From Acidiphilium acidophilum (GTDB taxonomy: Bacteria > Pseudomonadota > Alphaproteobacteria > Acetobacterales > Acetobacteraceae), in contig NZ_JAWXYB010000018.1 in assembly GCF_033842475.1 (NCBI RefSeq), forward strand, positions 1,409,501 to 1,473,500: DNA of 64,000 nucleotides, read 5' to 3'. How positions within the stretch are numbered: the stretch's first letter is position 1; every line of letters starts with the position of its first letter. The notes below the pieces were generated by a model. The model was not told the DNA's origin. It worked only from the letters and a program-made list of their open reading frames with translations, and did no database searches. Of this stretch, positions 1-64,000 are shown piece after piece. Position numbers and translations under genes: made by a program.

Positions 1-1072
1 GCATGCCGATCCCGGATTTGATCAGAAATCCGCCGCTATCGATCAATAAGCCAACGGTCAATGTCACGATCCGAAGTGGATCTGCGGTCAGAACCCGCAA
101 TTGGGCGAGGGGGGCCGTCGTGGTGAACACCGCCCCGGCTTGCCCAGGCCAGAGCGGCCCGGGTTTGTAGGGGCCGAGCAGATACGGCATCAATGACACG
201 TGAGCCATCACGACGACCCAGATCAGGGGGGGGATGCCCCAGATCGCTATAAGGAACGCGCGCCGCCACCGGTGTGGTGCCGCCAGAGGTGTCAGCGCCA
301 TGAACAGCAGAAGACCGTAGGGTGGCTTGGAAGCGATCACCAGCATGAAGATCGGCAAAAACCACCAGCGCGTTTTAGGGTGCCGCACCGGATCAATTGT
401 TAGAATTGCCCCTGCGAGCGCACTGAGCGCGATCAGCAGACCATCCTGATTGAAGGACGCGCCCAGACTGAGCGCCATGGGCAGCGAGAGGGTCGCAAAG
501 ATCACCCCAGCCCCGAATCGCGCCACTCCGACCGCCAGCGCCCCGATCAGCACGTAAGCGAGCAGCATCCCTATTCGTCCGGAAAACAGCGCTGCCAGCG
601 GGCGTTGACCAAGGAGGCGACCTATCGCGATCCCGATCGTTCCGGGCAGATACAGAGCCGGAAAATACTGGACCGTATTGTAATCGATGTCGATGATTTG
701 ATTGCGCGTCCATGGCAGATCGGCTGTCCGCACGGCAGTGCCGGGATGGGCGCACGATGCGCCCATTTCACCGATCGACGCATTCAGCAATCCGTAATCG
801 ACGCGCACCGCCGGCACGGTCACAGTCGACTTGCCCGGCGGCGTGAACGGTACCCGCTGACCGAGCAACTGCCCATGCAGCAGCGCCGCAGCGCGCGCAA
901 TATGAGCTGGCTCGTCGGCAACCTGCCCGATCGGCGTGAGCACGGCCAACCGGAAACCTGTCACCATCGTAAGCACGACGAAAAGGGCGACCAGAATGAT
1001 CCGGTCGAGACGCAGAGCCCTTCGGCTGGGCTTCATTGGCTCACTGTGCGAGTGGAACGCTTGGCGAAACAT
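1..1072 (-). CDS. DUF2142-family polytopic membrane protein, partial
   Basis: The minus-strand frame is open from an ATG at 1072 to the window edge, so about 357 residues are visible and the C-terminus is missing. After one N-terminal membrane segment comes a VADEPAHIARAAALLHG stretch, resembling the DEPAH signature of DUF2142 proteins, then a soluble loop and LPGTIGIAIGRLLGQRPLA followed by several hydrophobic helices. The family is found in cell-envelope polysaccharide loci and is thought to resemble lipid-linked glycosyltransferases; the substrate is unknown. A second ATG at 1036 is possible. It is divergent from the YfhO-like gene, with about 100 bases between them. Family call from pattern recognition only. 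Confidence 0.7.
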   Translation of the reverse strand, partial: MFRQAFHSHSEPMKPSRRALRLDRIILVALFVVLTMVTGFRLAVLTPIGQVADEPAHIARAAALLHGQLLGQRVPFTPPGKSTVTVPAVRVDYGLLNASIGEMGASCAHPGTAVRTADLPWTRNQIIDIDYNTVQYFPALYLPGTIGIAIGRLLGQRPLAALFSGRIGMLLAYVLIGALAVGVARFGAGVIFATLSLPMALSLGASFNQDGLLIALSALAGAILTIDPVRHPKTRWWFLPIFMLVIASKPPYGLLLFMALTPLAAPHRWRRAFLIAIWGIPPLIWVVVMAHVSLMPYLLGPYKPGPLWPGQAGAVFTTTAPLAQLRVLTADPLRIVTLTVGLLIDSGGFLIKSGIGM

Positions 1073-1180
1073 TGCTCGCGCCACTTCCGGGACTTACTCA
1101 TTCCGTGCATATGACCATGACTGAAATGTTCTTGCTGCCAAGGGGTATAAAGTTTGAGGATTGACCTACGTGGGCCTCGA

Positions 1181-3889
1181 ATGTCGAGTATGTCTATGTT
1201 TTTCTCGACCCATCGCGCCACGCTGCTAAGCGTTCTCGTTCTAATCGTCGCACCTCTGCTAGGTCAATCGGCCTCCCTACTCACAGGCCTCAGCTCAAAT
1301 CCAATCTGGACAGTTTCGGGAGTCGTCTCGGGAGTTGGTCCGCAAATGGTCGCGGGCTGGCCCTTCGGTGATCCGAATGTCGGCTGGACCAACCAAGCCC
1401 TCGGCAAGCTGGCCGCGATCGATTGGCTCCATGGCCGCATTCCGTGGTGGAACCCATACTCCGGTATAGGCTTGCCTCTCGCCGGCGAAATGCAGCCCGC
1501 AGCGATGTTTCTGCCCTTCGTTCTCCTGTTGGCATTTCAGAATGGCATATTCTGGTTAGAACTGGTGTTGCAGAGCTTCGCCGGACTCATGACATTCGCA
1601 CTCCTTCGGCAAATGGGGTTCGGTAGGGCAACGTCGATCGTCGGAGCCTTGCTCTACGAATTCAACGGCACATTCCAAGCCGTTCCTGGCGAAACGATAC
1701 TGAACGTCATCCCGTTCCTGCCGTTGCTGTTGCTCGGAATTGAGCGTGCCCGCACCAGCGGAGACCATTCGGACTCCCGGAAAAATCCACGCGAGGGCCG
1801 GACAGCGATCGTTCTGATCGCCTGCGGCATCGGCGGTTCCATTCTGGGCGGGTTTCCCGAAGCCGCCTATATCGATGGATTGATGGCCCTCCTATGGGCA
1901 ACATTCCGGCTCTACGCCGATGCTGATCGACTAAGGTTCATTCGCCGGGTCGCTATCGGCGGTATCCTCGGCCTCTTTATCGCTGGCCCTCAAATTATCG
2001 CCTTCACCGATTTCGCGGCACTAACCGATATTTTTCAAACACACACTATCGGAAATGTATTTCTGAACATCCATGCTATGGCACAAATAATCGTGCCTCA
2101 CATTTATGGTCCACTCGGTACAAATCTCGGCAACAATCTTCTGCTACAAATTGCCGGCGGCACTGGCGGCTATGTCGGCGTCTTATCCTTGATCTTCGCC
2201 GCCTTCGGTGCCTTGACGATGCGTGACCGTCCCATTGCTGTATTGTTGGTAATTTGGATTCTACTCTCATTGGGCAAGATGTTCGGTTTCGAGCCCGTCA
2301 TGACGATGATGAACGCGCTTCCGTTCATGAAGGATACCGAGTTTTTCCGATATTCCTCTCCCGCATGGGAACTTGCGGCTGTGATTCTGATTGCGGGGGG
2401 ACTCGATAATCCGACCCCTCAGATCCGGACCTACCTCGTGGCGGTCGTTGCCGGACTGTTTCTCATCGGACTTTGTGTGGCGCTGGCGTGGCCGTGGTTG
2501 CCGATCTGGCACTGGTCGTCGGTCAATCTCGCCTACATGATCCGGTGGATTGTAATGGCGACGGCTTTTCAACTCGCCGCGATCGCGTTCACGACATTCA
2601 TCTGGCTGCGCATCGCGGGCCCGCGACGCCAAGCGCTGCTTGGTGGAACACTCGTGGTTTACACGATGGCTATGATGATGCTGCCCCAGTTATCCGGACA
2701 GCCCCCCGGAAAAATCGACTGGCCCGCAATCAAATTCCTGAAATCCCATCTGGGTCTTCAGCGCTTTTACACAGTCGGTCCCATCCAACCGAATTACAGC
2801 GCCTATTTCGAAATCGCCAACATCAATCACAATTATCTGCCGGTCGCACTCAACTGGAGTCGATACGTGGAGACGCATCTGTTCCCGTCTGCGGCAAGTC
2901 AGAACGGCGGTATCTTTTGGGCACCGTTTCCCCCCATGAAAGTAGGAACAGCTATTGCCGATCTGCATCGCTTCGCGACCTCCTACCAGTTTCTCGGCGT
3001 GCGCTATGTCGTGGCAGATCCCGGGCAGCAGATGTCGCCCTCACTTACCCTGCCGTCGGAAGCGGGACAGCGTAGCCCCGAACGGCTCTATCGTGGCGAC
3101 GGCCTGACCTGGCACCTCGTTGCTCCAGCAGCGTTCTCGCATCTCGGTACGATCACGCGGATCAGCTTTTTCCAAGGCAATTATGGCAACACGGCAAGCG
3201 GCGTTCTGGCAACGACCGTGTGCGCCGATGACGCATGCAGTTCCGGCCAGCGCAATCTTTCGCAATCCGCCGACAACAGCATGTTCCGAATCCCGCTAAA
3301 CCCGCCGCTCGTTATCAAACCGGGCGACCAACTCACCATCACCGTCACCCACACGAGCGGCAACCACCCCGATGCGCTCTGGCTCCCGCCCGCTCCGCCG
3401 GGCAAGACGACCCTGACGACAAATAGCGGCGAGATCTTACCCGATCGCAGCCTACTGGTAAGCTTCGATACCCAATCGAATCAAACCGGCTTCCAGCGTG
3501 TCTACCGCGACAAGCTGATGTCCATCTGGGAACAGCACGGTGCCGATCCCTACTACACCACCAGCGGATCATCCTGTTCCCTGCAGGATCAACGACGGAA
3601 TGCCCTCGTCGCCACCTGCACCGGCGCAGCCCGGCTGGTTCGCCGGGAGTTATTCATGCCCGGCTGGCACGCGACGGTGAACGCCCATCAGGTCGCCATC
3701 ACGCCCGATCACGGCATCGTCCAGTCGATCGACCTGAAGCAGGGCCGCAACCGCATCGCGTTCCATTTCACCCCGCCATTCGAGCCGGTCGCCTGGATTT
3801 TGTTCTGGTTCAGCGTGGCAAGTCTGGTCTGGCTGATCGTCCCACGCCGTGCTGCTGGCAGCAAAACCGGACCCGCTACACCTTGTTAG
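1181..3889 (+). CDS. YfhO-like polytopic membrane protein
   Basis: About 902 residues. An N-terminal signal anchor is followed by an extracytoplasmic loop with a PWWNPYSGIGLPLAGEMQ motif typical of YfhO-type proteins, about ten hydrophobic segments up to residue ~510, then a large soluble domain, a PGWHATVNAHQV segment and a final membrane helix. YfhO proteins are GT-C-like membrane enzymes linked to glycosylation of surface polymers (LTA glycosylation in Firmicutes); the role here is inferred. Start is uncertain: ATGs at 1181, 1190 and 1196, and an in-frame TTG at 1154 preceded by AAGGGG. The 3' end overlaps the convergent interrupted gene by 14 bases. Confidence 0.65.
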   Translation: MSSMSMFFSTHRATLLSVLVLIVAPLLGQSASLLTGLSSNPIWTVSGVVSGVGPQMVAGWPFGDPNVGWTNQALGKLAAIDWLHGRIPWWNPYSGIGLPLAGEMQPAAMFLPFVLLLAFQNGIFWLELVLQSFAGLMTFALLRQMGFGRATSIVGALLYEFNGTFQAVPGETILNVIPFLPLLLLGIERARTSGDHSDSRKNPREGRTAIVLIACGIGGSILGGFPEAAYIDGLMALLWATFRLYADADRLRFIRRVAIGGILGLFIAGPQIIAFTDFAALTDIFQTHTIGNVFLNIHAMAQIIVPHIYGPLGTNLGNNLLLQIAGGTGGYVGVLSLIFAAFGALTMRDRPIAVLLVIWILLSLGKMFGFEPVMTMMNALPFMKDTEFFRYSSPAWELAAVILIAGGLDNPTPQIRTYLVAVVAGLFLIGLCVALAWPWLPIWHWSSVNLAYMIRWIVMATAFQLAAIAFTTFIWLRIAGPRRQALLGGTLVVYTMAMMMLPQLSGQPPGKIDWPAIKFLKSHLGLQRFYTVGPIQPNYSAYFEIANINHNYLPVALNWSRYVETHLFPSAASQNGGIFWAPFPPMKVGTAIADLHRFATSYQFLGVRYVVADPGQQMSPSLTLPSEAGQRSPERLYRGDGLTWHLVAPAAFSHLGTITRISFFQGNYGNTASGVLATTVCADDACSSGQRNLSQSADNSMFRIPLNPPLVIKPGDQLTITVTHTSGNHPDALWLPPAPPGKTTLTTNSGEILPDRSLLVSFDTQSNQTGFQRVYRDKLMSIWEQHGADPYYTTSGSSCSLQDQRRNALVATCTGAARLVRRELFMPGWHATVNAHQVAITPDHGIVQSIDLKQGRNRIAFHFTPPFEPVAWILFWFSVASLVWLIVPRRAAGSKTGPATPC

Positions 3890-4146
3890 GATGCTGGATA
3901 CTCCACGTCCCCGCCCGCAGATTGACCTTCCACGGTGCGTTCGGCCAGATCAACAGGAAATGTCGGGGATCCTTGCGCCATAGCGCCACCTGAGCTGGCC
4001 ATGCCGGCCCCTCGGCGAAAAACAGCACGTCGCTGCGAAAATCGATCACGCCGATCGCGAACAGCAACACCGTCGCTGCGACGAACCCGCGCCGCAATCC
4101 GCCTTGCGCCAGCACCGCCACTCCAAGAACCGACAGCGAATCGAGA

Positions 4147-4155
4147 ACCTCAGGG
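4147..4155. repeat. Target-site duplication, left copy (IS4 element)
   Basis: ACCTCAGGG directly before the left terminal repeat; the same nine bases follow the right end at 5525-5533. Confidence 0.85.
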
Positions 4156-4172
4156 CTCATTGATCCCCTCAT
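4156..4172 (+). repeat. Left inverted repeat of IS4 element
   Basis: CTCATTGATCCCCTCAT. It matches the right end in its first four bases and in the block TCCCCTCAT, with four mismatches between. Confidence 0.75.
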
Positions 4173-4344
4173 ATTGATTCCGCAATTATCGCTTAAAGAG
4201 AATCGAGAGCGCCGGGTTGGATTTTCGGAAGGAATCGGGATCGGTTGATCCAGGTTCTTTTCGTTCGAATTTTGTGGCTGCCCTTGTTCCTCGGTGCACG
4301 ATTCCAAGGTTGCCCGGCAATCAGTCTGGTTTCTGGAGGATCGG

Positions 4345-5505
4345 ATGGCTGCCAGGAGGAGACCCATGTCGTTTGACGATGTTCAGCGCTTTCTGGAAGG
4401 TTTGCTGGGGGAGGACCTGCATGCCAAGCGGATCCTGTCCCTGGCAGGAGCAACACTGGGGGTCATCGAGACCGCATCGCTGGCGATTGGCGCGATTGGC
4501 CAGGGGCTGGCTCTGGCACGTGGGCGACTGACCAAGCATGCGATCAAGCAGGTCGATCGCATGCTCTCGAACCCCGGGATTGACCTGGACGTCGTGCTGC
4601 GGCGGTGGGTATCATTCGTGATCGGGACGCGTGAGCGTTTCGTTGTCGCGATGGATTGGACCGAATTCGACGCCGATGGTCAGGCGACGCTGATGCTCTC
4701 GCTGCTGAGTTCGCACGGTCGCGCGACGCCGCTGATCTGGCATACGGTTGATAAGGCCAATCTGAAGAACCGGCGCAATGAAGAGGAATACCGCTTGCTG
4801 GTCGCGCTGGCGGAAATCGTGCCGGCCGAAACAAGCGTCTGCATCGTCGCCGATCGTGGGTTCGGCGATCATAAGCTCTACCGGGTGCTGACGGAGGAGT
4901 TGAAGTTCGACTACGTGATCCGCTTTCGCGGCAATATCCTGGTTACCGCGGCGAGCGGTGAGGCCAGACCAGCCGCTGAGTGGGTGATGGCCGCCGGACG
5001 CGCCAGAACACTCCGCGCAGCCGCCGTCACCGCGGAACGGTTCACCGTCGGCACGGTGGTTTGCGTGCGGGACAAAGGTATGAAGGAACCGTGGTGCCTG
5101 GCCGCGAGCACCACCGATGATACCGCGCGCCAACTGATCAATCTCTACGCGAAACGCTGGACCATTGAACCGGGTTTCCGCGACACCAAAAATTTACGCT
5201 TCGGCATGGGGATGGGCGCCCTCCACGTCAGCACCCCGGAGCGGCGCGATCGCCTGTGGCTGCTCAATGCCTTCGCTGTCGCCCTGCTCACTCTGCTCGG
5301 TGCCACCGGAGAAGCTCTCGGCTACGACAGGCACCTCAAATCCAATACCTCAAAGCGGCGGACCCACTCGCTCTTTCGGCAAGGATGCATGCTCTACGAG
5401 CTCATCCCCAATATGCCAGAGCATCGTCTCCGCCCATTGATCGAAAACTTCGCCCAAAACCTCGCTCAACAGTCAGTTTTCAACGAAACCTTCGGTACGA
5501 TATAG
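4345..5505 (+). CDS. IS4-family transposase
   Basis: Catalyses cut-and-paste movement of the surrounding element. The 386-residue protein has DDE residues at D104 (VAMDWTEFD), D170 (VADRGFGD) and E275, the last inside a complete Y-x2-R-x3-E-x6-K motif (YAKRWTIEPGFRDTK), diagnostic of IS4 transposases. Starts: ATG 4345 is preceded by GGAGGA four bases upstream; ATG 4366, seven codons in, has an equally good AGGAGGA; an upstream in-frame GTG at 4294 lacks such a site. No frameshift or stop is seen, so it looks functional. Confidence 0.92.
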   Translation: MAARRRPMSFDDVQRFLEGLLGEDLHAKRILSLAGATLGVIETASLAIGAIGQGLALARGRLTKHAIKQVDRMLSNPGIDLDVVLRRWVSFVIGTRERFVVAMDWTEFDADGQATLMLSLLSSHGRATPLIWHTVDKANLKNRRNEEEYRLLVALAEIVPAETSVCIVADRGFGDHKLYRVLTEELKFDYVIRFRGNILVTAASGEARPAAEWVMAAGRARTLRAAAVTAERFTVGTVVCVRDKGMKEPWCLAASTTDDTARQLINLYAKRWTIEPGFRDTKNLRFGMGMGALHVSTPERRDRLWLLNAFAVALLTLLGATGEALGYDRHLKSNTSKRRTHSLFRQGCMLYELIPNMPEHRLRPLIENFAQNLAQQSVFNETFGTI

Positions 5506-5507
5506 GA

Positions 5508-5524
5508 ATGAGGGGAGTCGTGAG
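5508..5524 (-). repeat. Right inverted repeat of IS4 element
   Basis: Read on the minus strand: CTCACGACTCCCCTCAT. It lies just after the transposase stop codon. Confidence 0.75.
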
Positions 5525-5533
5525 ACCTCAGGG
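5525..5533. repeat. Target-site duplication, right copy (IS4 element)
   Basis: ACCTCAGGG, identical to 4147-4155. Confidence 0.85.
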
Positions 5534-6658
5534 GCAAACCCGTAGCGCCCGCCGGACAGCAAGTGCATGAACCCGATGAACGACCCCGCCCAGGCCTCGT
5601 AAAACGACACCAGCACGAACACGAGGCCAGCCGCGAACAACCGCAACAGCACAACACTCCTGGTCCGGAAAATCCCCCAGCCGATCACACCGTAAAATGC
5701 CACGAAAATCAGCGGCCCCGCCCATAACCACGCACCGGCGTGATGAACCGCATGCAGATAGGCCGCGAAATCCCGCGCGAGGACGAGGCCGAGCATCTGC
5801 AACACCACCACATGCAGGCTGATCACCGAAAGCAATTCTCCCGGGCCGAAATGGCTGCCCCGCTCTGCCAGCGGATAGAGCAGGAACACCGTCAGCTGGA
5901 TACAGAACCCGGCGAACACGATCGCCGCCTCGACCATGACGATACGCTGCCGCCCGATCACCGCCGCAATCACGAAGAGCGGCATCAGAAAACTGGTCGC
6001 CGGCCCGGAAATCACCGCGAACGCCAGGATCGCGCAATCCAGCACGGCAAATGCCACCCGCCGGGGCGGTGCCGCGTAAATCAGCGCCGCTGCCAGCGCC
6101 AGATGAAACTGGCTGGTGATCGTGTTCAGCCAGACCTCGCCGGTCACCGGCGGAATGGCACAGAACAGCACCGCAACCACCGTCGCGATCACCGACCGCC
6201 GCCACGGAAATTCATGGGTCACGATCACGTAAACCGGCAGGCACTGGATCAGCAGGGCAAAGGCGATCGTCACCATCGGGGCATGCAGCACCCCGCCCCA
6301 TTTCAGCGCGAGCCACGTGCCGAACCCCGCCGCGAAGTTCCAGTACCCTGCATCCGCCGCCACCGTGAACCACGTGACATACCAGGGCCGATGCCACGCC
6401 GAGCTGAAATACACCGTGCCTTCCTCGGCCCAGAACCGCCCGCCATGCATCTCGATCGAGGGAATCCGCGCCAGCACCACGGCGGCAAATGCCACCACGA
6501 GCAGAACGCTCAGGACCCGGCGCGCAACATCGTTCCTGATCCCATCCATCGCCCCGTCTCCTCCGGCTCGTCCCACTGCCCTGCGGGACTTCCGCCTGCG
6601 ATGTCAAATCCCGCCACAGCCGCTTCCAAACCCGCCCCGATCGGCCTAACCTCGCCAC

Positions 6659-8029
6659 ATGGAAACGGCTCTCACCATCACCACCGCCCAATCCCTGTTC
6701 GGCGACCGGCTCAGCCTCAATCACGCGATCCGCGAAACCCACGCCCATGGCGAAGCCAACGCCGCGACCACCCTGCCCGATGCGGTGATTTTTCCCGAAA
6801 CCACCGCCGAGATCGCCCAGCTCCTCGCCCTCTGCCACGAGAACCGCACCCCGGTCACCGCCTTCGGCGCGGGCACCTCGCTCGAAGGTCACGTCACCCC
6901 GGTCGCCGGTGGCATCAGCCTCGATCTCAGCCGGATGAACCGAATTCTCGCGGTCAACGATGCCGATCTCGATGGCCGGGTGGAAGCCGGGGTCACCCGC
7001 AAACAACTCAACACCTACCTGCGCGACCACGGGCTGTTCTTTCCGGTCGATCCCGGCGCGGACTGCACCATCGGCGGCATGTGCGCGACCCGCGCCTCCG
7101 GCACCAATGCGGTCCGCTACGGCACCATCCGCGACAACGTCCTCGGCCTGCGCGCCGTCCTCGCCGACGGCACCATCGTCGATACCGGCGGCCGCGTCCG
7201 TAAATCCTCGACCGGCTACGACCTCACCCGCCTGCTGATCGGCTCGGAGGGAACGCTCGGCATCATCACCGAAATCCAGCTCCGCCTCTACGGCATTCCC
7301 GAGGCCATCGGTGCCGCCGTCTGCGGCTTTCAGAGCGAACGTGGCGCGATCGATGCGGTCATCGAGATCATGCAGACCGGCATCCCCCTCGCGCGCATCG
7401 AATACGCCGACCCCGCCCAGATGGCCGCCTCCATCGCCTACTCGAAACTCGACCTCGCCGCCCGCCCCACCTTGCTGCTGGAGTTTCACGGCACCGAAGC
7501 CAGCGTCGCCGAACAGGCCGCCATGGCCGAAGCGATCGCCGCCACCCATGGCGGCCAGGGCTTCGCTTTCGCGACCGAAACCGAAGCTCGCACCAAACTC
7601 TGGCAAGCCCGTCACGACGCCTACTGGGCCGCCCGCGCCGCCTATCCCGGCCACGGCGCCTTTTCGACCGACACGATCGTCCCGATCTCCAACCTCGCCG
7701 AAGCCATGGCTGAGGCCCGGCAATCCGTCACCCGCTCAGGCCTGCATGCCTGCATCGTCGGCCATGTCGGCGATGGCAATTTCCACGTCCTGATCCTCTA
7801 CCCCGACACGCCGGAAGGTGCTGCCCGCGCCTGGGCGCTCGACCGTGAAATCGTCGGCCAGGCCCTTGCGCTAGGTGGTGCCGCCAGCGGCGAGCACGGC
7901 GTCGGCATCGGCAAACGCGAATTCCTCACCCGCGAACACGGGGCTTCGGCCCTCGCCATGATGCGCACGATCAAATCCGCCCTCGACCCGCGCGGTATCC
8001 TCAACCCCGGCAAGCTCTTCCTCGACTGA
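6659..8029 (+). CDS. FAD-binding oxidase, D-lactate dehydrogenase (cytochrome)/GlcD type
   Basis: 456 residues. An N-terminal FAD-binding PCMH domain (about residues 35-215) shows PVTAFGAGTSLEGH, DPGADCTIGGMCATRASG and LIGSEGTLGIITE, and a C-terminal FAD-oxidase domain contains GHVGDGNFH and SGEHGVGIGK, the conserved His-rich motifs of the D-lactate/glycolate dehydrogenase family. These enzymes oxidise D-2-hydroxy acids and pass electrons to cytochrome c or quinones. The length fits the LDHD group. D-lactate versus glycolate cannot be decided, but no glcE/glcF partner is adjacent, which favours a one-subunit D-lactate type. The stop abuts the convergent tonB stop (TGATCA). Confidence 0.85.
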   Translation: METALTITTAQSLFGDRLSLNHAIRETHAHGEANAATTLPDAVIFPETTAEIAQLLALCHENRTPVTAFGAGTSLEGHVTPVAGGISLDLSRMNRILAVNDADLDGRVEAGVTRKQLNTYLRDHGLFFPVDPGADCTIGGMCATRASGTNAVRYGTIRDNVLGLRAVLADGTIVDTGGRVRKSSTGYDLTRLLIGSEGTLGIITEIQLRLYGIPEAIGAAVCGFQSERGAIDAVIEIMQTGIPLARIEYADPAQMAASIAYSKLDLAARPTLLLEFHGTEASVAEQAAMAEAIAATHGGQGFAFATETEARTKLWQARHDAYWAARAAYPGHGAFSTDTIVPISNLAEAMAEARQSVTRSGLHACIVGHVGDGNFHVLILYPDTPEGAARAWALDREIVGQALALGGAASGEHGVGIGKREFLTREHGASALAMMRTIKSALDPRGILNPGKLFLD

Positions 8030-8752
8030 TCAGCCGCCGCTGAGCCTGACCGCGAGCCGGAACACCATCGGATGATGCGGCATCGCCGCGGCAAACGGCG
8101 GAAACCGCGTCGCCCGCACCGAAGCCACCGCCGCCCGGTCGATCGGCGGCGCGCCAGACGAGCGCAGCACCGAGACGCCCATCAGCGCCCCGCTCGGCGC
8201 GATCGTGATCGCCACCACGGTCACTCCGCGCAGGTGCATCATGCTCACCATCTCGGGCACCCGCAGATCCGCCTGCACCGATGAATGGACCAGCGCCGCA
8301 TAACGCGCTGTCGCGGTCTCCACCTCGGCGGCCGATACCACCGGCGCGGGCGGCGGCGGTTGCGGTCGTGGCGGCACGATAGCCGGCGCGGGCTTGACCG
8401 GATGCGGACGGGGGATCGGGCGCGCAACGTGTCGTGGCACCGGCCTCGGCGGCGGTGGCGGCATCGGTCGGGGTGGCGCGACCGGCAGAGGCGGTGGCGG
8501 CAGCGCCTTCGGTGGCGGCGGCACTGGTTTGGGCGGCGGCGGCAACGGCTTCGGCAGCGGTTTCGGTGCCAGCATCTGGATTTTCATGATCCGTGGCCGA
8601 TGATCCGCGACCGGCCCGGCCCGATCGGCAAAATGCACGACCCCCAATACCGCCACCGCCTCCAAAACCAGGGCCGCGAGCAGCGCGAACCCGAACCGGT
8701 CCGGCTGCTGATACGGCGGCACATAACGTTCGACCGCCCCCATGCCCGACAT
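8030..8752 (-). CDS. tonB: TonB energy transducer
   Basis: 240 residues. One N-terminal membrane helix (about residues 21-42, FALLAALVLEAVAVLGVVHF) anchors it in the inner membrane. A proline-rich spacer of PPPPKP-type repeats (about 60-130) spans the periplasm, and a C-terminal TonB domain (about 150-240) contains GVTVVAITIAPSGALMGVSV and SGAPPIDRAAVASVR. It delivers energy from ExbB-ExbD to outer-membrane receptors. Its ATG overlaps the exbD stop by one base (TGATG), so the two genes are translationally coupled. Confidence 0.93.
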   Translation of the reverse strand: MSGMGAVERYVPPYQQPDRFGFALLAALVLEAVAVLGVVHFADRAGPVADHRPRIMKIQMLAPKPLPKPLPPPPKPVPPPPKALPPPPLPVAPPRPMPPPPPRPVPRHVARPIPRPHPVKPAPAIVPPRPQPPPPAPVVSAAEVETATARYAALVHSSVQADLRVPEMVSMMHLRGVTVVAITIAPSGALMGVSVLRSSGAPPIDRAAVASVRATRFPPFAAAMPHHPMVFRLAVRLSGG

Positions 8753-9162
8753 CAGTGCGCCCCCGCCACCGGCTGAGCCGCGATCCCGATATCGCTCACC
8801 CCGGCCTTGCGCGCCGCATCCATCACCGTCACGAAATGCTGGAACGCAACCTGCTTCGAGGCCGCTATGGTCACCCGCGTGCGCGCCGTGTCGCCATCGG
8901 CCTTGAACAGCGCGGTCAGTTGCGCCGGGGTCAACACCTCGTCCTTCACCTTCACTGTGCCATCCTTGAGAATGTTCACTGTGAATTTCGGATGCTTCAA
9001 ATGTGCGGTCTCGCTCGATGTCGGCAGGTGCAGCGAAACCCCGGCATCCGGGATCATCTGCAGCGTCACGATAATGAAAAACACCAGCAGAAACAGCATC
9101 ACGTCGATCATCGGAATAATCTCGACCCGTGCCTTGCGCGCCTCGAAATAACGAAGTTTCAT
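8752..9162 (-). CDS. exbD: ExbD/TolR-family biopolymer transport protein
   Basis: 136 residues. A short cytoplasmic N-terminus, one membrane helix with the conserved aspartate in IIPMIDVMLFLLVFF, then a periplasmic domain. This Asp is the proton-carrying residue of ExbD/TolR/MotB proteins. The start MKLRYFEARK at 9162 lies four bases after the exbB stop; an upstream in-frame GTG would overlap exbB and is less likely. Works with ExbB and TonB. Confidence 0.93.
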   Translation of the reverse strand: MKLRYFEARKARVEIIPMIDVMLFLLVFFIIVTLQMIPDAGVSLHLPTSSETAHLKHPKFTVNILKDGTVKVKDEVLTPAQLTALFKADGDTARTRVTIAASKQVAFQHFVTVMDAARKAGVSDIGIAAQPVAGAH

Positions 9163-9166
9163 TGGC

Positions 9167-9835
9167 TCATTCCGCCGCCGCCCGCATCGCGCCACCCGCC
9201 CGCACCATCGGCACCAGCAGCGCCCCGTCGGTCCGGTTGAGCACCATGGTCTTGATGGTTTCGAGCTGATGCAGCGTCAGCCGCACCTGATTCTGCAACA
9301 TGTTGAACGCGGATAATCCGAGCATCGCAATCAATATCCCGAACGCGGTCGCCACCAGCGCATCCGCTACCCCGCCGGTCACCTCGGCAGGCGCGTGCCC
9401 CGGCGCCGCAAGCACCGAAAACGCATGGAACATCCCAATGATCGTGCCGAACAGCCCGAGCAACGGTGCCAGCGTCACGATCGTATCCAGAACCCACAGC
9501 CGCTGATCAAGCCGGGGTGCCACCAGCATGATTGCTTCGTCCATCCGGTTGCCCATCGCGGTCGGATCGGCATCGTCCATATGATGCAGCGCGGTATCGA
9601 GCAGCACGGCTTCCGGCTGCCGCCCGGCAAAATCGCGAAGCTCCGCGATATCCTGCGGCACCATCTGCCCCATCCGCGCCATCCGCGTCACGATCGTATT
9701 GCCGCGCAGGATCGCCCGCCGCAGATACCACACCCGGTCCAGCATCACCGCGGTCGCGATCACGAACAGGCCGGCCAGAACATAGAGCACGCCATCGGAA
9801 TAATTGGCGAGATGAACGATATAGGCAAAGGTCAC
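9167..9835 (-). CDS. exbB: MotA/TolQ/ExbB-family proton channel protein
   Basis: 222 residues with an N-terminal helix (about 15-38) and two further helices near 125-150 and 165-190. The block APLLGLFGTIIGMFHAF is the family hallmark, followed by GVADALVATAFGILIAM. Together with ExbD it forms the proton-driven motor that powers TonB. exbB-exbD-tonB form a compact operon (gap of 4 bases, then a 1-base overlap) directly downstream of the disrupted receptor gene. Confidence 0.93.
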   Translation of the reverse strand: MTFAYIVHLANYSDGVLYVLAGLFVIATAVMLDRVWYLRRAILRGNTIVTRMARMGQMVPQDIAELRDFAGRQPEAVLLDTALHHMDDADPTAMGNRMDEAIMLVAPRLDQRLWVLDTIVTLAPLLGLFGTIIGMFHAFSVLAAPGHAPAEVTGGVADALVATAFGILIAMLGLSAFNMLQNQVRLTLHQLETIKTMVLNRTDGALLVPMVRAGGAMRAAAE

Positions 9836-9861
9836 TTTCGCTGTCTCCGGCGGTTACAGAC

Positions 9862-9891
9862 GCGGCGCAGTCCTATCCGAAGCTGCGCCGC
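9862..9891 (-). terminator. Intercistronic hairpin between receptor and exbB
   Basis: Perfect 9-base stem GCGGCGCAG / CTGCGCCGC with a 12-base loop, 34 bases after the receptor stop and 26 bases before exbB. No T-tract follows on the minus strand, so it may be a partial terminator or an mRNA stabiliser that lets the receptor be made in excess over exbBD-tonB. Confidence 0.45.
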
Positions 9892-11529
9892 AATTGTGTG
9901 AAGGATCGATGACAGTTATCGCCGGTCAGAAATGCATCCCGACACTGCCGTAAATCGTCAGCGGCGCGCCCGGATAGGCGTAGAGATACTGCCCCGCCTG
10001 AGCCGCGCCGAAGTAACCGCCGGTGCCGATATACTCGTATTCATTGTAGCGATTGTTCGCGACATTGAGCGCCGTCAGCTTGAAATCCAGCGTCTTGCGC
10101 CCGGCATAGGGCAGGGTGAGCGGCACCGCGACCTTGAGCGACAGGTTGATCGTCCCGTAACTTGGCATTTTCTGCGCACTCGGCGCGCCGGTGAAGTTGT
10201 TGAACAGGTTCTGCGTGCCGGTGAACTGATACCACGCCCGGGGCTCGATCAGCGTGTCACCCACCACATCCTGATAATACGCGCCGAGATTGAAACTCGC
10301 CCGCGGCACATAGGGAACATGGCTGCCGCCGAAGCTTGTCCCCGCATTCGCCGCCCCGGCCCCGGTCACATAGGTCTGATAGACCGCATCGTTGATCGAG
10401 GCATTGCCATAGACGAACAGGCTGTAGATCGGGTTATCGTCGAAATACAGATTGACGCCCTTATAGATCGAGCTACCGTTCGCCGTGATTGTATTGCCGT
10501 TCGCCAGCGTATAATTGATCGACTGTTTGGCATACCGCAGATGAAAATAGCTGATCCCGGCAATGAAATGGTTCAAAATCCCCTGGTGACTGACCTTGAA
10601 CTTGGCCCCCGCCTGAAAATCCTGGCCCAGTTCAAGATGATACGAGGTCGGATCGACCTTCTGGAACAATCCGCCACCGCCACCCACCGAAGGTGTGCGC
10701 AGCGACTCGGCATAGCTGCCATAAAGCGACATCCACGGCATTACCTGCAAATTCGCCGAAATCGACGGCTCGACCCCGTTGCGGCTCTCATTCGCTCCGC
10801 AACTCGCACCCTGATCCGTGGTGTTCCCCTTGGTCGAACTCCCATCGAGCGGGCAATGCGAGGACAGCACCACCCCCGGCGCATAGGTGAAATCCTGCAA
10901 CGCCCCGTTGGAATACCCGGTCTGGAAACTTACGAACCGCACCCCCGGCGTAATGTGCAACGCCTTCATCGGATGAAAATCATCCTGCGCGAACGCCGCG
11001 AAATCATCCTGAGTGAAATAGGACGAGCGGATCTTCCCGCCGATATTGACGGTATTCTTGTTACCGCCATCGAGAACGTTATAAAAATTATTCCGCGAAT
11101 TGTAGGTATCGTGGATATAGTACCCGCCGATATCCACCGTATTGTCGGTGAAATCCTTGGTGATCCACAATTTGTCGCCAAAAATATTGGTATGCGGATC
11201 GTTGTATTCGCTCACCTGCGGACCGGTATTGTACAAATCGTTCAGCCGTGAGTGAACCCGGGTGATGTTTTCATACCAGGTCAGATTATGCAGCGTCGTG
11301 GTATCGTCGAGCGCCACATTCTCCTTGGCAAACACCAGCCACATCGCGTTGGTGTCGAATTTTTCGTAGGTATTGAACGGCAGCGCGCTATCATACCCCG
11401 AACTCTGCTGACTATACAGCGTCGATCCCGCCACGCCGGGATTGCCGGTCACCGTCACCCCCGCGATCGGCGAGACCGGGATCACCGGCACCCGATACCC
11501 CGCGCTCCGCGCAAAATACCCGCCGAACT

Positions 11530-11539
11530 GGATGTTCCC
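11530..11539. repeat. Target-site duplication, left copy (ISAs1 element)
   Basis: GGATGTTCCC next to the left terminus; repeated at 12754-12763. Confidence 0.88.
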
Positions 11540-11555
11540 CAGGGCAATCGCACTT
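11540..11555 (+). repeat. Left inverted repeat of ISAs1 element
   Basis: CAGGGCAATCGCACTT; it lies just beyond the transposase stop codon. Confidence 0.85.
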
Positions 11556-12652
11556 CAGAATAGTTGTAGGAGGCTGGTGAGGTAGGCATCATCCCATCCG
11601 GCCCGTTTGAATTTGCCGCGCAGGGAGCCCCTGGTGGCGTTCTCTTTTTGCATGACGTTCAGGGCCATATGTCGCAGGACTGCGAGATTATTTGGGCTAT
11701 TGCCCAATCTGCTTCGATCCTGATCCTCGTTCATGACGACATCGAGCCTCCAATGGAGCCGGTTTTCAATGCCCCAATGTGACCGGACAACCTCATTGAA
11801 GCGTTCGCTGGAGAGCACAGTGCTGAGCAGGTAGTAGGCGGTCTCAGTCGTGGTTTTGGTGGAGGTTTCGCGCATACGGACAATTTTGCCGATGGCGGCA
11901 AGACCCGGCCATCGGTGTCCCTCCTGCAACCAGGCGATATCGTCTGAAACGGTTGCGGTGCGGGTCTCGATACGACCATGATCAGCATCGACTGTGCGCG
12001 TCGTATTGGTTTCGTCGCACGGCACGCCGTTGAGAAACATGGAGACATCACCATGCAAGTTGCCTTGGTTCCCCTTCAGCGCGAGAACGTAATCACCTCC
12101 TTGATCGACGATTTGTTGCGCGATCGCACGCTGGCAGTTCAACGCATCGGTTGTCACGATCGTGCCTTTCAATGATAGCAACTTCAACAGTTTCGGCACT
12201 GCGGTGATTTCATTGGATTTGACGTCTGTGGCGATCTGCGCCAGCACGAGACGCTGTTCGCAACCCCAAGCGCTGACCATATGCAACGCCGATTTGCCGC
12301 GGGCATGATCGAAAGATCGACGAAGGACTTTCCCATCGATCGCCACAACACCCTCGATCGTCTTGGAAAATCGAGCCATGAACCGCTGAAACGCAGCGCT
12401 GAACTGCTCCGGATCGATCTGACGAAATAGCCGGCTGAACGTGTCATGGCTGGGTAGTCCGTTCTCAAGCTTCAGAAACCCCCGCAGAAACGACTCTTTC
12501 GCGCGGGCAAACAGCGCCATGTCGACAGCGCATTGGCCACCGCACAGAACCGTGCACAAGGCTATCATCAAAAGCTCATGGAAGTTGTGCAAAGCGGCAT
12601 TACTGGTCCGCGGATCTTCCAAACCCTGCCAGCACGCAGCAAATTCCTCCAA
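11555..12652 (-). CDS. ISAs1-family transposase
   Basis: 365 residues. The N-terminal DDE-associated domain (ACWQGLEDPR...CGGQ, PSHDTFSRLFRQIDPEQF) and the catalytic core with AIDGKVLRRSFD, TDALNCQR and HWGIENRLHWRLDV are typical of ISAs1 (H-repeat-like) transposases and supply the DDE triad. It starts at a TTG preceded by GGGGAGG seven bases upstream; the first residues EEFAACWQGLEDPR match the usual family N-terminus, so the start is credible. No internal stop or frameshift. Confidence 0.93.
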   Translation of the reverse strand: MEEFAACWQGLEDPRTSNAALHNFHELLMIALCTVLCGGQCAVDMALFARAKESFLRGFLKLENGLPSHDTFSRLFRQIDPEQFSAAFQRFMARFSKTIEGVVAIDGKVLRRSFDHARGKSALHMVSAWGCEQRLVLAQIATDVKSNEITAVPKLLKLLSLKGTIVTTDALNCQRAIAQQIVDQGGDYVLALKGNQGNLHGDVSMFLNGVPCDETNTTRTVDADHGRIETRTATVSDDIAWLQEGHRWPGLAAIGKIVRMRETSTKTTTETAYYLLSTVLSSERFNEVVRSHWGIENRLHWRLDVVMNEDQDRSRLGNSPNNLAVLRHMALNVMQKENATRGSLRGKFKRAGWDDAYLTSLLQLF

Positions 12653-12737
12653 CGTGTCCTCCCCTGAAGTGTTTCACACGCCGTCGGTAGAATCGCTCCC
12701 GCTCAGTCACGCAAGCCCCCCTTATTCTGAAAATTTC

Positions 12738-12753
12738 AAGTGCGATTCCCCTG
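12738..12753 (-). repeat. Right inverted repeat of ISAs1 element
   Basis: Read on the minus strand: CAGGGGAATCGCACTT, one mismatch to the left end. Confidence 0.85.
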
Positions 12754-12763
12754 GGATGTTCCC
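12754..12763. repeat. Target-site duplication, right copy (ISAs1 element)
   Basis: GGATGTTCCC, identical to 11530-11539. Confidence 0.88.
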
Positions 12764-13803
12764 GCCGTTGAAGTGCTTCACGCTCTTGAGGTAGATCGAG
12801 TAATTCTCGGTTGGGCTCTGAAACCCATCCGGCGCGGTCCTGAAACTGTTGCCGTTTCCAGCACCGCCCGCCAGCACGGTGGACCAGCCATCGTAAACCC
12901 CGGTGCGCAGATCGAATTCGATATTCTTCTGCCCGTAGCTGCCATAAGTCAGCGTCACATCACCGCCCGGCGTCGCGGTTGGCTGCACCGGCGTATACTC
13001 CACGCCCCCGCCGATATTGTTGTACCACCGATCCGCCGGGTTGCCCGGCCCATAGGTCACTGCGGTATCCTGGATCATCCCCGATTGCGGAATGGTGTTC
13101 GACTGCCACAGATTGGTCGAGGGATCGACCACCGGAATCCCGTCGAGCGTCACCGCGATCGAGCCGGTCCCGGTGAACCCGCCATACCCGCCCCAGCCCT
13201 GCTGCACGCCATCGAGCGTGATGGTGTATTTGGTCGAACCGCTATTGCCATAGCCGGTTACCGAAACCCCCGGCGAGTACGAAAGCACCTGCGCCGCCCC
13301 GGCCACCGGCCCGGCAGCGTCCATGATCTGGCGGTTGAGCACGCGGGTGGTGGTGCCGGAATGAAACAGTTTCCTGTGGGTCGGCGCAGTGGTCGCCCCC
13401 GCCAGCGTGGCTGTCCCCGCCGCGCTGACTGTCCCCGCATTCACCGCGCCAGCATTGAGCGCCTGGGCCCGTGCCGCAACCGGTGCCAGAGCGGTGCCCG
13501 ACAACAGCAGGACGGCAAAAGCCGTGCGTTTTCCATGTGTTTTCGCGGGCGCATGATGTGCCACGTCGTTCTCCTTCGGTGTGCCTCAAACCGCCTGTTA
13601 CGGTTCGTTTCTCGCCGCGCTCAAACCAGATGAACAAAGGGCAAGCAATCGCTCAGCCGGCCAAACCGGCTGGTTTCACCGAAGCTTCAATAAACCGTCG
13701 CGCAACTGTCATGATCGGCCCCGCCGCCGCGCCGGCCTTGAGACCACGCCCCTCCGACCCGACATGAGGCCCGACGTCACCTCACCGATCACACGGAGCC
13801 AGA

Positions 13804-14856
13804 ATGCAATATCGTCAACTCGGCCGGTCCGGCCTGAAAATCTCGGCCCTCACCCTCGGCACCATGACAATGGGTGGCAAGGGCGCGTTCGAGAAAGTCG
13901 GCAATGTCGGCCTCGACGAAGCCAGACGCCAGATCGACATGTGCCTCGATGCCGGGGTCAACCTGATCGACACCGCCGACATCTACTCGACCGGCGGCTC
14001 GGAGGAGATCATCGGCGAAGCGCTGGGCGGCGTGCGCAAATCCGGCGTCCTGCTCGCCACCAAAGTCCGATTCCCGATGGGCAAAGGCCCCAACGACGCC
14101 GGCCTCTCCCGCCATCACATCATCGAAGCCTGCAACGCCAGCCTCAAACGCCTGCGCACCGACCATATCGACCTCTATCAGGTCCACCAGTGGGACGGGA
14201 TCACCCCGCTTGAGGAAACCCTCGAAGCGCTCAACACCCTGATCAGCCACGGCAAGGTGCGCTACATCGGTTGCTCGAATTATTCGGCGTGGCACATCAT
14301 GAAAGCCCTCGCCCTCAGCGATGCCGCCCACCGCCAGCGCTTCGTCAGCCAGCAGATCCACTACACGCTCGAAGCCCGCGAAGCCGAAAACGAGCTGCTG
14401 CCCCTCGCGCACGATCAGGGGCTCGGCGTGCTGGTCTGGAGCCCGCTCGCCGGTGGCCTGCTCTCCGGCAAGCACCGCCGCAACCAGAAAGCACCCGAAG
14501 GCACCCGCCAGCTCGCCGGCTGGAAGGAACCGCCGATCCACAACGAAGCGAAACTCTGGGACATCATCGACGTTCTGGTGAAAATCGCCGACGCTCGTGG
14601 CGTCTCCGGTGCGCAGATCGCCCTCGCCTGGCTGCTCGCGCGCCCCACCGTCACCTCGGTCATCATCGGCGCGCGCAACGAAACCCAACTTGCCGACAAT
14701 CTCAAAGCCGCCAACCTCACCCTCACCGGGGAGGAAACCGCCGCGCTCGACAAAGTCAGCCAGCAGCCCCTGCAATACCCGTACTGGCATCAGGCCCAGA
14801 CCGCGAACGACCGCCTCGGCGCCGCCGATCTCCTGCGCCTCGGCCCGCACCTCTGA
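13804..14856 (+). CDS. Aldo/keto reductase
   Basis: 350 residues, a complete AKR TIM barrel. The catalytic tetrad is visible as Asp and Tyr in LIDTADIYSTGGSEE, Lys in LLATKVRF and His in DLYQVHQWD; the C-terminal NADPH-binding segment shows TSVIIGARNETQLADNL. These enzymes reduce aldehydes and ketones with NADPH; this one resembles the YajO/IolS-like broad-specificity group. The substrate is not predictable. The MFS transporter starts two bases after its stop, so the two are co-transcribed. Confidence 0.9.
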   Translation: MQYRQLGRSGLKISALTLGTMTMGGKGAFEKVGNVGLDEARRQIDMCLDAGVNLIDTADIYSTGGSEEIIGEALGGVRKSGVLLATKVRFPMGKGPNDAGLSRHHIIEACNASLKRLRTDHIDLYQVHQWDGITPLEETLEALNTLISHGKVRYIGCSNYSAWHIMKALALSDAAHRQRFVSQQIHYTLEAREAENELLPLAHDQGLGVLVWSPLAGGLLSGKHRRNQKAPEGTRQLAGWKEPPIHNEAKLWDIIDVLVKIADARGVSGAQIALAWLLARPTVTSVIIGARNETQLADNLKAANLTLTGEETAALDKVSQQPLQYPYWHQAQTANDRLGAADLLRLGPHL

Positions 14857-14858
14857 CC

Positions 14859-16298
14859 ATGCCCGCCTCTGCGGTCTCGGCCCCCTCGGTCGAGACCGCG
14901 ATCCCCGCACGGCTCGACCGTCTGCCCTGGTCCCGCTTTCATTGGCTGGTGGTCAGCGCCCTGGGTGTCACGTGGATTCTCGACGGTCTCGAAGTCACCA
15001 TGGTCGGCTCGCTATCGGGTGCCATCGCCCGCGCGCCGGACATGCACCTCACCAGCGCCGATGTCGGCGCCCTCGGCTCGGCCTATGTCGCGGGCGCGGT
15101 GCTCGGCGCGCTGTTCTTCGGCTGGCTGACCGACCGGCTGGGCCGCAAGCGCCTGTTCACCATCACCCTGCTGGTCTACCTGCTGGCCACCATCGCCTCC
15201 GGCCTCGCGTGGAACTTCACGTCTCTGCTCGCCTTCCGCTTCATCACCGGCACCGGCATCGGCGGGGAATATGCCGCGATCAACGCGACCATCCAGGAAC
15301 TCGTCCCCGCCCGCCGCCGTGGCTTCACCGATCTCGTGATCAACGGCAGCTACTGGATCGGCGCGGCCCTCGGCGCGCTCGGCGCGGTTGCGGCACTCGA
15401 TCCCGCGATCGTCCCGGTCGCCTATGGCTGGCGCGCCGCCTTCATCATCGGCGGCCTCATCGCCTTCATCGCTTTGCTGCTCCGCCGCTTCATCCCCGAG
15501 AGCCCGCGCTGGCTGATGACCCATGGGCAACCCGCCGAAGCCGAACGCATCGTTGCCGATATCGAGGCCCGGGTCGGCGCGGCACCCCCCGCCACCCCGC
15601 TGAAAACCATCCGCCTGCGCACGGACATCAAATCATGGTTCGCGATCGGCCTGCACACCCTGTTCACCCGCTACCGCCAGCGAGCGGTGCTCGGCATCAC
15701 CCTGATGACGGCGCAGGCCTTCTGCTACAACGCGATCTTCTTCACCTACGCCCTGGTGCTGACCAAATTCTACCACGTACCCAACGGCAAGGTCGGCCTC
15801 TATATTCTCCCCTTCGCGCTGGGCAATTTCGCCGGCCCCCTCATCCTCGGCCGTTTCTTCGACACGATCGGCCGGCGCATCATGATCACCTTCACCTACG
15901 CCGCCGCCGGGCTGCTCATGGCAATCACCGGCTTGCTGTTCGCCCACGGTATCCTCTCCGCCGCCAGCCAGACCGCCGCCTGGACCATCATTTTTTTCTT
16001 TGCCTCGGCAGCGGCAAGTTCGGCCTACCTCACGGTCAGCGAGAGTTTCCCGCTCGAAATCCGCGCCATCGCCATCGCCCTGTTCTACGCCTTCGGCACC
16101 GCGCTCGGCGGCATCATCGGCCCGATCCTGTTCGGCGCCCTGATCGGCAGCGGCAACCGTGCCAACGTCATGGACGGCTACCTCCTCGGCAGCGCCCTGA
16201 TGCTGATCGCCGCACTCACCGAAGCTGCCATCGGTCCCGATTCCGCCGGAAAATCCCTCGAAGACGTCGCAAAGCCCTTATCGGAAATTGCTGATTAA
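14859..16298 (+). CDS. MFS transporter, sugar/metabolite porter type
   Basis: 479 residues with about twelve membrane helices in two halves. Between helices 2 and 3 lies GWLTDRLGRKRLF, the MFS motif A, and helix 4/5 has FRFITGTGIGGEYAAINATIQE, similar to the GIGIGGEY motif of SV2/AaeB-like and 4-hydroxybenzoate-type carriers. The long central loop ends in FIPESPRWLMTHGQPAEAERI, typical of sugar-porter-like proteins. Start at MPASAVSAP two bases after the aldo/keto reductase stop. The substrate may be related to that enzyme's but cannot be named. Confidence 0.88.
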   Translation: MPASAVSAPSVETAIPARLDRLPWSRFHWLVVSALGVTWILDGLEVTMVGSLSGAIARAPDMHLTSADVGALGSAYVAGAVLGALFFGWLTDRLGRKRLFTITLLVYLLATIASGLAWNFTSLLAFRFITGTGIGGEYAAINATIQELVPARRRGFTDLVINGSYWIGAALGALGAVAALDPAIVPVAYGWRAAFIIGGLIAFIALLLRRFIPESPRWLMTHGQPAEAERIVADIEARVGAAPPATPLKTIRLRTDIKSWFAIGLHTLFTRYRQRAVLGITLMTAQAFCYNAIFFTYALVLTKFYHVPNGKVGLYILPFALGNFAGPLILGRFFDTIGRRIMITFTYAAAGLLMAITGLLFAHGILSAASQTAAWTIIFFFASAAASSAYLTVSESFPLEIRAIAIALFYAFGTALGGIIGPILFGALIGSGNRANVMDGYLLGSALMLIAALTEAAIGPDSAGKSLEDVAKPLSEIAD

Positions 16299-16455
16299 GT
16301 ACGGGCGTGCCAAGTGAACACCAATAACCCACCGGTCAGAATGCCCAAACGCTGCCCTCGGCAGAACGCCCGTTCGGATACCTGATCCCGTTCCACCCTT
16401 GTCCTGCGTCCCTGCGGCTGATAGGGCGCGCGCAGTGTTCACGAGGATGACGACG

Positions 16456-17685
16456 ATGGCAGACAAGAGCGTGAAAAAGATCGTGCTGGCCTATTCCGGC
16501 GGGCTGGACACCAGCGTGATTCTCCGCTGGCTGCAAACCAGCTATCAGGCCGAAGTGGTCACCTTCACCGCCGATCTCGGCCAGGGCGAGGAACTCGAAC
16601 CCGCCCGCCGCAAGGCCGAAATGTTCGGCGTCAAGGAAATCTTCGTGGAAGATCTTCGCGAAACCTTCACCCGCGATTTCGTCTTCCCGATGTTCCGCGC
16701 CAACGCCCTCTACGAAGGCCAGTATCTCCTCGGCACCTCGATCGCCCGCCCCCTGATCGCCCAGCGCCAGATCGAAATCGCCGAAGCGGTCGGCGCCGAT
16801 GCCGTCGCCCATGGCGCGACCGGCAAGGGCAACGATCAGGTTCGCTTCGAACTCGCCTATTACGCCCTCAAACCCGATGTCCGGGTGATCGCGCCGTGGC
16901 GCGAATGGGACCTCACCAGCCGCACCCGACTGCTCGAATTCGCCGAAGCCAACCAGATCCCGATCTCGAAGGACAAACGCGGCGAAGCCCCGTTCTCGGT
17001 CGACGCCAACCTCCTGCACTCATCCTCGGAAGGCAAACTCCTCGAAGACCCCGCGCAGGAACCCGACGAAATCGTCTACCAGCGCACCATCAGCCCCGAA
17101 GCCGCACCCGATGTCGCCACCATCATCTCGATCGGTTTCGCCAAGGGCGATGCGGTCTCCCTCAACGGCGAAGCCATCTCGCCCGCAACCCTGCTCACCC
17201 GCCTCAACGCGCTGGGACGCGATAACGGCATCGGCCGGCTCGATCTGGTCGAAAACCGCTTCGTCGGCATGAAATCACGCGGCGTCTATGAAACCCCCGG
17301 CGGTACCATCCTGCTCGCCGCCCACCGCGCAATCGAGAGCATCACCCTCGACCGTGAAGCCGCCCATCTCAAGGACAGCATCATGCCCCGCTATGCGGAG
17401 CTGATCTACAACGGCTTCTGGTTCAGCCCGGAACGCCACATGCTCCAGGCCCTGATCGATACCAGCCAGCATTCGGTCACCGGCACGGTGCGGCTGAAAC
17501 TCTACAAAGGCAACGTCATCGTCATCGGCCGCGAAAGCCCGAACTCGCTCTACTCGGCCCGCATGGTCACTTTCGAGGACGATCAGGGTGCCTACAACCA
17601 GCAGGACGCCGCCGGCTTCATCAAACTCAACGCCCTTCGCCTCCGCCTCGGCGCCGCGGTGGGACGCCGAGGGGGCGCGCTCTGA
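16456..17685 (+). CDS. argG: Argininosuccinate synthase
   Basis: 409 residues. Joins citrulline and aspartate with ATP to make argininosuccinate in arginine biosynthesis. The N-terminal ATP-binding P-loop is [32 protein letters not shown] and [21 protein letters not shown] are conserved citrulline/aspartate-binding blocks. Start at MADKSVKK (ATG 16456) fits the family; an ATG three codons upstream (16447) is closer to the GAGG and is an alternative. No other arginine gene is adjacent. Confidence 0.97.
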
Positions 17686-17688
17686 ACC

Positions 17689-18390
17689 TCAGGCCGCCTG
17701 TGCCCGCTTCGCCTTGAGCGCTGCGACCACCGCCTGCGCCAGTGGTTCGGATGATTTCGGATTCTGCCCGGTCAGCAGCGTGCCGTCCTCCATGATGTGC
17801 GGCGCGAAATCCGGCCCGACCGAAACCTGCGCGCCCGCCTCGCGCAGCGTCGCTTCGAGCAGAAACGGCACCTTGTCATCGAGATGCACCGCCGCTTCCT
17901 CGCTATCGGTGAAGCAGGTGATCGACCGCCCCTTGATCAGCGGCGATCCATCGATCCGGTGCACCCCTAAAAACGCCGCCGGCCCGTGGCACACCGAAGC
18001 GACGATCCGCCCATCGTCCAGCATCGCGACGATCGCCGCCGCCAGCGCCGGATTATTGGGAAAATCCCACATCGTGCCGTGCCCGCCGGGCAGGAACAGC
18101 GCATCGTAATCGGTCACGGTCAGCTCATCGACCGGCTTGCTGTGATGTGCGGCCTCCAGCGCCGCCTCGTCCTCGTGAAACCGCTGGACCGAAGCGGGCA
18201 GGGGGGTCTCGGCGAGGCTCCGCCCGTCGATCGGAATTTCACCGCCCCGCACCGAGGCCAGCGTCACCGCGCATCCGGCATCGATGAACGCATAATAGGG
18301 CGTCGCCAGCTCCTCGAACCACACGCCGGTGCGATCATCCGAACCGGGAATCCGGGTATGCGACGTGGTCACGATCAGAATATGCGTCAT
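17689..18390 (-). CDS. DJ-1/PfpI (Hsp31-like) type 1 glutamine amidotransferase-fold protein
   Basis: 233 residues. Nucleophile Cys134 sits in the elbow SVCHGPAAFLG, with a conserved acidic residue early in GVWFEE (26-27) and the PGGHGTMWDF loop. This layout matches Hsp31-like class members that act as glyoxalase III/deglycase or stress proteins rather than true amidotransferases; which activity applies is not decidable. It converges on argG with a 3-base gap. Single gene, no obvious operon. Confidence 0.85.
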   Translation of the reverse strand: MTHILIVTTSHTRIPGSDDRTGVWFEELATPYYAFIDAGCAVTLASVRGGEIPIDGRSLAETPLPASVQRFHEDEAALEAAHHSKPVDELTVTDYDALFLPGGHGTMWDFPNNPALAAAIVAMLDDGRIVASVCHGPAAFLGVHRIDGSPLIKGRSITCFTDSEEAAVHLDDKVPFLLEATLREAGAQVSVGPDFAPHIMEDGTLLTGQNPKSSEPLAQAVVAALKAKRAQAA

Positions 18391-18499
18391 GAAACTCTCC
18401 TCATTATCTCCCCGGCAGGTAGGATGCCCCCACCCCGATTACGAGCGGCGCGACGACCGCTGGCTTGCCCCTGCCGCCAAAACCCCGGAATGTGATCGC

Positions 18500-18913
18500 A
18501 TGAACAGGATCACCCCCTCGATTGCCGCCCTCGGCCTCGCCCTGCTCGCCGCGTCACCCGGCATCGCCTCGGCCCAATCGGCACCGACCCAATCGGCACA
18601 GGCCCATCCGCTCTCGCCCAAAACCCGCGCCACCCTGGCGCAGGACGCCAAACGTCTGCTCGCCACGCCCGGCGTCCAGCGCGTCGGCTTCTACGGCTTC
18701 ATCGTCGATCGCGCGGGTCACGTCCTGAGCGAATGGGTCGTCCGGTCCTCAGGCTCCGCCTCGCTCGATCACATGGCCCTCGCCACCATCGGCAAAGCCA
18801 TGCTGAAACGCCTCCCGGCCCATTCGCCGCCGACCATGCAGTTCATCATCCCGATCGCCTTCCACAAAAACGGCACCACCTCCACAGGCGCGCCCGCCGC
18901 ACCGCCTTCGTGA
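18500..18913 (+). CDS. Small exported protein with TonB C-terminal-like domain
   Basis: 137 residues. Signal peptide at about 1-25 (ALGLALLAASPGIASAQS), then one domain that reads like a TonB C-terminal domain: VGFYGFIVDRAGHVLSEWVVRSSGS followed by SLDHMALATIGKAMLKRLP. It has no membrane anchor or proline-rich spacer, so it cannot act as a full TonB. It may be a free periplasmic binding module. ATG at 18500 chosen because it begins a proper signal peptide. Confidence 0.7.
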   Translation: MNRITPSIAALGLALLAASPGIASAQSAPTQSAQAHPLSPKTRATLAQDAKRLLATPGVQRVGFYGFIVDRAGHVLSEWVVRSSGSASLDHMALATIGKAMLKRLPAHSPPTMQFIIPIAFHKNGTTSTGAPAAPPS

Positions 18914-18996
18914 GATCGCGGCTAAATTGCCATCTTTCGACCCTTTGTTAGCCATTGTTCGTTTCTATATCCACGATGTTCCAACGGAGGATGACC

Positions 18997-19374
18997 ATGA
19001 ACCCCACAATCCCAGCACGAAGCTGGCGCCGCGCCGGTCTTGCCGGCGCGATCCTGGCGACGGCACTGGCTCTGGCCGGATGTACCAACCCCTACAGCCC
19101 CGGGCAGCGTGCCCTCGGCGGCGGCGCGATCGGCGCCGGTACCGGTGCCGTGATCGGCGCGGCAACCGGCGGCAGCCCGGCAGCCGGCGCGTTGATCGGC
19201 GGCGCGGTCGGTGCCTTGGGCGGTGCCCTCACCACGCCGCAGGCACCGCGGCCGCGCTACTACAATAATGGCGGCTATAATGGTGGCTACGGCGGTCCCC
19301 CGCCCGGCTACAACCGTCCGCCCCCGCCGCCGCCACCGCCGCAGGGCTATTACAATAACGGCCCCGGTTACTGA
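18997..19374 (+). CDS. Glycine-zipper lipoprotein
   Basis: 125 residues. A signal peptide with a lipobox (LALAGC) predicts an outer- or inner-membrane lipoprotein. Next comes a glycine zipper (GGGAIGAGTGAVIGAATGG...GALIGGAVGALGG), as in 17-kDa-antigen/YMGG-like proteins, then a low-complexity tail rich in Tyr-Asn-Gly and proline. GGAGG lies six bases before ATG 18997; the ATG at 18991 is too close to it. Probable envelope-structuring protein; exact function unknown. Confidence 0.75.
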   Translation: MNPTIPARSWRRAGLAGAILATALALAGCTNPYSPGQRALGGGAIGAGTGAVIGAATGGSPAAGALIGGAVGALGGALTTPQAPRPRYYNNGGYNGGYGGPPPGYNRPPPPPPPPQGYYNNGPGY

Positions 19375-19397
19375 GCACCAACGTTATCAATCGTAAA

Positions 19398-19428
19398 ACC
19401 GGGCCGCGACATCACATCGCGGCCCGGT
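19398..19428. terminator. Bidirectional hairpin terminator between convergent lipoprotein genes
   Basis: Perfect 12-base stem ACCGGGCCGCGA / TCGCGGCCCGGT with a 7-base loop. It lies between two convergent genes, with AAAA on its left (a T-run for minus-strand transcripts), but no T-tract on the right. Confidence 0.7.
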
Positions 19429-19449
19429 CCTGCATCCCGATAATCCGGC

Positions 19450-19698
19450 TTAGTGATAACCCGGCCCAGGCGGCGGGCCACCGGGTCCCGGTCCATGACC
19501 ATAGCCACCCGGCCCTCCGCCGTAACCGCCGGGACCGCCACGATACCCACCAGGCCCGGGATGGCCATAGCCCCCGCGCCCATAGCCATAGCCGCACGCA
19601 TTCATCCCGAACGGTCCGCAGGCGCATCCCGCCAGCGATCCCGCCGCCAGCACCAGCGCCAACGCACCGAATACCCGCGACTTCAATGTTTTCGACAT
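19450..19698 (-). CDS. Small glycine-rich lipoprotein
   Basis: 82 residues. Lipoprotein signal peptide with lipobox (SLAGC), then about 55 residues almost entirely Gly, Tyr, Pro and His in GGYGxGPGGY-like repeats. No enzymatic domain. GGAGG sits just upstream of ATG 19698. It converges on the glycine-zipper lipoprotein, whose tail has a similar bias. Likely a surface or periplasmic structural protein of unknown role. Confidence 0.65.
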   Translation of the reverse strand: MSKTLKSRVFGALALVLAAGSLAGCACGPFGMNACGYGYGRGGYGHPGPGGYRGGPGGYGGGPGGYGHGPGPGGPPPGPGYH

Positions 19699-19818
19699 GG
19701 AACCCTCCTCGAAGTGACCTTGCCTACGTGGTCATGTCGCGGGCATGATCACAGGGTCACGACATTTCAATTCCCTCATCCGGCTTCGGCTGGGCCCCCA
19801 GCGGAGACCATCACGACC

Positions 19819-21861
19819 ATGGATCAGACGTCGCCCGCCGATCAATTCGCCGAACCGGACAAGTTTCTCTGGCTCGAAGACATCGAAGGAGAGGACGCCA
19901 TCGCCTGGGTCGAAGCCCAGAACCGCGCAACCATCGCCCGCCTGTGCGACCCTGACTTCACCCACGACAAGGACATCCTCACCGCCCAGTTCGAATCCGA
20001 CGCGCGGATTCCCGCCATCGTCCAGCGCGGCCCCCACGTCTATAATTTCTGGACCGACGCCGCCCACCCGCGCGGCATCTGGCGGCGCACCACCCTCGAC
20101 GATTACCGCAGCGACGCGCCGCACTGGGACATCCTGCTCGATCTTGATGCGCTCTGCGCCAGCGAAGGCGAAAGCTGGGTCTGGCACGGCGCCCAGACCC
20201 TCCGCCCCGCTCATGCCCGCGCCCTGATCACCCTCTCGCCCGGCGGGTCCGATGCCGGCGTCGTCCGCGAGTTCGACATGATCACGCGCAGCTTCGTGCC
20301 GGATGGCTTCACCGTCCCGCGCGCGAAAACCGCGATCGCCTGGCTCGATGCCGATACCGTGCTGCTGACCTCGGCTTACGGCGATGACGTCACCACATCA
20401 GGCTACGCCCGTACCGTGCGCCAATGGCGGCGCGGCACGCCGATCGCCGACGCTCCGGTGATTTTCGAAGTCGCGGCGAACGACATGGCCTCCGCAGCAG
20501 CGATCAGCCACGACCCCGCGCATCGCTTTGTCCTCCTCACCCGCCGGATCGCCTTCTACCGCGAGCGCGACGTCTATCATGCAGCCGGCAGTGCGCCGGT
20601 CGAGCTCGACCTGCCGGAGGATGCGGATATCGATATCGGCCACCACCGCCTTCTGATTCGGCCACGCTCGCCCTTCGCCGGGTTCGCCCCCGGCAGCCTG
20701 CTCGTGATCGGCATCGAGGCGTTCATCGCCGGATCACGCGCCTTCCGTGCCGTCTTCACGCCCACCCCGAAACGCGCGCTGGAAAGCTGGATCAACCTCA
20801 AATCCGGCATCGTCCTCGGCATGCTCGATAACGTCGCAAGCGCCATCGACCATGCCGATGCCACGAAAGACTGGGCCTGCAGCCCGATCGCTGGCCTGCC
20901 CGCCAACAGCAGCATCGCGGTGCGCGAACTCGCGGTGGACGATGAAGCCTCCGATGCCCTGCTGTTCGATGTCAGCGGATTTCTCACCCCCGATAGCCTG
21001 ATGCTCGGCACGCCTTTCACCGCGCCCGAACGCCTCAAGCACCTCCCGTCCCAGTTCGATGCGACCGGGCTCGTGGTCCACCAGCACGAAGTGATCGCCG
21101 CCGACGGCACTGCCATCCCCTATTTCCTGATCGCCCCCGACACCAGGCCGCCCGAAGGCGGTTTCCCGACCTATCTCTACGGCTATGGCGGTTTCGAAAT
21201 CTCCCTGACCCCGCATTATCTCGCGTCCCAGGGCGCACTCTGGCTCTCGCGCGGCGGGGCCTACGTCATCGCCAATATCCGCGGCGGCGGCGAATTCGGT
21301 CCGGCCTGGCATCAGGCCGGTATCCGCGCCGGCAAAAAAATCGCACAGGACGATTTCGCCGCCGTCGCTGCCGATCTGGTCGCGCGCAACCTCGCCACCC
21401 CGGCGCGGATTCTCGGCTCGGGCGGCAGCAATGGCGGGCTCCTGGTCGGCAACATGCTCACCCGCCACCCCGATGCGTTCGGGGCGATCATCTGCGCCGT
21501 CCCGCTGCTCGACATGCGCCGCTACACCAAACTTCTCGCCGGCGCCTCGTGGATCGCGGAATACGGCGACCCCGATGTCGCGGCGGACTGGGCCTTCCTG
21601 CGCGAGATATCAGCCTATCATCTGGTCCGCGAGGGCCAGCACTACCCGCCGATCTTCATCAACACGACTCGGCGTGACGACCGCGTCCACCCCGGCCATG
21701 CCCGCAAAATGGCGGCGAAACTCCAATCGCTCGGCTACGATGCGCTGTATTACGAACAGGCCGAAGGCGGTCACGGCGCCGGTGCCGATGCCGCGCAGCG
21801 CGCGTTCTTCTACGCGCTCGCTTTCGCGTTCACCCGCCAGACGATCGGGCAGGGGGGCTGA
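19819..21861 (+). CDS. S9-family prolyl oligopeptidase
   Basis: 680 residues. N-terminal seven-bladed propeller region (about 60-400) after the usual FLWLEDIEGEDAIAWVEAQN opening, then an alpha/beta-hydrolase domain with catalytic Ser537 in GSGGSNGGLL, Asp621 in DDRVHP and His652 in EGGHGAG. Cleaves short peptides after proline or similar residues. No signal peptide, so cytoplasmic. An upstream in-frame extension exists, but ATG 19819 starts at the conserved N-terminus. Its stop abuts that of the convergent ABC transporter. Confidence 0.9.
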   Translation: MDQTSPADQFAEPDKFLWLEDIEGEDAIAWVEAQNRATIARLCDPDFTHDKDILTAQFESDARIPAIVQRGPHVYNFWTDAAHPRGIWRRTTLDDYRSDAPHWDILLDLDALCASEGESWVWHGAQTLRPAHARALITLSPGGSDAGVVREFDMITRSFVPDGFTVPRAKTAIAWLDADTVLLTSAYGDDVTTSGYARTVRQWRRGTPIADAPVIFEVAANDMASAAAISHDPAHRFVLLTRRIAFYRERDVYHAAGSAPVELDLPEDADIDIGHHRLLIRPRSPFAGFAPGSLLVIGIEAFIAGSRAFRAVFTPTPKRALESWINLKSGIVLGMLDNVASAIDHADATKDWACSPIAGLPANSSIAVRELAVDDEASDALLFDVSGFLTPDSLMLGTPFTAPERLKHLPSQFDATGLVVHQHEVIAADGTAIPYFLIAPDTRPPEGGFPTYLYGYGGFEISLTPHYLASQGALWLSRGGAYVIANIRGGGEFGPAWHQAGIRAGKKIAQDDFAAVAADLVARNLATPARILGSGGSNGGLLVGNMLTRHPDAFGAIICAVPLLDMRRYTKLLAGASWIAEYGDPDVAADWAFLREISAYHLVREGQHYPPIFINTTRRDDRVHPGHARKMAAKLQSLGYDALYYEQAEGGHGAGADAAQRAFFYALAFAFTRQTIGQGG

Positions 21862-23664
21862 TCACGCGATTTGCATGCCCTGATGCGCCAGCAGGTCCCG
21901 ATACGGCCCGGGCCGTGCGGCCAGCGCATCGGGCGCCCCTTCGTCGAGGATTCGCCCGCCATCCATCACCACGATCCGGTCGAAATCCTTCACCGTCGAA
22001 AGCCGGTGCGCCACCGCGATCACCGTGCGCCCGTGCGATAGCCGGGCCAGCGCCTCCTGCACCGATTTCTCCGATTCCGAATCGAGCGCCGAGGTAGCCT
22101 CATCGAGCAGCAAAATCGGTGAATCGCACAAAAAAGCCCGCGCAATCGCGATCCGCTGGCGCTGACCGCCGGATAATTTCATCCCCCGCTCACCCACCAT
22201 GGTATCGAACCGGTCCGGCAGCTTGCGGATGAAATCCATGCACTCCGCCGCCTCCGCCGCCGCCCGCACTTCGGAATCGGTGGCGCTGGGTTTGCCGTAG
22301 CGGATATTGTCCATCACCGAACGATGAAACAGTTGAACATCCTGCGACACCACGGCAATCGCCCCCGCCAGACTAGCCTGGGTCCGCGTCGAGATATCCT
22401 CGCCATCGATCAAAATCTGGCCTTCCGGCACGTCGAACTGGCGCTGCAGCAACGCAAGCAGGGTGGTCTTGCCCGACCCCGAACGCCCGACCAGACCGAT
22501 CTTTTCCCCCGGCTGGATATCGAGCGAAAAATCGCGGAGCAGCACATCGCTGTCCGGATAGGCGAACTCGATATGCCGGAAACTGATCGCCCCGCGTCGC
22601 ACTTCGAGCGGCGGCGCATCGGGGTCGTCCACCATATCGTGCGGCACCAGCAGGGCCTTCAGCGCATCGGTCAGCCGCGCGAAATCCTGCACCATTTCGA
22701 CCAGTGCCACCGCGAGGTCGCGGGTGCCGTGCAGCACGGTGAACCCCAGCGTGGTCACCAGCACGACATCGCCCGGCGAAACCTTGCCGATCACCCACAG
22801 ATGCAGCGTCCAGGCGAGCAACGCCGAAGTCAGCCCGGCGGTGCACACCGCATGAAAAATCCTGAGTTTTTCGAGGTAGCGCAAACTCTCCTGCCGCGCG
22901 CTCATCTCGTTGCCGACCCGCCCGGCAAACCGCCGCCGCTCGCGCCGCAGCGCACCGAAGGCGCGGACCACGCCGACATTATTGATCACGTCGACCAGTT
23001 CGCCATCGACCGAAGCGGCCTTCACCGCATAATCCTTGTGCAGGTCCTCGCCACCTTCGGCCATCCGCTTCAGAATGATGCCGAGCACAAGCGCCACCAC
23101 CACCACGGCCAGACCCATCACGGTATTGACCGAAATCAGCAGCAGCATCGCGCCGAACACCGCGAACAGGGGCGGCAGCACGTTCCAGAAGGTCAGGCTC
23201 TCGATCCGGAACACCGCATTCCCGGTCGCGGAAATCCGCCCCGCCAGCATTCCCGGCCGGCGTTCCGCGAAATAACCGTGGGAATGGCCGAGCATATGGT
23301 TGAACAGCCGCCGCCTGATATCCCCCGTCACCACCACGAAGGCCCGGGCAGCAACCCAGCCGCCGACCCGCCAGGCAAGATTATCCGCCGCGATCAACCC
23401 GGCGAGCAACCCGAACGCCAGCCAGACCTCATCGACCCGGTGCGCCGCCAGCACATTGACCATGAATTTGACGGCATATTGCGAACCGATCGAGCAGCTC
23501 ACCGCCACCATCACCGATAGCAGCACCACGATATGCGACCAAAGCCGCCGCCGTGCCGCGCCGAGAATGAAGCGGAGCGCGCTCTGCTGTTCGAGCGGAA
23601 GCTCGCTCGCGATCATTTCGCGTCGTCGGAGTGCCAATAAACGTCTCGCTGCGGTGGAGCCCAT
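21862..23664 (-). CDS. ABC exporter, fused permease and ATPase
   Basis: 600 residues: a six-helix transmembrane domain (about 35-320) and a nucleotide-binding domain with Walker A GLVGRSGSGKTTLL, signature KLSGGQRQRIAIARA, Walker B ILLLDEATSALD and the H-loop VAHRLSTV. This is the MsbA/multidrug (ABCB-like) half-transporter type that works as a homodimer. The transported compound cannot be told from sequence. A second in-frame ATG at 23616 begins MIASELPLEQQ and is an alternative start. Confidence 0.88.
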   Translation of the reverse strand: MGSTAARRLLALRRREMIASELPLEQQSALRFILGAARRRLWSHIVVLLSVMVAVSCSIGSQYAVKFMVNVLAAHRVDEVWLAFGLLAGLIAADNLAWRVGGWVAARAFVVVTGDIRRRLFNHMLGHSHGYFAERRPGMLAGRISATGNAVFRIESLTFWNVLPPLFAVFGAMLLLISVNTVMGLAVVVVALVLGIILKRMAEGGEDLHKDYAVKAASVDGELVDVINNVGVVRAFGALRRERRRFAGRVGNEMSARQESLRYLEKLRIFHAVCTAGLTSALLAWTLHLWVIGKVSPGDVVLVTTLGFTVLHGTRDLAVALVEMVQDFARLTDALKALLVPHDMVDDPDAPPLEVRRGAISFRHIEFAYPDSDVLLRDFSLDIQPGEKIGLVGRSGSGKTTLLALLQRQFDVPEGQILIDGEDISTRTQASLAGAIAVVSQDVQLFHRSVMDNIRYGKPSATDSEVRAAAEAAECMDFIRKLPDRFDTMVGERGMKLSGGQRQRIAIARAFLCDSPILLLDEATSALDSESEKSVQEALARLSHGRTVIAVAHRLSTVKDFDRIVVMDGGRILDEGAPDALAARPGPYRDLLAHQGMQIA

Positions 23665-23748
23665 ACGAAGGAATGGTCACGCAACCGTGGCGATTTTAGG
23701 CAGCGGAGCGGCAAAATTATGGACTTGACCGCAATTTAATCTACGCCC

Positions 23749-25437
23749 CTACGAGGACAGAAGACTCCGCGATACTTCGGCAACCGAGTCTTCAAGCGCA
23801 CCGGGCTCGAACGGCGAGATCAGCCCCGCCGACCTCACCAGTTCCAGAAACGGCGCCGACCCACCACGGCGGCACAGCGCGATGTAATCCTCAAGCGCCA
23901 CCGCGTAATTCTTGCGCGACCGTGTCCAGAACTGCAGAGCGCAGCACTGCGCCAGCGCATAATCGATCATGTAGAACGGCACCAGATATAAATGCAGCAC
24001 CTCCTGCCACCACCCACCATCCGCACCATTGGCCAGATCGCCGTAATCGCGCCACGGCATGTAATGATGTTCGAGCCGCCGCCATGTTGCGCGACGTTCC
24101 GCCGGGGTCATCTCGGGCTTGGCGTAGATTTCGTGCTGGAAGTGATCGAGGCATGCGATCCGCGGCAGGGTCTGCAAAACACTGACCAAGTGCATCCGCC
24201 GATAACGCTCCGCCGCGGCCTCGCCTACCAACAGACCGGCATGGGGGTACGTCAGTAGCTCGAAACTCATCGAGTGAATCTCGGCCGTCTCACTCCCCGG
24301 CCAGACATAATCGACGCTGGGCAGAGCCCGGCTGGAAAAATACTGAAACGCATGGCCCATCTCGTGCGTCAGCACGTCGATATCACCGCTGGTCCCGACG
24401 AAATTGGCAAAAATGAACGGCATGCCGACCGTATCGAAACTGGTGCAGAACCCGCCGTTGCCCTTGGCGGGCCGGTTCTTCAGGTCGAGAAACCCACCCT
24501 GGTTCATCGCCTCATAAAACCGGGCGATTTCCGGGTCCATCCGGTCATACATCGCCTGACCGGCCGCAACCAACTCATCATGCCCGCCCAGCGGCGTCGG
24601 GTTGCCGAGCGGATCGACGATCCGTTCATCCCAGACGAACACCTTGTCCCACCCGAAGGTTTCGCGCCGCTGTTCCATCAGCCGCGCGACCAGCGGTGTC
24701 ACATGCGCCGCAATCGCGTCGCGATACCGCGCGACATCATCGGGTCCGTAATCCAGCCGGCGCATCCGCTTGTAGCCAAGTGCAATGAAATTATCGTAGC
24801 CGAGCTTGCGCGCCATACCATGGCGCAATTTCACCAGATCGTCATAAATCTGATCAAGCTCCGCGGCATTATCCCCGAAGAACCCATCAATCTTCCGTTC
24901 CGCCTCATGCCGCAGCGCCCGATCGAGATGTTCCCGATAAGGCGCCATCCCCTCGTAATTCACGATCCGGCCATCGATCTGGATCTGCGCCGACGCCGTC
25001 AGTTCGGTATACCGCGCCGAAAGCTTGGCCTCCCGCTCCAGATCGGCCTCGATCTCGGGGCGAAATGTCCCGACATCGAGTTCCCATAACGCGACGGCAT
25101 GAGCCCCCGCCGCATTCACGATCGCGGTGCGGTCATCATGAGCGAGCATGCGCTGCTTCAAGCCAGTCTCATGATTCTGAGCCGTGGGCAGCAATTCATC
25201 CCGATAATCGAGCGCCGCCTTCGCTTCAGCATCATCGGTATTTTGCTGAAACCGCAATTCGACCAGCGCGCCCCACGTGCCGATCTCGCGGCGCAACCGG
25301 TCGAACCGCGCCGCCGCCTCGGCGATATCGCCATCGTCGAACAGCGCGTTGATCGCGGCGTAATCGCGTTCCAGCGTCTCCCTCGTGGGGGTGGCTGCAG
25401 TGATATCCGAAAATCGGATCGGGGTTTCGATGTCCAT
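23749..25437 (-). CDS. M3-family oligoendopeptidase
   Basis: 562 residues. Zinc-binding HEMGH motif at 358-362, with the third ligand probably the Glu in SETAEIHSMSFELL about 25 residues later, as in PepF/thimet-type peptidases. Degrades short peptides in the cytoplasm. The frame is open further upstream, overlapping the surface-protein gene, but MDIETPIRFSD (ATG 25437) is the likely start because the residues before it look like read-through of untranslated sequence. Shares direction with the Hint-domain gene, 40 bases downstream of it. Confidence 0.88.
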   Translation of the reverse strand: MDIETPIRFSDITAATPTRETLERDYAAINALFDDGDIAEAAARFDRLRREIGTWGALVELRFQQNTDDAEAKAALDYRDELLPTAQNHETGLKQRMLAHDDRTAIVNAAGAHAVALWELDVGTFRPEIEADLEREAKLSARYTELTASAQIQIDGRIVNYEGMAPYREHLDRALRHEAERKIDGFFGDNAAELDQIYDDLVKLRHGMARKLGYDNFIALGYKRMRRLDYGPDDVARYRDAIAAHVTPLVARLMEQRRETFGWDKVFVWDERIVDPLGNPTPLGGHDELVAAGQAMYDRMDPEIARFYEAMNQGGFLDLKNRPAKGNGGFCTSFDTVGMPFIFANFVGTSGDIDVLTHEMGHAFQYFSSRALPSVDYVWPGSETAEIHSMSFELLTYPHAGLLVGEAAAERYRRMHLVSVLQTLPRIACLDHFQHEIYAKPEMTPAERRATWRRLEHHYMPWRDYGDLANGADGGWWQEVLHLYLVPFYMIDYALAQCCALQFWTRSRKNYAVALEDYIALCRRGGSAPFLELVRSAGLISPFEPGALEDSVAEVSRSLLSS

Positions 25438-25477
25438 CCCCGATCTGATCAAATCGCGCGCGACATGGCAAGCCGCC

Positions 25478-28400
25478 TCATGCCGCAATCCGGTAGCGCG
25501 CTGCCCCCGCCAGCGTGATCGTGATCGCATCGACCCCCTCGTCACCGAGCAATGAAGCGGGGATCAGCGCCGCGCCATCGGTCCAGCGGCCATCCGCCTC
25601 GCAGGCGTGCCACCCGTCTGCGAGTGCGGGATGATCAAGCGGGATCGACCGCCCGCCAACCGCGATCGCCGCGATCTTGACCCCGAGCCGCCGCCTGTCG
25701 CGCGGATCGGCCGAAAGTTCCGCCGGAATGAAATGCCGCGAGGCAACCACCGCGCCCGCCGCAACCCGCATGATCCGCATCGCCGCATCGTCGGTCAAAA
25801 CGAGATCGGCCCGCGCCAGCAGCCGCGCCCGCACCGCCTCGACCACCGGCCCCGCCTCCACGAACGGTGCGAAGCTCGACGCCACCCGCATCGCCTGGGC
25901 GAAATCCGGATGCAGCCGGACCGCCCCGCCGCCGCCGGTGAAATCCGCGCGGTCGCCACTGTCGAGATAGGATTCCGCCGCCGCCCCCTCGGCGAGCAAT
26001 GCGCCGTGTCGCGGCAGTTCGACATGGTGATAGGTGATGCGATCGACCGCAACCTGACGGATCGTCGCCCCATTGACCAGCGCCTTCGCCGGGATCAGAT
26101 GGCCATCGAGCCAGAAGGCGTGATCGGGCGAAACCCGCAGCTCACGCGCCGGAACCCCGTCGGCAAGCGCACCCGCTGCCAACACCACCGGATTGACGGC
26201 CTCAGGATGCGCATGGCGCGCGGGCGACAAATCGCGTTGACCGCGCCAGACGATCGGAGCGAACCCGCCATCGGCCAGCCGCGCCAGATCGCCCACGATC
26301 AGGGCTTCCACCGCGACCTCGCCCCGCGCGGTCGCAATGCGCGTGCCAGTGGCAAAGCAGTGAACATCGAGCTGCGGCCCGTCCGGACCCGCAACGATGC
26401 CGACGCCCGCGCTCAGCCCGGGCGAATTCGTCACCGCCAGATCGATCGTGGCCGAACCGACCGTCAGCACCAGCGTGCCATTGCTGTAGGTGGCACCGGT
26501 CAGCCCGGTGAGGCTGGGCAGGCTCAGCACATCCCCCGCCGCGAACCCGCTCAGCGTACCGGCGAACTGGGTCGGGTCGCCGAGCACGATGGTGCTGCCG
26601 GCACCGCTGAATTCGATCACCTGTCCGGCACCGACCGGCCCGTTGAAGATGCCAGTGGTCGGATCGAACACAATCCTGCCGGTCCCCTCGATAGGGCCGG
26701 CAATGTCGAGCGTATCGGCGGCGGTTTCGATGATCGTACCGTTATTGATCAGCGTGCCGGTGATCGTGGTGCTGCCCGCGATCTCCCAGGTCGCGCCGGT
26801 CGCCACCTCCAGCGTGTGGAAATCGACGAACTGGGTACCGTAGCCGCTCAGCGTACCCTCGGTCGCCCCCGACCCGAGTTCGAGCAGGCTGATCCCGGAC
26901 GTCTCGGTCGCGCCGCCCACCTGCCCGATGAACACCGCACCCGGATCATCGATCACCGTCCCGCGGAATCCGCCGGTGAGTGCTGCGGTCCCGGCCGCGC
27001 CGCCGGTGCTTTCGATCGTCCCGGCATTGATGATCGTGCCGTTATAGACATAGGTGCGGAACACCCCCGAAAGCGTGGCGCCCGCCCGGTTATCCAGCGT
27101 CCCGAAAATGACTTCCGCGCCGTTGAACGCCCCGGTCATGGTGCCTTCGTTCGTGACCGTGCCGGTATTGACGTAGGCCCCGTTATAGCCGGTGATATAC
27201 CCACCGGCCCGATTGGTCAGCGTGCCGACGCCCGCAAGCTTCACCCCGTCGCCGGTCCCGGTATCGATGATCGTGCCGGAATTCACCACATTCCAGCTCG
27301 CAAGCGAGGAGCCGAAAACCGAGGCGACCGTCGAAGCACTCGACACCGTAGCCCCCGGCGCCAACGAGGTGGAGGGTGCGGTCAGCGTCAACCCGTTATA
27401 GACGCCGGTCGCCGTGGCCGCGCCGAGCGTGACATCGGTCCCGCCATGCCCGTCCGAGGCGAGGGCGAATTCATCGCCGGTGAACTGCCCGACCATGCCG
27501 TAGGTCGCCACTACAGTGCCCTGTTCCGAAAGGGTCAGGTAGCCATTGGCGAAGGTCGCGGCATCGAGTTTGGTCTTGGCGAAATCCAGCGTATCGGTCG
27601 CCGCGAAGCCGGCGATCGCGCCGATGATGGTCGATTTCGGATCGACCACGATGGTCTCGGCACCGCCGCCCAGCACCAACCCGATCCCGGCGGTCCCCTC
27701 GATCACCCCGGCATTGATGACCGTGCCATTGCTCGCATAGACCCCGTAATGCCCAACGATCACCCCGCTCGCCTTGTTGTCCAGCACCCCGGCGAGCGCC
27801 ACGCCGCCATACCCGACCGTGCCCGCACTGCCTTCGATCAGCCCTGCATTCACCACGGTCGCGTTATCGACGAACACGCCGTATTTGCCGCTGATCGTGC
27901 CGCCGGATTTGTTGGTGAGCGACCCGCTGCTCTGATAGACCCCATCCGCCGTGGTCCCGGTGATCACGCCGGAATTGGTCAGGGTGCCGACCCCGATATC
28001 CACCCCGGTGGTGCCGATGATCGTGCCGATATTGGTCACGGTCGCCTGATCGCCGAGCAACAGCCCATCCCCGGCGCTATCGGCAATGACCCCCTTGTTC
28101 ACCACGGTCCAGGTCCGTGCGCCCGAGCCATAGACGCCGGCAGTCCCGCCCACATAAGCCGAAGCGGCAAAGGTGGTCTGCAACGCGCTGAGGGTGAAGC
28201 CCGTCCCGTAGCTGCCGGTCACGATCTCGCGCCCGATCGTGACATTGGTGCCGCCGATCCCGTCGCTGCTGAGGGTGAATTCGCTGCTGTTCAACTCGCC
28301 CGCCAGCGCGATGGTCTCGACCACATCATTCTTGCCGGAAAGGGTCAGCACCCCGTTGGCAAAACTTTCCCGCGTGATCGCCGCCCCTGCGACGTCGATC

Positions 28401-29671
28401 GTATCCCCCGCGATGAAACCCGCGACGTTACCGACGATTTTCGATCCGGTATCGACCACGAGGTCGGTATCGGAAATCCCCATCGCGATCGCGGTGCCAC
28501 CGGGTGCCGTGCTGCGGATCAGCCCGGCATTGACGATGGTGCCACCGACCAGGGTGATCCCGAGCGATCCCTCGATGATCCCATAGGCCGCGTTGGTAAT
28601 CCGGCTGGCCTGCTGGTTGAGCCCGACATAAATCCCGATCCCGTCGCTCGCCGAACCCGCGATGATCCCGAAATTCTCGATCGTGCCACTGTTCACCCCG
28701 GCAGCGGTCGGCCCAATGATTACGCCGCTGGCCTGATTGATCAACGCTCCGTTGAAAACATAGGCCGCCCGTCCGGCACCGGTATTACTGGCGATCGTCC
28801 CGGCATTCACCAGCGTGCCGGTCCCGAGCGACACCCCAGAACCAGCCCCGGAATCGACATCGATCACCCCGGAGACCGCATTGGTCACGATGCCCTCGGA
28901 GATGTTCACCGCATTGCCGTAAAAACCGGCATTGACGATGCTGCCCTCGTTCACCAGCGTCACGCCGTGATCGAGCGTCGAATTGATCCCGCCGCTGTTC
29001 AGACTGAAATTCGTGTCCCTGGAAATCGTGGTGGCCAGCGCGGTGAGCTCGAAGGGGCCGCTATAGCTGCCGCTCAGCGTTTCCGCGCCGAGCGTGATGT
29101 TGGTACCGCCCTGGCCATCGGTGTAGAGGCCGAATTCCCCGGTATTGAATCCACCCACCAGCGAAAGGCTCGCCACCGCGCTGCCCTGATCGTACAGCGT
29201 CAGCGTCCCGGCGGAAAAACTCTCGCTCGTCGCGGTAATCCCCGCGAGATCGATACTGTCGCCCTGCACGAACCCGGCGATCCCGCCATCGATCACCCCG
29301 CCCTGCACCACGGTCAGCGCATCGGCACTGCCGTTGCCGAACGACACGGCGGCCCCGGTGCCGAGCGCCATGATCGTCCCGGCATTCACCAGCGTCCCGG
29401 TGCCGATATAAACCCCGACACTGCCCTCGACGAAACCGCCAACCCCGTTGGTGACAAGACCCTGCGTCAGCGAAATCCCGCTCTGCTCGCTGTTGCCCTC
29501 GACAGAGCCGAGATTGAGCAGGGTGAACAATGTGCCATAGGCCCCGCTGACGGCGGCACCATACCCTTGAGTGGTGATCGTCTCAGTCGCCGTGATGGTA
29601 TTGGGATTTCCCGTCAGGGTCAGGCCGGAGGAAACGATGCTCGCCGCGCTCGCCAGGGTCGTACCAGACAT
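25478..29671 (-). CDS. Large Hint-domain surface protein with beta-helix-like repeats
   Basis: 1397 residues. Most of it (1 to ~1000) consists of short repeats of the kind GTLVNAGTI / GVYIGTG / GVITNxGxI, as in filamentous-haemagglutinin-like beta helices. Three longer blocks recur at about 126-200, 411-482 and 681-752 (AGFxxGDTIDxAG...LTL...EFxLxSDGxGGTNVTLG). Residue Cys1105 (CFATGTRIATARGE) opens a Hint_2 domain to about 1250 with SPDHAFWLDG. Such Hint proteins are common in Acetobacteraceae and are presumed secreted and perhaps self-processing. No cleavable signal peptide is evident. GGAGAG precedes ATG 29671. Confidence 0.82.
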   Translation of the reverse strand: MSGTTLASAASIVSSGLTLTGNPNTITATETITTQGYGAAVSGAYGTLFTLLNLGSVEGNSEQSGISLTQGLVTNGVGGFVEGSVGVYIGTGTLVNAGTIMALGTGAAVSFGNGSADALTVVQGGVIDGGIAGFVQGDSIDLAGITATSESFSAGTLTLYDQGSAVASLSLVGGFNTGEFGLYTDGQGGTNITLGAETLSGSYSGPFELTALATTISRDTNFSLNSGGINSTLDHGVTLVNEGSIVNAGFYGNAVNISEGIVTNAVSGVIDVDSGAGSGVSLGTGTLVNAGTIASNTGAGRAAYVFNGALINQASGVIIGPTAAGVNSGTIENFGIIAGSASDGIGIYVGLNQQASRITNAAYGIIEGSLGITLVGGTIVNAGLIRSTAPGGTAIAMGISDTDLVVDTGSKIVGNVAGFIAGDTIDVAGAAITRESFANGVLTLSGKNDVVETIALAGELNSSEFTLSSDGIGGTNVTIGREIVTGSYGTGFTLSALQTTFAASAYVGGTAGVYGSGARTWTVVNKGVIADSAGDGLLLGDQATVTNIGTIIGTTGVDIGVGTLTNSGVITGTTADGVYQSSGSLTNKSGGTISGKYGVFVDNATVVNAGLIEGSAGTVGYGGVALAGVLDNKASGVIVGHYGVYASNGTVINAGVIEGTAGIGLVLGGGAETIVVDPKSTIIGAIAGFAATDTLDFAKTKLDAATFANGYLTLSEQGTVVATYGMVGQFTGDEFALASDGHGGTDVTLGAATATGVYNGLTLTAPSTSLAPGATVSSASTVASVFGSSLASWNVVNSGTIIDTGTGDGVKLAGVGTLTNRAGGYITGYNGAYVNTGTVTNEGTMTGAFNGAEVIFGTLDNRAGATLSGVFRTYVYNGTIINAGTIESTGGAAGTAALTGGFRGTVIDDPGAVFIGQVGGATETSGISLLELGSGATEGTLSGYGTQFVDFHTLEVATGATWEIAGSTTITGTLINNGTIIETAADTLDIAGPIEGTGRIVFDPTTGIFNGPVGAGQVIEFSGAGSTIVLGDPTQFAGTLSGFAAGDVLSLPSLTGLTGATYSNGTLVLTVGSATIDLAVTNSPGLSAGVGIVAGPDGPQLDVHCFATGTRIATARGEVAVEALIVGDLARLADGGFAPIVWRGQRDLSPARHAHPEAVNPVVLAAGALADGVPARELRVSPDHAFWLDGHLIPAKALVNGATIRQVAVDRITYHHVELPRHGALLAEGAAAESYLDSGDRADFTGGGGAVRLHPDFAQAMRVASSFAPFVEAGPVVEAVRARLLARADLVLTDDAAMRIMRVAAGAVVASRHFIPAELSADPRDRRRLGVKIAAIAVGGRSIPLDHPALADGWHACEADGRWTDGAALIPASLLGDEGVDAITITLAGAARYRIAA

Positions 29672-29889
29672 TCAGTCTCTCCGGAAAAGATGTGAAGTCA
29701 AAACCAGATCCAATTGCTCAATAAATAATCTTTTGTTTCAATAATGATAATTTTATGAGCCGATATTGACGCTAACAGCTTAATTTTGGCGTCACAAGCA
29801 ACACTCAACCAATCTTGTCGATCACGTTCCCGTCATTGCAACAAATTTTGAGCAAGCCTTACGCCGCCGAATGCCGCCGATCCGGCCCA
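29672..29889 (-). promoter_or_regulatory. AT-rich leader region of the Hint-domain gene
   Basis: 218 bases separate mutL from the surface-protein gene. The 29700-29790 part is markedly AT-rich against the GC-rich surroundings (runs such as TTATTTATTGAGC and AAAATTATCATTATTG on the minus strand), as expected for a promoter with curved or regulator-bound DNA. A ribosome-binding GGAGAG is present just before the start. No defined operator recognised. Confidence 0.4.
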
Positions 29890-31629
29890 TCAGCCCGCGC
29901 GGCCGAACATCCGTTCCAGATCGCTCCGGGTCAGTTTCAGCACGGTCGGGCGGCCGTGCGGGCAGGTCTGGGCGAGGGGGGTCGTCTCCATCGCGCGCAG
30001 CAGGGCGGCCATTTCATCGAGGCCGAGGCGTCGCCCGGCGCGGATCGAACGGTGGCAGGCGAGGCGGATCAGCAGCGCATCGAGCCGCGTGGTCAGCCCG
30101 ACCGCGCTGCCCTGCTCGGCCAGCGTATCGGCAATATCGCGCACCAGCGCCACCGGATCGGCGTCGCCGAGCGCGGCGGGAATCGCGCGGATCAGCACCG
30201 CGCCGGGACCGAAACCCTCGATCACCAGCCCCAGTTGCGCCAGCGACCCCGCCGCGTCGAGCAGGCGGCCGACATCATCCGCCGCGAGATCAACCGGAAT
30301 CGGCGACAGCAGCCCCTGGCTGACGATGCCAAGCGCCTCGCGTTCGGCGCGCAGGCGCAACTCGGTCAGCCGTTCATGCGCCGCGTGCTGATCAACCAGA
30401 ACCAGCGTGCCATCGGCCGCCTGGGCCAGAACATAGGTGTCGAACACCTGCGCGATCGGGCTGCCCAACGGAAATTCCGCCACCGCCGCTTCCGGCTCAA
30501 TCCGGCGCAGCGTCGGCGGCAACGCGAAACCGAGTGTCGCTTCCGCCTCGGCGAAGCCCCGCGCCTGCGGTGAGGGTGCCACCGGATAGGAAAACCGGGC
30601 CCGGTGGCGCGCGGGTTCGAGCCGCAGGGACGGTGCCGCACCCAGCGCCGCCGGAGTGGCGAGGTGGCGCTGGATCGCGCCGATCACCAGGCTGCGGATC
30701 GCCTCCGGCGCGGCGAAGCGCAGTTCCGACTTGGCCGGGTGGACGTTGACATCAAGGCTTTCCGGCGGAATTTCGAGCCAGAGCGCCGCCAGCGGATGCC
30801 GCCCGGCGGGGATGATCTCGCGATAGGCCACCCGCAGCGCCATCCGCAGCAGCGGGTCGCGCACCGGGCGGGCATTCACCATCATGTGCTGATGTCGTGC
30901 CGAAGCGCGGGTGAGGCTGGCGGGCGAAATAAACCCGCTGAGCGTCACATCCTCGCGCACCGCATCGAGCGCGATCATCGCCTGCGCATCGCCACGCCCG
31001 TACAAAGCCGCGATCCTCGCCTGCCGGTCCTGCGCCGGCAGGTCGAAACTGGTGGCGCCGTCGATATCGAGCCGGAACGCGACCTCGGCGGCGGCAAGGG
31101 CCAGGTGCCGCACCACATCCGCGCACGCGCTGCTCTCAGCCGCAACCGAGCGCAGGAATTTCCGCCGCGCTGGGGTGGCGTAGAATAAATCCTCCACGAT
31201 CGCGCTGGTCCCGGCCGGCCCCGCCACCGGCATCACCGCCCCCACCGCCCCGCCCGCAACGATGATCCGCGCCGCACTGTCCTGCCCACGCGGCCGCGAG
31301 GTGAGGGTCAGCCGCGCCGCCGCGCCGATCGAGGGCAGCGCCTCGCCGCGAAACCCGAGCGTCGCGATTCGCACCAGCGCCTCATCGGTCAGCTTCGAGG
31401 TCGCGTGGCGGGTGATCGCGAGTTCGAGTTCGGCCTCGGGAATGCCGCACCCGTCATCCTTCACCTCGATGCGCGCGATACCCCCGCGCTCGATGCCGAC
31501 CGCGATCCGTCGTGCCCCGGCATCGAGCGCGTTCTCGACGAGTTCCTTGACCGCCGCCGCCGGACGCTCGATCACTTCGCCGGCGGCGATTCGGTTGATG
31601 GTGGCCGGGGCTAGGAGTCTGATCGCCAT
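29890..31629 (-). CDS. mutL: DNA mismatch repair protein MutL
   Basis: 579 residues. GHKL ATPase domain at the N-terminus: NRIAAGEVIERPAAAVKELVENALDAGA with the catalytic Glu/Asn, DDGCGIPEAEL, and TLGFRGEALPSIGA. The C-terminal dimerisation domain contains DQHAAHERLTELRL and ends ACHRSIRAGRRL...TCPHGRPT. Couples MutS mismatch recognition to strand removal. The DQHAAHER region lacks the E of the DQHAx2Ex4E endonuclease motif context I can check, and I make no claim on nuclease activity. Start MAIRLLAPATINRIAAGEV (ATG 31629) matches the family. Confidence 0.95.
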   Translation of the reverse strand: MAIRLLAPATINRIAAGEVIERPAAAVKELVENALDAGARRIAVGIERGGIARIEVKDDGCGIPEAELELAITRHATSKLTDEALVRIATLGFRGEALPSIGAAARLTLTSRPRGQDSAARIIVAGGAVGAVMPVAGPAGTSAIVEDLFYATPARRKFLRSVAAESSACADVVRHLALAAAEVAFRLDIDGATSFDLPAQDRQARIAALYGRGDAQAMIALDAVREDVTLSGFISPASLTRASARHQHMMVNARPVRDPLLRMALRVAYREIIPAGRHPLAALWLEIPPESLDVNVHPAKSELRFAAPEAIRSLVIGAIQRHLATPAALGAAPSLRLEPARHRARFSYPVAPSPQARGFAEAEATLGFALPPTLRRIEPEAAVAEFPLGSPIAQVFDTYVLAQAADGTLVLVDQHAAHERLTELRLRAEREALGIVSQGLLSPIPVDLAADDVGRLLDAAGSLAQLGLVIEGFGPGAVLIRAIPAALGDADPVALVRDIADTLAEQGSAVGLTTRLDALLIRLACHRSIRAGRRLGLDEMAALLRAMETTPLAQTCPHGRPTVLKLTRSDLERMFGRAG

Positions 31630-31682
31630 GCGACCATTTAGAAGGATCGGGTTAACAATGTCCAAATGCCGAGGAGGTCGCG

Positions 31683-32540
31683 ATGCGGATGAGCGTCAAC
31701 GGGCGGGTCGCGGTGCTGACCGGAGCGGCCAGCGGCATCGGTGCCGCGCTCACCCTCGCTTTGGCCGCGCGCGGTGCCGACCTCGCCCTGATCGACCGTG
31801 ACGCCGACGGCCTCGCCCGCATCGCCGCCGAGGCGCGACTGTTCGGCGCGAAAATCTCGACCCATATCCTCGACCTGACCGACGCCGCGGCCATCGCGGC
31901 TCTGCCCGCGCGCGTCGCCGCCGATCATCCGCCGCCCGTGCTGCTGATCAACAATGCCGGGGTCGCGCTGGTCGGCTCGTTCGAACAGATGGACGAAGCC
32001 GAGTTCGAATGGCTGATGGACGTCAATTTCCGTGCCGCCGTGCGGCTGACCCGCGCCTTCCTGCCCAGCCTGCGCCATCCCGGCCCAAGCCGCATCGTGT
32101 TCCTCTCCTCGGTGTTCGGCCTGGTCGGGCCGCCGTTCCAATCGGCCTATTCCGCCTCGAAATTCGCGATCCGCGGCTTCGGCGAATCGCTGCGCCACGA
32201 ACTCGCCGGAACCGATATCGGCGTCACCATCGTCCATCCCGGCGGCATCCGCACCAATATCGCCCGCAACGCCCGCCTCGCCGCACGCATGAACCCCGAG
32301 GATGCCGCCATCGGCGTCAAGGCGTTCGAATCCTCGCTGGTCACCCCGCCCGAAACCGCAGCCCGCGTCATTCTCGACGGCATCGAGCGCGGCAGCCCCC
32401 GTGTATTGATCGGCGCCGATGCGCTGGCGATCGACAGTCTCGCCCGCCTGATGCCCGTGCGCGCATGGTCGCTCATCCAGCGCCGTCTCGACGCCCTGTC
32501 CCCCCGCTCTTCAACACGCCGATCCGCAAACCAAGGATAA
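31683..32540 (+). CDS. Short-chain dehydrogenase/reductase
   Basis: 285 residues. Rossmann fold with TGAASGIGAAL at the nucleotide-binding end, NNAGVALVG, and catalytic Ser/Tyr/Lys in LSSVFG and YSASKFAIRG. C-terminal region LVHPGGIRTNI-like (TIVHPGGIRTNIARNAR). Classical SDR of about 280 residues, oxidoreductase on an unknown alcohol or ketone. The esterase gene starts five bases after its stop, suggesting co-transcription. It diverges from mutL. Confidence 0.9.
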   Translation: MRMSVNGRVAVLTGAASGIGAALTLALAARGADLALIDRDADGLARIAAEARLFGAKISTHILDLTDAAAIAALPARVAADHPPPVLLINNAGVALVGSFEQMDEAEFEWLMDVNFRAAVRLTRAFLPSLRHPGPSRIVFLSSVFGLVGPPFQSAYSASKFAIRGFGESLRHELAGTDIGVTIVHPGGIRTNIARNARLAARMNPEDAAIGVKAFESSLVTPPETAARVILDGIERGSPRVLIGADALAIDSLARLMPVRAWSLIQRRLDALSPRSSTRRSANQG

Positions 32541-32545
32541 TCCCC

Positions 32546-33439
32546 ATGGCCAGTCTCGCCGCCCATCTGCTCAACCCGGTCCTGCGCTATCAGGTCCGCC
32601 GCGCGCTCGGCAAAGCATCCGACCCCGCGCAGATCCGCAAGGCATTCCGCACCCGCCTGCCGGTGCCGCGCGGCGTCAGCTATACCGCCGCGATCATCGG
32701 CGGAATTCCGGGCGAATGGGTCGAGCCGGCCTCGGGCGCGCGGCCCGGCGTCACCCTGCTCTATCTGCATGGCGGGGCCTATATGGTCTGCTCGGCGGAA
32801 ACCCATCGCCCGATCACCGGCGGCTTCGCCCGGCGCGGCGTGCGGGTCTTCGCGGCGAATTACCGCCTCGCCCCCGAGCATCCGTTTCCCGCAGCGGTCG
32901 AGGATGGCCTCGCCGCCTATCGCGGCCTGCTCGAACAGGGCATCGCGCCGGACCGCCTCGCGATCGCCGGGGATTCCGCCGGCGGCGGCCTCGCGCTCGC
33001 GGTGCTGCTCAAGGCGCGCGACGAGGGTTTGCCCATGCCCGCGCGCATCGTGCTGTTCTCGCCCTGGACCGATCTCGCGGGCACCGGGGCGAGCGCCACC
33101 GAAAACGACGGGCGCGACCCCATGCTCGTCGGAAGCCGGATCGCCGAGGGAGCAGCGCTCTATTTGAACGGGGCCGACGCCACCACGCCCTACGCCTCGC
33201 CGCTCTACGGCGCGATGGATGGTATGCCGCCGATGATGATCCATGTCGGCGCGAACGAGGTCCTGCGCGACGACAGCGTCCGCCTCGATGACAAGGCCCG
33301 CGCCGCCGGGGTCATCAGCCTGCTGCGGGTCTGGCCGGTGGTGCCGCATGCCTGGCCGATTTTCCAGAGCCTGCTGCCCGAAGGCCGCGAGGCGCTGGAC
33401 GCCGCCGCCGCCTTCATCCGGGGTGCATTGCGCGGCTGA
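32546..33439 (+). CDS. Alpha/beta hydrolase, hormone-sensitive-lipase-type esterase
   Basis: 297 residues. HGGAYMV is the HGG oxyanion motif of the HSL/GDXG esterase family and GDSAGGGLA holds the nucleophile serine; later HVGANEVLRDD carries the likely catalytic Asp and VPHAWPIF the His. Hydrolyses short to medium acyl esters. In the same operon as the SDR. Physiological substrate unknown. Confidence 0.9.
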   Translation: MASLAAHLLNPVLRYQVRRALGKASDPAQIRKAFRTRLPVPRGVSYTAAIIGGIPGEWVEPASGARPGVTLLYLHGGAYMVCSAETHRPITGGFARRGVRVFAANYRLAPEHPFPAAVEDGLAAYRGLLEQGIAPDRLAIAGDSAGGGLALAVLLKARDEGLPMPARIVLFSPWTDLAGTGASATENDGRDPMLVGSRIAEGAALYLNGADATTPYASPLYGAMDGMPPMMIHVGANEVLRDDSVRLDDKARAAGVISLLRVWPVVPHAWPIFQSLLPEGREALDAAAAFIRGALRG

Positions 33440-33508
33440 AACGCGCCCTGAGGGTTCCGTTTCCCGATCATCGTTACCATGTGGCGCAAGAGATTTGAGG
33501 AGCATGTC

Positions 33509-34987
33509 ATGTTGAACCAACCCAGCGCATTGAAACTGAACGACCCGACCCTGTTGCGCGAAGCCAATCTGATCGGCGGCAAATGGGTCGGTGCCGATAG
33601 CGGCAGGAGTTTCGATATCCTCAACCCCGCCACCGGCGAACTGGTCGGGCGTGCCCCGGCGATGACCGAGGTCGAAACCCGCCGCGCGATCGAAGCCGCC
33701 GACACCGCCCTGCCGGCATGGCGTGCAATGCTGGCCAAGGAACGCGCGGCGATCCTGCGCAAGCTGTTCGACCTCATGATGGAAAATCAGGACGATCTCG
33801 CCGTCATCATGACCGCCGAACAGGGCAAGCCGCTCGCGGAATCGAAGGGCGAAATCGCCTACGCCGCCTCGTTCATCGAATGGTTCGCCGAAGAGGGCAA
33901 GCGCATCTACGGCGACATGATCCCGCAGAACGCCAGGGGACGGCGGATCATGGTGCTCAAACAGCCGATCGGGGTCTTCGCCGCGATCACGCCGTGGAAT
34001 TTTCCCGCCGCGATGATCACCCGCAAGGCCGGTCCCGGCTGGGCGGCGGGCTGCACCGGCGTCATCCGCCCCGCGAGCCAGACCCCGTTTTCCGCCCTCG
34101 CCCTCGGCGTTCTGGCCGAACGCGCGGGCATGCCACCCGGCGTGTGCAACGTCATCACCGGTCCCGCCGGACCGATCGGCGGCGAACTCACCGGCAATCC
34201 CACGGTCCGCAAGCTGAGCTTCACCGGCAGCACTGAAATCGGCGCGAAACTGCTCGCCCAATGCGCGCCGAGCGTGAAAAAGACCTCGATGGAACTCGGC
34301 GGCAACGCCCCGTTCATCGTGTTCGACGACGCCGATCTCGATGAAGCCGTCGCGGGCGCGATCGTGTCGAAATTCCGCAATGCCGGGCAGACCTGCGTCT
34401 GCGCCAACCGCATCCTGGTCCAGGACGGCGTGTTCGACGCCTTCGCGGCCAAACTGAAAACGGCGGTCGAGGCCTTGAAGGTCGGCAACGGCATGGAGGA
34501 GGGCGTCACCCAGGGCCCGCTGATCAACCAGGCGGCGGTCGAAAAGGTCGAGGAGCATATCGCCGATGCCCTCAAGCACGGAGCCAGCGTGGTCACCGGC
34601 GGCAAGCCCCATGCCAAAGGCGGCAATTTCTTCCAGCCGACCGTACTAGCCGACGTCAAGCGCGACGCGCTGATCTTCCGCGAGGAAACCTTCGGCCCGG
34701 TCGCACCCCTGTTCCGCTTCAAGACCGAACAGGAAGCGATCGACATGGCGAACGACACCGAATTCGGTCTGGCGAGCTATTTCTACGCCCGCGACATCGG
34801 GCGGATCTTCCGCGTCGCCGAGGCGCTGGAATACGGCATCGTCGGCGTCAACGAAGGCCTGATCTCCACCGAGGTCGCGCCGTTCGGCGGGGTGAAATCC
34901 TCCGGCCTTGGCCGCGAAGGCTCGAAATACGGGATCGAGGATTATCTCGAAATCAAATATATCGGCCTTGGAGGGATCGGCGCATGA
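33509..34987 (+). CDS. gabD: NAD(P)-dependent succinate-semialdehyde-type dehydrogenase
   Basis: 492 residues. ALDH with catalytic Cys296 (FRNAGQTCVCANR) and Glu262 (MELGGNAP), and the SFTGSTEIG cofactor motif. Overall it is closest to GabD, which oxidises succinate semialdehyde to succinate. Position 187 in GVIRPASQTP is Arg where the family normally has the cofactor-binding Lys (VLKPASQTP). GAGGAG precedes ATG 33509 by about seven bases. The stop overlaps the next start by four bases (ATGA), so it is coupled to the molybdenum hydroxylase genes. The substrate may therefore be another aldehyde. Confidence 0.87.
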   Translation: MLNQPSALKLNDPTLLREANLIGGKWVGADSGRSFDILNPATGELVGRAPAMTEVETRRAIEAADTALPAWRAMLAKERAAILRKLFDLMMENQDDLAVIMTAEQGKPLAESKGEIAYAASFIEWFAEEGKRIYGDMIPQNARGRRIMVLKQPIGVFAAITPWNFPAAMITRKAGPGWAAGCTGVIRPASQTPFSALALGVLAERAGMPPGVCNVITGPAGPIGGELTGNPTVRKLSFTGSTEIGAKLLAQCAPSVKKTSMELGGNAPFIVFDDADLDEAVAGAIVSKFRNAGQTCVCANRILVQDGVFDAFAAKLKTAVEALKVGNGMEEGVTQGPLINQAAVEKVEEHIADALKHGASVVTGGKPHAKGGNFFQPTVLADVKRDALIFREETFGPVAPLFRFKTEQEAIDMANDTEFGLASYFYARDIGRIFRVAEALEYGIVGVNEGLISTEVAPFGGVKSSGLGREGSKYGIEDYLEIKYIGLGGIGA

Positions 34988-35490
34988 GCGGCCAGAAAGC
35001 AACCGGTCCGCGCATGCGGATCACTCTGAACGTCAACGGGCAAAACCACGACATCCAGCTCGACCCCCGCACCACATTGCTCGATGCGCTGCGCGAACAT
35101 CTCTCCCTCACCGGAACCAAAATGGGCTGCAACCACGGCACCTGCGGTGCCTGCACCGTCCATGTCGATGGCCGCCGCCAGCTCTCCTGCCTGATGCTCG
35201 CGGCGGCAGCGGCGGGCTCGGAAATCACCACGATCGAAGGTCTCCAGGGAGCCAACGGCGCGCCCCACCCGATGCAGGCGGCCTTCGTCGCCCACGATGC
35301 ATTGCAGTGCGGCTACTGCACCCCGGGGCAGATCATGTCCGCCATCGCCTGTATCGAGGAAGGCCACGCCGGATCGGACGATGAGATCCGCGAATACATG
35401 TCGGGCAATCTCTGCCGCTGCGCCGCCTACCCCAACATCGTCGCGGCCATCCGCGACGTCGCGGATACCACCATGGCGGAGGCCGCCTGA
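34984..35490 (+). CDS. Molybdenum hydroxylase [2Fe-2S] subunit (PaoA/YagT-like)
   Basis: 168 residues carrying two 2Fe-2S clusters. The plant-ferredoxin-type site is CNHGTCGACTVHVDGRRQLSC and the second, helical site CGYCTPGQIM...NLCRCAAYPNI. It moves electrons from the Mo site to FAD. Unlike E. coli PaoA, it has no twin-arginine signal peptide, so the enzyme is probably cytoplasmic. ATG overlaps the ALDH stop; the stop overlaps the next start (TGATG). Confidence 0.92.
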   Translation: MSGQKATGPRMRITLNVNGQNHDIQLDPRTTLLDALREHLSLTGTKMGCNHGTCGACTVHVDGRRQLSCLMLAAAAAGSEITTIEGLQGANGAPHPMQAAFVAHDALQCGYCTPGQIMSAIACIEEGHAGSDDEIREYMSGNLCRCAAYPNIVAAIRDVADTTMAEAA

Positions 35491-36473
35491 TGCGCCCGTT
35501 CACCTACAGCCGCGCCACCTCGCTCGATCAGGCGATCAGCGAGTCCGGTCATCCCCACAGCGCGATCATGGCGGGCGGCACCACGCTGGTCGATCTGATG
35601 CGCGGCGATCTCACGGGAGCCGATCAGGTCATCGACATCGCCCATATCCCGGGCCTCGCGGAGATCGAGGTCGAGGGTGAAACGCTCAGGTTCGGCGCGC
35701 TCGCCCGCATGGCGGACGTCGCGGAAAACACGTTCCTCAAACACAACTATCCCGCTCTGGTCGAAAGCCTGCAACTCGCCGCCTCGCAGCAGATCCGCAA
35801 CGCCGCCACCCTCGGCGGCAACCTGCTGCAACGCACCCGCTGCGTCTATTTCCGTGATGGCGTTTCGGACTGCAACCAGCGCACCCCCGGTTCCGGCTGC
35901 GCCGCGCTCGATGGCGAAGACCGCGAAATGGCGCTGTTCGGCACATCCGATCGCTGCATCGCGACCTACCCGGGCGACTGGGGCACGGCCCTCGCCGCGT
36001 TCGACACCACCATCGAAATCGCCTCGGACTCGGGCCGCCGCGTGGTGGATTTCGCGGATTTCCACACCGCCTATGGCGAAGACCCCGCCCGCTTGTCGAT
36101 CCTCCGGCCCGGCGAAATCGTCACCGCGATCCTGGTCAAGGCCACCCCGTCCGGCAAACGCTCCACCTACATCAAGGTGCGCGACCGCCAGAGCTACGCC
36201 TACGCCCTCACCTCGGCGGCGGTGGCCCTCGAAACGGACGGCGAAACCGTCATCGCCGCCCGCGTGGCCCTCGGCGGGGTCGCCAGCAAGCCGTGGCGCG
36301 CCCAGGCCGCCGAGGCGGTGCTGATCGGCCGGCGGCTCGACGAGGCTTTGGCCATCGAAGCCGGCCACGCCGCGTTCACCGATGCGAAACCGCTCCGGCA
36401 CAATCAATTCAAGATCGAACTGGGTGCGCGCACCGTCGCCCGCGCCGCCCTGGTCGCGAAAGGAAAAATCTGA
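35490..36473 (+). CDS. Molybdenum hydroxylase FAD subunit (PaoB/YagS-like)
   Basis: 327 residues. FAD-binding sequence MAGGTTLVDLMRGD and the ATLGGNLLQRTRCVYFRD region. The following segment, with Cys in RTRC, DCNQR, GSGCAAL and DRCIATYP, corresponds to the loop that binds an additional 4Fe-4S cluster in PaoB/YagS, distinguishing this trio from xanthine dehydrogenase. Overlaps both neighbours by one base, so all three subunits are translationally coupled. Confidence 0.92.
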   Translation: MRPFTYSRATSLDQAISESGHPHSAIMAGGTTLVDLMRGDLTGADQVIDIAHIPGLAEIEVEGETLRFGALARMADVAENTFLKHNYPALVESLQLAASQQIRNAATLGGNLLQRTRCVYFRDGVSDCNQRTPGSGCAALDGEDREMALFGTSDRCIATYPGDWGTALAAFDTTIEIASDSGRRVVDFADFHTAYGEDPARLSILRPGEIVTAILVKATPSGKRSTYIKVRDRQSYAYALTSAAVALETDGETVIAARVALGGVASKPWRAQAAEAVLIGRRLDEALAIEAGHAAFTDAKPLRHNQFKIELGARTVARAALVAKGKI

Positions 36474-38704
36474 TGGATGGCAGTATCGGCACACCGGTCG
36501 TCCGGCGCGATGCGCTGGCAAAGGTCACCGGGGTCGCGCACTACGCGGCGGATTTCCCCCACGCCAACACCGCCTACGCCGCGCTCACCCTGAGCAAGGT
36601 CGCGCGCGGACGGATCACCCGCCTCGATACCGCGTCAGCCGAAGCGGTCGAAGGGGTGCAGATGGTCCTGACCCATCGCAGCCTCAACGAGGATCTCGGC
36701 GAGGAAACCTTCGTGATGAAGGGCGGCCACATGCAATCCTCGTTCCTGCCGCTGACCTCCGATGAAATCCACTACGCCGGGCAGATCGTGTCACTGATCA
36801 TCGCCGACACCCAGGAAGCCGCCGAGCAAGCCGCCCGCCTCGTCGAGATCGACTATGCGAGCGAGACCGCCAACGCCGCGCTCGACGCCCCCGGCCGCAA
36901 ACTCGACCCGATGGATGAGTCCACCATCGAGGTCGGCGATGCCGAGGCCGCCTTCGCCGCCGCCCCGGTCAAGATCGACGCGACCTATTACACCCCGGCG
37001 CAGCACCACAACCCGATCGAACTCTACGCGGCATCGGTCGCCTGGGTCGACGGCAAGCTCCACGTCAATCTGCCGAGCCAATGGGTGATGGGCACCCGCG
37101 CCGGCCTCGCCAAGGTGTTCGACATCCCGGTCGATGATGTCGTGGTCGAAAGCCCGTATGTCGGCGGCGCGTTCGGCGGCAAGGCCTCGATCCTGCCGCA
37201 TGTCGTGCTGGTCGCCATGGCGGCCAGGCGGCTGGGCCGCCCGGTCAAGCTGGTCGTCTCGCGCGAGGCGATGTTCACCGTCGGCAGTTTCCGCCCCGCT
37301 GCCGAAAGCCGGGTGCGGCTGGCCGCGACCAAAGACGGCAAACTCACCGCCGTGATGCATGACGAGATCGGCCAGAGTGCCGCGATCGATCATGTCTCGT
37401 TCATGGGGATGGAAGCGACCTCGAAAATGTACGCCTCGCCCAACATCCTGATGCACGGCGCAACCGTCGCAACCGATGTCAACACGCCGGGTTTCATGCG
37501 CGCCCCCGCCGAAGCCCCGTCCTTCTTCGGCTTCGAATCCGCGATGGACGAACTCGCCGAACAACTCGGGATCGACCCGATCGAGTTGCGCATCATGAAC
37601 GAACCCGAGCGCGACCCGGTGAGCGGCCTGCCGTGGAGCAGCCGCTCGCTGGTGCCCTGCTTCCGGCGCGGAGCCGAAATTTTCGGCTGGAACCGCCGCT
37701 CGCCCGAGCCTTGCTCGATGATCGCAAGCGACGGCGCGCTGGTCGGCTATGGCTGCGCCACCGCGACCTACCCCTCCGCAATGGCGCCATCGTCCGCGCG
37801 CGTGCGGATCGCAGCGGATGGCTCGTGCCACGTCTTCTGCGCCGCGCACGATGTCGGCACCGGGGCCTATACCGTACTCGGTCAGGTCGCCGCCGATGTG
37901 CTGGGGATCGAGGATTCCGAAATCCGCGTCGAGATGGGCCACTCCCGTCATCCCTCCGGCCCGGTCTCCGGCGGTTCGATCACCACCGGCTCCGCCGGCT
38001 CGGCGGTCCACAAGGCAGCCCTCGCGGTGCGGGAACGCCTGTTCGCAACCGTCGCGGGCGATCAGGATCGCACCGGCATGACCATCGCCGACCGCCATGT
38101 GGTCCTCCCCGATGGCTCCCGCCGCGCGATCCGCGATATCCTCGCGGGCCTTCCGGGCGGCGTGATCGAGGAACAGGCCGATTGGAAACCCGACGACATG
38201 GACGAGAAAACCATGCGTCACGGACTCTCCGGCGGCATGGCCTTCGCCGGCCCGGTCGGCTCCAGCCACGTCTCCTTCTCGTTCGGTGCCCAATTCGCCG
38301 AAGTGCGGATCGACCCCCTGTTGCGGACCATCAAAGTCGCGCGCATGGTCGGCGTGTTCGCCTGCGGGCGGATCATCAACCCCCGCACCGCAAGGAGCAA
38401 TCTGATCGGCGGCATGATCTGGGGCGCCAGTTCGGCGCTGCTCGAGGAAACCCAGGTGGACCGCCCGCGCGCCCGCTTCGCCAACACCGACCTCGCCTCC
38501 TACCATATCGCCGCCAATGCCGATATCGGCGAGGTCGTGTGTGAAATGCTCGACGAGGACGATCCCGTGGTCAACGCAATCGGGGCCAAGGCGGTCGGCG
38601 AGGTCGGCATCGTCGGCATGCCCGCCGCGATCGCCAATGCGATCTATCACGCAACCGGCAAACGCATCCGCCGCACCCCGATCCGGATCGAGGACATTCT
38701 GTAG
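36473..38704 (+). CDS. Molybdenum hydroxylase catalytic subunit (PaoC/YagR-like aldehyde oxidoreductase)
   Basis: 743 residues, shorter than single-chain xanthine dehydrogenases and matching PaoC. Cofactor-binding motifs are YVGGAFGGKA and RAPAEAPSFFGFESAMDELA, and the catalytic Glu is in KAVGEVGIVG near the C-terminus. Binds the Mo-cytosine-type cofactor and hydroxylates aldehydes to acids. Substrate unknown; co-transcription with an ALDH suggests shared aldehyde substrates or detoxification. No MocA or XdhC-type maturation gene is in the window. Confidence 0.92.
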   Translation: MDGSIGTPVVRRDALAKVTGVAHYAADFPHANTAYAALTLSKVARGRITRLDTASAEAVEGVQMVLTHRSLNEDLGEETFVMKGGHMQSSFLPLTSDEIHYAGQIVSLIIADTQEAAEQAARLVEIDYASETANAALDAPGRKLDPMDESTIEVGDAEAAFAAAPVKIDATYYTPAQHHNPIELYAASVAWVDGKLHVNLPSQWVMGTRAGLAKVFDIPVDDVVVESPYVGGAFGGKASILPHVVLVAMAARRLGRPVKLVVSREAMFTVGSFRPAAESRVRLAATKDGKLTAVMHDEIGQSAAIDHVSFMGMEATSKMYASPNILMHGATVATDVNTPGFMRAPAEAPSFFGFESAMDELAEQLGIDPIELRIMNEPERDPVSGLPWSSRSLVPCFRRGAEIFGWNRRSPEPCSMIASDGALVGYGCATATYPSAMAPSSARVRIAADGSCHVFCAAHDVGTGAYTVLGQVAADVLGIEDSEIRVEMGHSRHPSGPVSGGSITTGSAGSAVHKAALAVRERLFATVAGDQDRTGMTIADRHVVLPDGSRRAIRDILAGLPGGVIEEQADWKPDDMDEKTMRHGLSGGMAFAGPVGSSHVSFSFGAQFAEVRIDPLLRTIKVARMVGVFACGRIINPRTARSNLIGGMIWGASSALLEETQVDRPRARFANTDLASYHIAANADIGEVVCEMLDEDDPVVNAIGAKAVGEVGIVGMPAAIANAIYHATGKRIRRTPIRIEDIL

Positions 38705-38713
38705 TCCGCGCCG

Positions 38714-39337
38714 ATGAAACGGGTCATCGCCGCATCCCTCGCGGTCCTCGCCGCAACCGCCCCCGCCTTTGCTGACGGAACGGTTGCCGGCTGGGGCCGT
38801 GCCGCGATCCCGCCATCCCCCGTGGTCCGGGCGGTCACGCTCGATCCCCGGACCACGGCACTCCTCCTGCTCGATTTCGTCAGCCAGACCTGCAGCGCGT
38901 CCACCCGCCCGACCTGCCTCGCCACCATCCCCCATGTCGCCCGCCTGCTCGCCCGTGCCCGCGCCGCACACGCCACCATCATCTATTCCTACGTCCTGAG
39001 CGGGACGATGACAGATGTGAATCCGGCTCTCAGGCCGCTGCCCGGCGAAGCGGCGGTGCAATCCGGCCCCGACAAATTCCTCCATACCGATCTCGCTGCC
39101 CTGCTTCGCAAGGACGGGATCAAGACCGTGATCATCACCGGCACCGCCGCGGAAGGAGCCGTGCTCGCCACCGCGAGCGAAGCGGCCTATCGCGGCTACC
39201 GCGTCGTCCTGCCGTATGACGGCATGTCATCCCGCCATGAATATGCCCAACAGTATGTCGCCTGGGACCTGCTCAACGCCCCGGCGGTCGGCCCCCACAC
39301 CACGCTGACACGGCTGGACCTGATCAGCTTTCGCTGA
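38714..39337 (+). CDS. Exported isochorismatase-fold protein lacking the catalytic cysteine
   Basis: 207 residues. Signal peptide at 1-20 (AATAPAFA). The isochorismatase fold keeps Asp54 (LLLDFV) and Lys121 (SGPDKFLH), but the nucleophile position reads TAAEGAVLATAS with Ala149 where the family has Cys. Starting nine bases after the Mo hydroxylase catalytic subunit, it is probably in that operon. It may be inactive, structural, or use another mechanism. The substitution is plain in the codons (GGA GCC GTG). Confidence 0.8.
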   Translation: MKRVIAASLAVLAATAPAFADGTVAGWGRAAIPPSPVVRAVTLDPRTTALLLLDFVSQTCSASTRPTCLATIPHVARLLARARAAHATIIYSYVLSGTMTDVNPALRPLPGEAAVQSGPDKFLHTDLAALLRKDGIKTVIITGTAAEGAVLATASEAAYRGYRVVLPYDGMSSRHEYAQQYVAWDLLNAPAVGPHTTLTRLDLISFR

Positions 39338-39348
39338 CACGGAGCGCT

Positions 39349-40497
39349 TCAGCTTCCGGCCAACTCTCCGGCCAGCGGTCCCAGCGCGGCGGCGATCCCG
39401 AATGCCCCCGGCAACGCGCCGTGGGGAAACAGCGTGGTGACATGGCCGAGCTTGCGGCCCTCCCGCGCGGCGGTCTTGCCGTAATGATGCGGGATCAGCC
39501 TCGGTGCCGCGACGATCTCCGGCCACAGTGCGATATCGGCGGGTCCGACGAGATTTCTCATCACCGCGTCGGAATGACGGATCGCCTGTGGCAGCGCGAG
39601 TCCCGCAACCGCGCGTATATGCAGCTCGAACTGGCTGGCGGGGCATGCATCGATCGTCCAGTGCCCGGAATTATGCGGGCGCGGCGCAATCTCGTTGGCG
39701 AGCAGCCTCCCTGCGGCATCGACGAAAAACTCGACCGCCATCAGCCCGATCAGGCCGAGCCGGTCCGCCACGCGCAACGCCATCTCCTGCGCCTCGCGCC
39801 GCAATTCGGGATCGAACGGGGCAGGGGCCAACGTCAGGTCGAGGATATGGTCGCGGTGACGATTTTCCACGGTATCGAACGCCGTGCTCGCGCCATCGCC
39901 GCCGCGCGCGACGATCACCGAACATTCGCAGGCGAAATCGATGAATCCTTCGAGGATCAGCGGCTTGGGATTGAGCAGGGCAAAGGCCATCTCGGCCTCG
40001 CCCTCAGTGCGGATCAGCGCCTGGCCCTTGCCGTCGTAGCCGAGGCGGGTGGTTTTCAACACGGCAGGCAGGCCGATCGTCGCGATCGCATCGCGCAGCT
40101 CATCGGGCGTGGTCACAGCGGCCCACGCCGCGGTGCGGACGCCCGCCTGATTGAGAAACGATTTCTCGGCAATCCGGTCCTGGCTGAGCCGCAGGATATC
40201 CGGTCCCGGCCGCACCGGGCGGCGCTCCGCCAGCAGATCGAGCCCTTCCGCCGAGACGTTCTCGAATTCGAACGTAATGACATCGACCTGATCGGCAAAC
40301 CGCGCCAGAGCGGCATGATCGTCGTAATCGGCGAGGGTGGTGACACTCGCGACCTGCGAGGCCGGGGCATCCGGTTCGGGCGTGAACACGTGGCACCGGT
40401 AGCCGAGCCGTGCCGCCGCCATCGCCGACATCCGGCCCAGCTGGCCGCCGCCGACGATGCCGATCGTGGCGTTGGGCGCGAGCGGAAATCTCATCAT
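39349..40497 (-). CDS. purK: 5-(Carboxyamino)imidazole ribonucleotide synthase
   Basis: 382 residues, ATP-grasp enzyme. Converts aminoimidazole ribonucleotide and bicarbonate to N5-CAIR in purine synthesis. N-terminal GIVGGGQLGRM, central VLKTTRLGYDGKGQ with the ATP-binding Lys, and VEFFVDAAGRLLANEIAPRPHNSGHWTIDA. Follows purE with a one-base gap, making a purEK operon downstream of a DUF465 gene. Confidence 0.96.
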   Translation of the reverse strand: MMRFPLAPNATIGIVGGGQLGRMSAMAAARLGYRCHVFTPEPDAPASQVASVTTLADYDDHAALARFADQVDVITFEFENVSAEGLDLLAERRPVRPGPDILRLSQDRIAEKSFLNQAGVRTAAWAAVTTPDELRDAIATIGLPAVLKTTRLGYDGKGQALIRTEGEAEMAFALLNPKPLILEGFIDFACECSVIVARGGDGASTAFDTVENRHRDHILDLTLAPAPFDPELRREAQEMALRVADRLGLIGLMAVEFFVDAAGRLLANEIAPRPHNSGHWTIDACPASQFELHIRAVAGLALPQAIRHSDAVMRNLVGPADIALWPEIVAAPRLIPHHYGKTAAREGRKLGHVTTLFPHGALPGAFGIAAALGPLAGELAGS

Positions 40498-40498
40498 C

Positions 40499-40972
40499 TC
40501 AGTCTTCAGGGGTCAGCGGCACGGCATCGCTCTGCGCCGCCCGCCACCCATCCAGCCGTGCGGCCAGCGCCGGGTCGGACAAACCAAGTATCGCGGCCGC
40601 GAACAACCCGGCATTGATCGCCCCTGCCTTGCCGATCGCAAAAGTCGCCACCGGCACGCCGCCCGGCATCTGCACGATCGAGTGCAGGCTGTCGACGCCG
40701 CGCAACGCGTGCGATTCCACCGGCACGCCAAGAACGGGCAGGGAAGTGAGCGAGGCGACCATCCCCGGCAGATGTGCCGCCCCACCGGCCCCGGCGATGA
40801 TCACCCGCACGCCGCGCCCCCGCGCGGATTTGGCGTATTCAACCATGCGTTCCGGGGTGCGGTGCGCCGAGACCACGCGCTCTTCATGCGCAACGCCGAG
40901 TTCGGTCAGAATATCGGCGGCGAATTTCATGGTCGGCCAATCCGACCGACTGCCCATGATGATCCCGATCAT
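40499..40972 (-). CDS. purE: N5-CAIR mutase
   Basis: 157 residues. Rearranges N5-CAIR to [17 protein letters not shown] holds the class I PurE signature; SAHRTPERM and [14 protein letters not shown] follow. The conserved [24 protein letters not shown] block is present. Class I type, consistent with the adjacent purK. The upstream DUF465 gene stops seven bases before it. Confidence 0.96.
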
Positions 40973-40979
40973 GCGCCCC

Positions 40980-41183
40980 TCACGCGATGCTGTCGGGGAT
41001 CAACCGGCTTTCGAGCCGCAGGATCTGGTCGCGCAGCAGCAGCTTGCGTTTTTTCAGCCGTTGAACCTGCAACTGGTCGATCAGAGCCTGATCGCCGAGC
41101 CGGGCGATCACGGTGTCGAGGTCGCGATGCTCGCTGCGCAACCCGTGCAACTGGCGGAGCAGATTATCCTTGTCGGTCAGCAT
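40980..41183 (-). CDS. DUF465 (YdcH-family) small protein
   Basis: 67 residues, predicted mostly helical and coiled-coil: [22 protein letters not shown], then [18 protein letters not shown]. The HxxLDxxI pattern and the KKxKLxLKDxI motif are the DUF465 signature. Function unknown. The upstream codons of the frame are ignored because [12 protein letters not shown] (ATG 41183) gives the usual family length. Heads the purEK operon. Confidence 0.85.
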
Positions 41184-41415
41184 GAACGGCTCCTTAGCAC
41201 ACGGTCGCGGCACCGTCCTACTCCCGATTCATCCGCAAAACCACGCACCGCATCGGTATCCATCGTGTTTCGGTGGCGTTGCATAAAAGTTTGATGACAA
41301 ACCCCGGGGCAGGGGACTAGTCTCGAAAACCGGTGCCTCACGGCAGCGTGAGACCCGGAACGACGAGACCAGTTCTTCGAACCAGTTGCTTTTTGCTCTT
41401 GGAAAGGAGTCGATG

Positions 41416-41586
41416 ATGAGTTTGCAAGCGAGGCTTGAGTCATTGAAACAACGTCACGCCGGCGTCGATGCCCGGATCACCGATGAGGACCGCCGCCCCC
41501 GTCCCGATGATGACAGCCTCTCGCGACTCAAACTCGAAAAACTCCGTCTGAAAGAGGAAATGGAGCGGATCCGAACTCGCCAGTGA
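41416..41586 (+). CDS. DUF465 (YdcH-family) small protein, second copy
   Basis: 56 residues, [28 protein letters not shown] followed by [21 protein letters not shown]. It has the same two-helix layout and the [15 protein letters not shown] end typical of DUF465. GGAG lies three bases before ATG 41413 and six before ATG 41416, so 41416 is preferred. It diverges from the other DUF465 gene with about 230 bases between them. Function unknown. Confidence 0.8.
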
Positions 41587-41598
41587 TGTCTCCACCGG

Positions 41599-41622
41599 CC
41601 CGAGCCGCATCGTCGGCTCGGG
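41599..41622. terminator. Hairpin between convergent DUF465 and trcR genes
   Basis: 9-base perfect stem CCCGAGCCG / CGGCTCGGG with a six-base loop, twelve bases after the DUF465 stop. No T-tract. Probable bidirectional terminator. Confidence 0.65.
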
Positions 41623-41629
41623 TCGATCC

Positions 41630-42217
41630 TCAGGCGGCTTCGTCTTCGCTCATCATCGGCAGCGGTGCCGGAATCGGCTGACCTTCGCGCTCCGCCCGCG
41701 CATTCGCCGCATGGACCGCATCGTTCAGGTCCGACTGCTTGCACAAGCCCAGAATAACCGGATCGCGCGGCTTGATATTGGCCGAGTTCCAATGGCTGCG
41801 TTCCCGCACCTTCTGGATCGTCTCCTTGGTGGTGCCAAGCAGCTTCACGATCGCCGCATCCTGCACCAGAGGATAGTTGCGCAGCATGAACGCAATCGCA
41901 TCCGGCCGGTCGATCCGCTTGGCGACCGGGGTATATTTCGCGCCCTTGCTCCGCCGCGCCCCCGGATTGGCAGCCTCCAGCACTTTCAGCCGCGCCGCAG
42001 GATCTGCCTCGCACCGCTTGATCGCCTCCGCCGTGGTCTGCTTGTTGGCCACCGGATCATAGCCCACGATCCCCTGCGCGACCTCGCCATCCGCGATCGC
42101 CTGAATCTCCAGCGGATGCATGCCGCAGAAATCCGCGATCTGTTCGAAGGTCAGGGCCGTCTTTTCGATCAGCCACACGGCGGTGGCTTTCGGCATCAGC
42201 GGGAGCGTCATGATCAT
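41630..42217 (-). CDS. DUF1013 cell-cycle transcriptional regulator TrcR-like
   Basis: 195 residues. N-terminal [40 protein letters not shown] is helix-turn-helix-like and characteristic of DUF1013; a second similar segment around [34 protein letters not shown] is also typical. The family is restricted to alphaproteobacteria and is named TrcR for a proposed transcriptional role in the cell cycle. Length and motifs match. Monocistronic as far as can be seen. Confidence 0.8.
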
Positions 42218-42406
42218 ACCTCAGAGAGAGCGGCAGGCGGCCAAGTTCGTGCCTCGGCGGTGCCGACATACATTAGCCATAGTGATATGGTGCAGACTGG
42301 CCGTGCCGGTCAAGCCGTGCCGGGCTGCGATCATCGCAGGTCGCCCCCTCGCATCGGGCGGGAACCCTCACTTGCGTTTGGCGTCGGGAAGGTAAACATT
42401 ACAGAA

Positions 42407-43393
42407 ATGATCGACCCGTTCGGACGCAGTATCACATATCTTCGCATCTCAGTCACCGACCGGTGCGATTTTCGTTGCGTCTACTGCATGGCGGAAGACA
42501 TGAGCTTCCTGCCCAAGCGCGATCTTCTATCGCTCGAGGAACTCGAACGTCTCGCCGGCGCCTTCATCCGCCTCGGCGTCCGCAAGCTGCGCCTGACCGG
42601 CGGCGAGCCTCTGGTCCGCCGTGGGGTCATGGCGCTGGTCAACCGCCTCGGGCTGCAGATCGGCCACGGGCTCGACGAACTCACCCTCACCACCAACGGC
42701 AGCCAGCTCGCGCGTTACGCCGATGAACTCGCCGCCGCCGGGGTGCGCCGGCTCAATGTCAGTATCGACACGCTGGACGAGGCGAAATTCGCATCGATCA
42801 CCCGCTGGGGCCGCCTGCCCCAGGTGATCGAGGGCGTCATGGCCGCGAAACAGGCCGGGTTGCGCATCAAGATCAACGCGGTCGCCCTGAAAGGCGTGAA
42901 CGAACACGAATTCGATACCATGCTCGCCTGGTGCGGCGACCACGGCTTCGACCTCTGCCTGATCGAGACCATGCCGCTCGGCGAGATCGAGGGCGACCGG
43001 ATGGACCAGTACCTGCCCCTGTCCGTGGTCCGCCAACGCCTCGCCGCCAACTGGACACTGACGCCGAGCACCTATGCCACCGGCGGCCCGGCGCGCTATT
43101 TCGACATCGCCGAAACCGGTACGCGGCTCGGCCTGATCACCCCGCTCACCCATAATTTCTGCGAAAGCTGCAACCGCGTCCGCCTGACCTGCACCGGCAC
43201 CCTCTATATGTGCCTCGGTCAGGACGACGCGGCCGATCTGCGCGGCGTCATGCGCGCGAGCGATAACGATCAGATCCTCGAAGACGCCATCAGGGCCGCG
43301 ATCGCGCGCAAGCCGAAAGGCCATGATTTCGTGATCGACCGCACCCGCAGCGGCCCCGCCGTCGCCCGCCACATGAGCGTGACCGGCGGCTGA
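42407..43393 (+). CDS. moaA: GTP 3',8-cyclase MoaA
   Basis: 328 residues. First enzyme of molybdenum cofactor synthesis, converting GTP to 3',8-cH2GTP. Radical-SAM cluster CDFRCVYC near residue 23, a C-terminal 4Fe-4S site in [19 protein letters not shown], and the conserved C-terminal GG (SVTGG). The frame is open upstream of ATG 42407, but [20 protein letters not shown] is the usual N-terminus. Its product is needed by the Mo hydroxylase encoded 4 kb upstream. No riboswitch fold recognised in the 189-base leader. Confidence 0.94.
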
Positions 43394-43415
43394 GCGCCGC
43401 ATCGCGCAGCCGTCT

Positions 43416-43451
43416 CCGGGACATGACCGCCGCCACGCGGTCACGTCCCGG
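43416..43451. terminator. Strong hairpin between convergent moaA and the next gene
   Basis: 15-base stem CCGGGACATGACCGC / GCGGTCACGTCCCGG with one mismatch and a six-base loop, 23 bases past the moaA stop and 25 bases from the opposing stop. Very GC-rich; no T-tract. Confidence 0.72.
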
Positions 43452-43475
43452 CACGTCTCAGGTCAAAACCCGCTC

Positions 43476-44198
43476 TCAGGCCGGCTGGAGCATATTCATC
43501 CGATCATACACATCCGCCGCCGCATCGGCGAACAGCGCCTGACAGGCCACGATCCCATCCCACAGCGCCCGGCTGGCCACCGCATCATCGTCGGAGGGGT
43601 GATAGGCCCGGGCCAGATCCTCGTCGATTTCGAGATGCGAAGGCCCGTCATGCACCTCGGTATGCGCCTCGCCCCAGGTCCACCGCCCCTCGGGGAACAA
43701 TGCCAGGAATCGCGGCGACTCGCATAGATACGCCGCCATTTCCTCGGCAATGTATTCCGTCCCCGCCAGCCAGCAGAAAAACGCCACCGGATCGCGCGTG
43801 GTCGCCTGCGCCACCAGCCGCTCGACGCCATCGACAAGCTGATATTCCGCGAGATCGACCCGGCGCGCCCGCGCCCCCTCCTGCCACAGCAACGCGTGGG
43901 AGCCCTCTTCCTCATGCATTTCCCGAACCGCCGCCCGCGCCATGTCGAAATACGCATGGGTCCGCTCGCGTCCGAACCGTTCCACCAGCGGCCGGATCGG
44001 CAAGCCCGCCACCTGGCGGTCGATCGCCTTCTCGAACGCATCCACGAACGGCCAGAACCCCGAAAGCAGTGCCGCGACCGCCGCGGTGTCTCCCTCCGCG
44101 CAGGCACGCAGCAGCGGCGCGCCGCGCACCTGGGCGCGCATGAACTCGCGCAACGCGCCCCGATCGAGAATCGTGTCTCCATAGAGTAATGCGTACAT
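43476..44198 (-). CDS. Possible haem-oxygenase-like (HDO) diiron protein
   Basis: 240 residues, predicted all-helical. Candidate metal ligands: Glu/His in VREMHEEEGSHALL, Glu in GTEYIAEEMAAYL, and the His/Asp set in AHTEVHDGPSHLEIDED. This arrangement resembles TenA/CADD-type haem-oxygenase-like diiron oxidases, but the spacing is not identical and I recognise no named family. AGGAGCG precedes ATG 44198. It converges with moaA. Oxidase of unknown substrate is the best guess; a TenA-like fold without metals is the alternative. Confidence 0.45.
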   Translation of the reverse strand: MYALLYGDTILDRGALREFMRAQVRGAPLLRACAEGDTAAVAALLSGFWPFVDAFEKAIDRQVAGLPIRPLVERFGRERTHAYFDMARAAVREMHEEEGSHALLWQEGARARRVDLAEYQLVDGVERLVAQATTRDPVAFFCWLAGTEYIAEEMAAYLCESPRFLALFPEGRWTWGEAHTEVHDGPSHLEIDEDLARAYHPSDDDAVASRALWDGIVACQALFADAAADVYDRMNMLQPA

Positions 44199-44431
44199 TT
44201 TTCGCTCCTGATGATTTTCACACTTGCCCATGCAAGTCTCACTGGCTTAAATGCGCGCGCGGCTGACTACAATTATTCTTTTGTATCTGGCCGACTGACG
44301 TTTGTTTTGATCAAATAAATAGATTTTTGGCCTTATTTTTATGAATTTCATTTTTTATTAACTATTGCGGCGCTGACATGCTACCGAAATCGCCCTGCGG
44401 CGCTCCGTATGATCCTGGAAGGAGCATTCAC
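44199..44431. promoter_or_regulatory. AT-rich divergent promoter region
   Basis: The space between the two divergent starts is AT-rich at about 44265-44360 (for example ATTTTATGAATTTCATTTTTT), in sharp contrast to neighbouring coding DNA. It must hold promoters for both genes. No specific operator was recognised. Confidence 0.4.
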
Positions 44432-46051
44432 TTGCCCGATACTTCGAACCTGCGATCCCCACGCGACGAATCCCGTTCAACTTTCCGTGACAACGCTTCC
44501 CTCGTTTCGCCAACTGAACCATACCGATTCCCGAATGTCATGAAAAACTTACACCCACCGCTTCGGGAGTCCGGTGCTTCCGATCGCTTCCGCGTGGCGC
44601 AGATCGACGCGGCGGTCCGGCTCGCACCGATCTCCGCGCTTGCGAGCGCAGCGACGGTTTTCGTCGTCGTCCTGTCCTTCTGGCCTTACGGCGACCACGC
44701 CTATCTGATCGCGTTGTTCCTCGCGATCCAGTCGGTCGTCCTCGCCATCCTGTTCGGATGCTCGCGCTGGGCCGGTTCTTCCTCGCGCTCACCCCGAACG
44801 GCCATGACAGCCGCGGTTGCCGGCGGCGGCGCGCTCGGCCTGCTCTGGGGCACCATGCCGATGGAACTCTTCGCCACCGGCGATTCCAGGGAACAACTCC
44901 TGATCACCGGCACAGTGACCGGCCTGATCTGCACCGGCGTGGTCGTCGCCCCCCTGGTGCGCGCGGCACTGGCCTTCATGCTCCCGATCATCGCCGGCTC
45001 GTTCATCGCCCTGGCTCAAACCGGTGATCGCTTCTTTCTCTTCATCGGCTCACTGCTCGCCTTCTACGCCCTGTTCGTGAGTTTCAGCGCCATCTACCTC
45101 TCCCGCCTGTTCCAGGAGCGCTTCACCGAACAACTCCGGGTCGAAGATCAGGCCGCCACAATCAGGCTGCTCCTGCGCGATTTCGAGCGCACCGCGAGCG
45201 ACTGGCTCTGGCGCACCGACAGTCTCGGCCGGCTGCGCGACGTTTCGGACCGCTTCGCCGATGCGCTCGACGCCTCATCGATGGATCTGGAGCGCGCCCC
45301 CTTCATCGACATTCTCAGGAATGCCCATGACGGCACCCTCGCCTCCGATCACGCCTCGCTGGACGAACTGCAAAGCTGCATGACCGCCTCCCGCCATTTC
45401 CGCGATTGCGTGGTCGAGGGCCGTGCCCATGGCGAGCGGCGCTGGTGGTCCTTCACCGGAGCTCCGGAATTCGATGCGCAGGGCAATTTCCTCGGCTATC
45501 GCGGCGTCGGCTCCGATGTCACGATCGCCCGTGAAAGTGCCGCGAAAATCGCCTACCTCGCCAGCCACGACATGCTGACCGGCCTGCCCAACCGCGCCAG
45601 TTTCGAGCAATCGATCGGTCACGCCTTCGAGGGCCTTGCGTCAAATGAGGAGCATTTCGCCCTGCTCTGCATCGATCTCGATGGCTTCAAGGCGGTCAAC
45701 GACACCTGGGGTCATCCGGCGGGCGATGCGCTGCTGCGCGCCGTGGCTGGACGGTTGCGTAGTTGCGTGCGCGAGCGCGATCGGATCGCCCGCATCGGCG
45801 GCGACGAATTCGCGGTCATCGACCGCTCGGGTGAACCCGGCAGCGCCACCGCCCTGGCCAGCCGGATCATCGAACATCTCAGCGCGCCCTACCAGATCGA
45901 CGCGATGGATTTCTCCATCAGCGCCAGCATCGGCGTCGCCTACGCGCCCCACCACGGCATCGATCTCGGATCCCTACTGAAAAACTGCGACATCGCCCTC
46001 TACGAGGCAAAACTCACCGGACGCCGCAACTACCGGGTCTGCACCGTATAG
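44432..46051 (+). CDS. Membrane-anchored PAS-GGDEF diguanylate cyclase
   Basis: About 539 residues. An N-terminal membrane region of several helices (from SALASAATVFVVVLSFWPY to LLAFYALFVSFSAIYL), a PAS-like domain (about 240-345), then a GGDEF domain (about 350-539). The latter keeps DMLTGLPNR, the RIGGDEFAV active site and no EAL domain, so it should make cyclic-di-GMP. Start choice: TTG 44432 has AAGGAG seven bases upstream; an in-frame ATG at 44378 and a later one at 44540 are alternatives. Confidence 0.83.
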   Translation: MPDTSNLRSPRDESRSTFRDNASLVSPTEPYRFPNVMKNLHPPLRESGASDRFRVAQIDAAVRLAPISALASAATVFVVVLSFWPYGDHAYLIALFLAIQSVVLAILFGCSRWAGSSSRSPRTAMTAAVAGGGALGLLWGTMPMELFATGDSREQLLITGTVTGLICTGVVVAPLVRAALAFMLPIIAGSFIALAQTGDRFFLFIGSLLAFYALFVSFSAIYLSRLFQERFTEQLRVEDQAATIRLLLRDFERTASDWLWRTDSLGRLRDVSDRFADALDASSMDLERAPFIDILRNAHDGTLASDHASLDELQSCMTASRHFRDCVVEGRAHGERRWWSFTGAPEFDAQGNFLGYRGVGSDVTIARESAAKIAYLASHDMLTGLPNRASFEQSIGHAFEGLASNEEHFALLCIDLDGFKAVNDTWGHPAGDALLRAVAGRLRSCVRERDRIARIGGDEFAVIDRSGEPGSATALASRIIEHLSAPYQIDAMDFSISASIGVAYAPHHGIDLGSLLKNCDIALYEAKLTGRRNYRVCTV

Positions 46052-46109
46052 CGTGCCCGCTGGCAGCGGCTGGCATCCTCCCGGCGTCGCGGTCGATCGG
46101 AAAACCCCG

Positions 46110-46982
46110 TCACGCCGCCTCCGCGTCCACCTTCCGCGCCCGCAACCGCCGGATCCGCCGCGCATCCGCATCGGTCACCAGAAACTCGATCCCCGAAGGA
46201 TGGCTCAAAACCTCACCCCGGATCGGCACCCGTCCCGCCATGGTGAACACGAGGCCCCCCACCGTGTCGATATCGGTCTCGCGCTCCTCCTCGGTCAGCA
46301 CGTCGCCGAACACCGCGACGAAATCCTCGATCGGCAGCCGCGCATTCAGATCGACGCTGCCATCCTCGCGCTCGATCAGCAGCGGCCCCTCGACCTCGTC
46401 ATGCTCGTCGTCGATATCCCCCACGATCGTCTCGACCAGATCCTCGATCGTCACCAACCCATCGACCCCGCCATATTCGTCGATCACCAGTGCCAGATGG
46501 GTCCGCCGCTGGCGCATCTGCAGCAGCAGATCGAGCACCGGAATCTGCGGCGCCACCATCAACGGCTTGCGCAGGATCGCCCGCAGCGAAAACGCGGGAG
46601 CCGGCCCGGTATAGCCCAGCACATCCTTGACATGGACCATCCCGAGCACGTCATCGAGATGCTCGCCATACACCGGCACCCGCGAATGTCCCTCGCGCCG
46701 CATCTGATCGATCGCCTGATCCAGCGTCACATCCGCCCGCATCGCAACAATGTCCGCGCGCGGGATCATCACGTCATCGGCGGTAAAGCCGCGCAACCGC
46801 AGCACATTCGCGATCAGCGCGCGCTCCTGCCGGTCGAGCCCGGTGCCCCCGCCATCCTCGGCATCGATCTCGGCATTGGCCTCCTCCATCAGATCGCCGA
46901 TCTGCTGGCGCAAATCCGGCCGCTCGCGGATTTTGTGCAGCAGCTTGGTGAACCACGACCCGCTCACGACTGATGCTTCCAC
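46110..46982 (-). CDS. corC: CBS-domain hemolysin-family protein (CorC/YbeX)
   Basis: 290 residues. Two CBS domains (about 70-200; VMIPRADIVAMRADV, DEYGGVDGLVTIEDLVE) and a CorC_HlyC C-terminal domain. No membrane segment, as in soluble CorC/YbeX rather than YfjD-like proteins. Linked to magnesium/cobalt efflux and ribosome function in E. coli. The start overlaps the ybeY stop by 19 bases. Last gene of the miaB-phoH-ybeY-corC operon. Confidence 0.9.
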   Translation of the reverse strand: MEASVVSGSWFTKLLHKIRERPDLRQQIGDLMEEANAEIDAEDGGGTGLDRQERALIANVLRLRGFTADDVMIPRADIVAMRADVTLDQAIDQMRREGHSRVPVYGEHLDDVLGMVHVKDVLGYTGPAPAFSLRAILRKPLMVAPQIPVLDLLLQMRQRRTHLALVIDEYGGVDGLVTIEDLVETIVGDIDDEHDEVEGPLLIEREDGSVDLNARLPIEDFVAVFGDVLTEEERETDIDTVGGLVFTMAGRVPIRGEVLSHPSGIEFLVTDADARRIRRLRARKVDAEAA

Positions 46983-47425
46983 GGGTTCGGCACCCGCATC
47001 CGCGCCAGCAACCTGGTTTCCAGCCGCTCCATCCGCCGCGCCTCGCCCGCCCCGTGATGATCCTCGCCCGCGAGATGCAGCGCGCCATGCATCACCAGAT
47101 GCGCCAGATGATGCGCCGGTCGCCGCCCCGCCGCCCGCGCCTCGCGCAACACCACGCCGAGCGCGAGAATAATCTCCGGCGGCGATTCATAGGTCAGCAC
47201 ATTGGTCGGCTTGTTCCGCCCCCGATCCCGCGCGTTGAGCCGCCGCACCGTCGCATCGTCGCTCAGCACCACGGTCGGCGCGCAACCCGCGAGCGCGAGC
47301 GCCCGGCCCACCACCCGTTCGGGTGCGGTCACATGGCGGCGCCATCCGGCATCGGCGATAATGATGTCCCCCCGCGCCGGAACCCCGGCGCAGGGGAATT
47401 TACTGTAAGGTTCGGAAGGCTCCAT
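46964..47425 (-). CDS. ybeY: Endoribonuclease YbeY
   Basis: 153 residues. Zinc motif HLVMHGALHLAGEDH gives three His ligands, and PTNVLTYE is the conserved substrate-side block. Matures 16S rRNA 3' ends and takes part in ribosome quality control. Starts at the last base of the phoH stop (TGATG) and overlaps corC at its other end. Confidence 0.95.
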   Translation of the reverse strand: MEPSEPYSKFPCAGVPARGDIIIADAGWRRHVTAPERVVGRALALAGCAPTVVLSDDATVRRLNARDRGRNKPTNVLTYESPPEIILALGVVLREARAAGRRPAHHLAHLVMHGALHLAGEDHHGAGEARRMERLETRLLARMRVPNPWKHQS

Positions 47426-48423
47426 CAGCGGCCGCGTTCGCGTTCCTGTTGCGCTGTCATCCGCTGCTCATACGCCTCGACGATCCGTGCCACCAGCGGG
47501 TGGCGCACCACATCGCCCACCCCGAAGCGCGCAACCCCGATCCCCGGTACACCTTCGAGCGTGTCGAGCGCATCGGCAAGGCCCGACCGCGCCCCGCTCG
47601 GCAGATCGATCTGCGACAGATCCCCGGTGATCACCATCCGGGTGCCTTCACCCATCCGGGTCAGGAACATCTTCATCTGCACCGGTGTGGTGTTCTGCGC
47701 CTCGTCGAGAATGACGAAGGCATGAGCAAGCGTCCGCCCCCGCATGAAGGCGAGGGGAGCGATCTCGATCTCGCCCGCCGCCATCCGCCGCGTCATCAGA
47801 TCGCCCGGCAGCAGATCCTGCAACGCATCGTAGAGCGGTCGCAAATAGGGATCGACCTTCTCCTTCATATCGCCCGGCAGAAACCCCAGCCGTTCCCCGG
47901 CTTCGACGGCGGGGCGGGACAGCACGATCCGCTCGACCCGCCCGGAAATCAGCATCGCCACCGCCTGAGCCACCGCCAGATAGGTCTTGCCGGTCCCCGC
48001 CGGCCCGATCGCGAACACCATCTCGTGCTTGGCCAGCAATTCGATATATCCGGTCTGGCCCGGGCTGCGCGGCCCCACCGCCCCTTTGCGGGTGCGGATC
48101 GCCGGCAGGTCCGAAAGCGGCAGGCGCGGATCGGCACCCGGATCGACCAGCCGCGCCGCGGCATCGACCTCCCCGGCATCGATCGCCTCGCCGCGGGCAA
48201 GCCTCTGATACAGCGATGAAAGCGCGCTCTCCGCCGCCTCCACCCGGCTCGCCTCGCCCGAAATCGAAACCCGGTTGCCCCGGCACGCGACCCGCACACC
48301 GAGCCGCTGCTCGATCCGCGCGAGATTGCGGTCGTGATCTCCGACAAGAACGGACAGCAAGCCGTTGTTATTGAACGTCAAAGTGCGGGATAATGAAGCC
48401 GGCGGTGCGATGATCTGGCTCAC
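47425..48423 (-). CDS. PhoH-family ATPase (YbeZ)
   Basis: 332 residues. Walker [15 protein letters not shown] and Walker [20 protein letters not shown] of the PhoH family, with a KH-like region at the N-terminus. Partner of YbeY in RNA processing. GTG start that overlaps the miaB stop by four bases (GTGA), so the cluster is translationally coupled. Confidence 0.93.
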
Positions 48424-49850
48424 GCGGCGATTTGCTCCTGGTTGATTGTGCCCATCAGTGAATTGGGATTGGCGGATGTGATTGTCACCTCGGTCATTGT
48501 CCCGGGCCCGATCGCACCGTCCGCAACCCCGGCCCCGGCGACCACGACCGGTTGCAGATAAGGCGAACGCCCCGCGACCTGCCCGGGATACCGCCCCGCT
48601 CCGGTGAACAGCACCTCGAACCGCCGCCCGACCTGCGCGCGGTTGAATGCGTGCTGCTGATCGCGCAACAAGTCCTGCAATTCCAGCAGCCGCTCATGCG
48701 CGAGGGCAGGGGCCACCTGCGCCACCGCATCGGCAGCCGGCGTTCCCGGCCGGCGCGAATAAGTGAAACTATAGGCCAGCGCAAACTCCACCTCGCGCAC
48801 CAGTGCCATCGTCGCCCGGAAATCGGCATCTGTCTCGCCGGGAAACCCGATGATGAAATCGCTCGAAAACGCCATGTCGGGCCGCGCCGCCCGCAACGCC
48901 TCGATAATCCGGCGAAACCCCGCAACGGTATGGCGCCGGTTCATCGCGGTCAGGATCGCATCGGACCCCGACTGCACCGGCAGATGCAGAAACGGCATCA
49001 GCTTGGCATTGCGCCGGTGTGCCGCGATCAGATCATCGCCCATGTCGCGCGGGTGCGAGGTGGTATAGCGCAGCCGCCCGATCTCGGGGATCTCGGCCAG
49101 CGCATCGAGCAGCCGCGCCAGCGACCAGTCCCGCCCATCGAGCCCTTCGCCGTGCCACGCATTCACATTCTGGCCGAGCAGCGCAATCTCGCGCGCCCCC
49201 CGAGCGACCAGCCGCTTCGCCTCCGCAATGATCGCCGCCGCCGGCCGGCTCTGCTCCGCCCCGCGCGTATAGGGCACCACGCAGAACGTGCAGAACTTGT
49301 CGCAGCCTTCCTGGATCGCAATATTCGCGATCGCCCCCTGACCCGACTGATCCTCCGGCAGGAAATCGAATTTCTGCTCCGCGGGAAACGCGGTATCGAT
49401 CACCGATGCCCCGATCACCGATGCCCGCTTTGCCTCGACCGCCGCGATCAGTTCAGGCAGTTTGTGATAGGCCTGCGACCCGACCACCAGATCGACATAA
49501 GGCGCCCGCCGCAAAATCTCCGCCCCTTCGGCCTGGGCGACGCACCCCGCCACCGCGATCATCATCCGCCCGCCGCGCGCCTCCTTCACCGCCCGCAACC
49601 GCCCGAGCGCCGAAAACAGCTTGTCCGCCGCCCGCTCGCGAATATGACAGGTGTTGAAAATCACCATGTCGGCATCGTCGGTCGCGACCTCCCGATACCC
49701 GATCGGCCGCAGCACATCCGCCATCCGCAGACTGTCATACGCGTTCATCTGGCAGCCCCAGGTCACGATATGCAGGGTGCGTAACGCGGCGTCGTCATGG
49801 CGTACAAAGACGGGTCGGGTAGTGGCGGTGCGGGTCGTCGTTTCGGTCAT
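48420..49850 (-). CDS. miaB: tRNA-2-methylthio-N6-dimethylallyladenosine synthase
   Basis: 476 residues. N-terminal UPF0004 domain with [14 protein letters not shown] and NTCHIRERA, each holding cluster cysteines, then a radical-SAM motif [15 protein letters not shown], and a C-terminal TRAM domain. Adds the methylthio group to i6A37 of tRNA. The [10 protein letters not shown] block separates MiaB from MtaB/RimO. First gene of the operon. Confidence 0.95.
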
Positions 49851-49987
49851 TCCTGATCATCCGGGCATGAAATCAGCCCGTCGATGTGCCGAGTTGCCGA
49901 TGCGGTCAAGCGCGCCTGAATGATACCTGCCCCGAGTCCATGGTCCGAGTCCATCAATCGAGTATCGCAGACCGACCGCCCGTCATG

Positions 49988-50821
49988 TCAAGACTTTTCC
50001 GATGACGCTTCGGCTTCAACGTCCCGCCCCTGGCGGATCTGCGCCGCAACCGCCCCGATCCGTGCCTCCAGCGCCGCGCCGAGCTGCTTGCGCCCGCCCG
50101 CAACCACCAGCGGCGGATCGATCACGATCCGCGCCCGCCAGTCATGCCGTCCGAGTTCGGCGTAATGCGAGGCAATGTCCATATCGCCATACCACGCCAC
50201 CAGGGGTCGGTTGCGCCGGCAGATCGGCAACCCGTCCATCCGGTCGTAAACGATCGTCACCGCCTGCACGATCGGCCTGGTCGCATCCCCCGCGAGGGCG
50301 AGGAATGTCGGATGAAACGGCATCACCCGCGCCCCGTCCGAGGTCGTGCCCTCGGGAAACAGGATCAGATTATCCCCGGCGGCCAGGCGCTCCTGCATCG
50401 CATTGCGCTCGCCCGCCGCCGCGCGATGCCGGCGCGAGACGAAAATCGTCCGCCCCGCCGCCGCCACCCAGTTGATCCCGGGCCAGCGCGCAACCTCCGC
50501 CTTCGCCACGAAACACCCCGGCAGCACCGCCCCAAGGGCGACGATATCGAGCCATGAACTATGATTCGCCACAAAAATCACCGGCCGCCCGTCTCCCTGC
50601 GCCACCGCGCCGCTGACATCGAGCCGCAACCCCACGATCCGCGCCACCCCGCCCCAGTAGCGCATCGGCAATCGCTGCTTGCCCGCCCCTGGCAGCCGGA
50701 TCAGCACCATCTGCACCGGCAGCAGAACCAGCGTCCAGACCACGAACACCACCAGCCGCCCCAGCATGCGCAGGGTCGCGACCACCCCTAACCCCGACAG
50801 AAGCCCCGCGTCACGGCGCAT
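49988..50821 (-). CDS. 1-Acyl-sn-glycerol-3-phosphate acyltransferase (PlsC-type)
   Basis: 277 residues. Catalytic NHSSWLD (HX4D motif) and the FPEGTTSDG substrate-binding block, plus a hydrophobic N-terminal stretch. Acylates lysophosphatidic acid in phospholipid synthesis; a lyso-ornithine lipid acyltransferase is also possible. Overlaps the RgpF-like stop by 11 bases, so it may be transcribed with the glycan cluster. Confidence 0.88.
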   Translation of the reverse strand: MRRDAGLLSGLGVVATLRMLGRLVVFVVWTLVLLPVQMVLIRLPGAGKQRLPMRYWGGVARIVGLRLDVSGAVAQGDGRPVIFVANHSSWLDIVALGAVLPGCFVAKAEVARWPGINWVAAAGRTIFVSRRHRAAAGERNAMQERLAAGDNLILFPEGTTSDGARVMPFHPTFLALAGDATRPIVQAVTIVYDRMDGLPICRRNRPLVAWYGDMDIASHYAELGRHDWRARIVIDPPLVVAGGRKQLGAALEARIGAVAAQIRQGRDVEAEASSEKS

Positions 50822-51854
50822 CCCCCTTCAGCATCGTCCGCAAATCCGCAATGATCGGCCCCGGATCAACCCCGAGCGTATCCCGCAGCACATCCGCCCA
50901 ATCCCCGACATCCTCAACCCGCGTCGGATTGTCGCGCAGCAATTCCCGCTTGATGAACGGATACCCCGACAGCAGCAGATGCCGCCACAAATCTGAGGTC
51001 GGGTTGAGCGGCTTGCGCCGGGCGATCGCATCGCGCAGCCGCAGCACATGCAGCCAGCGGGTCAGGTCGAGCGGATCGTTGCGCGTCGATCCGTCTCCCG
51101 CCAGATACTCGGTCAACTGGTCGCGGCTGATCTGCTTGGTCAACATCTCATAGGGCCACAGCACCGAAACCCGCAGCCCCGCCTTGATCATCGCCTGGGT
51201 CATGCCGATCTCATATTTCCCGATCACATAGGCTTTCGAAGGTGCCGGGATCACCTGCGCCCAGAATTTGCGGAACGCCGCCGAGCGGATCGCCCGCGGC
51301 CCGAACGCCACGAAATACGACTGCAGATGATACCGCCGCTGCCAGCTTTCGGTCAGTCCCCAGACATCCGCCTCGGCATAATCGAGCCGTAACAGCGTCG
51401 CCTCCAGCGGTCGCACCGGTCCGAACACGCTGTCATTGACGATGATGATCTCCTCGGTCTCCGCCTGCGGCAAATTCAGCGTCTCGATCCCGTCCCGCCA
51501 GCCGCCGAAATCATACCCGATATTGCGCCGCACCAGCACGCCCGCGCACAGGGTCAGAAGCCGCGCCTCGGCATTGGGCTCGATCTTGCCCGCATTGGTC
51601 ACGAAAACGACCGACCGTCCCGATTCCGCCAGTTGCGCGATATAGCTGAACAACGCCTCGCGAACCCGCCCGCCGCGATCCCAGTGCAAAAACAGCACCA
51701 CTTTCGGCCCGAGCGAAATCCCGGTGACCGGCTTGCTGACGATCACCTGATGCGGGCTGCGCAACCGCCCGAGCACCCCTGCCACCGCAAGCGTGACCGC
51801 CGCACGAACCGCGCTGACCCCGAGCCAGAGCCGGCGCAACACCGCCATCATCGT
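50811..51854 (-). CDS. Rhamnan-synthesis-F-like protein
   Basis: 347 residues from ATG 51854. The core resembles the RgpF family (rhamnose-glucose polysaccharide synthesis): VVLFLHWDRGGRV, RRNIGYDFGGWRDGI, IIIVNDSVFGPV, and GKYEIGMTQAMIKAGL. Acts on surface polysaccharides, probably as a glycosyltransferase-like protein. Alternative starts are ATG 51887 and 51851. Its 5' end is overlapped by about 340 bases of the preceding open frame; it may be the C-terminal part of a larger protein split by a frameshift. Confidence 0.8.
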   Translation of the reverse strand, partial: TMMAVLRRLWLGVSAVRAAVTLAVAGVLGRLRSPHQVIVSKPVTGISLGPKVVLFLHWDRGGRVREALFSYIAQLAESGRSVVFVTNAGKIEPNAEARLLTLCAGVLVRRNIGYDFGGWRDGIETLNLPQAETEEIIIVNDSVFGPVRPLEATLLRLDYAEADVWGLTESWQRRYHLQSYFVAFGPRAIRSAAFRKFWAQVIPAPSKAYVIGKYEIGMTQAMIKAGLRVSVLWPYEMLTKQISRDQLTEYLAGDGSTRNDPLDLTRWLHVLRLRDAIARRKPLNPTSDLWRHLLLSGYPFIKRELLRDNPTRVEDVGDWADVLRDTLGVDPGPIIADLRTMLKGDAP

Positions 51855-54800
51855 GCCCCCCGCCGGTGAGTTCCGCCGCGAGATCATCCGGAGCGCCCTG
51901 ATACCGCTTCAGCATGGCCCGGCCCAACGCGGTCGCCTCCGCCGCCCGGTCGGTCCGGTGCAGCGCGATGATCTCGCCCCGCAGCGACTCCCAGAACAGC
52001 GCGGGTGCCGCCTCGCCCTCGCCAAGCTCCAGCGCAAAACCCCGGCGCACCGCAGCGAAGGCCGCTTCGGCCCGGTGCGGCTGCGCCGGTTCCTGCAGAT
52101 CGAGAACGCCGAGCGCATACCCGGCACTTCGCAACCCCTCCGTCGTCGCCTTCGCGTAATTGACAAAATCCTTTTCGATCCGCGAGCGCAGCCGCCCCGC
52201 CCCGGCAAAATCCCCCCTCGCCACGGCGGTGACGAACCCGGCGGTCGCCAGCGCCTGAACCCGCGCCGGTTCGGCATCGGCGTCGAGCATGTCGAGCAAT
52301 CCCACCAGCCCCTCGATATCGCCGGATTCCGCCGCGAATCTCGCCTCCGTCGCGATCAGATCGGCACGGCTCGCCGGATCGAGCAGGGTAATATCGATCA
52401 TCCCGAACAGCGGTCGCGCCTCGTCCTCGCGCCCGAGATGGATCAACCGCAACGCGGCCTGCGCCCGCGCATCGGCACAAGCCACCGCCGTCAAACCGGG
52501 CAGGCGCGCGACCAGATGCGGCACATCCGCCGGATCGCCCCTGACCAGCGCAAGCGCGACCAGCGCGATCGACGCATCAGCCCCATCCTCGTCATCCCCC
52601 CGCCGCGCCCACGCCTCGATCGGCGCGCCCTCCCGCAGATCAATCGCCTCGTCGTAACGCCCCCGGTTGACCAGCGTCACGAAGGCCCCGAGCGTGATCT
52701 GCCGCCGCCGCTCCTCATCGATCCCCACCCCGGCAATCCGTCGCGGCGCCATCGCCGGATCGCCGGTTACAAGGTCGAGAATCGCAAGCCCGATGACCGC
52801 ATCCAGCCCCTCCAACGTCGCCGGATCGGCCATCGCCTCGATCCCCTCCGCCCGCGCAAACGCCTCGGCATCCTGATACCGCGCCGCATTCACCAGCCGC
52901 GAAAACGCCCCGATGATCAGCTCGCACCGCCGCGCCTCATCAATCGCCAGCCCCGCGAGCCGGGCCGGCACATCCATCGGGTCCCCGGTCGCCAGATCGA
53001 GCAGCGCCAGCGCCAGCCGCGCATCGTGCCCGGCGACATCATCGCGCGCCACCGCCCGGCTGACGATGTTCTCGGCATCCACGAACAGTATCGCCTCCTC
53101 ATGCCGCCCGGCATCGACCAGCCGGCAGAACGCCTCCAGCACGATCTGATCGCGCCGCGCCGGATCGAGCGCCACCCCGCGCAGCAGTCCCGGAACCGCC
53201 ACCGGATCGGCGGTCCGCTCGATCACGATCGCCAGCGCCGCCCGCGCATCCGCCGCCACATCATCCTCGCGCCGCAGCGCCGCGGCACTCACCGCCCCGA
53301 TATGAAGCGCCGCCTCCCCGTACCGCCCGCCATTCGTCAGGCGCACGAACCCACCCAGCAAAATCTCATCCGCCGCGGTCTCTCCGGCATCCATCATCCC
53401 CGCGATCATCATCGCCTCCGCCGGATCGCCGTCAGGCGCCAGCGCCATCTGCCCGCGCACGATCATCGCATCCCGCCGCACCAGCGCGGGCAGATCATCC
53501 AGCTCATCCAGCAGCCCATACCGCCCGACCATCTCCCGCGCCGGATCGATCGCCCCCTGATTGACCAGTTCGACCACCACCCGCCACGTCGCCGCCGCAA
53601 GCTCACCCCGCCCGACCGGCAGCGACCGCAGATAATCAACCCGCCCCAGCGTCTCCGGTGCCGCCACCCGCGCCGCCTCGATCGCCGCTTCCGCCGCCCC
53701 GCGCCACACCAGTTCCTCGGCCAGACCGTCGTTCAGCGTCGCCTGTGCCAGAGCGGAATGAAGTGCCTGCGCCGCCATGCCCGCGAGCGTGAACATCGCC
53801 CCCGCCTGCGGTCGCAGCACCGGCTCGGCGCGCAACCGGCTCGCCTCGGCGTATAAAATCATCCCGAGATTCAGCGGCATCGCATCCTTCAGCGCAGCCA
53901 GCCCGATCCCGAAAAAATCCGCCGGAACCTCCCGTAACTCATCGAGATCGAGCCCGAACCGCGCCCTGATCGCCGGCCACAGCAAACCCCGCGCCGTCCG
54001 CGCCGCCGCCCAATCCAGATCCACCACCGCCTCGAACATCGCGCGCCCGGCAAACCCCAGCCCCAGATCGCTCCCGGTCGGCACCGCCGCCGCCCGCGCC
54101 GCCAGATAATTCCGAAACCGCGCCCGATGATCCGCCCGCTCGTCGGTCACCACCCCCGCGATCGCCCCGGCATAGGCCACCAGCGTCAGCCCGTCCCGCC
54201 CGACCACGACATCGCCGAACCCGGCCGCCGCAAACAACCGGCGCAAACTCGCCTCGGTCTGAAACACCATGTGAATGCCCGGTGCCAGCAACTGCGCCAG
54301 CGCCGCCTCCGGCGTCTCGCGCCTGATCGCCTCGCCATCCGGCGTCGTCAGCAGCAACACCCCGTCGCGCGCCAGCCGCGCCCGCAACGCTGCCAGCAGG
54401 GCAGGGGGTTGCTCGACATGCTCGATCACCTCGGTCGCCGCGATCACGTCCCAGATCCGCGCTTCCGGGTCGGCCTGCGGAAAATACCCATCACGGATCT
54501 CGATCGCGAGATCCGCCGCCCCCAGCCGCGCCATCGGCGACGGATCGATGCCCATCCCCTCCCAGCCCAGCGCATGGATCGCGAAATCCAGCCCGAACCC
54601 GTACCCGCACCCGATCTCCAGAAACCGCGTGCCCCCCGGCCGGTCGATCCGCCCGAGCGGTGCCGTGATCGGCACCAGCCCCGCGCCCTGCTGGATGTGA
54701 AACTGATGCCAGCCCCAATCCATCACATCCGGATCATGATAATTCGGCACCTTCAGCGGCGGATAGAACCGCGCGGTGCAGGATGGACACATATAAACCG

Positions 54801-54951
54801 GCTTGCGATCGCCCTGCGGCAGCTTGGGCGCCACCCAGGCCACATCCAGTACATGCGGCTTGTCCCCCGCCGCACCGCAATTCGGGCACACCCCCTGATA
54901 CGCCGGCTGATCCGATGCCGGCCAGTCGATCCGGATGCCGCCCGCCGGCAC
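51511..54951 (-). CDS. Methyltransferase with long helical repeat region, apparent frameshift at 3' end
   Basis: From GTG 54951 (GGGAGG eight bases upstream) the frame gives about 1030 credible residues. An N-terminal zinc ribbon (CPNC, residues 22-25; CPSC, 55-58) precedes a SAM methyltransferase domain (FLEIGCGYGFG near 110, then EVIEHVEQPPALLAAL). Next comes a mainly alpha-helical region with four tandem ~74-residue repeats (about 530-820). From 51861 downwards the frame continues ~117 codons antagonistic to rgpF, with Arg/Gly-rich shadow composition, to a stop at 51511. A six-G run at 51856-51861 sits exactly at this point. Probably a glycan methyltransferase or scaffold. Confidence 0.72.
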   Translation of the reverse strand: MPAGGIRIDWPASDQPAYQGVCPNCGAAGDKPHVLDVAWVAPKLPQGDRKPVYMCPSCTARFYPPLKVPNYHDPDVMDWGWHQFHIQQGAGLVPITAPLGRIDRPGGTRFLEIGCGYGFGLDFAIHALGWEGMGIDPSPMARLGAADLAIEIRDGYFPQADPEARIWDVIAATEVIEHVEQPPALLAALRARLARDGVLLLTTPDGEAIRRETPEAALAQLLAPGIHMVFQTEASLRRLFAAAGFGDVVVGRDGLTLVAYAGAIAGVVTDERADHRARFRNYLAARAAAVPTGSDLGLGFAGRAMFEAVVDLDWAAARTARGLLWPAIRARFGLDLDELREVPADFFGIGLAALKDAMPLNLGMILYAEASRLRAEPVLRPQAGAMFTLAGMAAQALHSALAQATLNDGLAEELVWRGAAEAAIEAARVAAPETLGRVDYLRSLPVGRGELAAATWRVVVELVNQGAIDPAREMVGRYGLLDELDDLPALVRRDAMIVRGQMALAPDGDPAEAMMIAGMMDAGETAADEILLGGFVRLTNGGRYGEAALHIGAVSAAALRREDDVAADARAALAIVIERTADPVAVPGLLRGVALDPARRDQIVLEAFCRLVDAGRHEEAILFVDAENIVSRAVARDDVAGHDARLALALLDLATGDPMDVPARLAGLAIDEARRCELIIGAFSRLVNAARYQDAEAFARAEGIEAMADPATLEGLDAVIGLAILDLVTGDPAMAPRRIAGVGIDEERRRQITLGAFVTLVNRGRYDEAIDLREGAPIEAWARRGDDEDGADASIALVALALVRGDPADVPHLVARLPGLTAVACADARAQAALRLIHLGREDEARPLFGMIDITLLDPASRADLIATEARFAAESGDIEGLVGLLDMLDADAEPARVQALATAGFVTAVARGDFAGAGRLRSRIEKDFVNYAKATTEGLRSAGYALGVLDLQEPAQPHRAEAAFAAVRRGFALELGEGEAAPALFWESLRGEIIALHRTDRAAEATALGRAMLKRYQGAPDDLAAELTGGGHDDGGVAPALARGQRGSCGGHACGGRGARAVAQPASGDRQQAGHRDFARAESGAVFALGSRRAGSRGVVQLYRATGGIGTVGRFRDQCGQDRAQCRGAASDPVRGRAGAAQYRV
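52485..53364 (-). repeat. Four tandem ~74-residue protein repeats
   Basis: Repeat units begin near 53364, 53145, 52920 and 52698. Shared core: GAFxRLVNxGRYxEA at the start and DARxALALLDLxTGDPxxVP...IDExRR towards the end. Diverged at DNA level, so ancient duplication rather than recent slippage. TPR/Sel1-like but not a match to either consensus that I know. Confidence 0.75.
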
Positions 54952-54986
54952 GTCACCATCCTCCCGCCCGGGCACGCCGGATGTGC

Positions 54987-56765
54987 TCAAGCGAACAGCG
55001 CCGGCACCCGGGCCCGCAGCGCTTCGGTCAACTCCTCCCGCCGCGCCCACAGCGCATGATACCAGTCGGTCCGCGCCCGGACCTGATACGCCAGCATCCG
55101 CCCCGCGCTCACCTCGGCCCGCGCCGCCTCCGCCAGCCGCCGCGCCGCATCGGGGTAGGCGAGCAGCCGCAGCAACTGCATCCGCAGATGATCCGGGCTG
55201 CGGAACAGCAACCCGGTCTCGCCCTCGCGCACGCTCGCCTCATACACCACCGGGCTGCACAGCGAGACCACGCGCGCCGCACTCGCCTCCAAAAATTTCA
55301 GATCCGATTTCGCCTGATTGAACACGGTATCCTGCAACGGCATGAACGAAATCTCCGACTGCGCGAGCAGCCCCCGATAGGTCGGGTAATCGCAGGTCGG
55401 CACGAACGTCTTTTCCGTCGTATCCAGCGCATCGAAAAACCCGCGATCATGCACCACGGTCACGGCAAGCCGCGCCCCCACCGCCCGCAGCACCTCGTTC
55501 AGCACCGGCATATACGGCGCCCAATCCTCCTCGCGGTTCAGCGCCCCGAAAAACAGCGTCATCCGCTCGGGATCGGCGAAATTCACCGGCGTCGGCAGTT
55601 CCGCCACCGCGTTCGGAAACACCGCGATCTCGGGATTGAACCCGCACAGCACCGCCGCCAGCGCCTCGGTACTGGTCTGCACCGCATGCACCGCCGTGAA
55701 CGTCAGCAAATCCGCCTGCGAAACCCCGCGCGCCTCCAGAAATCCCGGATGATCGTCGAATTCCGACACCACGACATACCCGCGCCGGATCAGCTCGCGC
55801 ACCCGCGCCAGCCCCGGCTCGCCGAGCAGCAGCGGCCGGTGCAGCACCGCCACCTGCGCCCCGCCCTCGAATATCGGGGTCAGCTCGCTCTCCGGGCGAA
55901 TACTGGTCAGCAGCGAGGCATCGGTCGCCATCGCCCGCACCGGCTCGATCACCCGCGCATCGGAAACCCCGCCCACCGGCGGCAGCATGGTGGCGCCGAG
56001 CACCAGCCGGGGCCGCGGCTGCTTCTTCGCCCGCCACACGAACTGGATCGGCGCCGCCCGGTTCAGATAATCCCCGGTATCGATCCCCAGCGCGCCGAGC
56101 GCCGGTCCCATCGCCTCGACAAACCGCGCCGCCTCGGTCGGATCGACCGGGCGCGGCCGCACATCGCACACCGTCAGCCCGGCCCGCTCCAGCGCCGCCC
56201 CCATGGTGCGCGGGGTGAACCACCGCAGATGCGTCCGGTCGAGCAACCCGGCATCCTCATAATCGAAACTGCCCTTGAGCAGCCGGTAGGTGATGCTCCA
56301 ATGCTCGACATTGGGAAAACACACCAGTACCGTCCCATCCGGATTGAGCACCTCGACATGCCGCGCCAGTACCGCCCACGGATCGGCCAGATGCTCCAGC
56401 ACATCGCCATACACCAGGCAGTCGACCCCCTCGGACAAATCGAAGGGAAACGCCTCGGTCTGCACGTCGCACACCGCCGCCTCGGTCAGCCGGGTCCGCG
56501 CCACCTCGATCGAACCGGGATCGATATCCACGCCCAGCATCCGCGCGCGCGGATTGCGCCGCAGATACGCCGCCCCGATCGCCCCGCCGCCGCACCCGAT
56601 ATCGATCAGCGTGCGCGCGGTCAGCGGCATGGTCTCGACCAGATCGGGATTGGCGAAATCCGGATACGCCCCGATCATCGCAAGCCCATGCTGATCGCGC
56701 CGCACCGCCTCCTCGCCCGCCGGTCCGGCGGTCTGCCCCTCGTGAGCGGTGGCGACATCATCCAT
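54987..56765 (-). CDS. SAM methyltransferase-glycosyltransferase fusion
   Basis: 592 residues. The N-terminal half (about 20-240) is a class I methyltransferase: TLIDIGCGGGAIGAAYLR, DVLEHLADPWAVLARH. The C-terminal half (about 260-580) looks like a GT4-type glycosyltransferase, with FPNAVAELPTPVNF and KFLEASAARVVSLCSPVVYEASVREGETGLL; the EASAAR-x-EGETG region matches the sugar-nucleotide-binding end of GT4 enzymes. ATG 56765 overlaps the ugd stop by eight bases. Its role is glycan chain modification and extension. An upstream ATG at 56783 is possible. Confidence 0.78.
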   Translation of the reverse strand: MDDVATAHEGQTAGPAGEEAVRRDQHGLAMIGAYPDFANPDLVETMPLTARTLIDIGCGGGAIGAAYLRRNPRARMLGVDIDPGSIEVARTRLTEAAVCDVQTEAFPFDLSEGVDCLVYGDVLEHLADPWAVLARHVEVLNPDGTVLVCFPNVEHWSITYRLLKGSFDYEDAGLLDRTHLRWFTPRTMGAALERAGLTVCDVRPRPVDPTEAARFVEAMGPALGALGIDTGDYLNRAAPIQFVWRAKKQPRPRLVLGATMLPPVGGVSDARVIEPVRAMATDASLLTSIRPESELTPIFEGGAQVAVLHRPLLLGEPGLARVRELIRRGYVVVSEFDDHPGFLEARGVSQADLLTFTAVHAVQTSTEALAAVLCGFNPEIAVFPNAVAELPTPVNFADPERMTLFFGALNREEDWAPYMPVLNEVLRAVGARLAVTVVHDRGFFDALDTTEKTFVPTCDYPTYRGLLAQSEISFMPLQDTVFNQAKSDLKFLEASAARVVSLCSPVVYEASVREGETGLLFRSPDHLRMQLLRLLAYPDAARRLAEAARAEVSAGRMLAYQVRARTDWYHALWARREELTEALRARVPALFA

Positions 56766-58188
56766 CGGCAAGGTCCTTCTCATCTCTGCCCATCACGGCA
56801 TGGTCATCGTCAGCATCATCATCGTACGCGTCAGCATCGGCAGTCACCGGGCGCTGCCCGCGTCCCACCCCATGATACACGAATCCCGCCGCGCGCATCG
56901 CCGCCGGATCGAAAATATTGCGCAGGTCCACGATCACCCGCCCCGCCATCGCCTGCGCCAGCCGCGCCGGCGCCAGCGCGCGAAACTCGTTCCACTCGGT
57001 CATCACCACCAGCAGATCAGCACCCTCGATTGCCTGCAACGCGCTTTCGGCATAAACCACCGACCCCGGCAGCAGCGGTTTCGCCGCACTCATCGCCGCC
57101 GGATCGTAGGCCGCAATCACCGCCCCGGTCTCCGCCAGCGCCTCGATCGCGGGAATCGCGGGCGAATCCCGCATATCGTCGGTCTCCGGCTTGAACGCGA
57201 GGCCGAGCACCGCGATCCGCCGGCCCCGCAAATCCTCGCCCGCCGGCCCCGCCGCCAGCGCGAAATCGATAATCCTGCGCCCGAGCCCGGCCTTGCGCGC
57301 CTCGTTCACCGCCACCACCGCCTCGGTCAGCCGGCTCGGCGCGCGGGCATCCTGCGCGATCCGCGCCAGAGCCAGCGTATCCTTGGGAAAGCAAGAGCCA
57401 CCGAATCCCGGCCCGGGATGCAGGAACTTCCGCCCGATCCGCCCATCCAGCCCCATCCCGCGCGACACGTCATGAACATCCGCGCCCACCGCCTCGCACA
57501 GATCCGCCATTTCATTGATGAACGTCACCTTCATCGCAAGATAGGCATTGGCCGCGTATTTGATCAGTTCGGCAGTCTCCAGCCCGGTCATCAGAACAGG
57601 CGTCTCGATCAGATTGAGCGGCCGGTACAGCGCCCGCAAAACCGCCCGCGCCCGCTCGGTCTCCGCCCCCACCACCACCCGATCGGGTCGCATGAAATCG
57701 CCGATCGCGCTGCCCTCGCGCAGAAATTCCGGGTTCGACGCAATCTCGACCGCAAGATCAGGCCGCAGCCGCGCCGCCAGCGCCGCCAGCTTCCGCCCGG
57801 TGCCGACCGGCACGGTCGATTTGGTCACCAGAACCACCGGATGATCGAGCGCCTTCAGCACCTGCTCCGCCGCCGCGAACACATAGGTCAGGTCGGCATG
57901 GCCGCCGCCCCGCCGCGAGGGCGTGCCCACCGCGATGAACACGGCCTCAACCCCGGCAATCGCCTCGGCCAGCGCCCCGGTGAACGAAAGCCGCCCCGCC
58001 GCCCGGTTGCTCGCCACCAGCGCATCGAGCCCCGGCTCGTAAATCGGCATCTCGCCCGCCAGCAGCCGATCCAGCCGCGCCGGATCGGTCTCGGCGACAC
58101 ACACCTCGACGCCGAATTCGGCAAAACACGCCGCCGATACCAGGCCGACATAGCCGCCGCCGATGATCGCGATTTTCAATCCGGGCAC
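56758..58188 (-). CDS. UDP-glucose 6-dehydrogenase
   Basis: 476 residues. NAD-binding GGGYVGLVSAACFAEFG, catalytic Cys266 in GFGGSCFPKD, and NPEFLREGSAI. Oxidises UDP-glucose to UDP-glucuronate for acidic exopolysaccharide. Canonical sequence ends near residue 448 (GVGR); a further ~28 residues are an Asp-rich tail (DADAYDDDADDDHAVMGRDE) not typical of the family. First gene of the minus-strand glycan operon. Confidence 0.93.
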   Translation of the reverse strand: MPGLKIAIIGGGYVGLVSAACFAEFGVEVCVAETDPARLDRLLAGEMPIYEPGLDALVASNRAAGRLSFTGALAEAIAGVEAVFIAVGTPSRRGGGHADLTYVFAAAEQVLKALDHPVVLVTKSTVPVGTGRKLAALAARLRPDLAVEIASNPEFLREGSAIGDFMRPDRVVVGAETERARAVLRALYRPLNLIETPVLMTGLETAELIKYAANAYLAMKVTFINEMADLCEAVGADVHDVSRGMGLDGRIGRKFLHPGPGFGGSCFPKDTLALARIAQDARAPSRLTEAVVAVNEARKAGLGRRIIDFALAAGPAGEDLRGRRIAVLGLAFKPETDDMRDSPAIPAIEALAETGAVIAAYDPAAMSAAKPLLPGSVVYAESALQAIEGADLLVVMTEWNEFRALAPARLAQAMAGRVIVDLRNIFDPAAMRAAGFVYHGVGRGQRPVTADADAYDDDADDDHAVMGRDEKDLADG

Positions 58189-58344
58189 TCCAACAGGTCG
58201 ATCGAGGGTTGACGCCGATCCGTTCTGACAATCTCCATCACGGGTTGCAAGACCTCGGCCTCACGCGGGCGTGTCTCCCGATCGTAACATTCCGCAAATG
58301 TTCGATGCTTGACCCGCTGCAATGCAACACATTAGTCAAATGGC

Positions 58345-59517
58345 ATGTCCGATCCCGATCCTGCCATCCAGCCGCCTTCCGGCGGTCGGTCTCGCGCCCG
58401 ATTGACCCGCACCCTGCTGACCCGGACGCTGCTCCGCGGTTCCACCCGCCCTCTGCTCCGCATGGCCCTGGGCCGCTGGCCCACCGGGGCCGAAGCCGAT
58501 CTGTTCCGCCGCGCCGTCGCCACCAAATTCGTCCGGATGCCCGCCCTCCTGCGCGGCCTGATGCTCCAGCCCGATATGGAGTCCCTCCTGCCCGAATTGC
58601 TGCGCATGATGTGGTTCATCAAAAACCAGGGCATGACCATCGACGATCTCGAACGAACCGGCCCGGTCCCGCCGATCCCCGATCTCCTCGGCAATATCTT
58701 CACCGCCTGGACCGGCCCGAAACTCGGCTTCCTGCATCTGGAAAAATGCGGCGGCGTCGCCGTGGTCAAATGGCTCACCGGGCAGTTCCACCCCGACCAG
58801 ATCGACCCCGACCCCCTGCGCGCCGCGCCCCCGCATAATTTCTATCGCGCCCCGCCCGGCATCGGCCGTGACATCACGAAATATTCCCTGCTCTGGGGTC
58901 ATTTCGGCCTGCCCACCCTCGAACGAATCGAACCCGAGCGCTTCATCTTCACCATGCTGCGCGACCCGCGCGCCCGCCTGATCTCGCTGTACCGCTACTG
59001 GCGCGCGGTCAATCCCGCCATGGTCGACGACATCGAACACGATCCCGTGGTCGGGTCCGCCCACCGCAACGACCTGCTCGGTTTCCTGCGCGACCCCGAA
59101 CCCCTGCTCCGCGATTACATCGACAATTTCTACGTCCGCCGCCTGACCGGACGCTACGCGACCGGCGCCACCATCGATCCTCTGATCCGCTCGCCGGTCG
59201 CCGCCCTCAATCAGGCGGTCGCCGCCCTCGACCGGATCGGCTTCGTCGGCATCACCGAACGGATGGACGAAAGCATCCATCGCCTCGCCGCCCTGATCGG
59301 CGCAAAGCCGCCCGAAGCCCCGGTGCGCGGCAACATCGCCGCCGAAAACCATACCGACCCCAGCGGCTGGTTCCGCCGGACCGAAACCGTCACCATCACC
59401 GCGGAGGCCGAGGCCGAAATCGAGCGCCTGACCCGGCTCGACCGGGTGGTGTACGAAATCGCCCGCGCCCGGTTCGACGGCGCGACCCAACCGGTGAGCG
59501 CGGTTGTCGCCGCCTGA
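58345..59517 (+). CDS. Sulfotransferase-family protein
   Basis: 390 residues. A PAPS-binding-like 5' loop is FLHLEKCGGVAVVKWL and the 3'-phosphate block FTMLRDPRARLISLYRYW, both typical of bacterial sulfotransferases. N-terminal ~100 residues of Arg-rich sequence are unassigned. Likely sulfates a polysaccharide or lipid near the divergent glycan cluster; 156 bases separate it from ugd. Followed by aat. Confidence 0.8.
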   Translation: MSDPDPAIQPPSGGRSRARLTRTLLTRTLLRGSTRPLLRMALGRWPTGAEADLFRRAVATKFVRMPALLRGLMLQPDMESLLPELLRMMWFIKNQGMTIDDLERTGPVPPIPDLLGNIFTAWTGPKLGFLHLEKCGGVAVVKWLTGQFHPDQIDPDPLRAAPPHNFYRAPPGIGRDITKYSLLWGHFGLPTLERIEPERFIFTMLRDPRARLISLYRYWRAVNPAMVDDIEHDPVVGSAHRNDLLGFLRDPEPLLRDYIDNFYVRRLTGRYATGATIDPLIRSPVAALNQAVAALDRIGFVGITERMDESIHRLAALIGAKPPEAPVRGNIAAENHTDPSGWFRRTETVTITAEAEAEIERLTRLDRVVYEIARARFDGATQPVSAVVAA

Positions 59518-59537
59518 GTTTCGCGCGACAACACGCC

Positions 59538-60215
59538 ATGAGCGCGCGCAATCTCCACCTCACTCCGGACATGATCCTGCGCGCCTACCGCCTCGGCATG
59601 TTCCCGATGGCCGAAACCCGCCATTCCCGGCACCTGCATTTCCTCGATCCCGAACATCGCGGCATCCTGCCGCTCGACGGGTTCCATCTGCCCCGCCGCC
59701 TGTTCCGCACCCTGCGCACCACCCCGCTCGAAATCGTCAGCAATCGTGATTTCCCGTCTTTGATCGCCGCCTGCGCCGCCGAACGCGCGGTGCGTCCGGA
59801 AACCTGGATCAACCCCGAAATCGAGCGTCTGTTCGTCGAACTCCATTATCGCGGCCACGCCCACAGCATCGAAGTCTGGAGTGGTCCCCGCCTCGTCGGC
59901 GGCCTCTACGGTCTGGCGATCGGCGGGGCTTTTTTCGGCGAAAGCATGGTCTCTTTCGTGCGCGACGCCTCGAAACTCGCCCTCGCACATCTGGTCGCCC
60001 GCCTGCGCCTCTCGGGCTTCACCCTGCTCGACACCCAGTTCCTCACCACCCATCTCGCCCGCTTCGGCGCGCACGAAGTCAGCCGCGCCCACTATCACGC
60101 CCTGCTGGCCGAAGCGGTGGCGATCCCGGCGCGCTGGAACGCCGCGCTTGATCCTGCCACAATCATGCACGATATCGAGGCGATGCGTTCGAAGAGTTCC
60201 GAGGATTCGCCATGA
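59538..60215 (+). CDS. aat: Leucyl/phenylalanyl-tRNA-protein transferase
   Basis: 225 residues. Transfers Leu/Phe from tRNA to proteins with N-terminal Arg/Lys in the N-end rule pathway. Visible family blocks: YRLGMFPMAETR, the GGLYGLAIGGAFFGESM core and LLDTQFLTTHLARFGAHEVSR. The length fits the alphaproteobacterial type. It overlaps the next start by four bases. Confidence 0.95.
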   Translation: MSARNLHLTPDMILRAYRLGMFPMAETRHSRHLHFLDPEHRGILPLDGFHLPRRLFRTLRTTPLEIVSNRDFPSLIAACAAERAVRPETWINPEIERLFVELHYRGHAHSIEVWSGPRLVGGLYGLAIGGAFFGESMVSFVRDASKLALAHLVARLRLSGFTLLDTQFLTTHLARFGAHEVSRAHYHALLAEAVAIPARWNAALDPATIMHDIEAMRSKSSEDSP

Positions 60216-60811
60216 ATTTCAAAATCGCCGCCGCCGCGCTGCTGCTCTCCGGCGCGGCCATCGTGCCCGCCTTCGCCGCCCCGCGCCTGATCCCCGATCG
60301 CGATGCCATGGGCGTCTATCAGGTCACCCAGCCCGGCAAACCGACCCAGACCTGGCGGGTGCGCTACCAGGCCTCCAGCCGGATGCTCCGCGCCGTCAGC
60401 CTCTCCGGCCAGGCGACCGGCGTGACCGTGCTGCTCGACCTCGCCGCCGGCTCCGCCGATATCGTGGTCCCGCAGATGCACGCCATCGTCGCGGTTCCCG
60501 GCCTCTCGGGCGTGATCCACAAGGCGCTCGATCAGAACGGTGCCCATTTCACCCGCCTCGGCGACGCCACCATCGCCGGCCACCAATGCACCCGCTACCT
60601 GATCCTCAAACGCAAGGGTGACGGCTCGGCCTGCATCACCCGAAGCGGCATCGTCCTCGCCGCCACCGGCAAGGACTCGAAAGGCTCGGCCCAGGTCACC
60701 GCCCTGCAAATCGCCGAAGCCCCGCAGCCCCCGGAAGATTTCCAGCTCCCGCAGGGCTACTCCAACATCAACCTGCCGCCGCAGATGCTTGCGCAACTCC
60801 TCGGCGGCTGA
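60212..60811 (+). CDS. Exported protein of unknown function
   Basis: 199 residues. Signal peptide at 1-22 (AAAALLLSGAAIVPAFAA) then a soluble domain. It has no motif I recognise; features include two Cys (HQCTRY, SACITR) about 20 residues apart and a C-terminal Pro-rich stretch. ATG overlaps the aat stop by four bases, so it is co-translated with aat, an association I cannot explain. Periplasmic location inferred. Confidence 0.7.
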   Translation: MNFKIAAAALLLSGAAIVPAFAAPRLIPDRDAMGVYQVTQPGKPTQTWRVRYQASSRMLRAVSLSGQATGVTVLLDLAAGSADIVVPQMHAIVAVPGLSGVIHKALDQNGAHFTRLGDATIAGHQCTRYLILKRKGDGSACITRSGIVLAATGKDSKGSAQVTALQIAEAPQPPEDFQLPQGYSNINLPPQMLAQLLGG

Positions 60812-60819
60812 TCCCGCCC

Positions 60820-61350
60820 TCAGAACGGAATTTCATCGTCGAGATCGTTCCCCCGCCCGGAATCCCATCCGCCGCCACCGCCCATATTGCCACCGCCCAT
60901 ATTGCCACCACCGGTATTGCCACCCGTCGAACGCCGCGCCGGCGCGCTGCTTCCCCCGCCATAACTATCGCCACCGCCCGCCATCGCGCCGCCGCCCGTG
61001 GGCCGATCGAGCAACACCATCTCCGCGCCGAACCGCCCCAGCATCACCTCGGTCGTGAATTTCTCCACCCCCGCCTGATCGGTCCATTTCCGCGTCTGCA
61101 ACTTGCCCTCCAGATAAAGCTTCGAGCCCTTCTTGAGATATTTCTCCGCCACCTCGGCCAACCGGTCGTTCATGATCACGACCCGATGCCACTCGGTGCG
61201 CTCCTGGCGCTCCCCGCTGGCCTTGTCGTTCCACGATTCCGACGTCGCAAGAGCCAGATTGACGACCTTCATCCCCGACTGCGTGGTCCGCACCTCCGGG
61301 TCCTTGCCCAGATTGCCCACCAGCGTCACCTTGTTCACACTACCCGCCAT
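60820..61350 (-). CDS. ssb: Single-stranded DNA-binding protein
   Basis: 176 residues. OB-fold N-terminal domain ([30 protein letters not shown]), a Gly-rich linker, and the acidic tip DLDDEIPF that recruits repair and replication partners. Start MAGSVNKV (ATG 61350) is standard; the frame is open upstream. It diverges from uvrA, as in many alphaproteobacteria. Confidence 0.97.
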
Positions 61351-61422
61351 CGTCGATCCCCTATCGTGTTCCGTTCGCAACCCGTGTCACCGGTGGTCCA
61401 ATGCGTCAAGCCAAAGAAAGGC

Positions 61423-61543
61423 CTTCTTTTTTGTGAACAAAAAAGAAGCAAAAAAAACTTCGTCAATTTGGGTCCGGTGCCAACAAAACCGCACAAGCCT
61501 ATATAAATAAAAGTTTTTTGCTTCTTTTTTCCAAAAAAGAAGC
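61423..61543. repeat. AT-rich palindromic element between ssb and uvrA
   Basis: Two near-perfect A/T hairpins: 61423-61448 (CTTCTTTTTTGT-GA-ACAAAAAAGAAG, 12-base stem) and 61520-61543 (GCTTCTTTTTT-CC-AAAAAAGAAGC, 11-base stem). A third pairing links 61445-61460 with 61511-61524. The 60 bases between (with TATATAAATAAAAG) are ordinary. In a divergent promoter region a terminator is unlikely; a mobile palindromic repeat or MITE-like remnant fits better. Confidence 0.65.
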
Positions 61544-61645
61544 GCTCGCTACCCTTTCTCGATCATCCCTGCACCGCACCATCCACCCCTTCCCACAGCC
61601 CGATTTTGCCGCCATATCTACCATGAACATATCGGAAACAAAAGC

Positions 61646-64000
<2,355 letters not shown>

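Follow-up and report, generated by a model that had tools for sequence, protein, structure and literature searches.

In E. coli O9a, WbdD-type terminators carry a coiled-coil spacer that acts as a ruler for chain length, and in one Klebsiella terminator a TPR-like bundle precedes the coiled coil (PMC3482155, PMC11231755). The Caulobacter flagellin glycosyltransferase FlmG has a TPR domain that is required and sufficient for flagellin binding (PMC7591256). Here we describe a protein that joins a methyltransferase to a long helical repeat region, encoded in a 64,000-nucleotide stretch of Acidiphilium acidophilum DNA (the window). The repeat is real, its predicted fold is of a known class and its length varies naturally to an unusual degree; its function is partly constrained by genomic context.

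A methyltransferase with a tandem repeat

The open frame covers 51511-55050 on the reverse strand, to which all coordinates within this gene refer. The likely start is the GTG at 54951, with GGGAGG about 10 bases upstream and the previous stop 36 bases before it, and the whole frame from this start occupies 51511-54951. A zinc-ribbon-like stretch, CPNC...CPSC (residues 55-91, 54778-54888), comes first, followed by the methyltransferase domain and then by an all-helical tail. The four cysteines are invariant in seven relatives and may bind zinc. The methyltransferase domain (residues 138-278, 54217-54639) matches Pfam Methyltransf_23 (E 1.2e-21, 77.6 bits against a cut-off of 27), and its glycine-rich SAM motif, LEIGCGYGFG, is almost invariant. 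Profile and motif together indicate a class I SAM methyltransferase, predicted to carry out methyl transfer. Alignment showed that a C-terminal helical region and end cap (residues 860-1064, 51859-52473) is common to long and short members of the family, and that in the short forms the N-terminal part is followed at once by sequence matching residues about 930-1060.

The proteins of the relatives end at a position equivalent to residue about 1066, near 51850 in the window. A 99%-identical contig labelled Acidiphilium has a TGA at this family end, overlapping the ATG of the next gene (L067:1290-1315). The window is one base shorter than that contig at the family stop (51511-51870), and its frame therefore overruns by about 113 codons, giving a tail (51511-51852) that is foreign to the family and crosses the RgpF gene in another frame. 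The lost stop is either biology or a sequencing error.

Four tandem units of 73-75 residues each occupy 52477-53361 (frame residues 564-858), with core motifs at residues 566, 639, 714 and 788. The best ungapped self-matches scored 173 at an offset of 149 and 157 at offsets of both 74 and 75, whereas the highest score among 100 shuffles was 58, placing the array well above chance. A profile built from the four units recovers them, its own seeds, as unit 1 (residues 564-636, 53143-53361), unit 2 (637-711, 52918-53142), unit 3 (712-785, 52696-52917) and unit 4 (786-858, 52477-52695), all helical in the model; independently of the seeds, it detects between 4 and 10 units in relatives (lowest E 2e-33). 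The four-copy repeat of about 74 residues claimed in the preliminary description is thus borne out, and the coordinates given there (52485-53364) were correct to about 10 bases. A widened profile added a degenerate unit ahead of the array (residues 493-547, 53410-53574, i-E 4e-4).

Two further segments had been said to recur in each unit. The TGDP-VP-like segment, (T/R)(G/A)DP..(V/A)P, does follow every one of the four cores, but the IDExRR-like close, (L/I)D(P/E).RR, ends only units 1-3 and is absent from unit 4. No tandem repeat of the unit period was found in the DNA of the window gene, which argues that these copies are old. Asn occupies unit position 10 in 86% of units and, in the model, lies at about the C-terminal end of the first helix. 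It is reminiscent of the Asn ladder of OGT, but helix capping would be at least as likely a role.

Sequence family and predicted fold

Among the Pfam and NCBIfam repeat families, none scored above cut-off in the window protein. The best TPR matches lay far below it (TPR_14, for example, 10 bits against 23.5), and a PHROGs search returned nothing. The confident match to an existing Pfam repeat family against which the preliminary description had staked its proposal did not appear. The period of 73-75 residues is neither the 34 of a TPR nor the 35 of a PPR, and the PPR family was absent from the Pfam matches. When approximate consensus strings for TPR, PPR, Sel1, HEAT and ARM were compared with the unit, TPR and PPR came highest, but with ARM so near that we give the comparison no weight. 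The Gly, Tyr and Ala of the core GRYxxA are spaced as in the TPR consensus. The repeat profile did not match the TPR-GT41 protein of the window's own genome, a sequence search for a solved relative of the repeat region found none, and the sole match in a PDB profile search was LRPPRC (E 0.13). Matched to each other by hhalign, the two halves of the unit (about 37 residues each) did not rise above shuffled controls, and the two-hairpin nature of the unit is therefore invisible from sequence alone.

Two AlphaFold models, one from the single sequence and one from six sequences, both give a helical solenoid (model residue numbers are frame residue numbers minus 38). In the six-sequence model pLDDT is about 85-95 over most of model residues 270-920 but falls below 50 in the poorly modelled methyltransferase part. 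The confidently modelled, helical repeat region agrees with the original suggestion of a helical repeat. In this model each unit forms about two helical hairpins and a short linking helix (74 = 2 x 37). Units 2 to 4 have two helix pairs, with a first helix of about 16-17 residues and a second of about 8-11, as well as additional short helices; unit 1 differs in that its first pair has a short second helix. For both models the top Foldseek matches were mostly TPR and PPR solenoids (E 5e-6 to 1e-3 for the six-sequence model), with low whole-chain TM-scores, as expected when the curvature of the superhelix differs.

The six-sequence model shows the stacked antiparallel helix pairs of the TPR-like fold class, and the repeat is very probably a TPR-like alpha-solenoid. 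On the modelled helix pairs and the Foldseek matches, the unit is most aptly regarded as two TPR-like hairpins that have diverged. The statement that the repeat length is not the 34 residues of a TPR was thus true of the period but misleading, as the unit corresponds to about two hairpins and its closest structures are TPR/PPR solenoids. Similarly, what had been called a new helical repeat is new as a sequence family, one missing from Pfam, but its architecture is that of the known TPR/PPR class of solenoids.

Distribution, copy number and gene neighbourhood

When two conserved peptides of the repeat region were scanned against GTDB contigs, every locus recovered was labelled Acidiphilium or Proteobacteria MAG. 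With a profile of the family-specific part that follows the methyltransferase domain, we counted carriers in 40 of the 397 genomes sampled from the same taxonomic family (13 of 102 genera). A repeat doublet profile run against 385 genomes across the class, a sample with few known carriers, matched only the window's own genome and, weakly, one other, in which the matching stretch gave no clean translation in the frame read. The repeat has so far been seen in one bacterial family.

The number of units (all those with E under 1e-3, counting degenerate ones at the ends) differs widely between carriers. Seven genomes of the window's genus have 4-5 and two further ones have 10; G034 has 12, five genomes of genus g101 have 5-7, and all remaining carriers have 0-2. 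On a tree built from the methyltransferase and the region following it, long and short forms interleave, with at least four changes between them, and a single clade of g101 long forms is rejected (p-AU 4e-12). Units in Acidiphilium keep a position-specific sequence between species. Because the units of long forms match by position across species, the history that fits best in the genus concerned is one of a long ancestor and repeated losses. In G389, neighbouring units of 75 residues are identical at 215 of 225 bases (95.6% at the DNA level; L107:6799-9834), the signature of a recent in-frame duplication. Another C-terminal module, of about 120 residues and containing SDLWWAALRGE, is tandemly copied in G028 (L063:8771-11359) and G150 (L140 near 8700), and is a second, independent lengthening of the family. 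The changes in the array, the duplication in G389 and the copying of this module together indicate a tail that habitually changes length.

The gene is the middle member of a row on the reverse strand. It follows a UDP-sugar (UDP-glucose/GDP-mannose) dehydrogenase (56758-58188, Pfam E 5e-55) and a methyltransferase fused to a glycosyltransferase-like domain (54987-56783; Pfam Methyltransf_12 E 4.9e-15, Glyco_trans_1_2 E 8.4e-7), and is followed by an RgpF-family protein (rhamnan synthesis F, a probable glycosyltransferase; 50811-51887, Pfam RgpF E 1.6e-29) and a PlsC-like acyltransferase (49988-50821, Pfam Acyltransferase E 1.8e-22). The row is kept in the window's genus and most of g101, and partly in G034, regardless of array length. 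RgpF is the most constant neighbour, adjoining the gene in most other readable loci too; several members, G321 and G361 among them, have lost it. In these two genomes (L111, L112), both with short forms, the gene lies beside 2-oxoglutarate dehydrogenase genes and apart from glycan genes. A separate clade of short forms (G028, G204 and G150; L064, L115 and L116) has a DEAD-box helicase as neighbour, with no glycan genes alongside. Elsewhere in the window, a divergent neighbour at 58345-59517 (forward strand) has a sub-threshold match to galactose-3-O-sulfotransferase and stands beside the row only in the window's genus, and a 1397-residue frame at 25481-29671 (reverse strand) has a C-terminal Hint domain as its sole Pfam match.

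Several loci place the row near flagellar genes. In five genomes from three genera, fliI and fliJ are found upstream in the same orientation. They immediately precede the methyltransferase-solenoid gene in G028 and G150; in G247 they come ahead of the methyltransferase-glycosyltransferase fusion, and in G029 and G098 ahead of the dehydrogenase. The window does not have this arrangement. At another locus of the window's own genome (L146:2494-5446), flagellin, FlbT and a DUF1217 gene are followed by a TPR protein and a protein with TPRs and an OGT-like GT41 domain, a cluster that, by its gene content, points to cytoplasmic O-glycosylation of flagellin. Across the sampled genomes, flagellin is no commoner in carriers than expected (35 of 40, against 287 of 357 others; association not significant), and GT41 is equally common in both groups (22 of 40 against 20 of 40). 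Three carriers of 98-99% completeness (G172, G257 and G288) had no flagellin match, so some family members probably act on something other than flagellin. The fliI-fliJ context, the flagellin/TPR-GT41 cluster and the precedent of FlmG make flagellin a possible, if doubtful, acceptor.

Proposed function and comparison with known systems

We picture a SAM-dependent methyltransferase that carries a zinc-ribbon-like stretch on its N-terminal side and a long alpha-solenoid on its C-terminal side, the 74-residue module being inserted between helical start and end regions common to all family members. It would be a partner in the making or finishing of a glycan, together with the RgpF-family glycosyltransferase and often with the methyltransferase-glycosyltransferase fusion and the UDP-sugar dehydrogenase; a shared glycan pathway with RgpF is probable. 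Its target, a glycan or a glycoprotein, with flagellin leading the candidates, would be methylated in the cytoplasm. The solenoid would dock a protein, whether partner enzyme or acceptor, and bring it to the methyltransferase. We think it reasonably likely that protein docking is the role of the repeat, and we lean slightly towards the explanation as a whole, a methyltransferase with a docking solenoid in a cytoplasmic glycan pathway. The preliminary description had suggested that the repeat docks glycosyltransferases or the growing glycan. Docking of a glycosyltransferase is plausible because an RgpF-type gene is the neighbour in most readable loci; nothing we found supports the growing glycan as the binding target. 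Since the short forms manage without the array, docking through the repeat cannot be essential to core activity.

A serious rival, though on balance rather unlikely, is that the array lengthens almost neutrally, recombination readily adding and dropping units while the array still folds and its length has little function. This fits the repeated changes between long and short forms on the methyltransferase tree, with the g101 long forms not one clade, as well as the recent duplication in G389 and the copying of the 120-residue module in G028 and G150. However, the position-specific sequence that Acidiphilium units hold across species, and the 4-5 units kept in seven genomes, point to selection on individual units. 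The variable length also makes the analogy with WbdD attractive. The solenoid would then space a chain-terminating methyltransferase from a polymerising glycosyltransferase, the number of units setting glycan chain length. Such a modular, evolvable spacer, in which every 74-residue unit moves a docked glycosyltransferase or acceptor one fixed step further from the methyltransferase, would let species adjust the length or modification pattern of their glycans as units come and go, and would be the solenoid counterpart of the WbdD coiled-coil ruler. The parts come in the same order as in WbdD, methyltransferase and then extended helical spacer, the gene stands in a glycan row, and 0-12 units are found at one conserved locus. 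We nevertheless consider a ruler improbable: the row has neither an ABC exporter gene nor an obvious processive polymerase, the Wzt_C domain of the WbdD-type partner exporter had no match in the window's own genome, most family members are almost without an array, and a solenoid curls, so that its length need not rise with the number of units.

Two other readings concern the nature of the repeat itself. It could be a helical repeat of an entirely new kind, with no relation to the TPR-like class, as all Pfam repeat families fell below cut-off, the two halves of the unit are no more alike than controls and whole-chain TM-scores are low. The helix-pair layout of the model and top Foldseek matches that are nearly all TPR/PPR solenoids make this very unlikely. 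A PPR-like protein that binds RNA and methylates or guides it is hardly credible: PPR proteins are among the top Foldseek matches and LRPPRC is the only PDB profile match, but the gene sits in a glycan row, the unit has 74 residues and not 35, and a PPR profile match is wholly absent.

A methyltransferase with a docking solenoid is our preferred reading. The protein resembles several known systems in part. The sugar C-methyltransferase TcaB9, which has a zinc-binding N-terminal part, matches weakly and in the methyltransferase core only (E 7e-4); outside the core there is no match, and the window protein adds the solenoid tail. With TPR/PPR alpha-solenoids, its closest structural matches, the repeat shares successive antiparallel helix pairs, but its unit comprises about two hairpins in 74 residues, no profile exceeds its cut-off and the whole-chain similarity is low. 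FlmG is likewise alphaproteobacterial and combines a helical-repeat domain with a sugar-related enzyme; the window protein may share its flagellar link. In contrast to FlmG, the window protein is a methyltransferase and not a glycosyltransferase, carries its enzyme at the opposite end and has no positive sequence relation to it, and its own genome encodes a separate TPR-GT41 protein beside the flagellin gene. The WbdD proteins of E. coli O9a and Klebsiella share with it an N-terminal methyltransferase, an extended helical spacer and surrounding glycan genes; the window protein differs in lacking a kinase and in having, according to the models, a solenoid in place of the coiled coil. Nature also supplies a graded set of this one gene, often at one conserved locus, with from about 1 to 12 units and with long and short forms in close relatives. 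Such a set makes it possible to test cleanly how solenoid length affects an enzyme, and whether the spacers of enzymes that finish glycans measure length.
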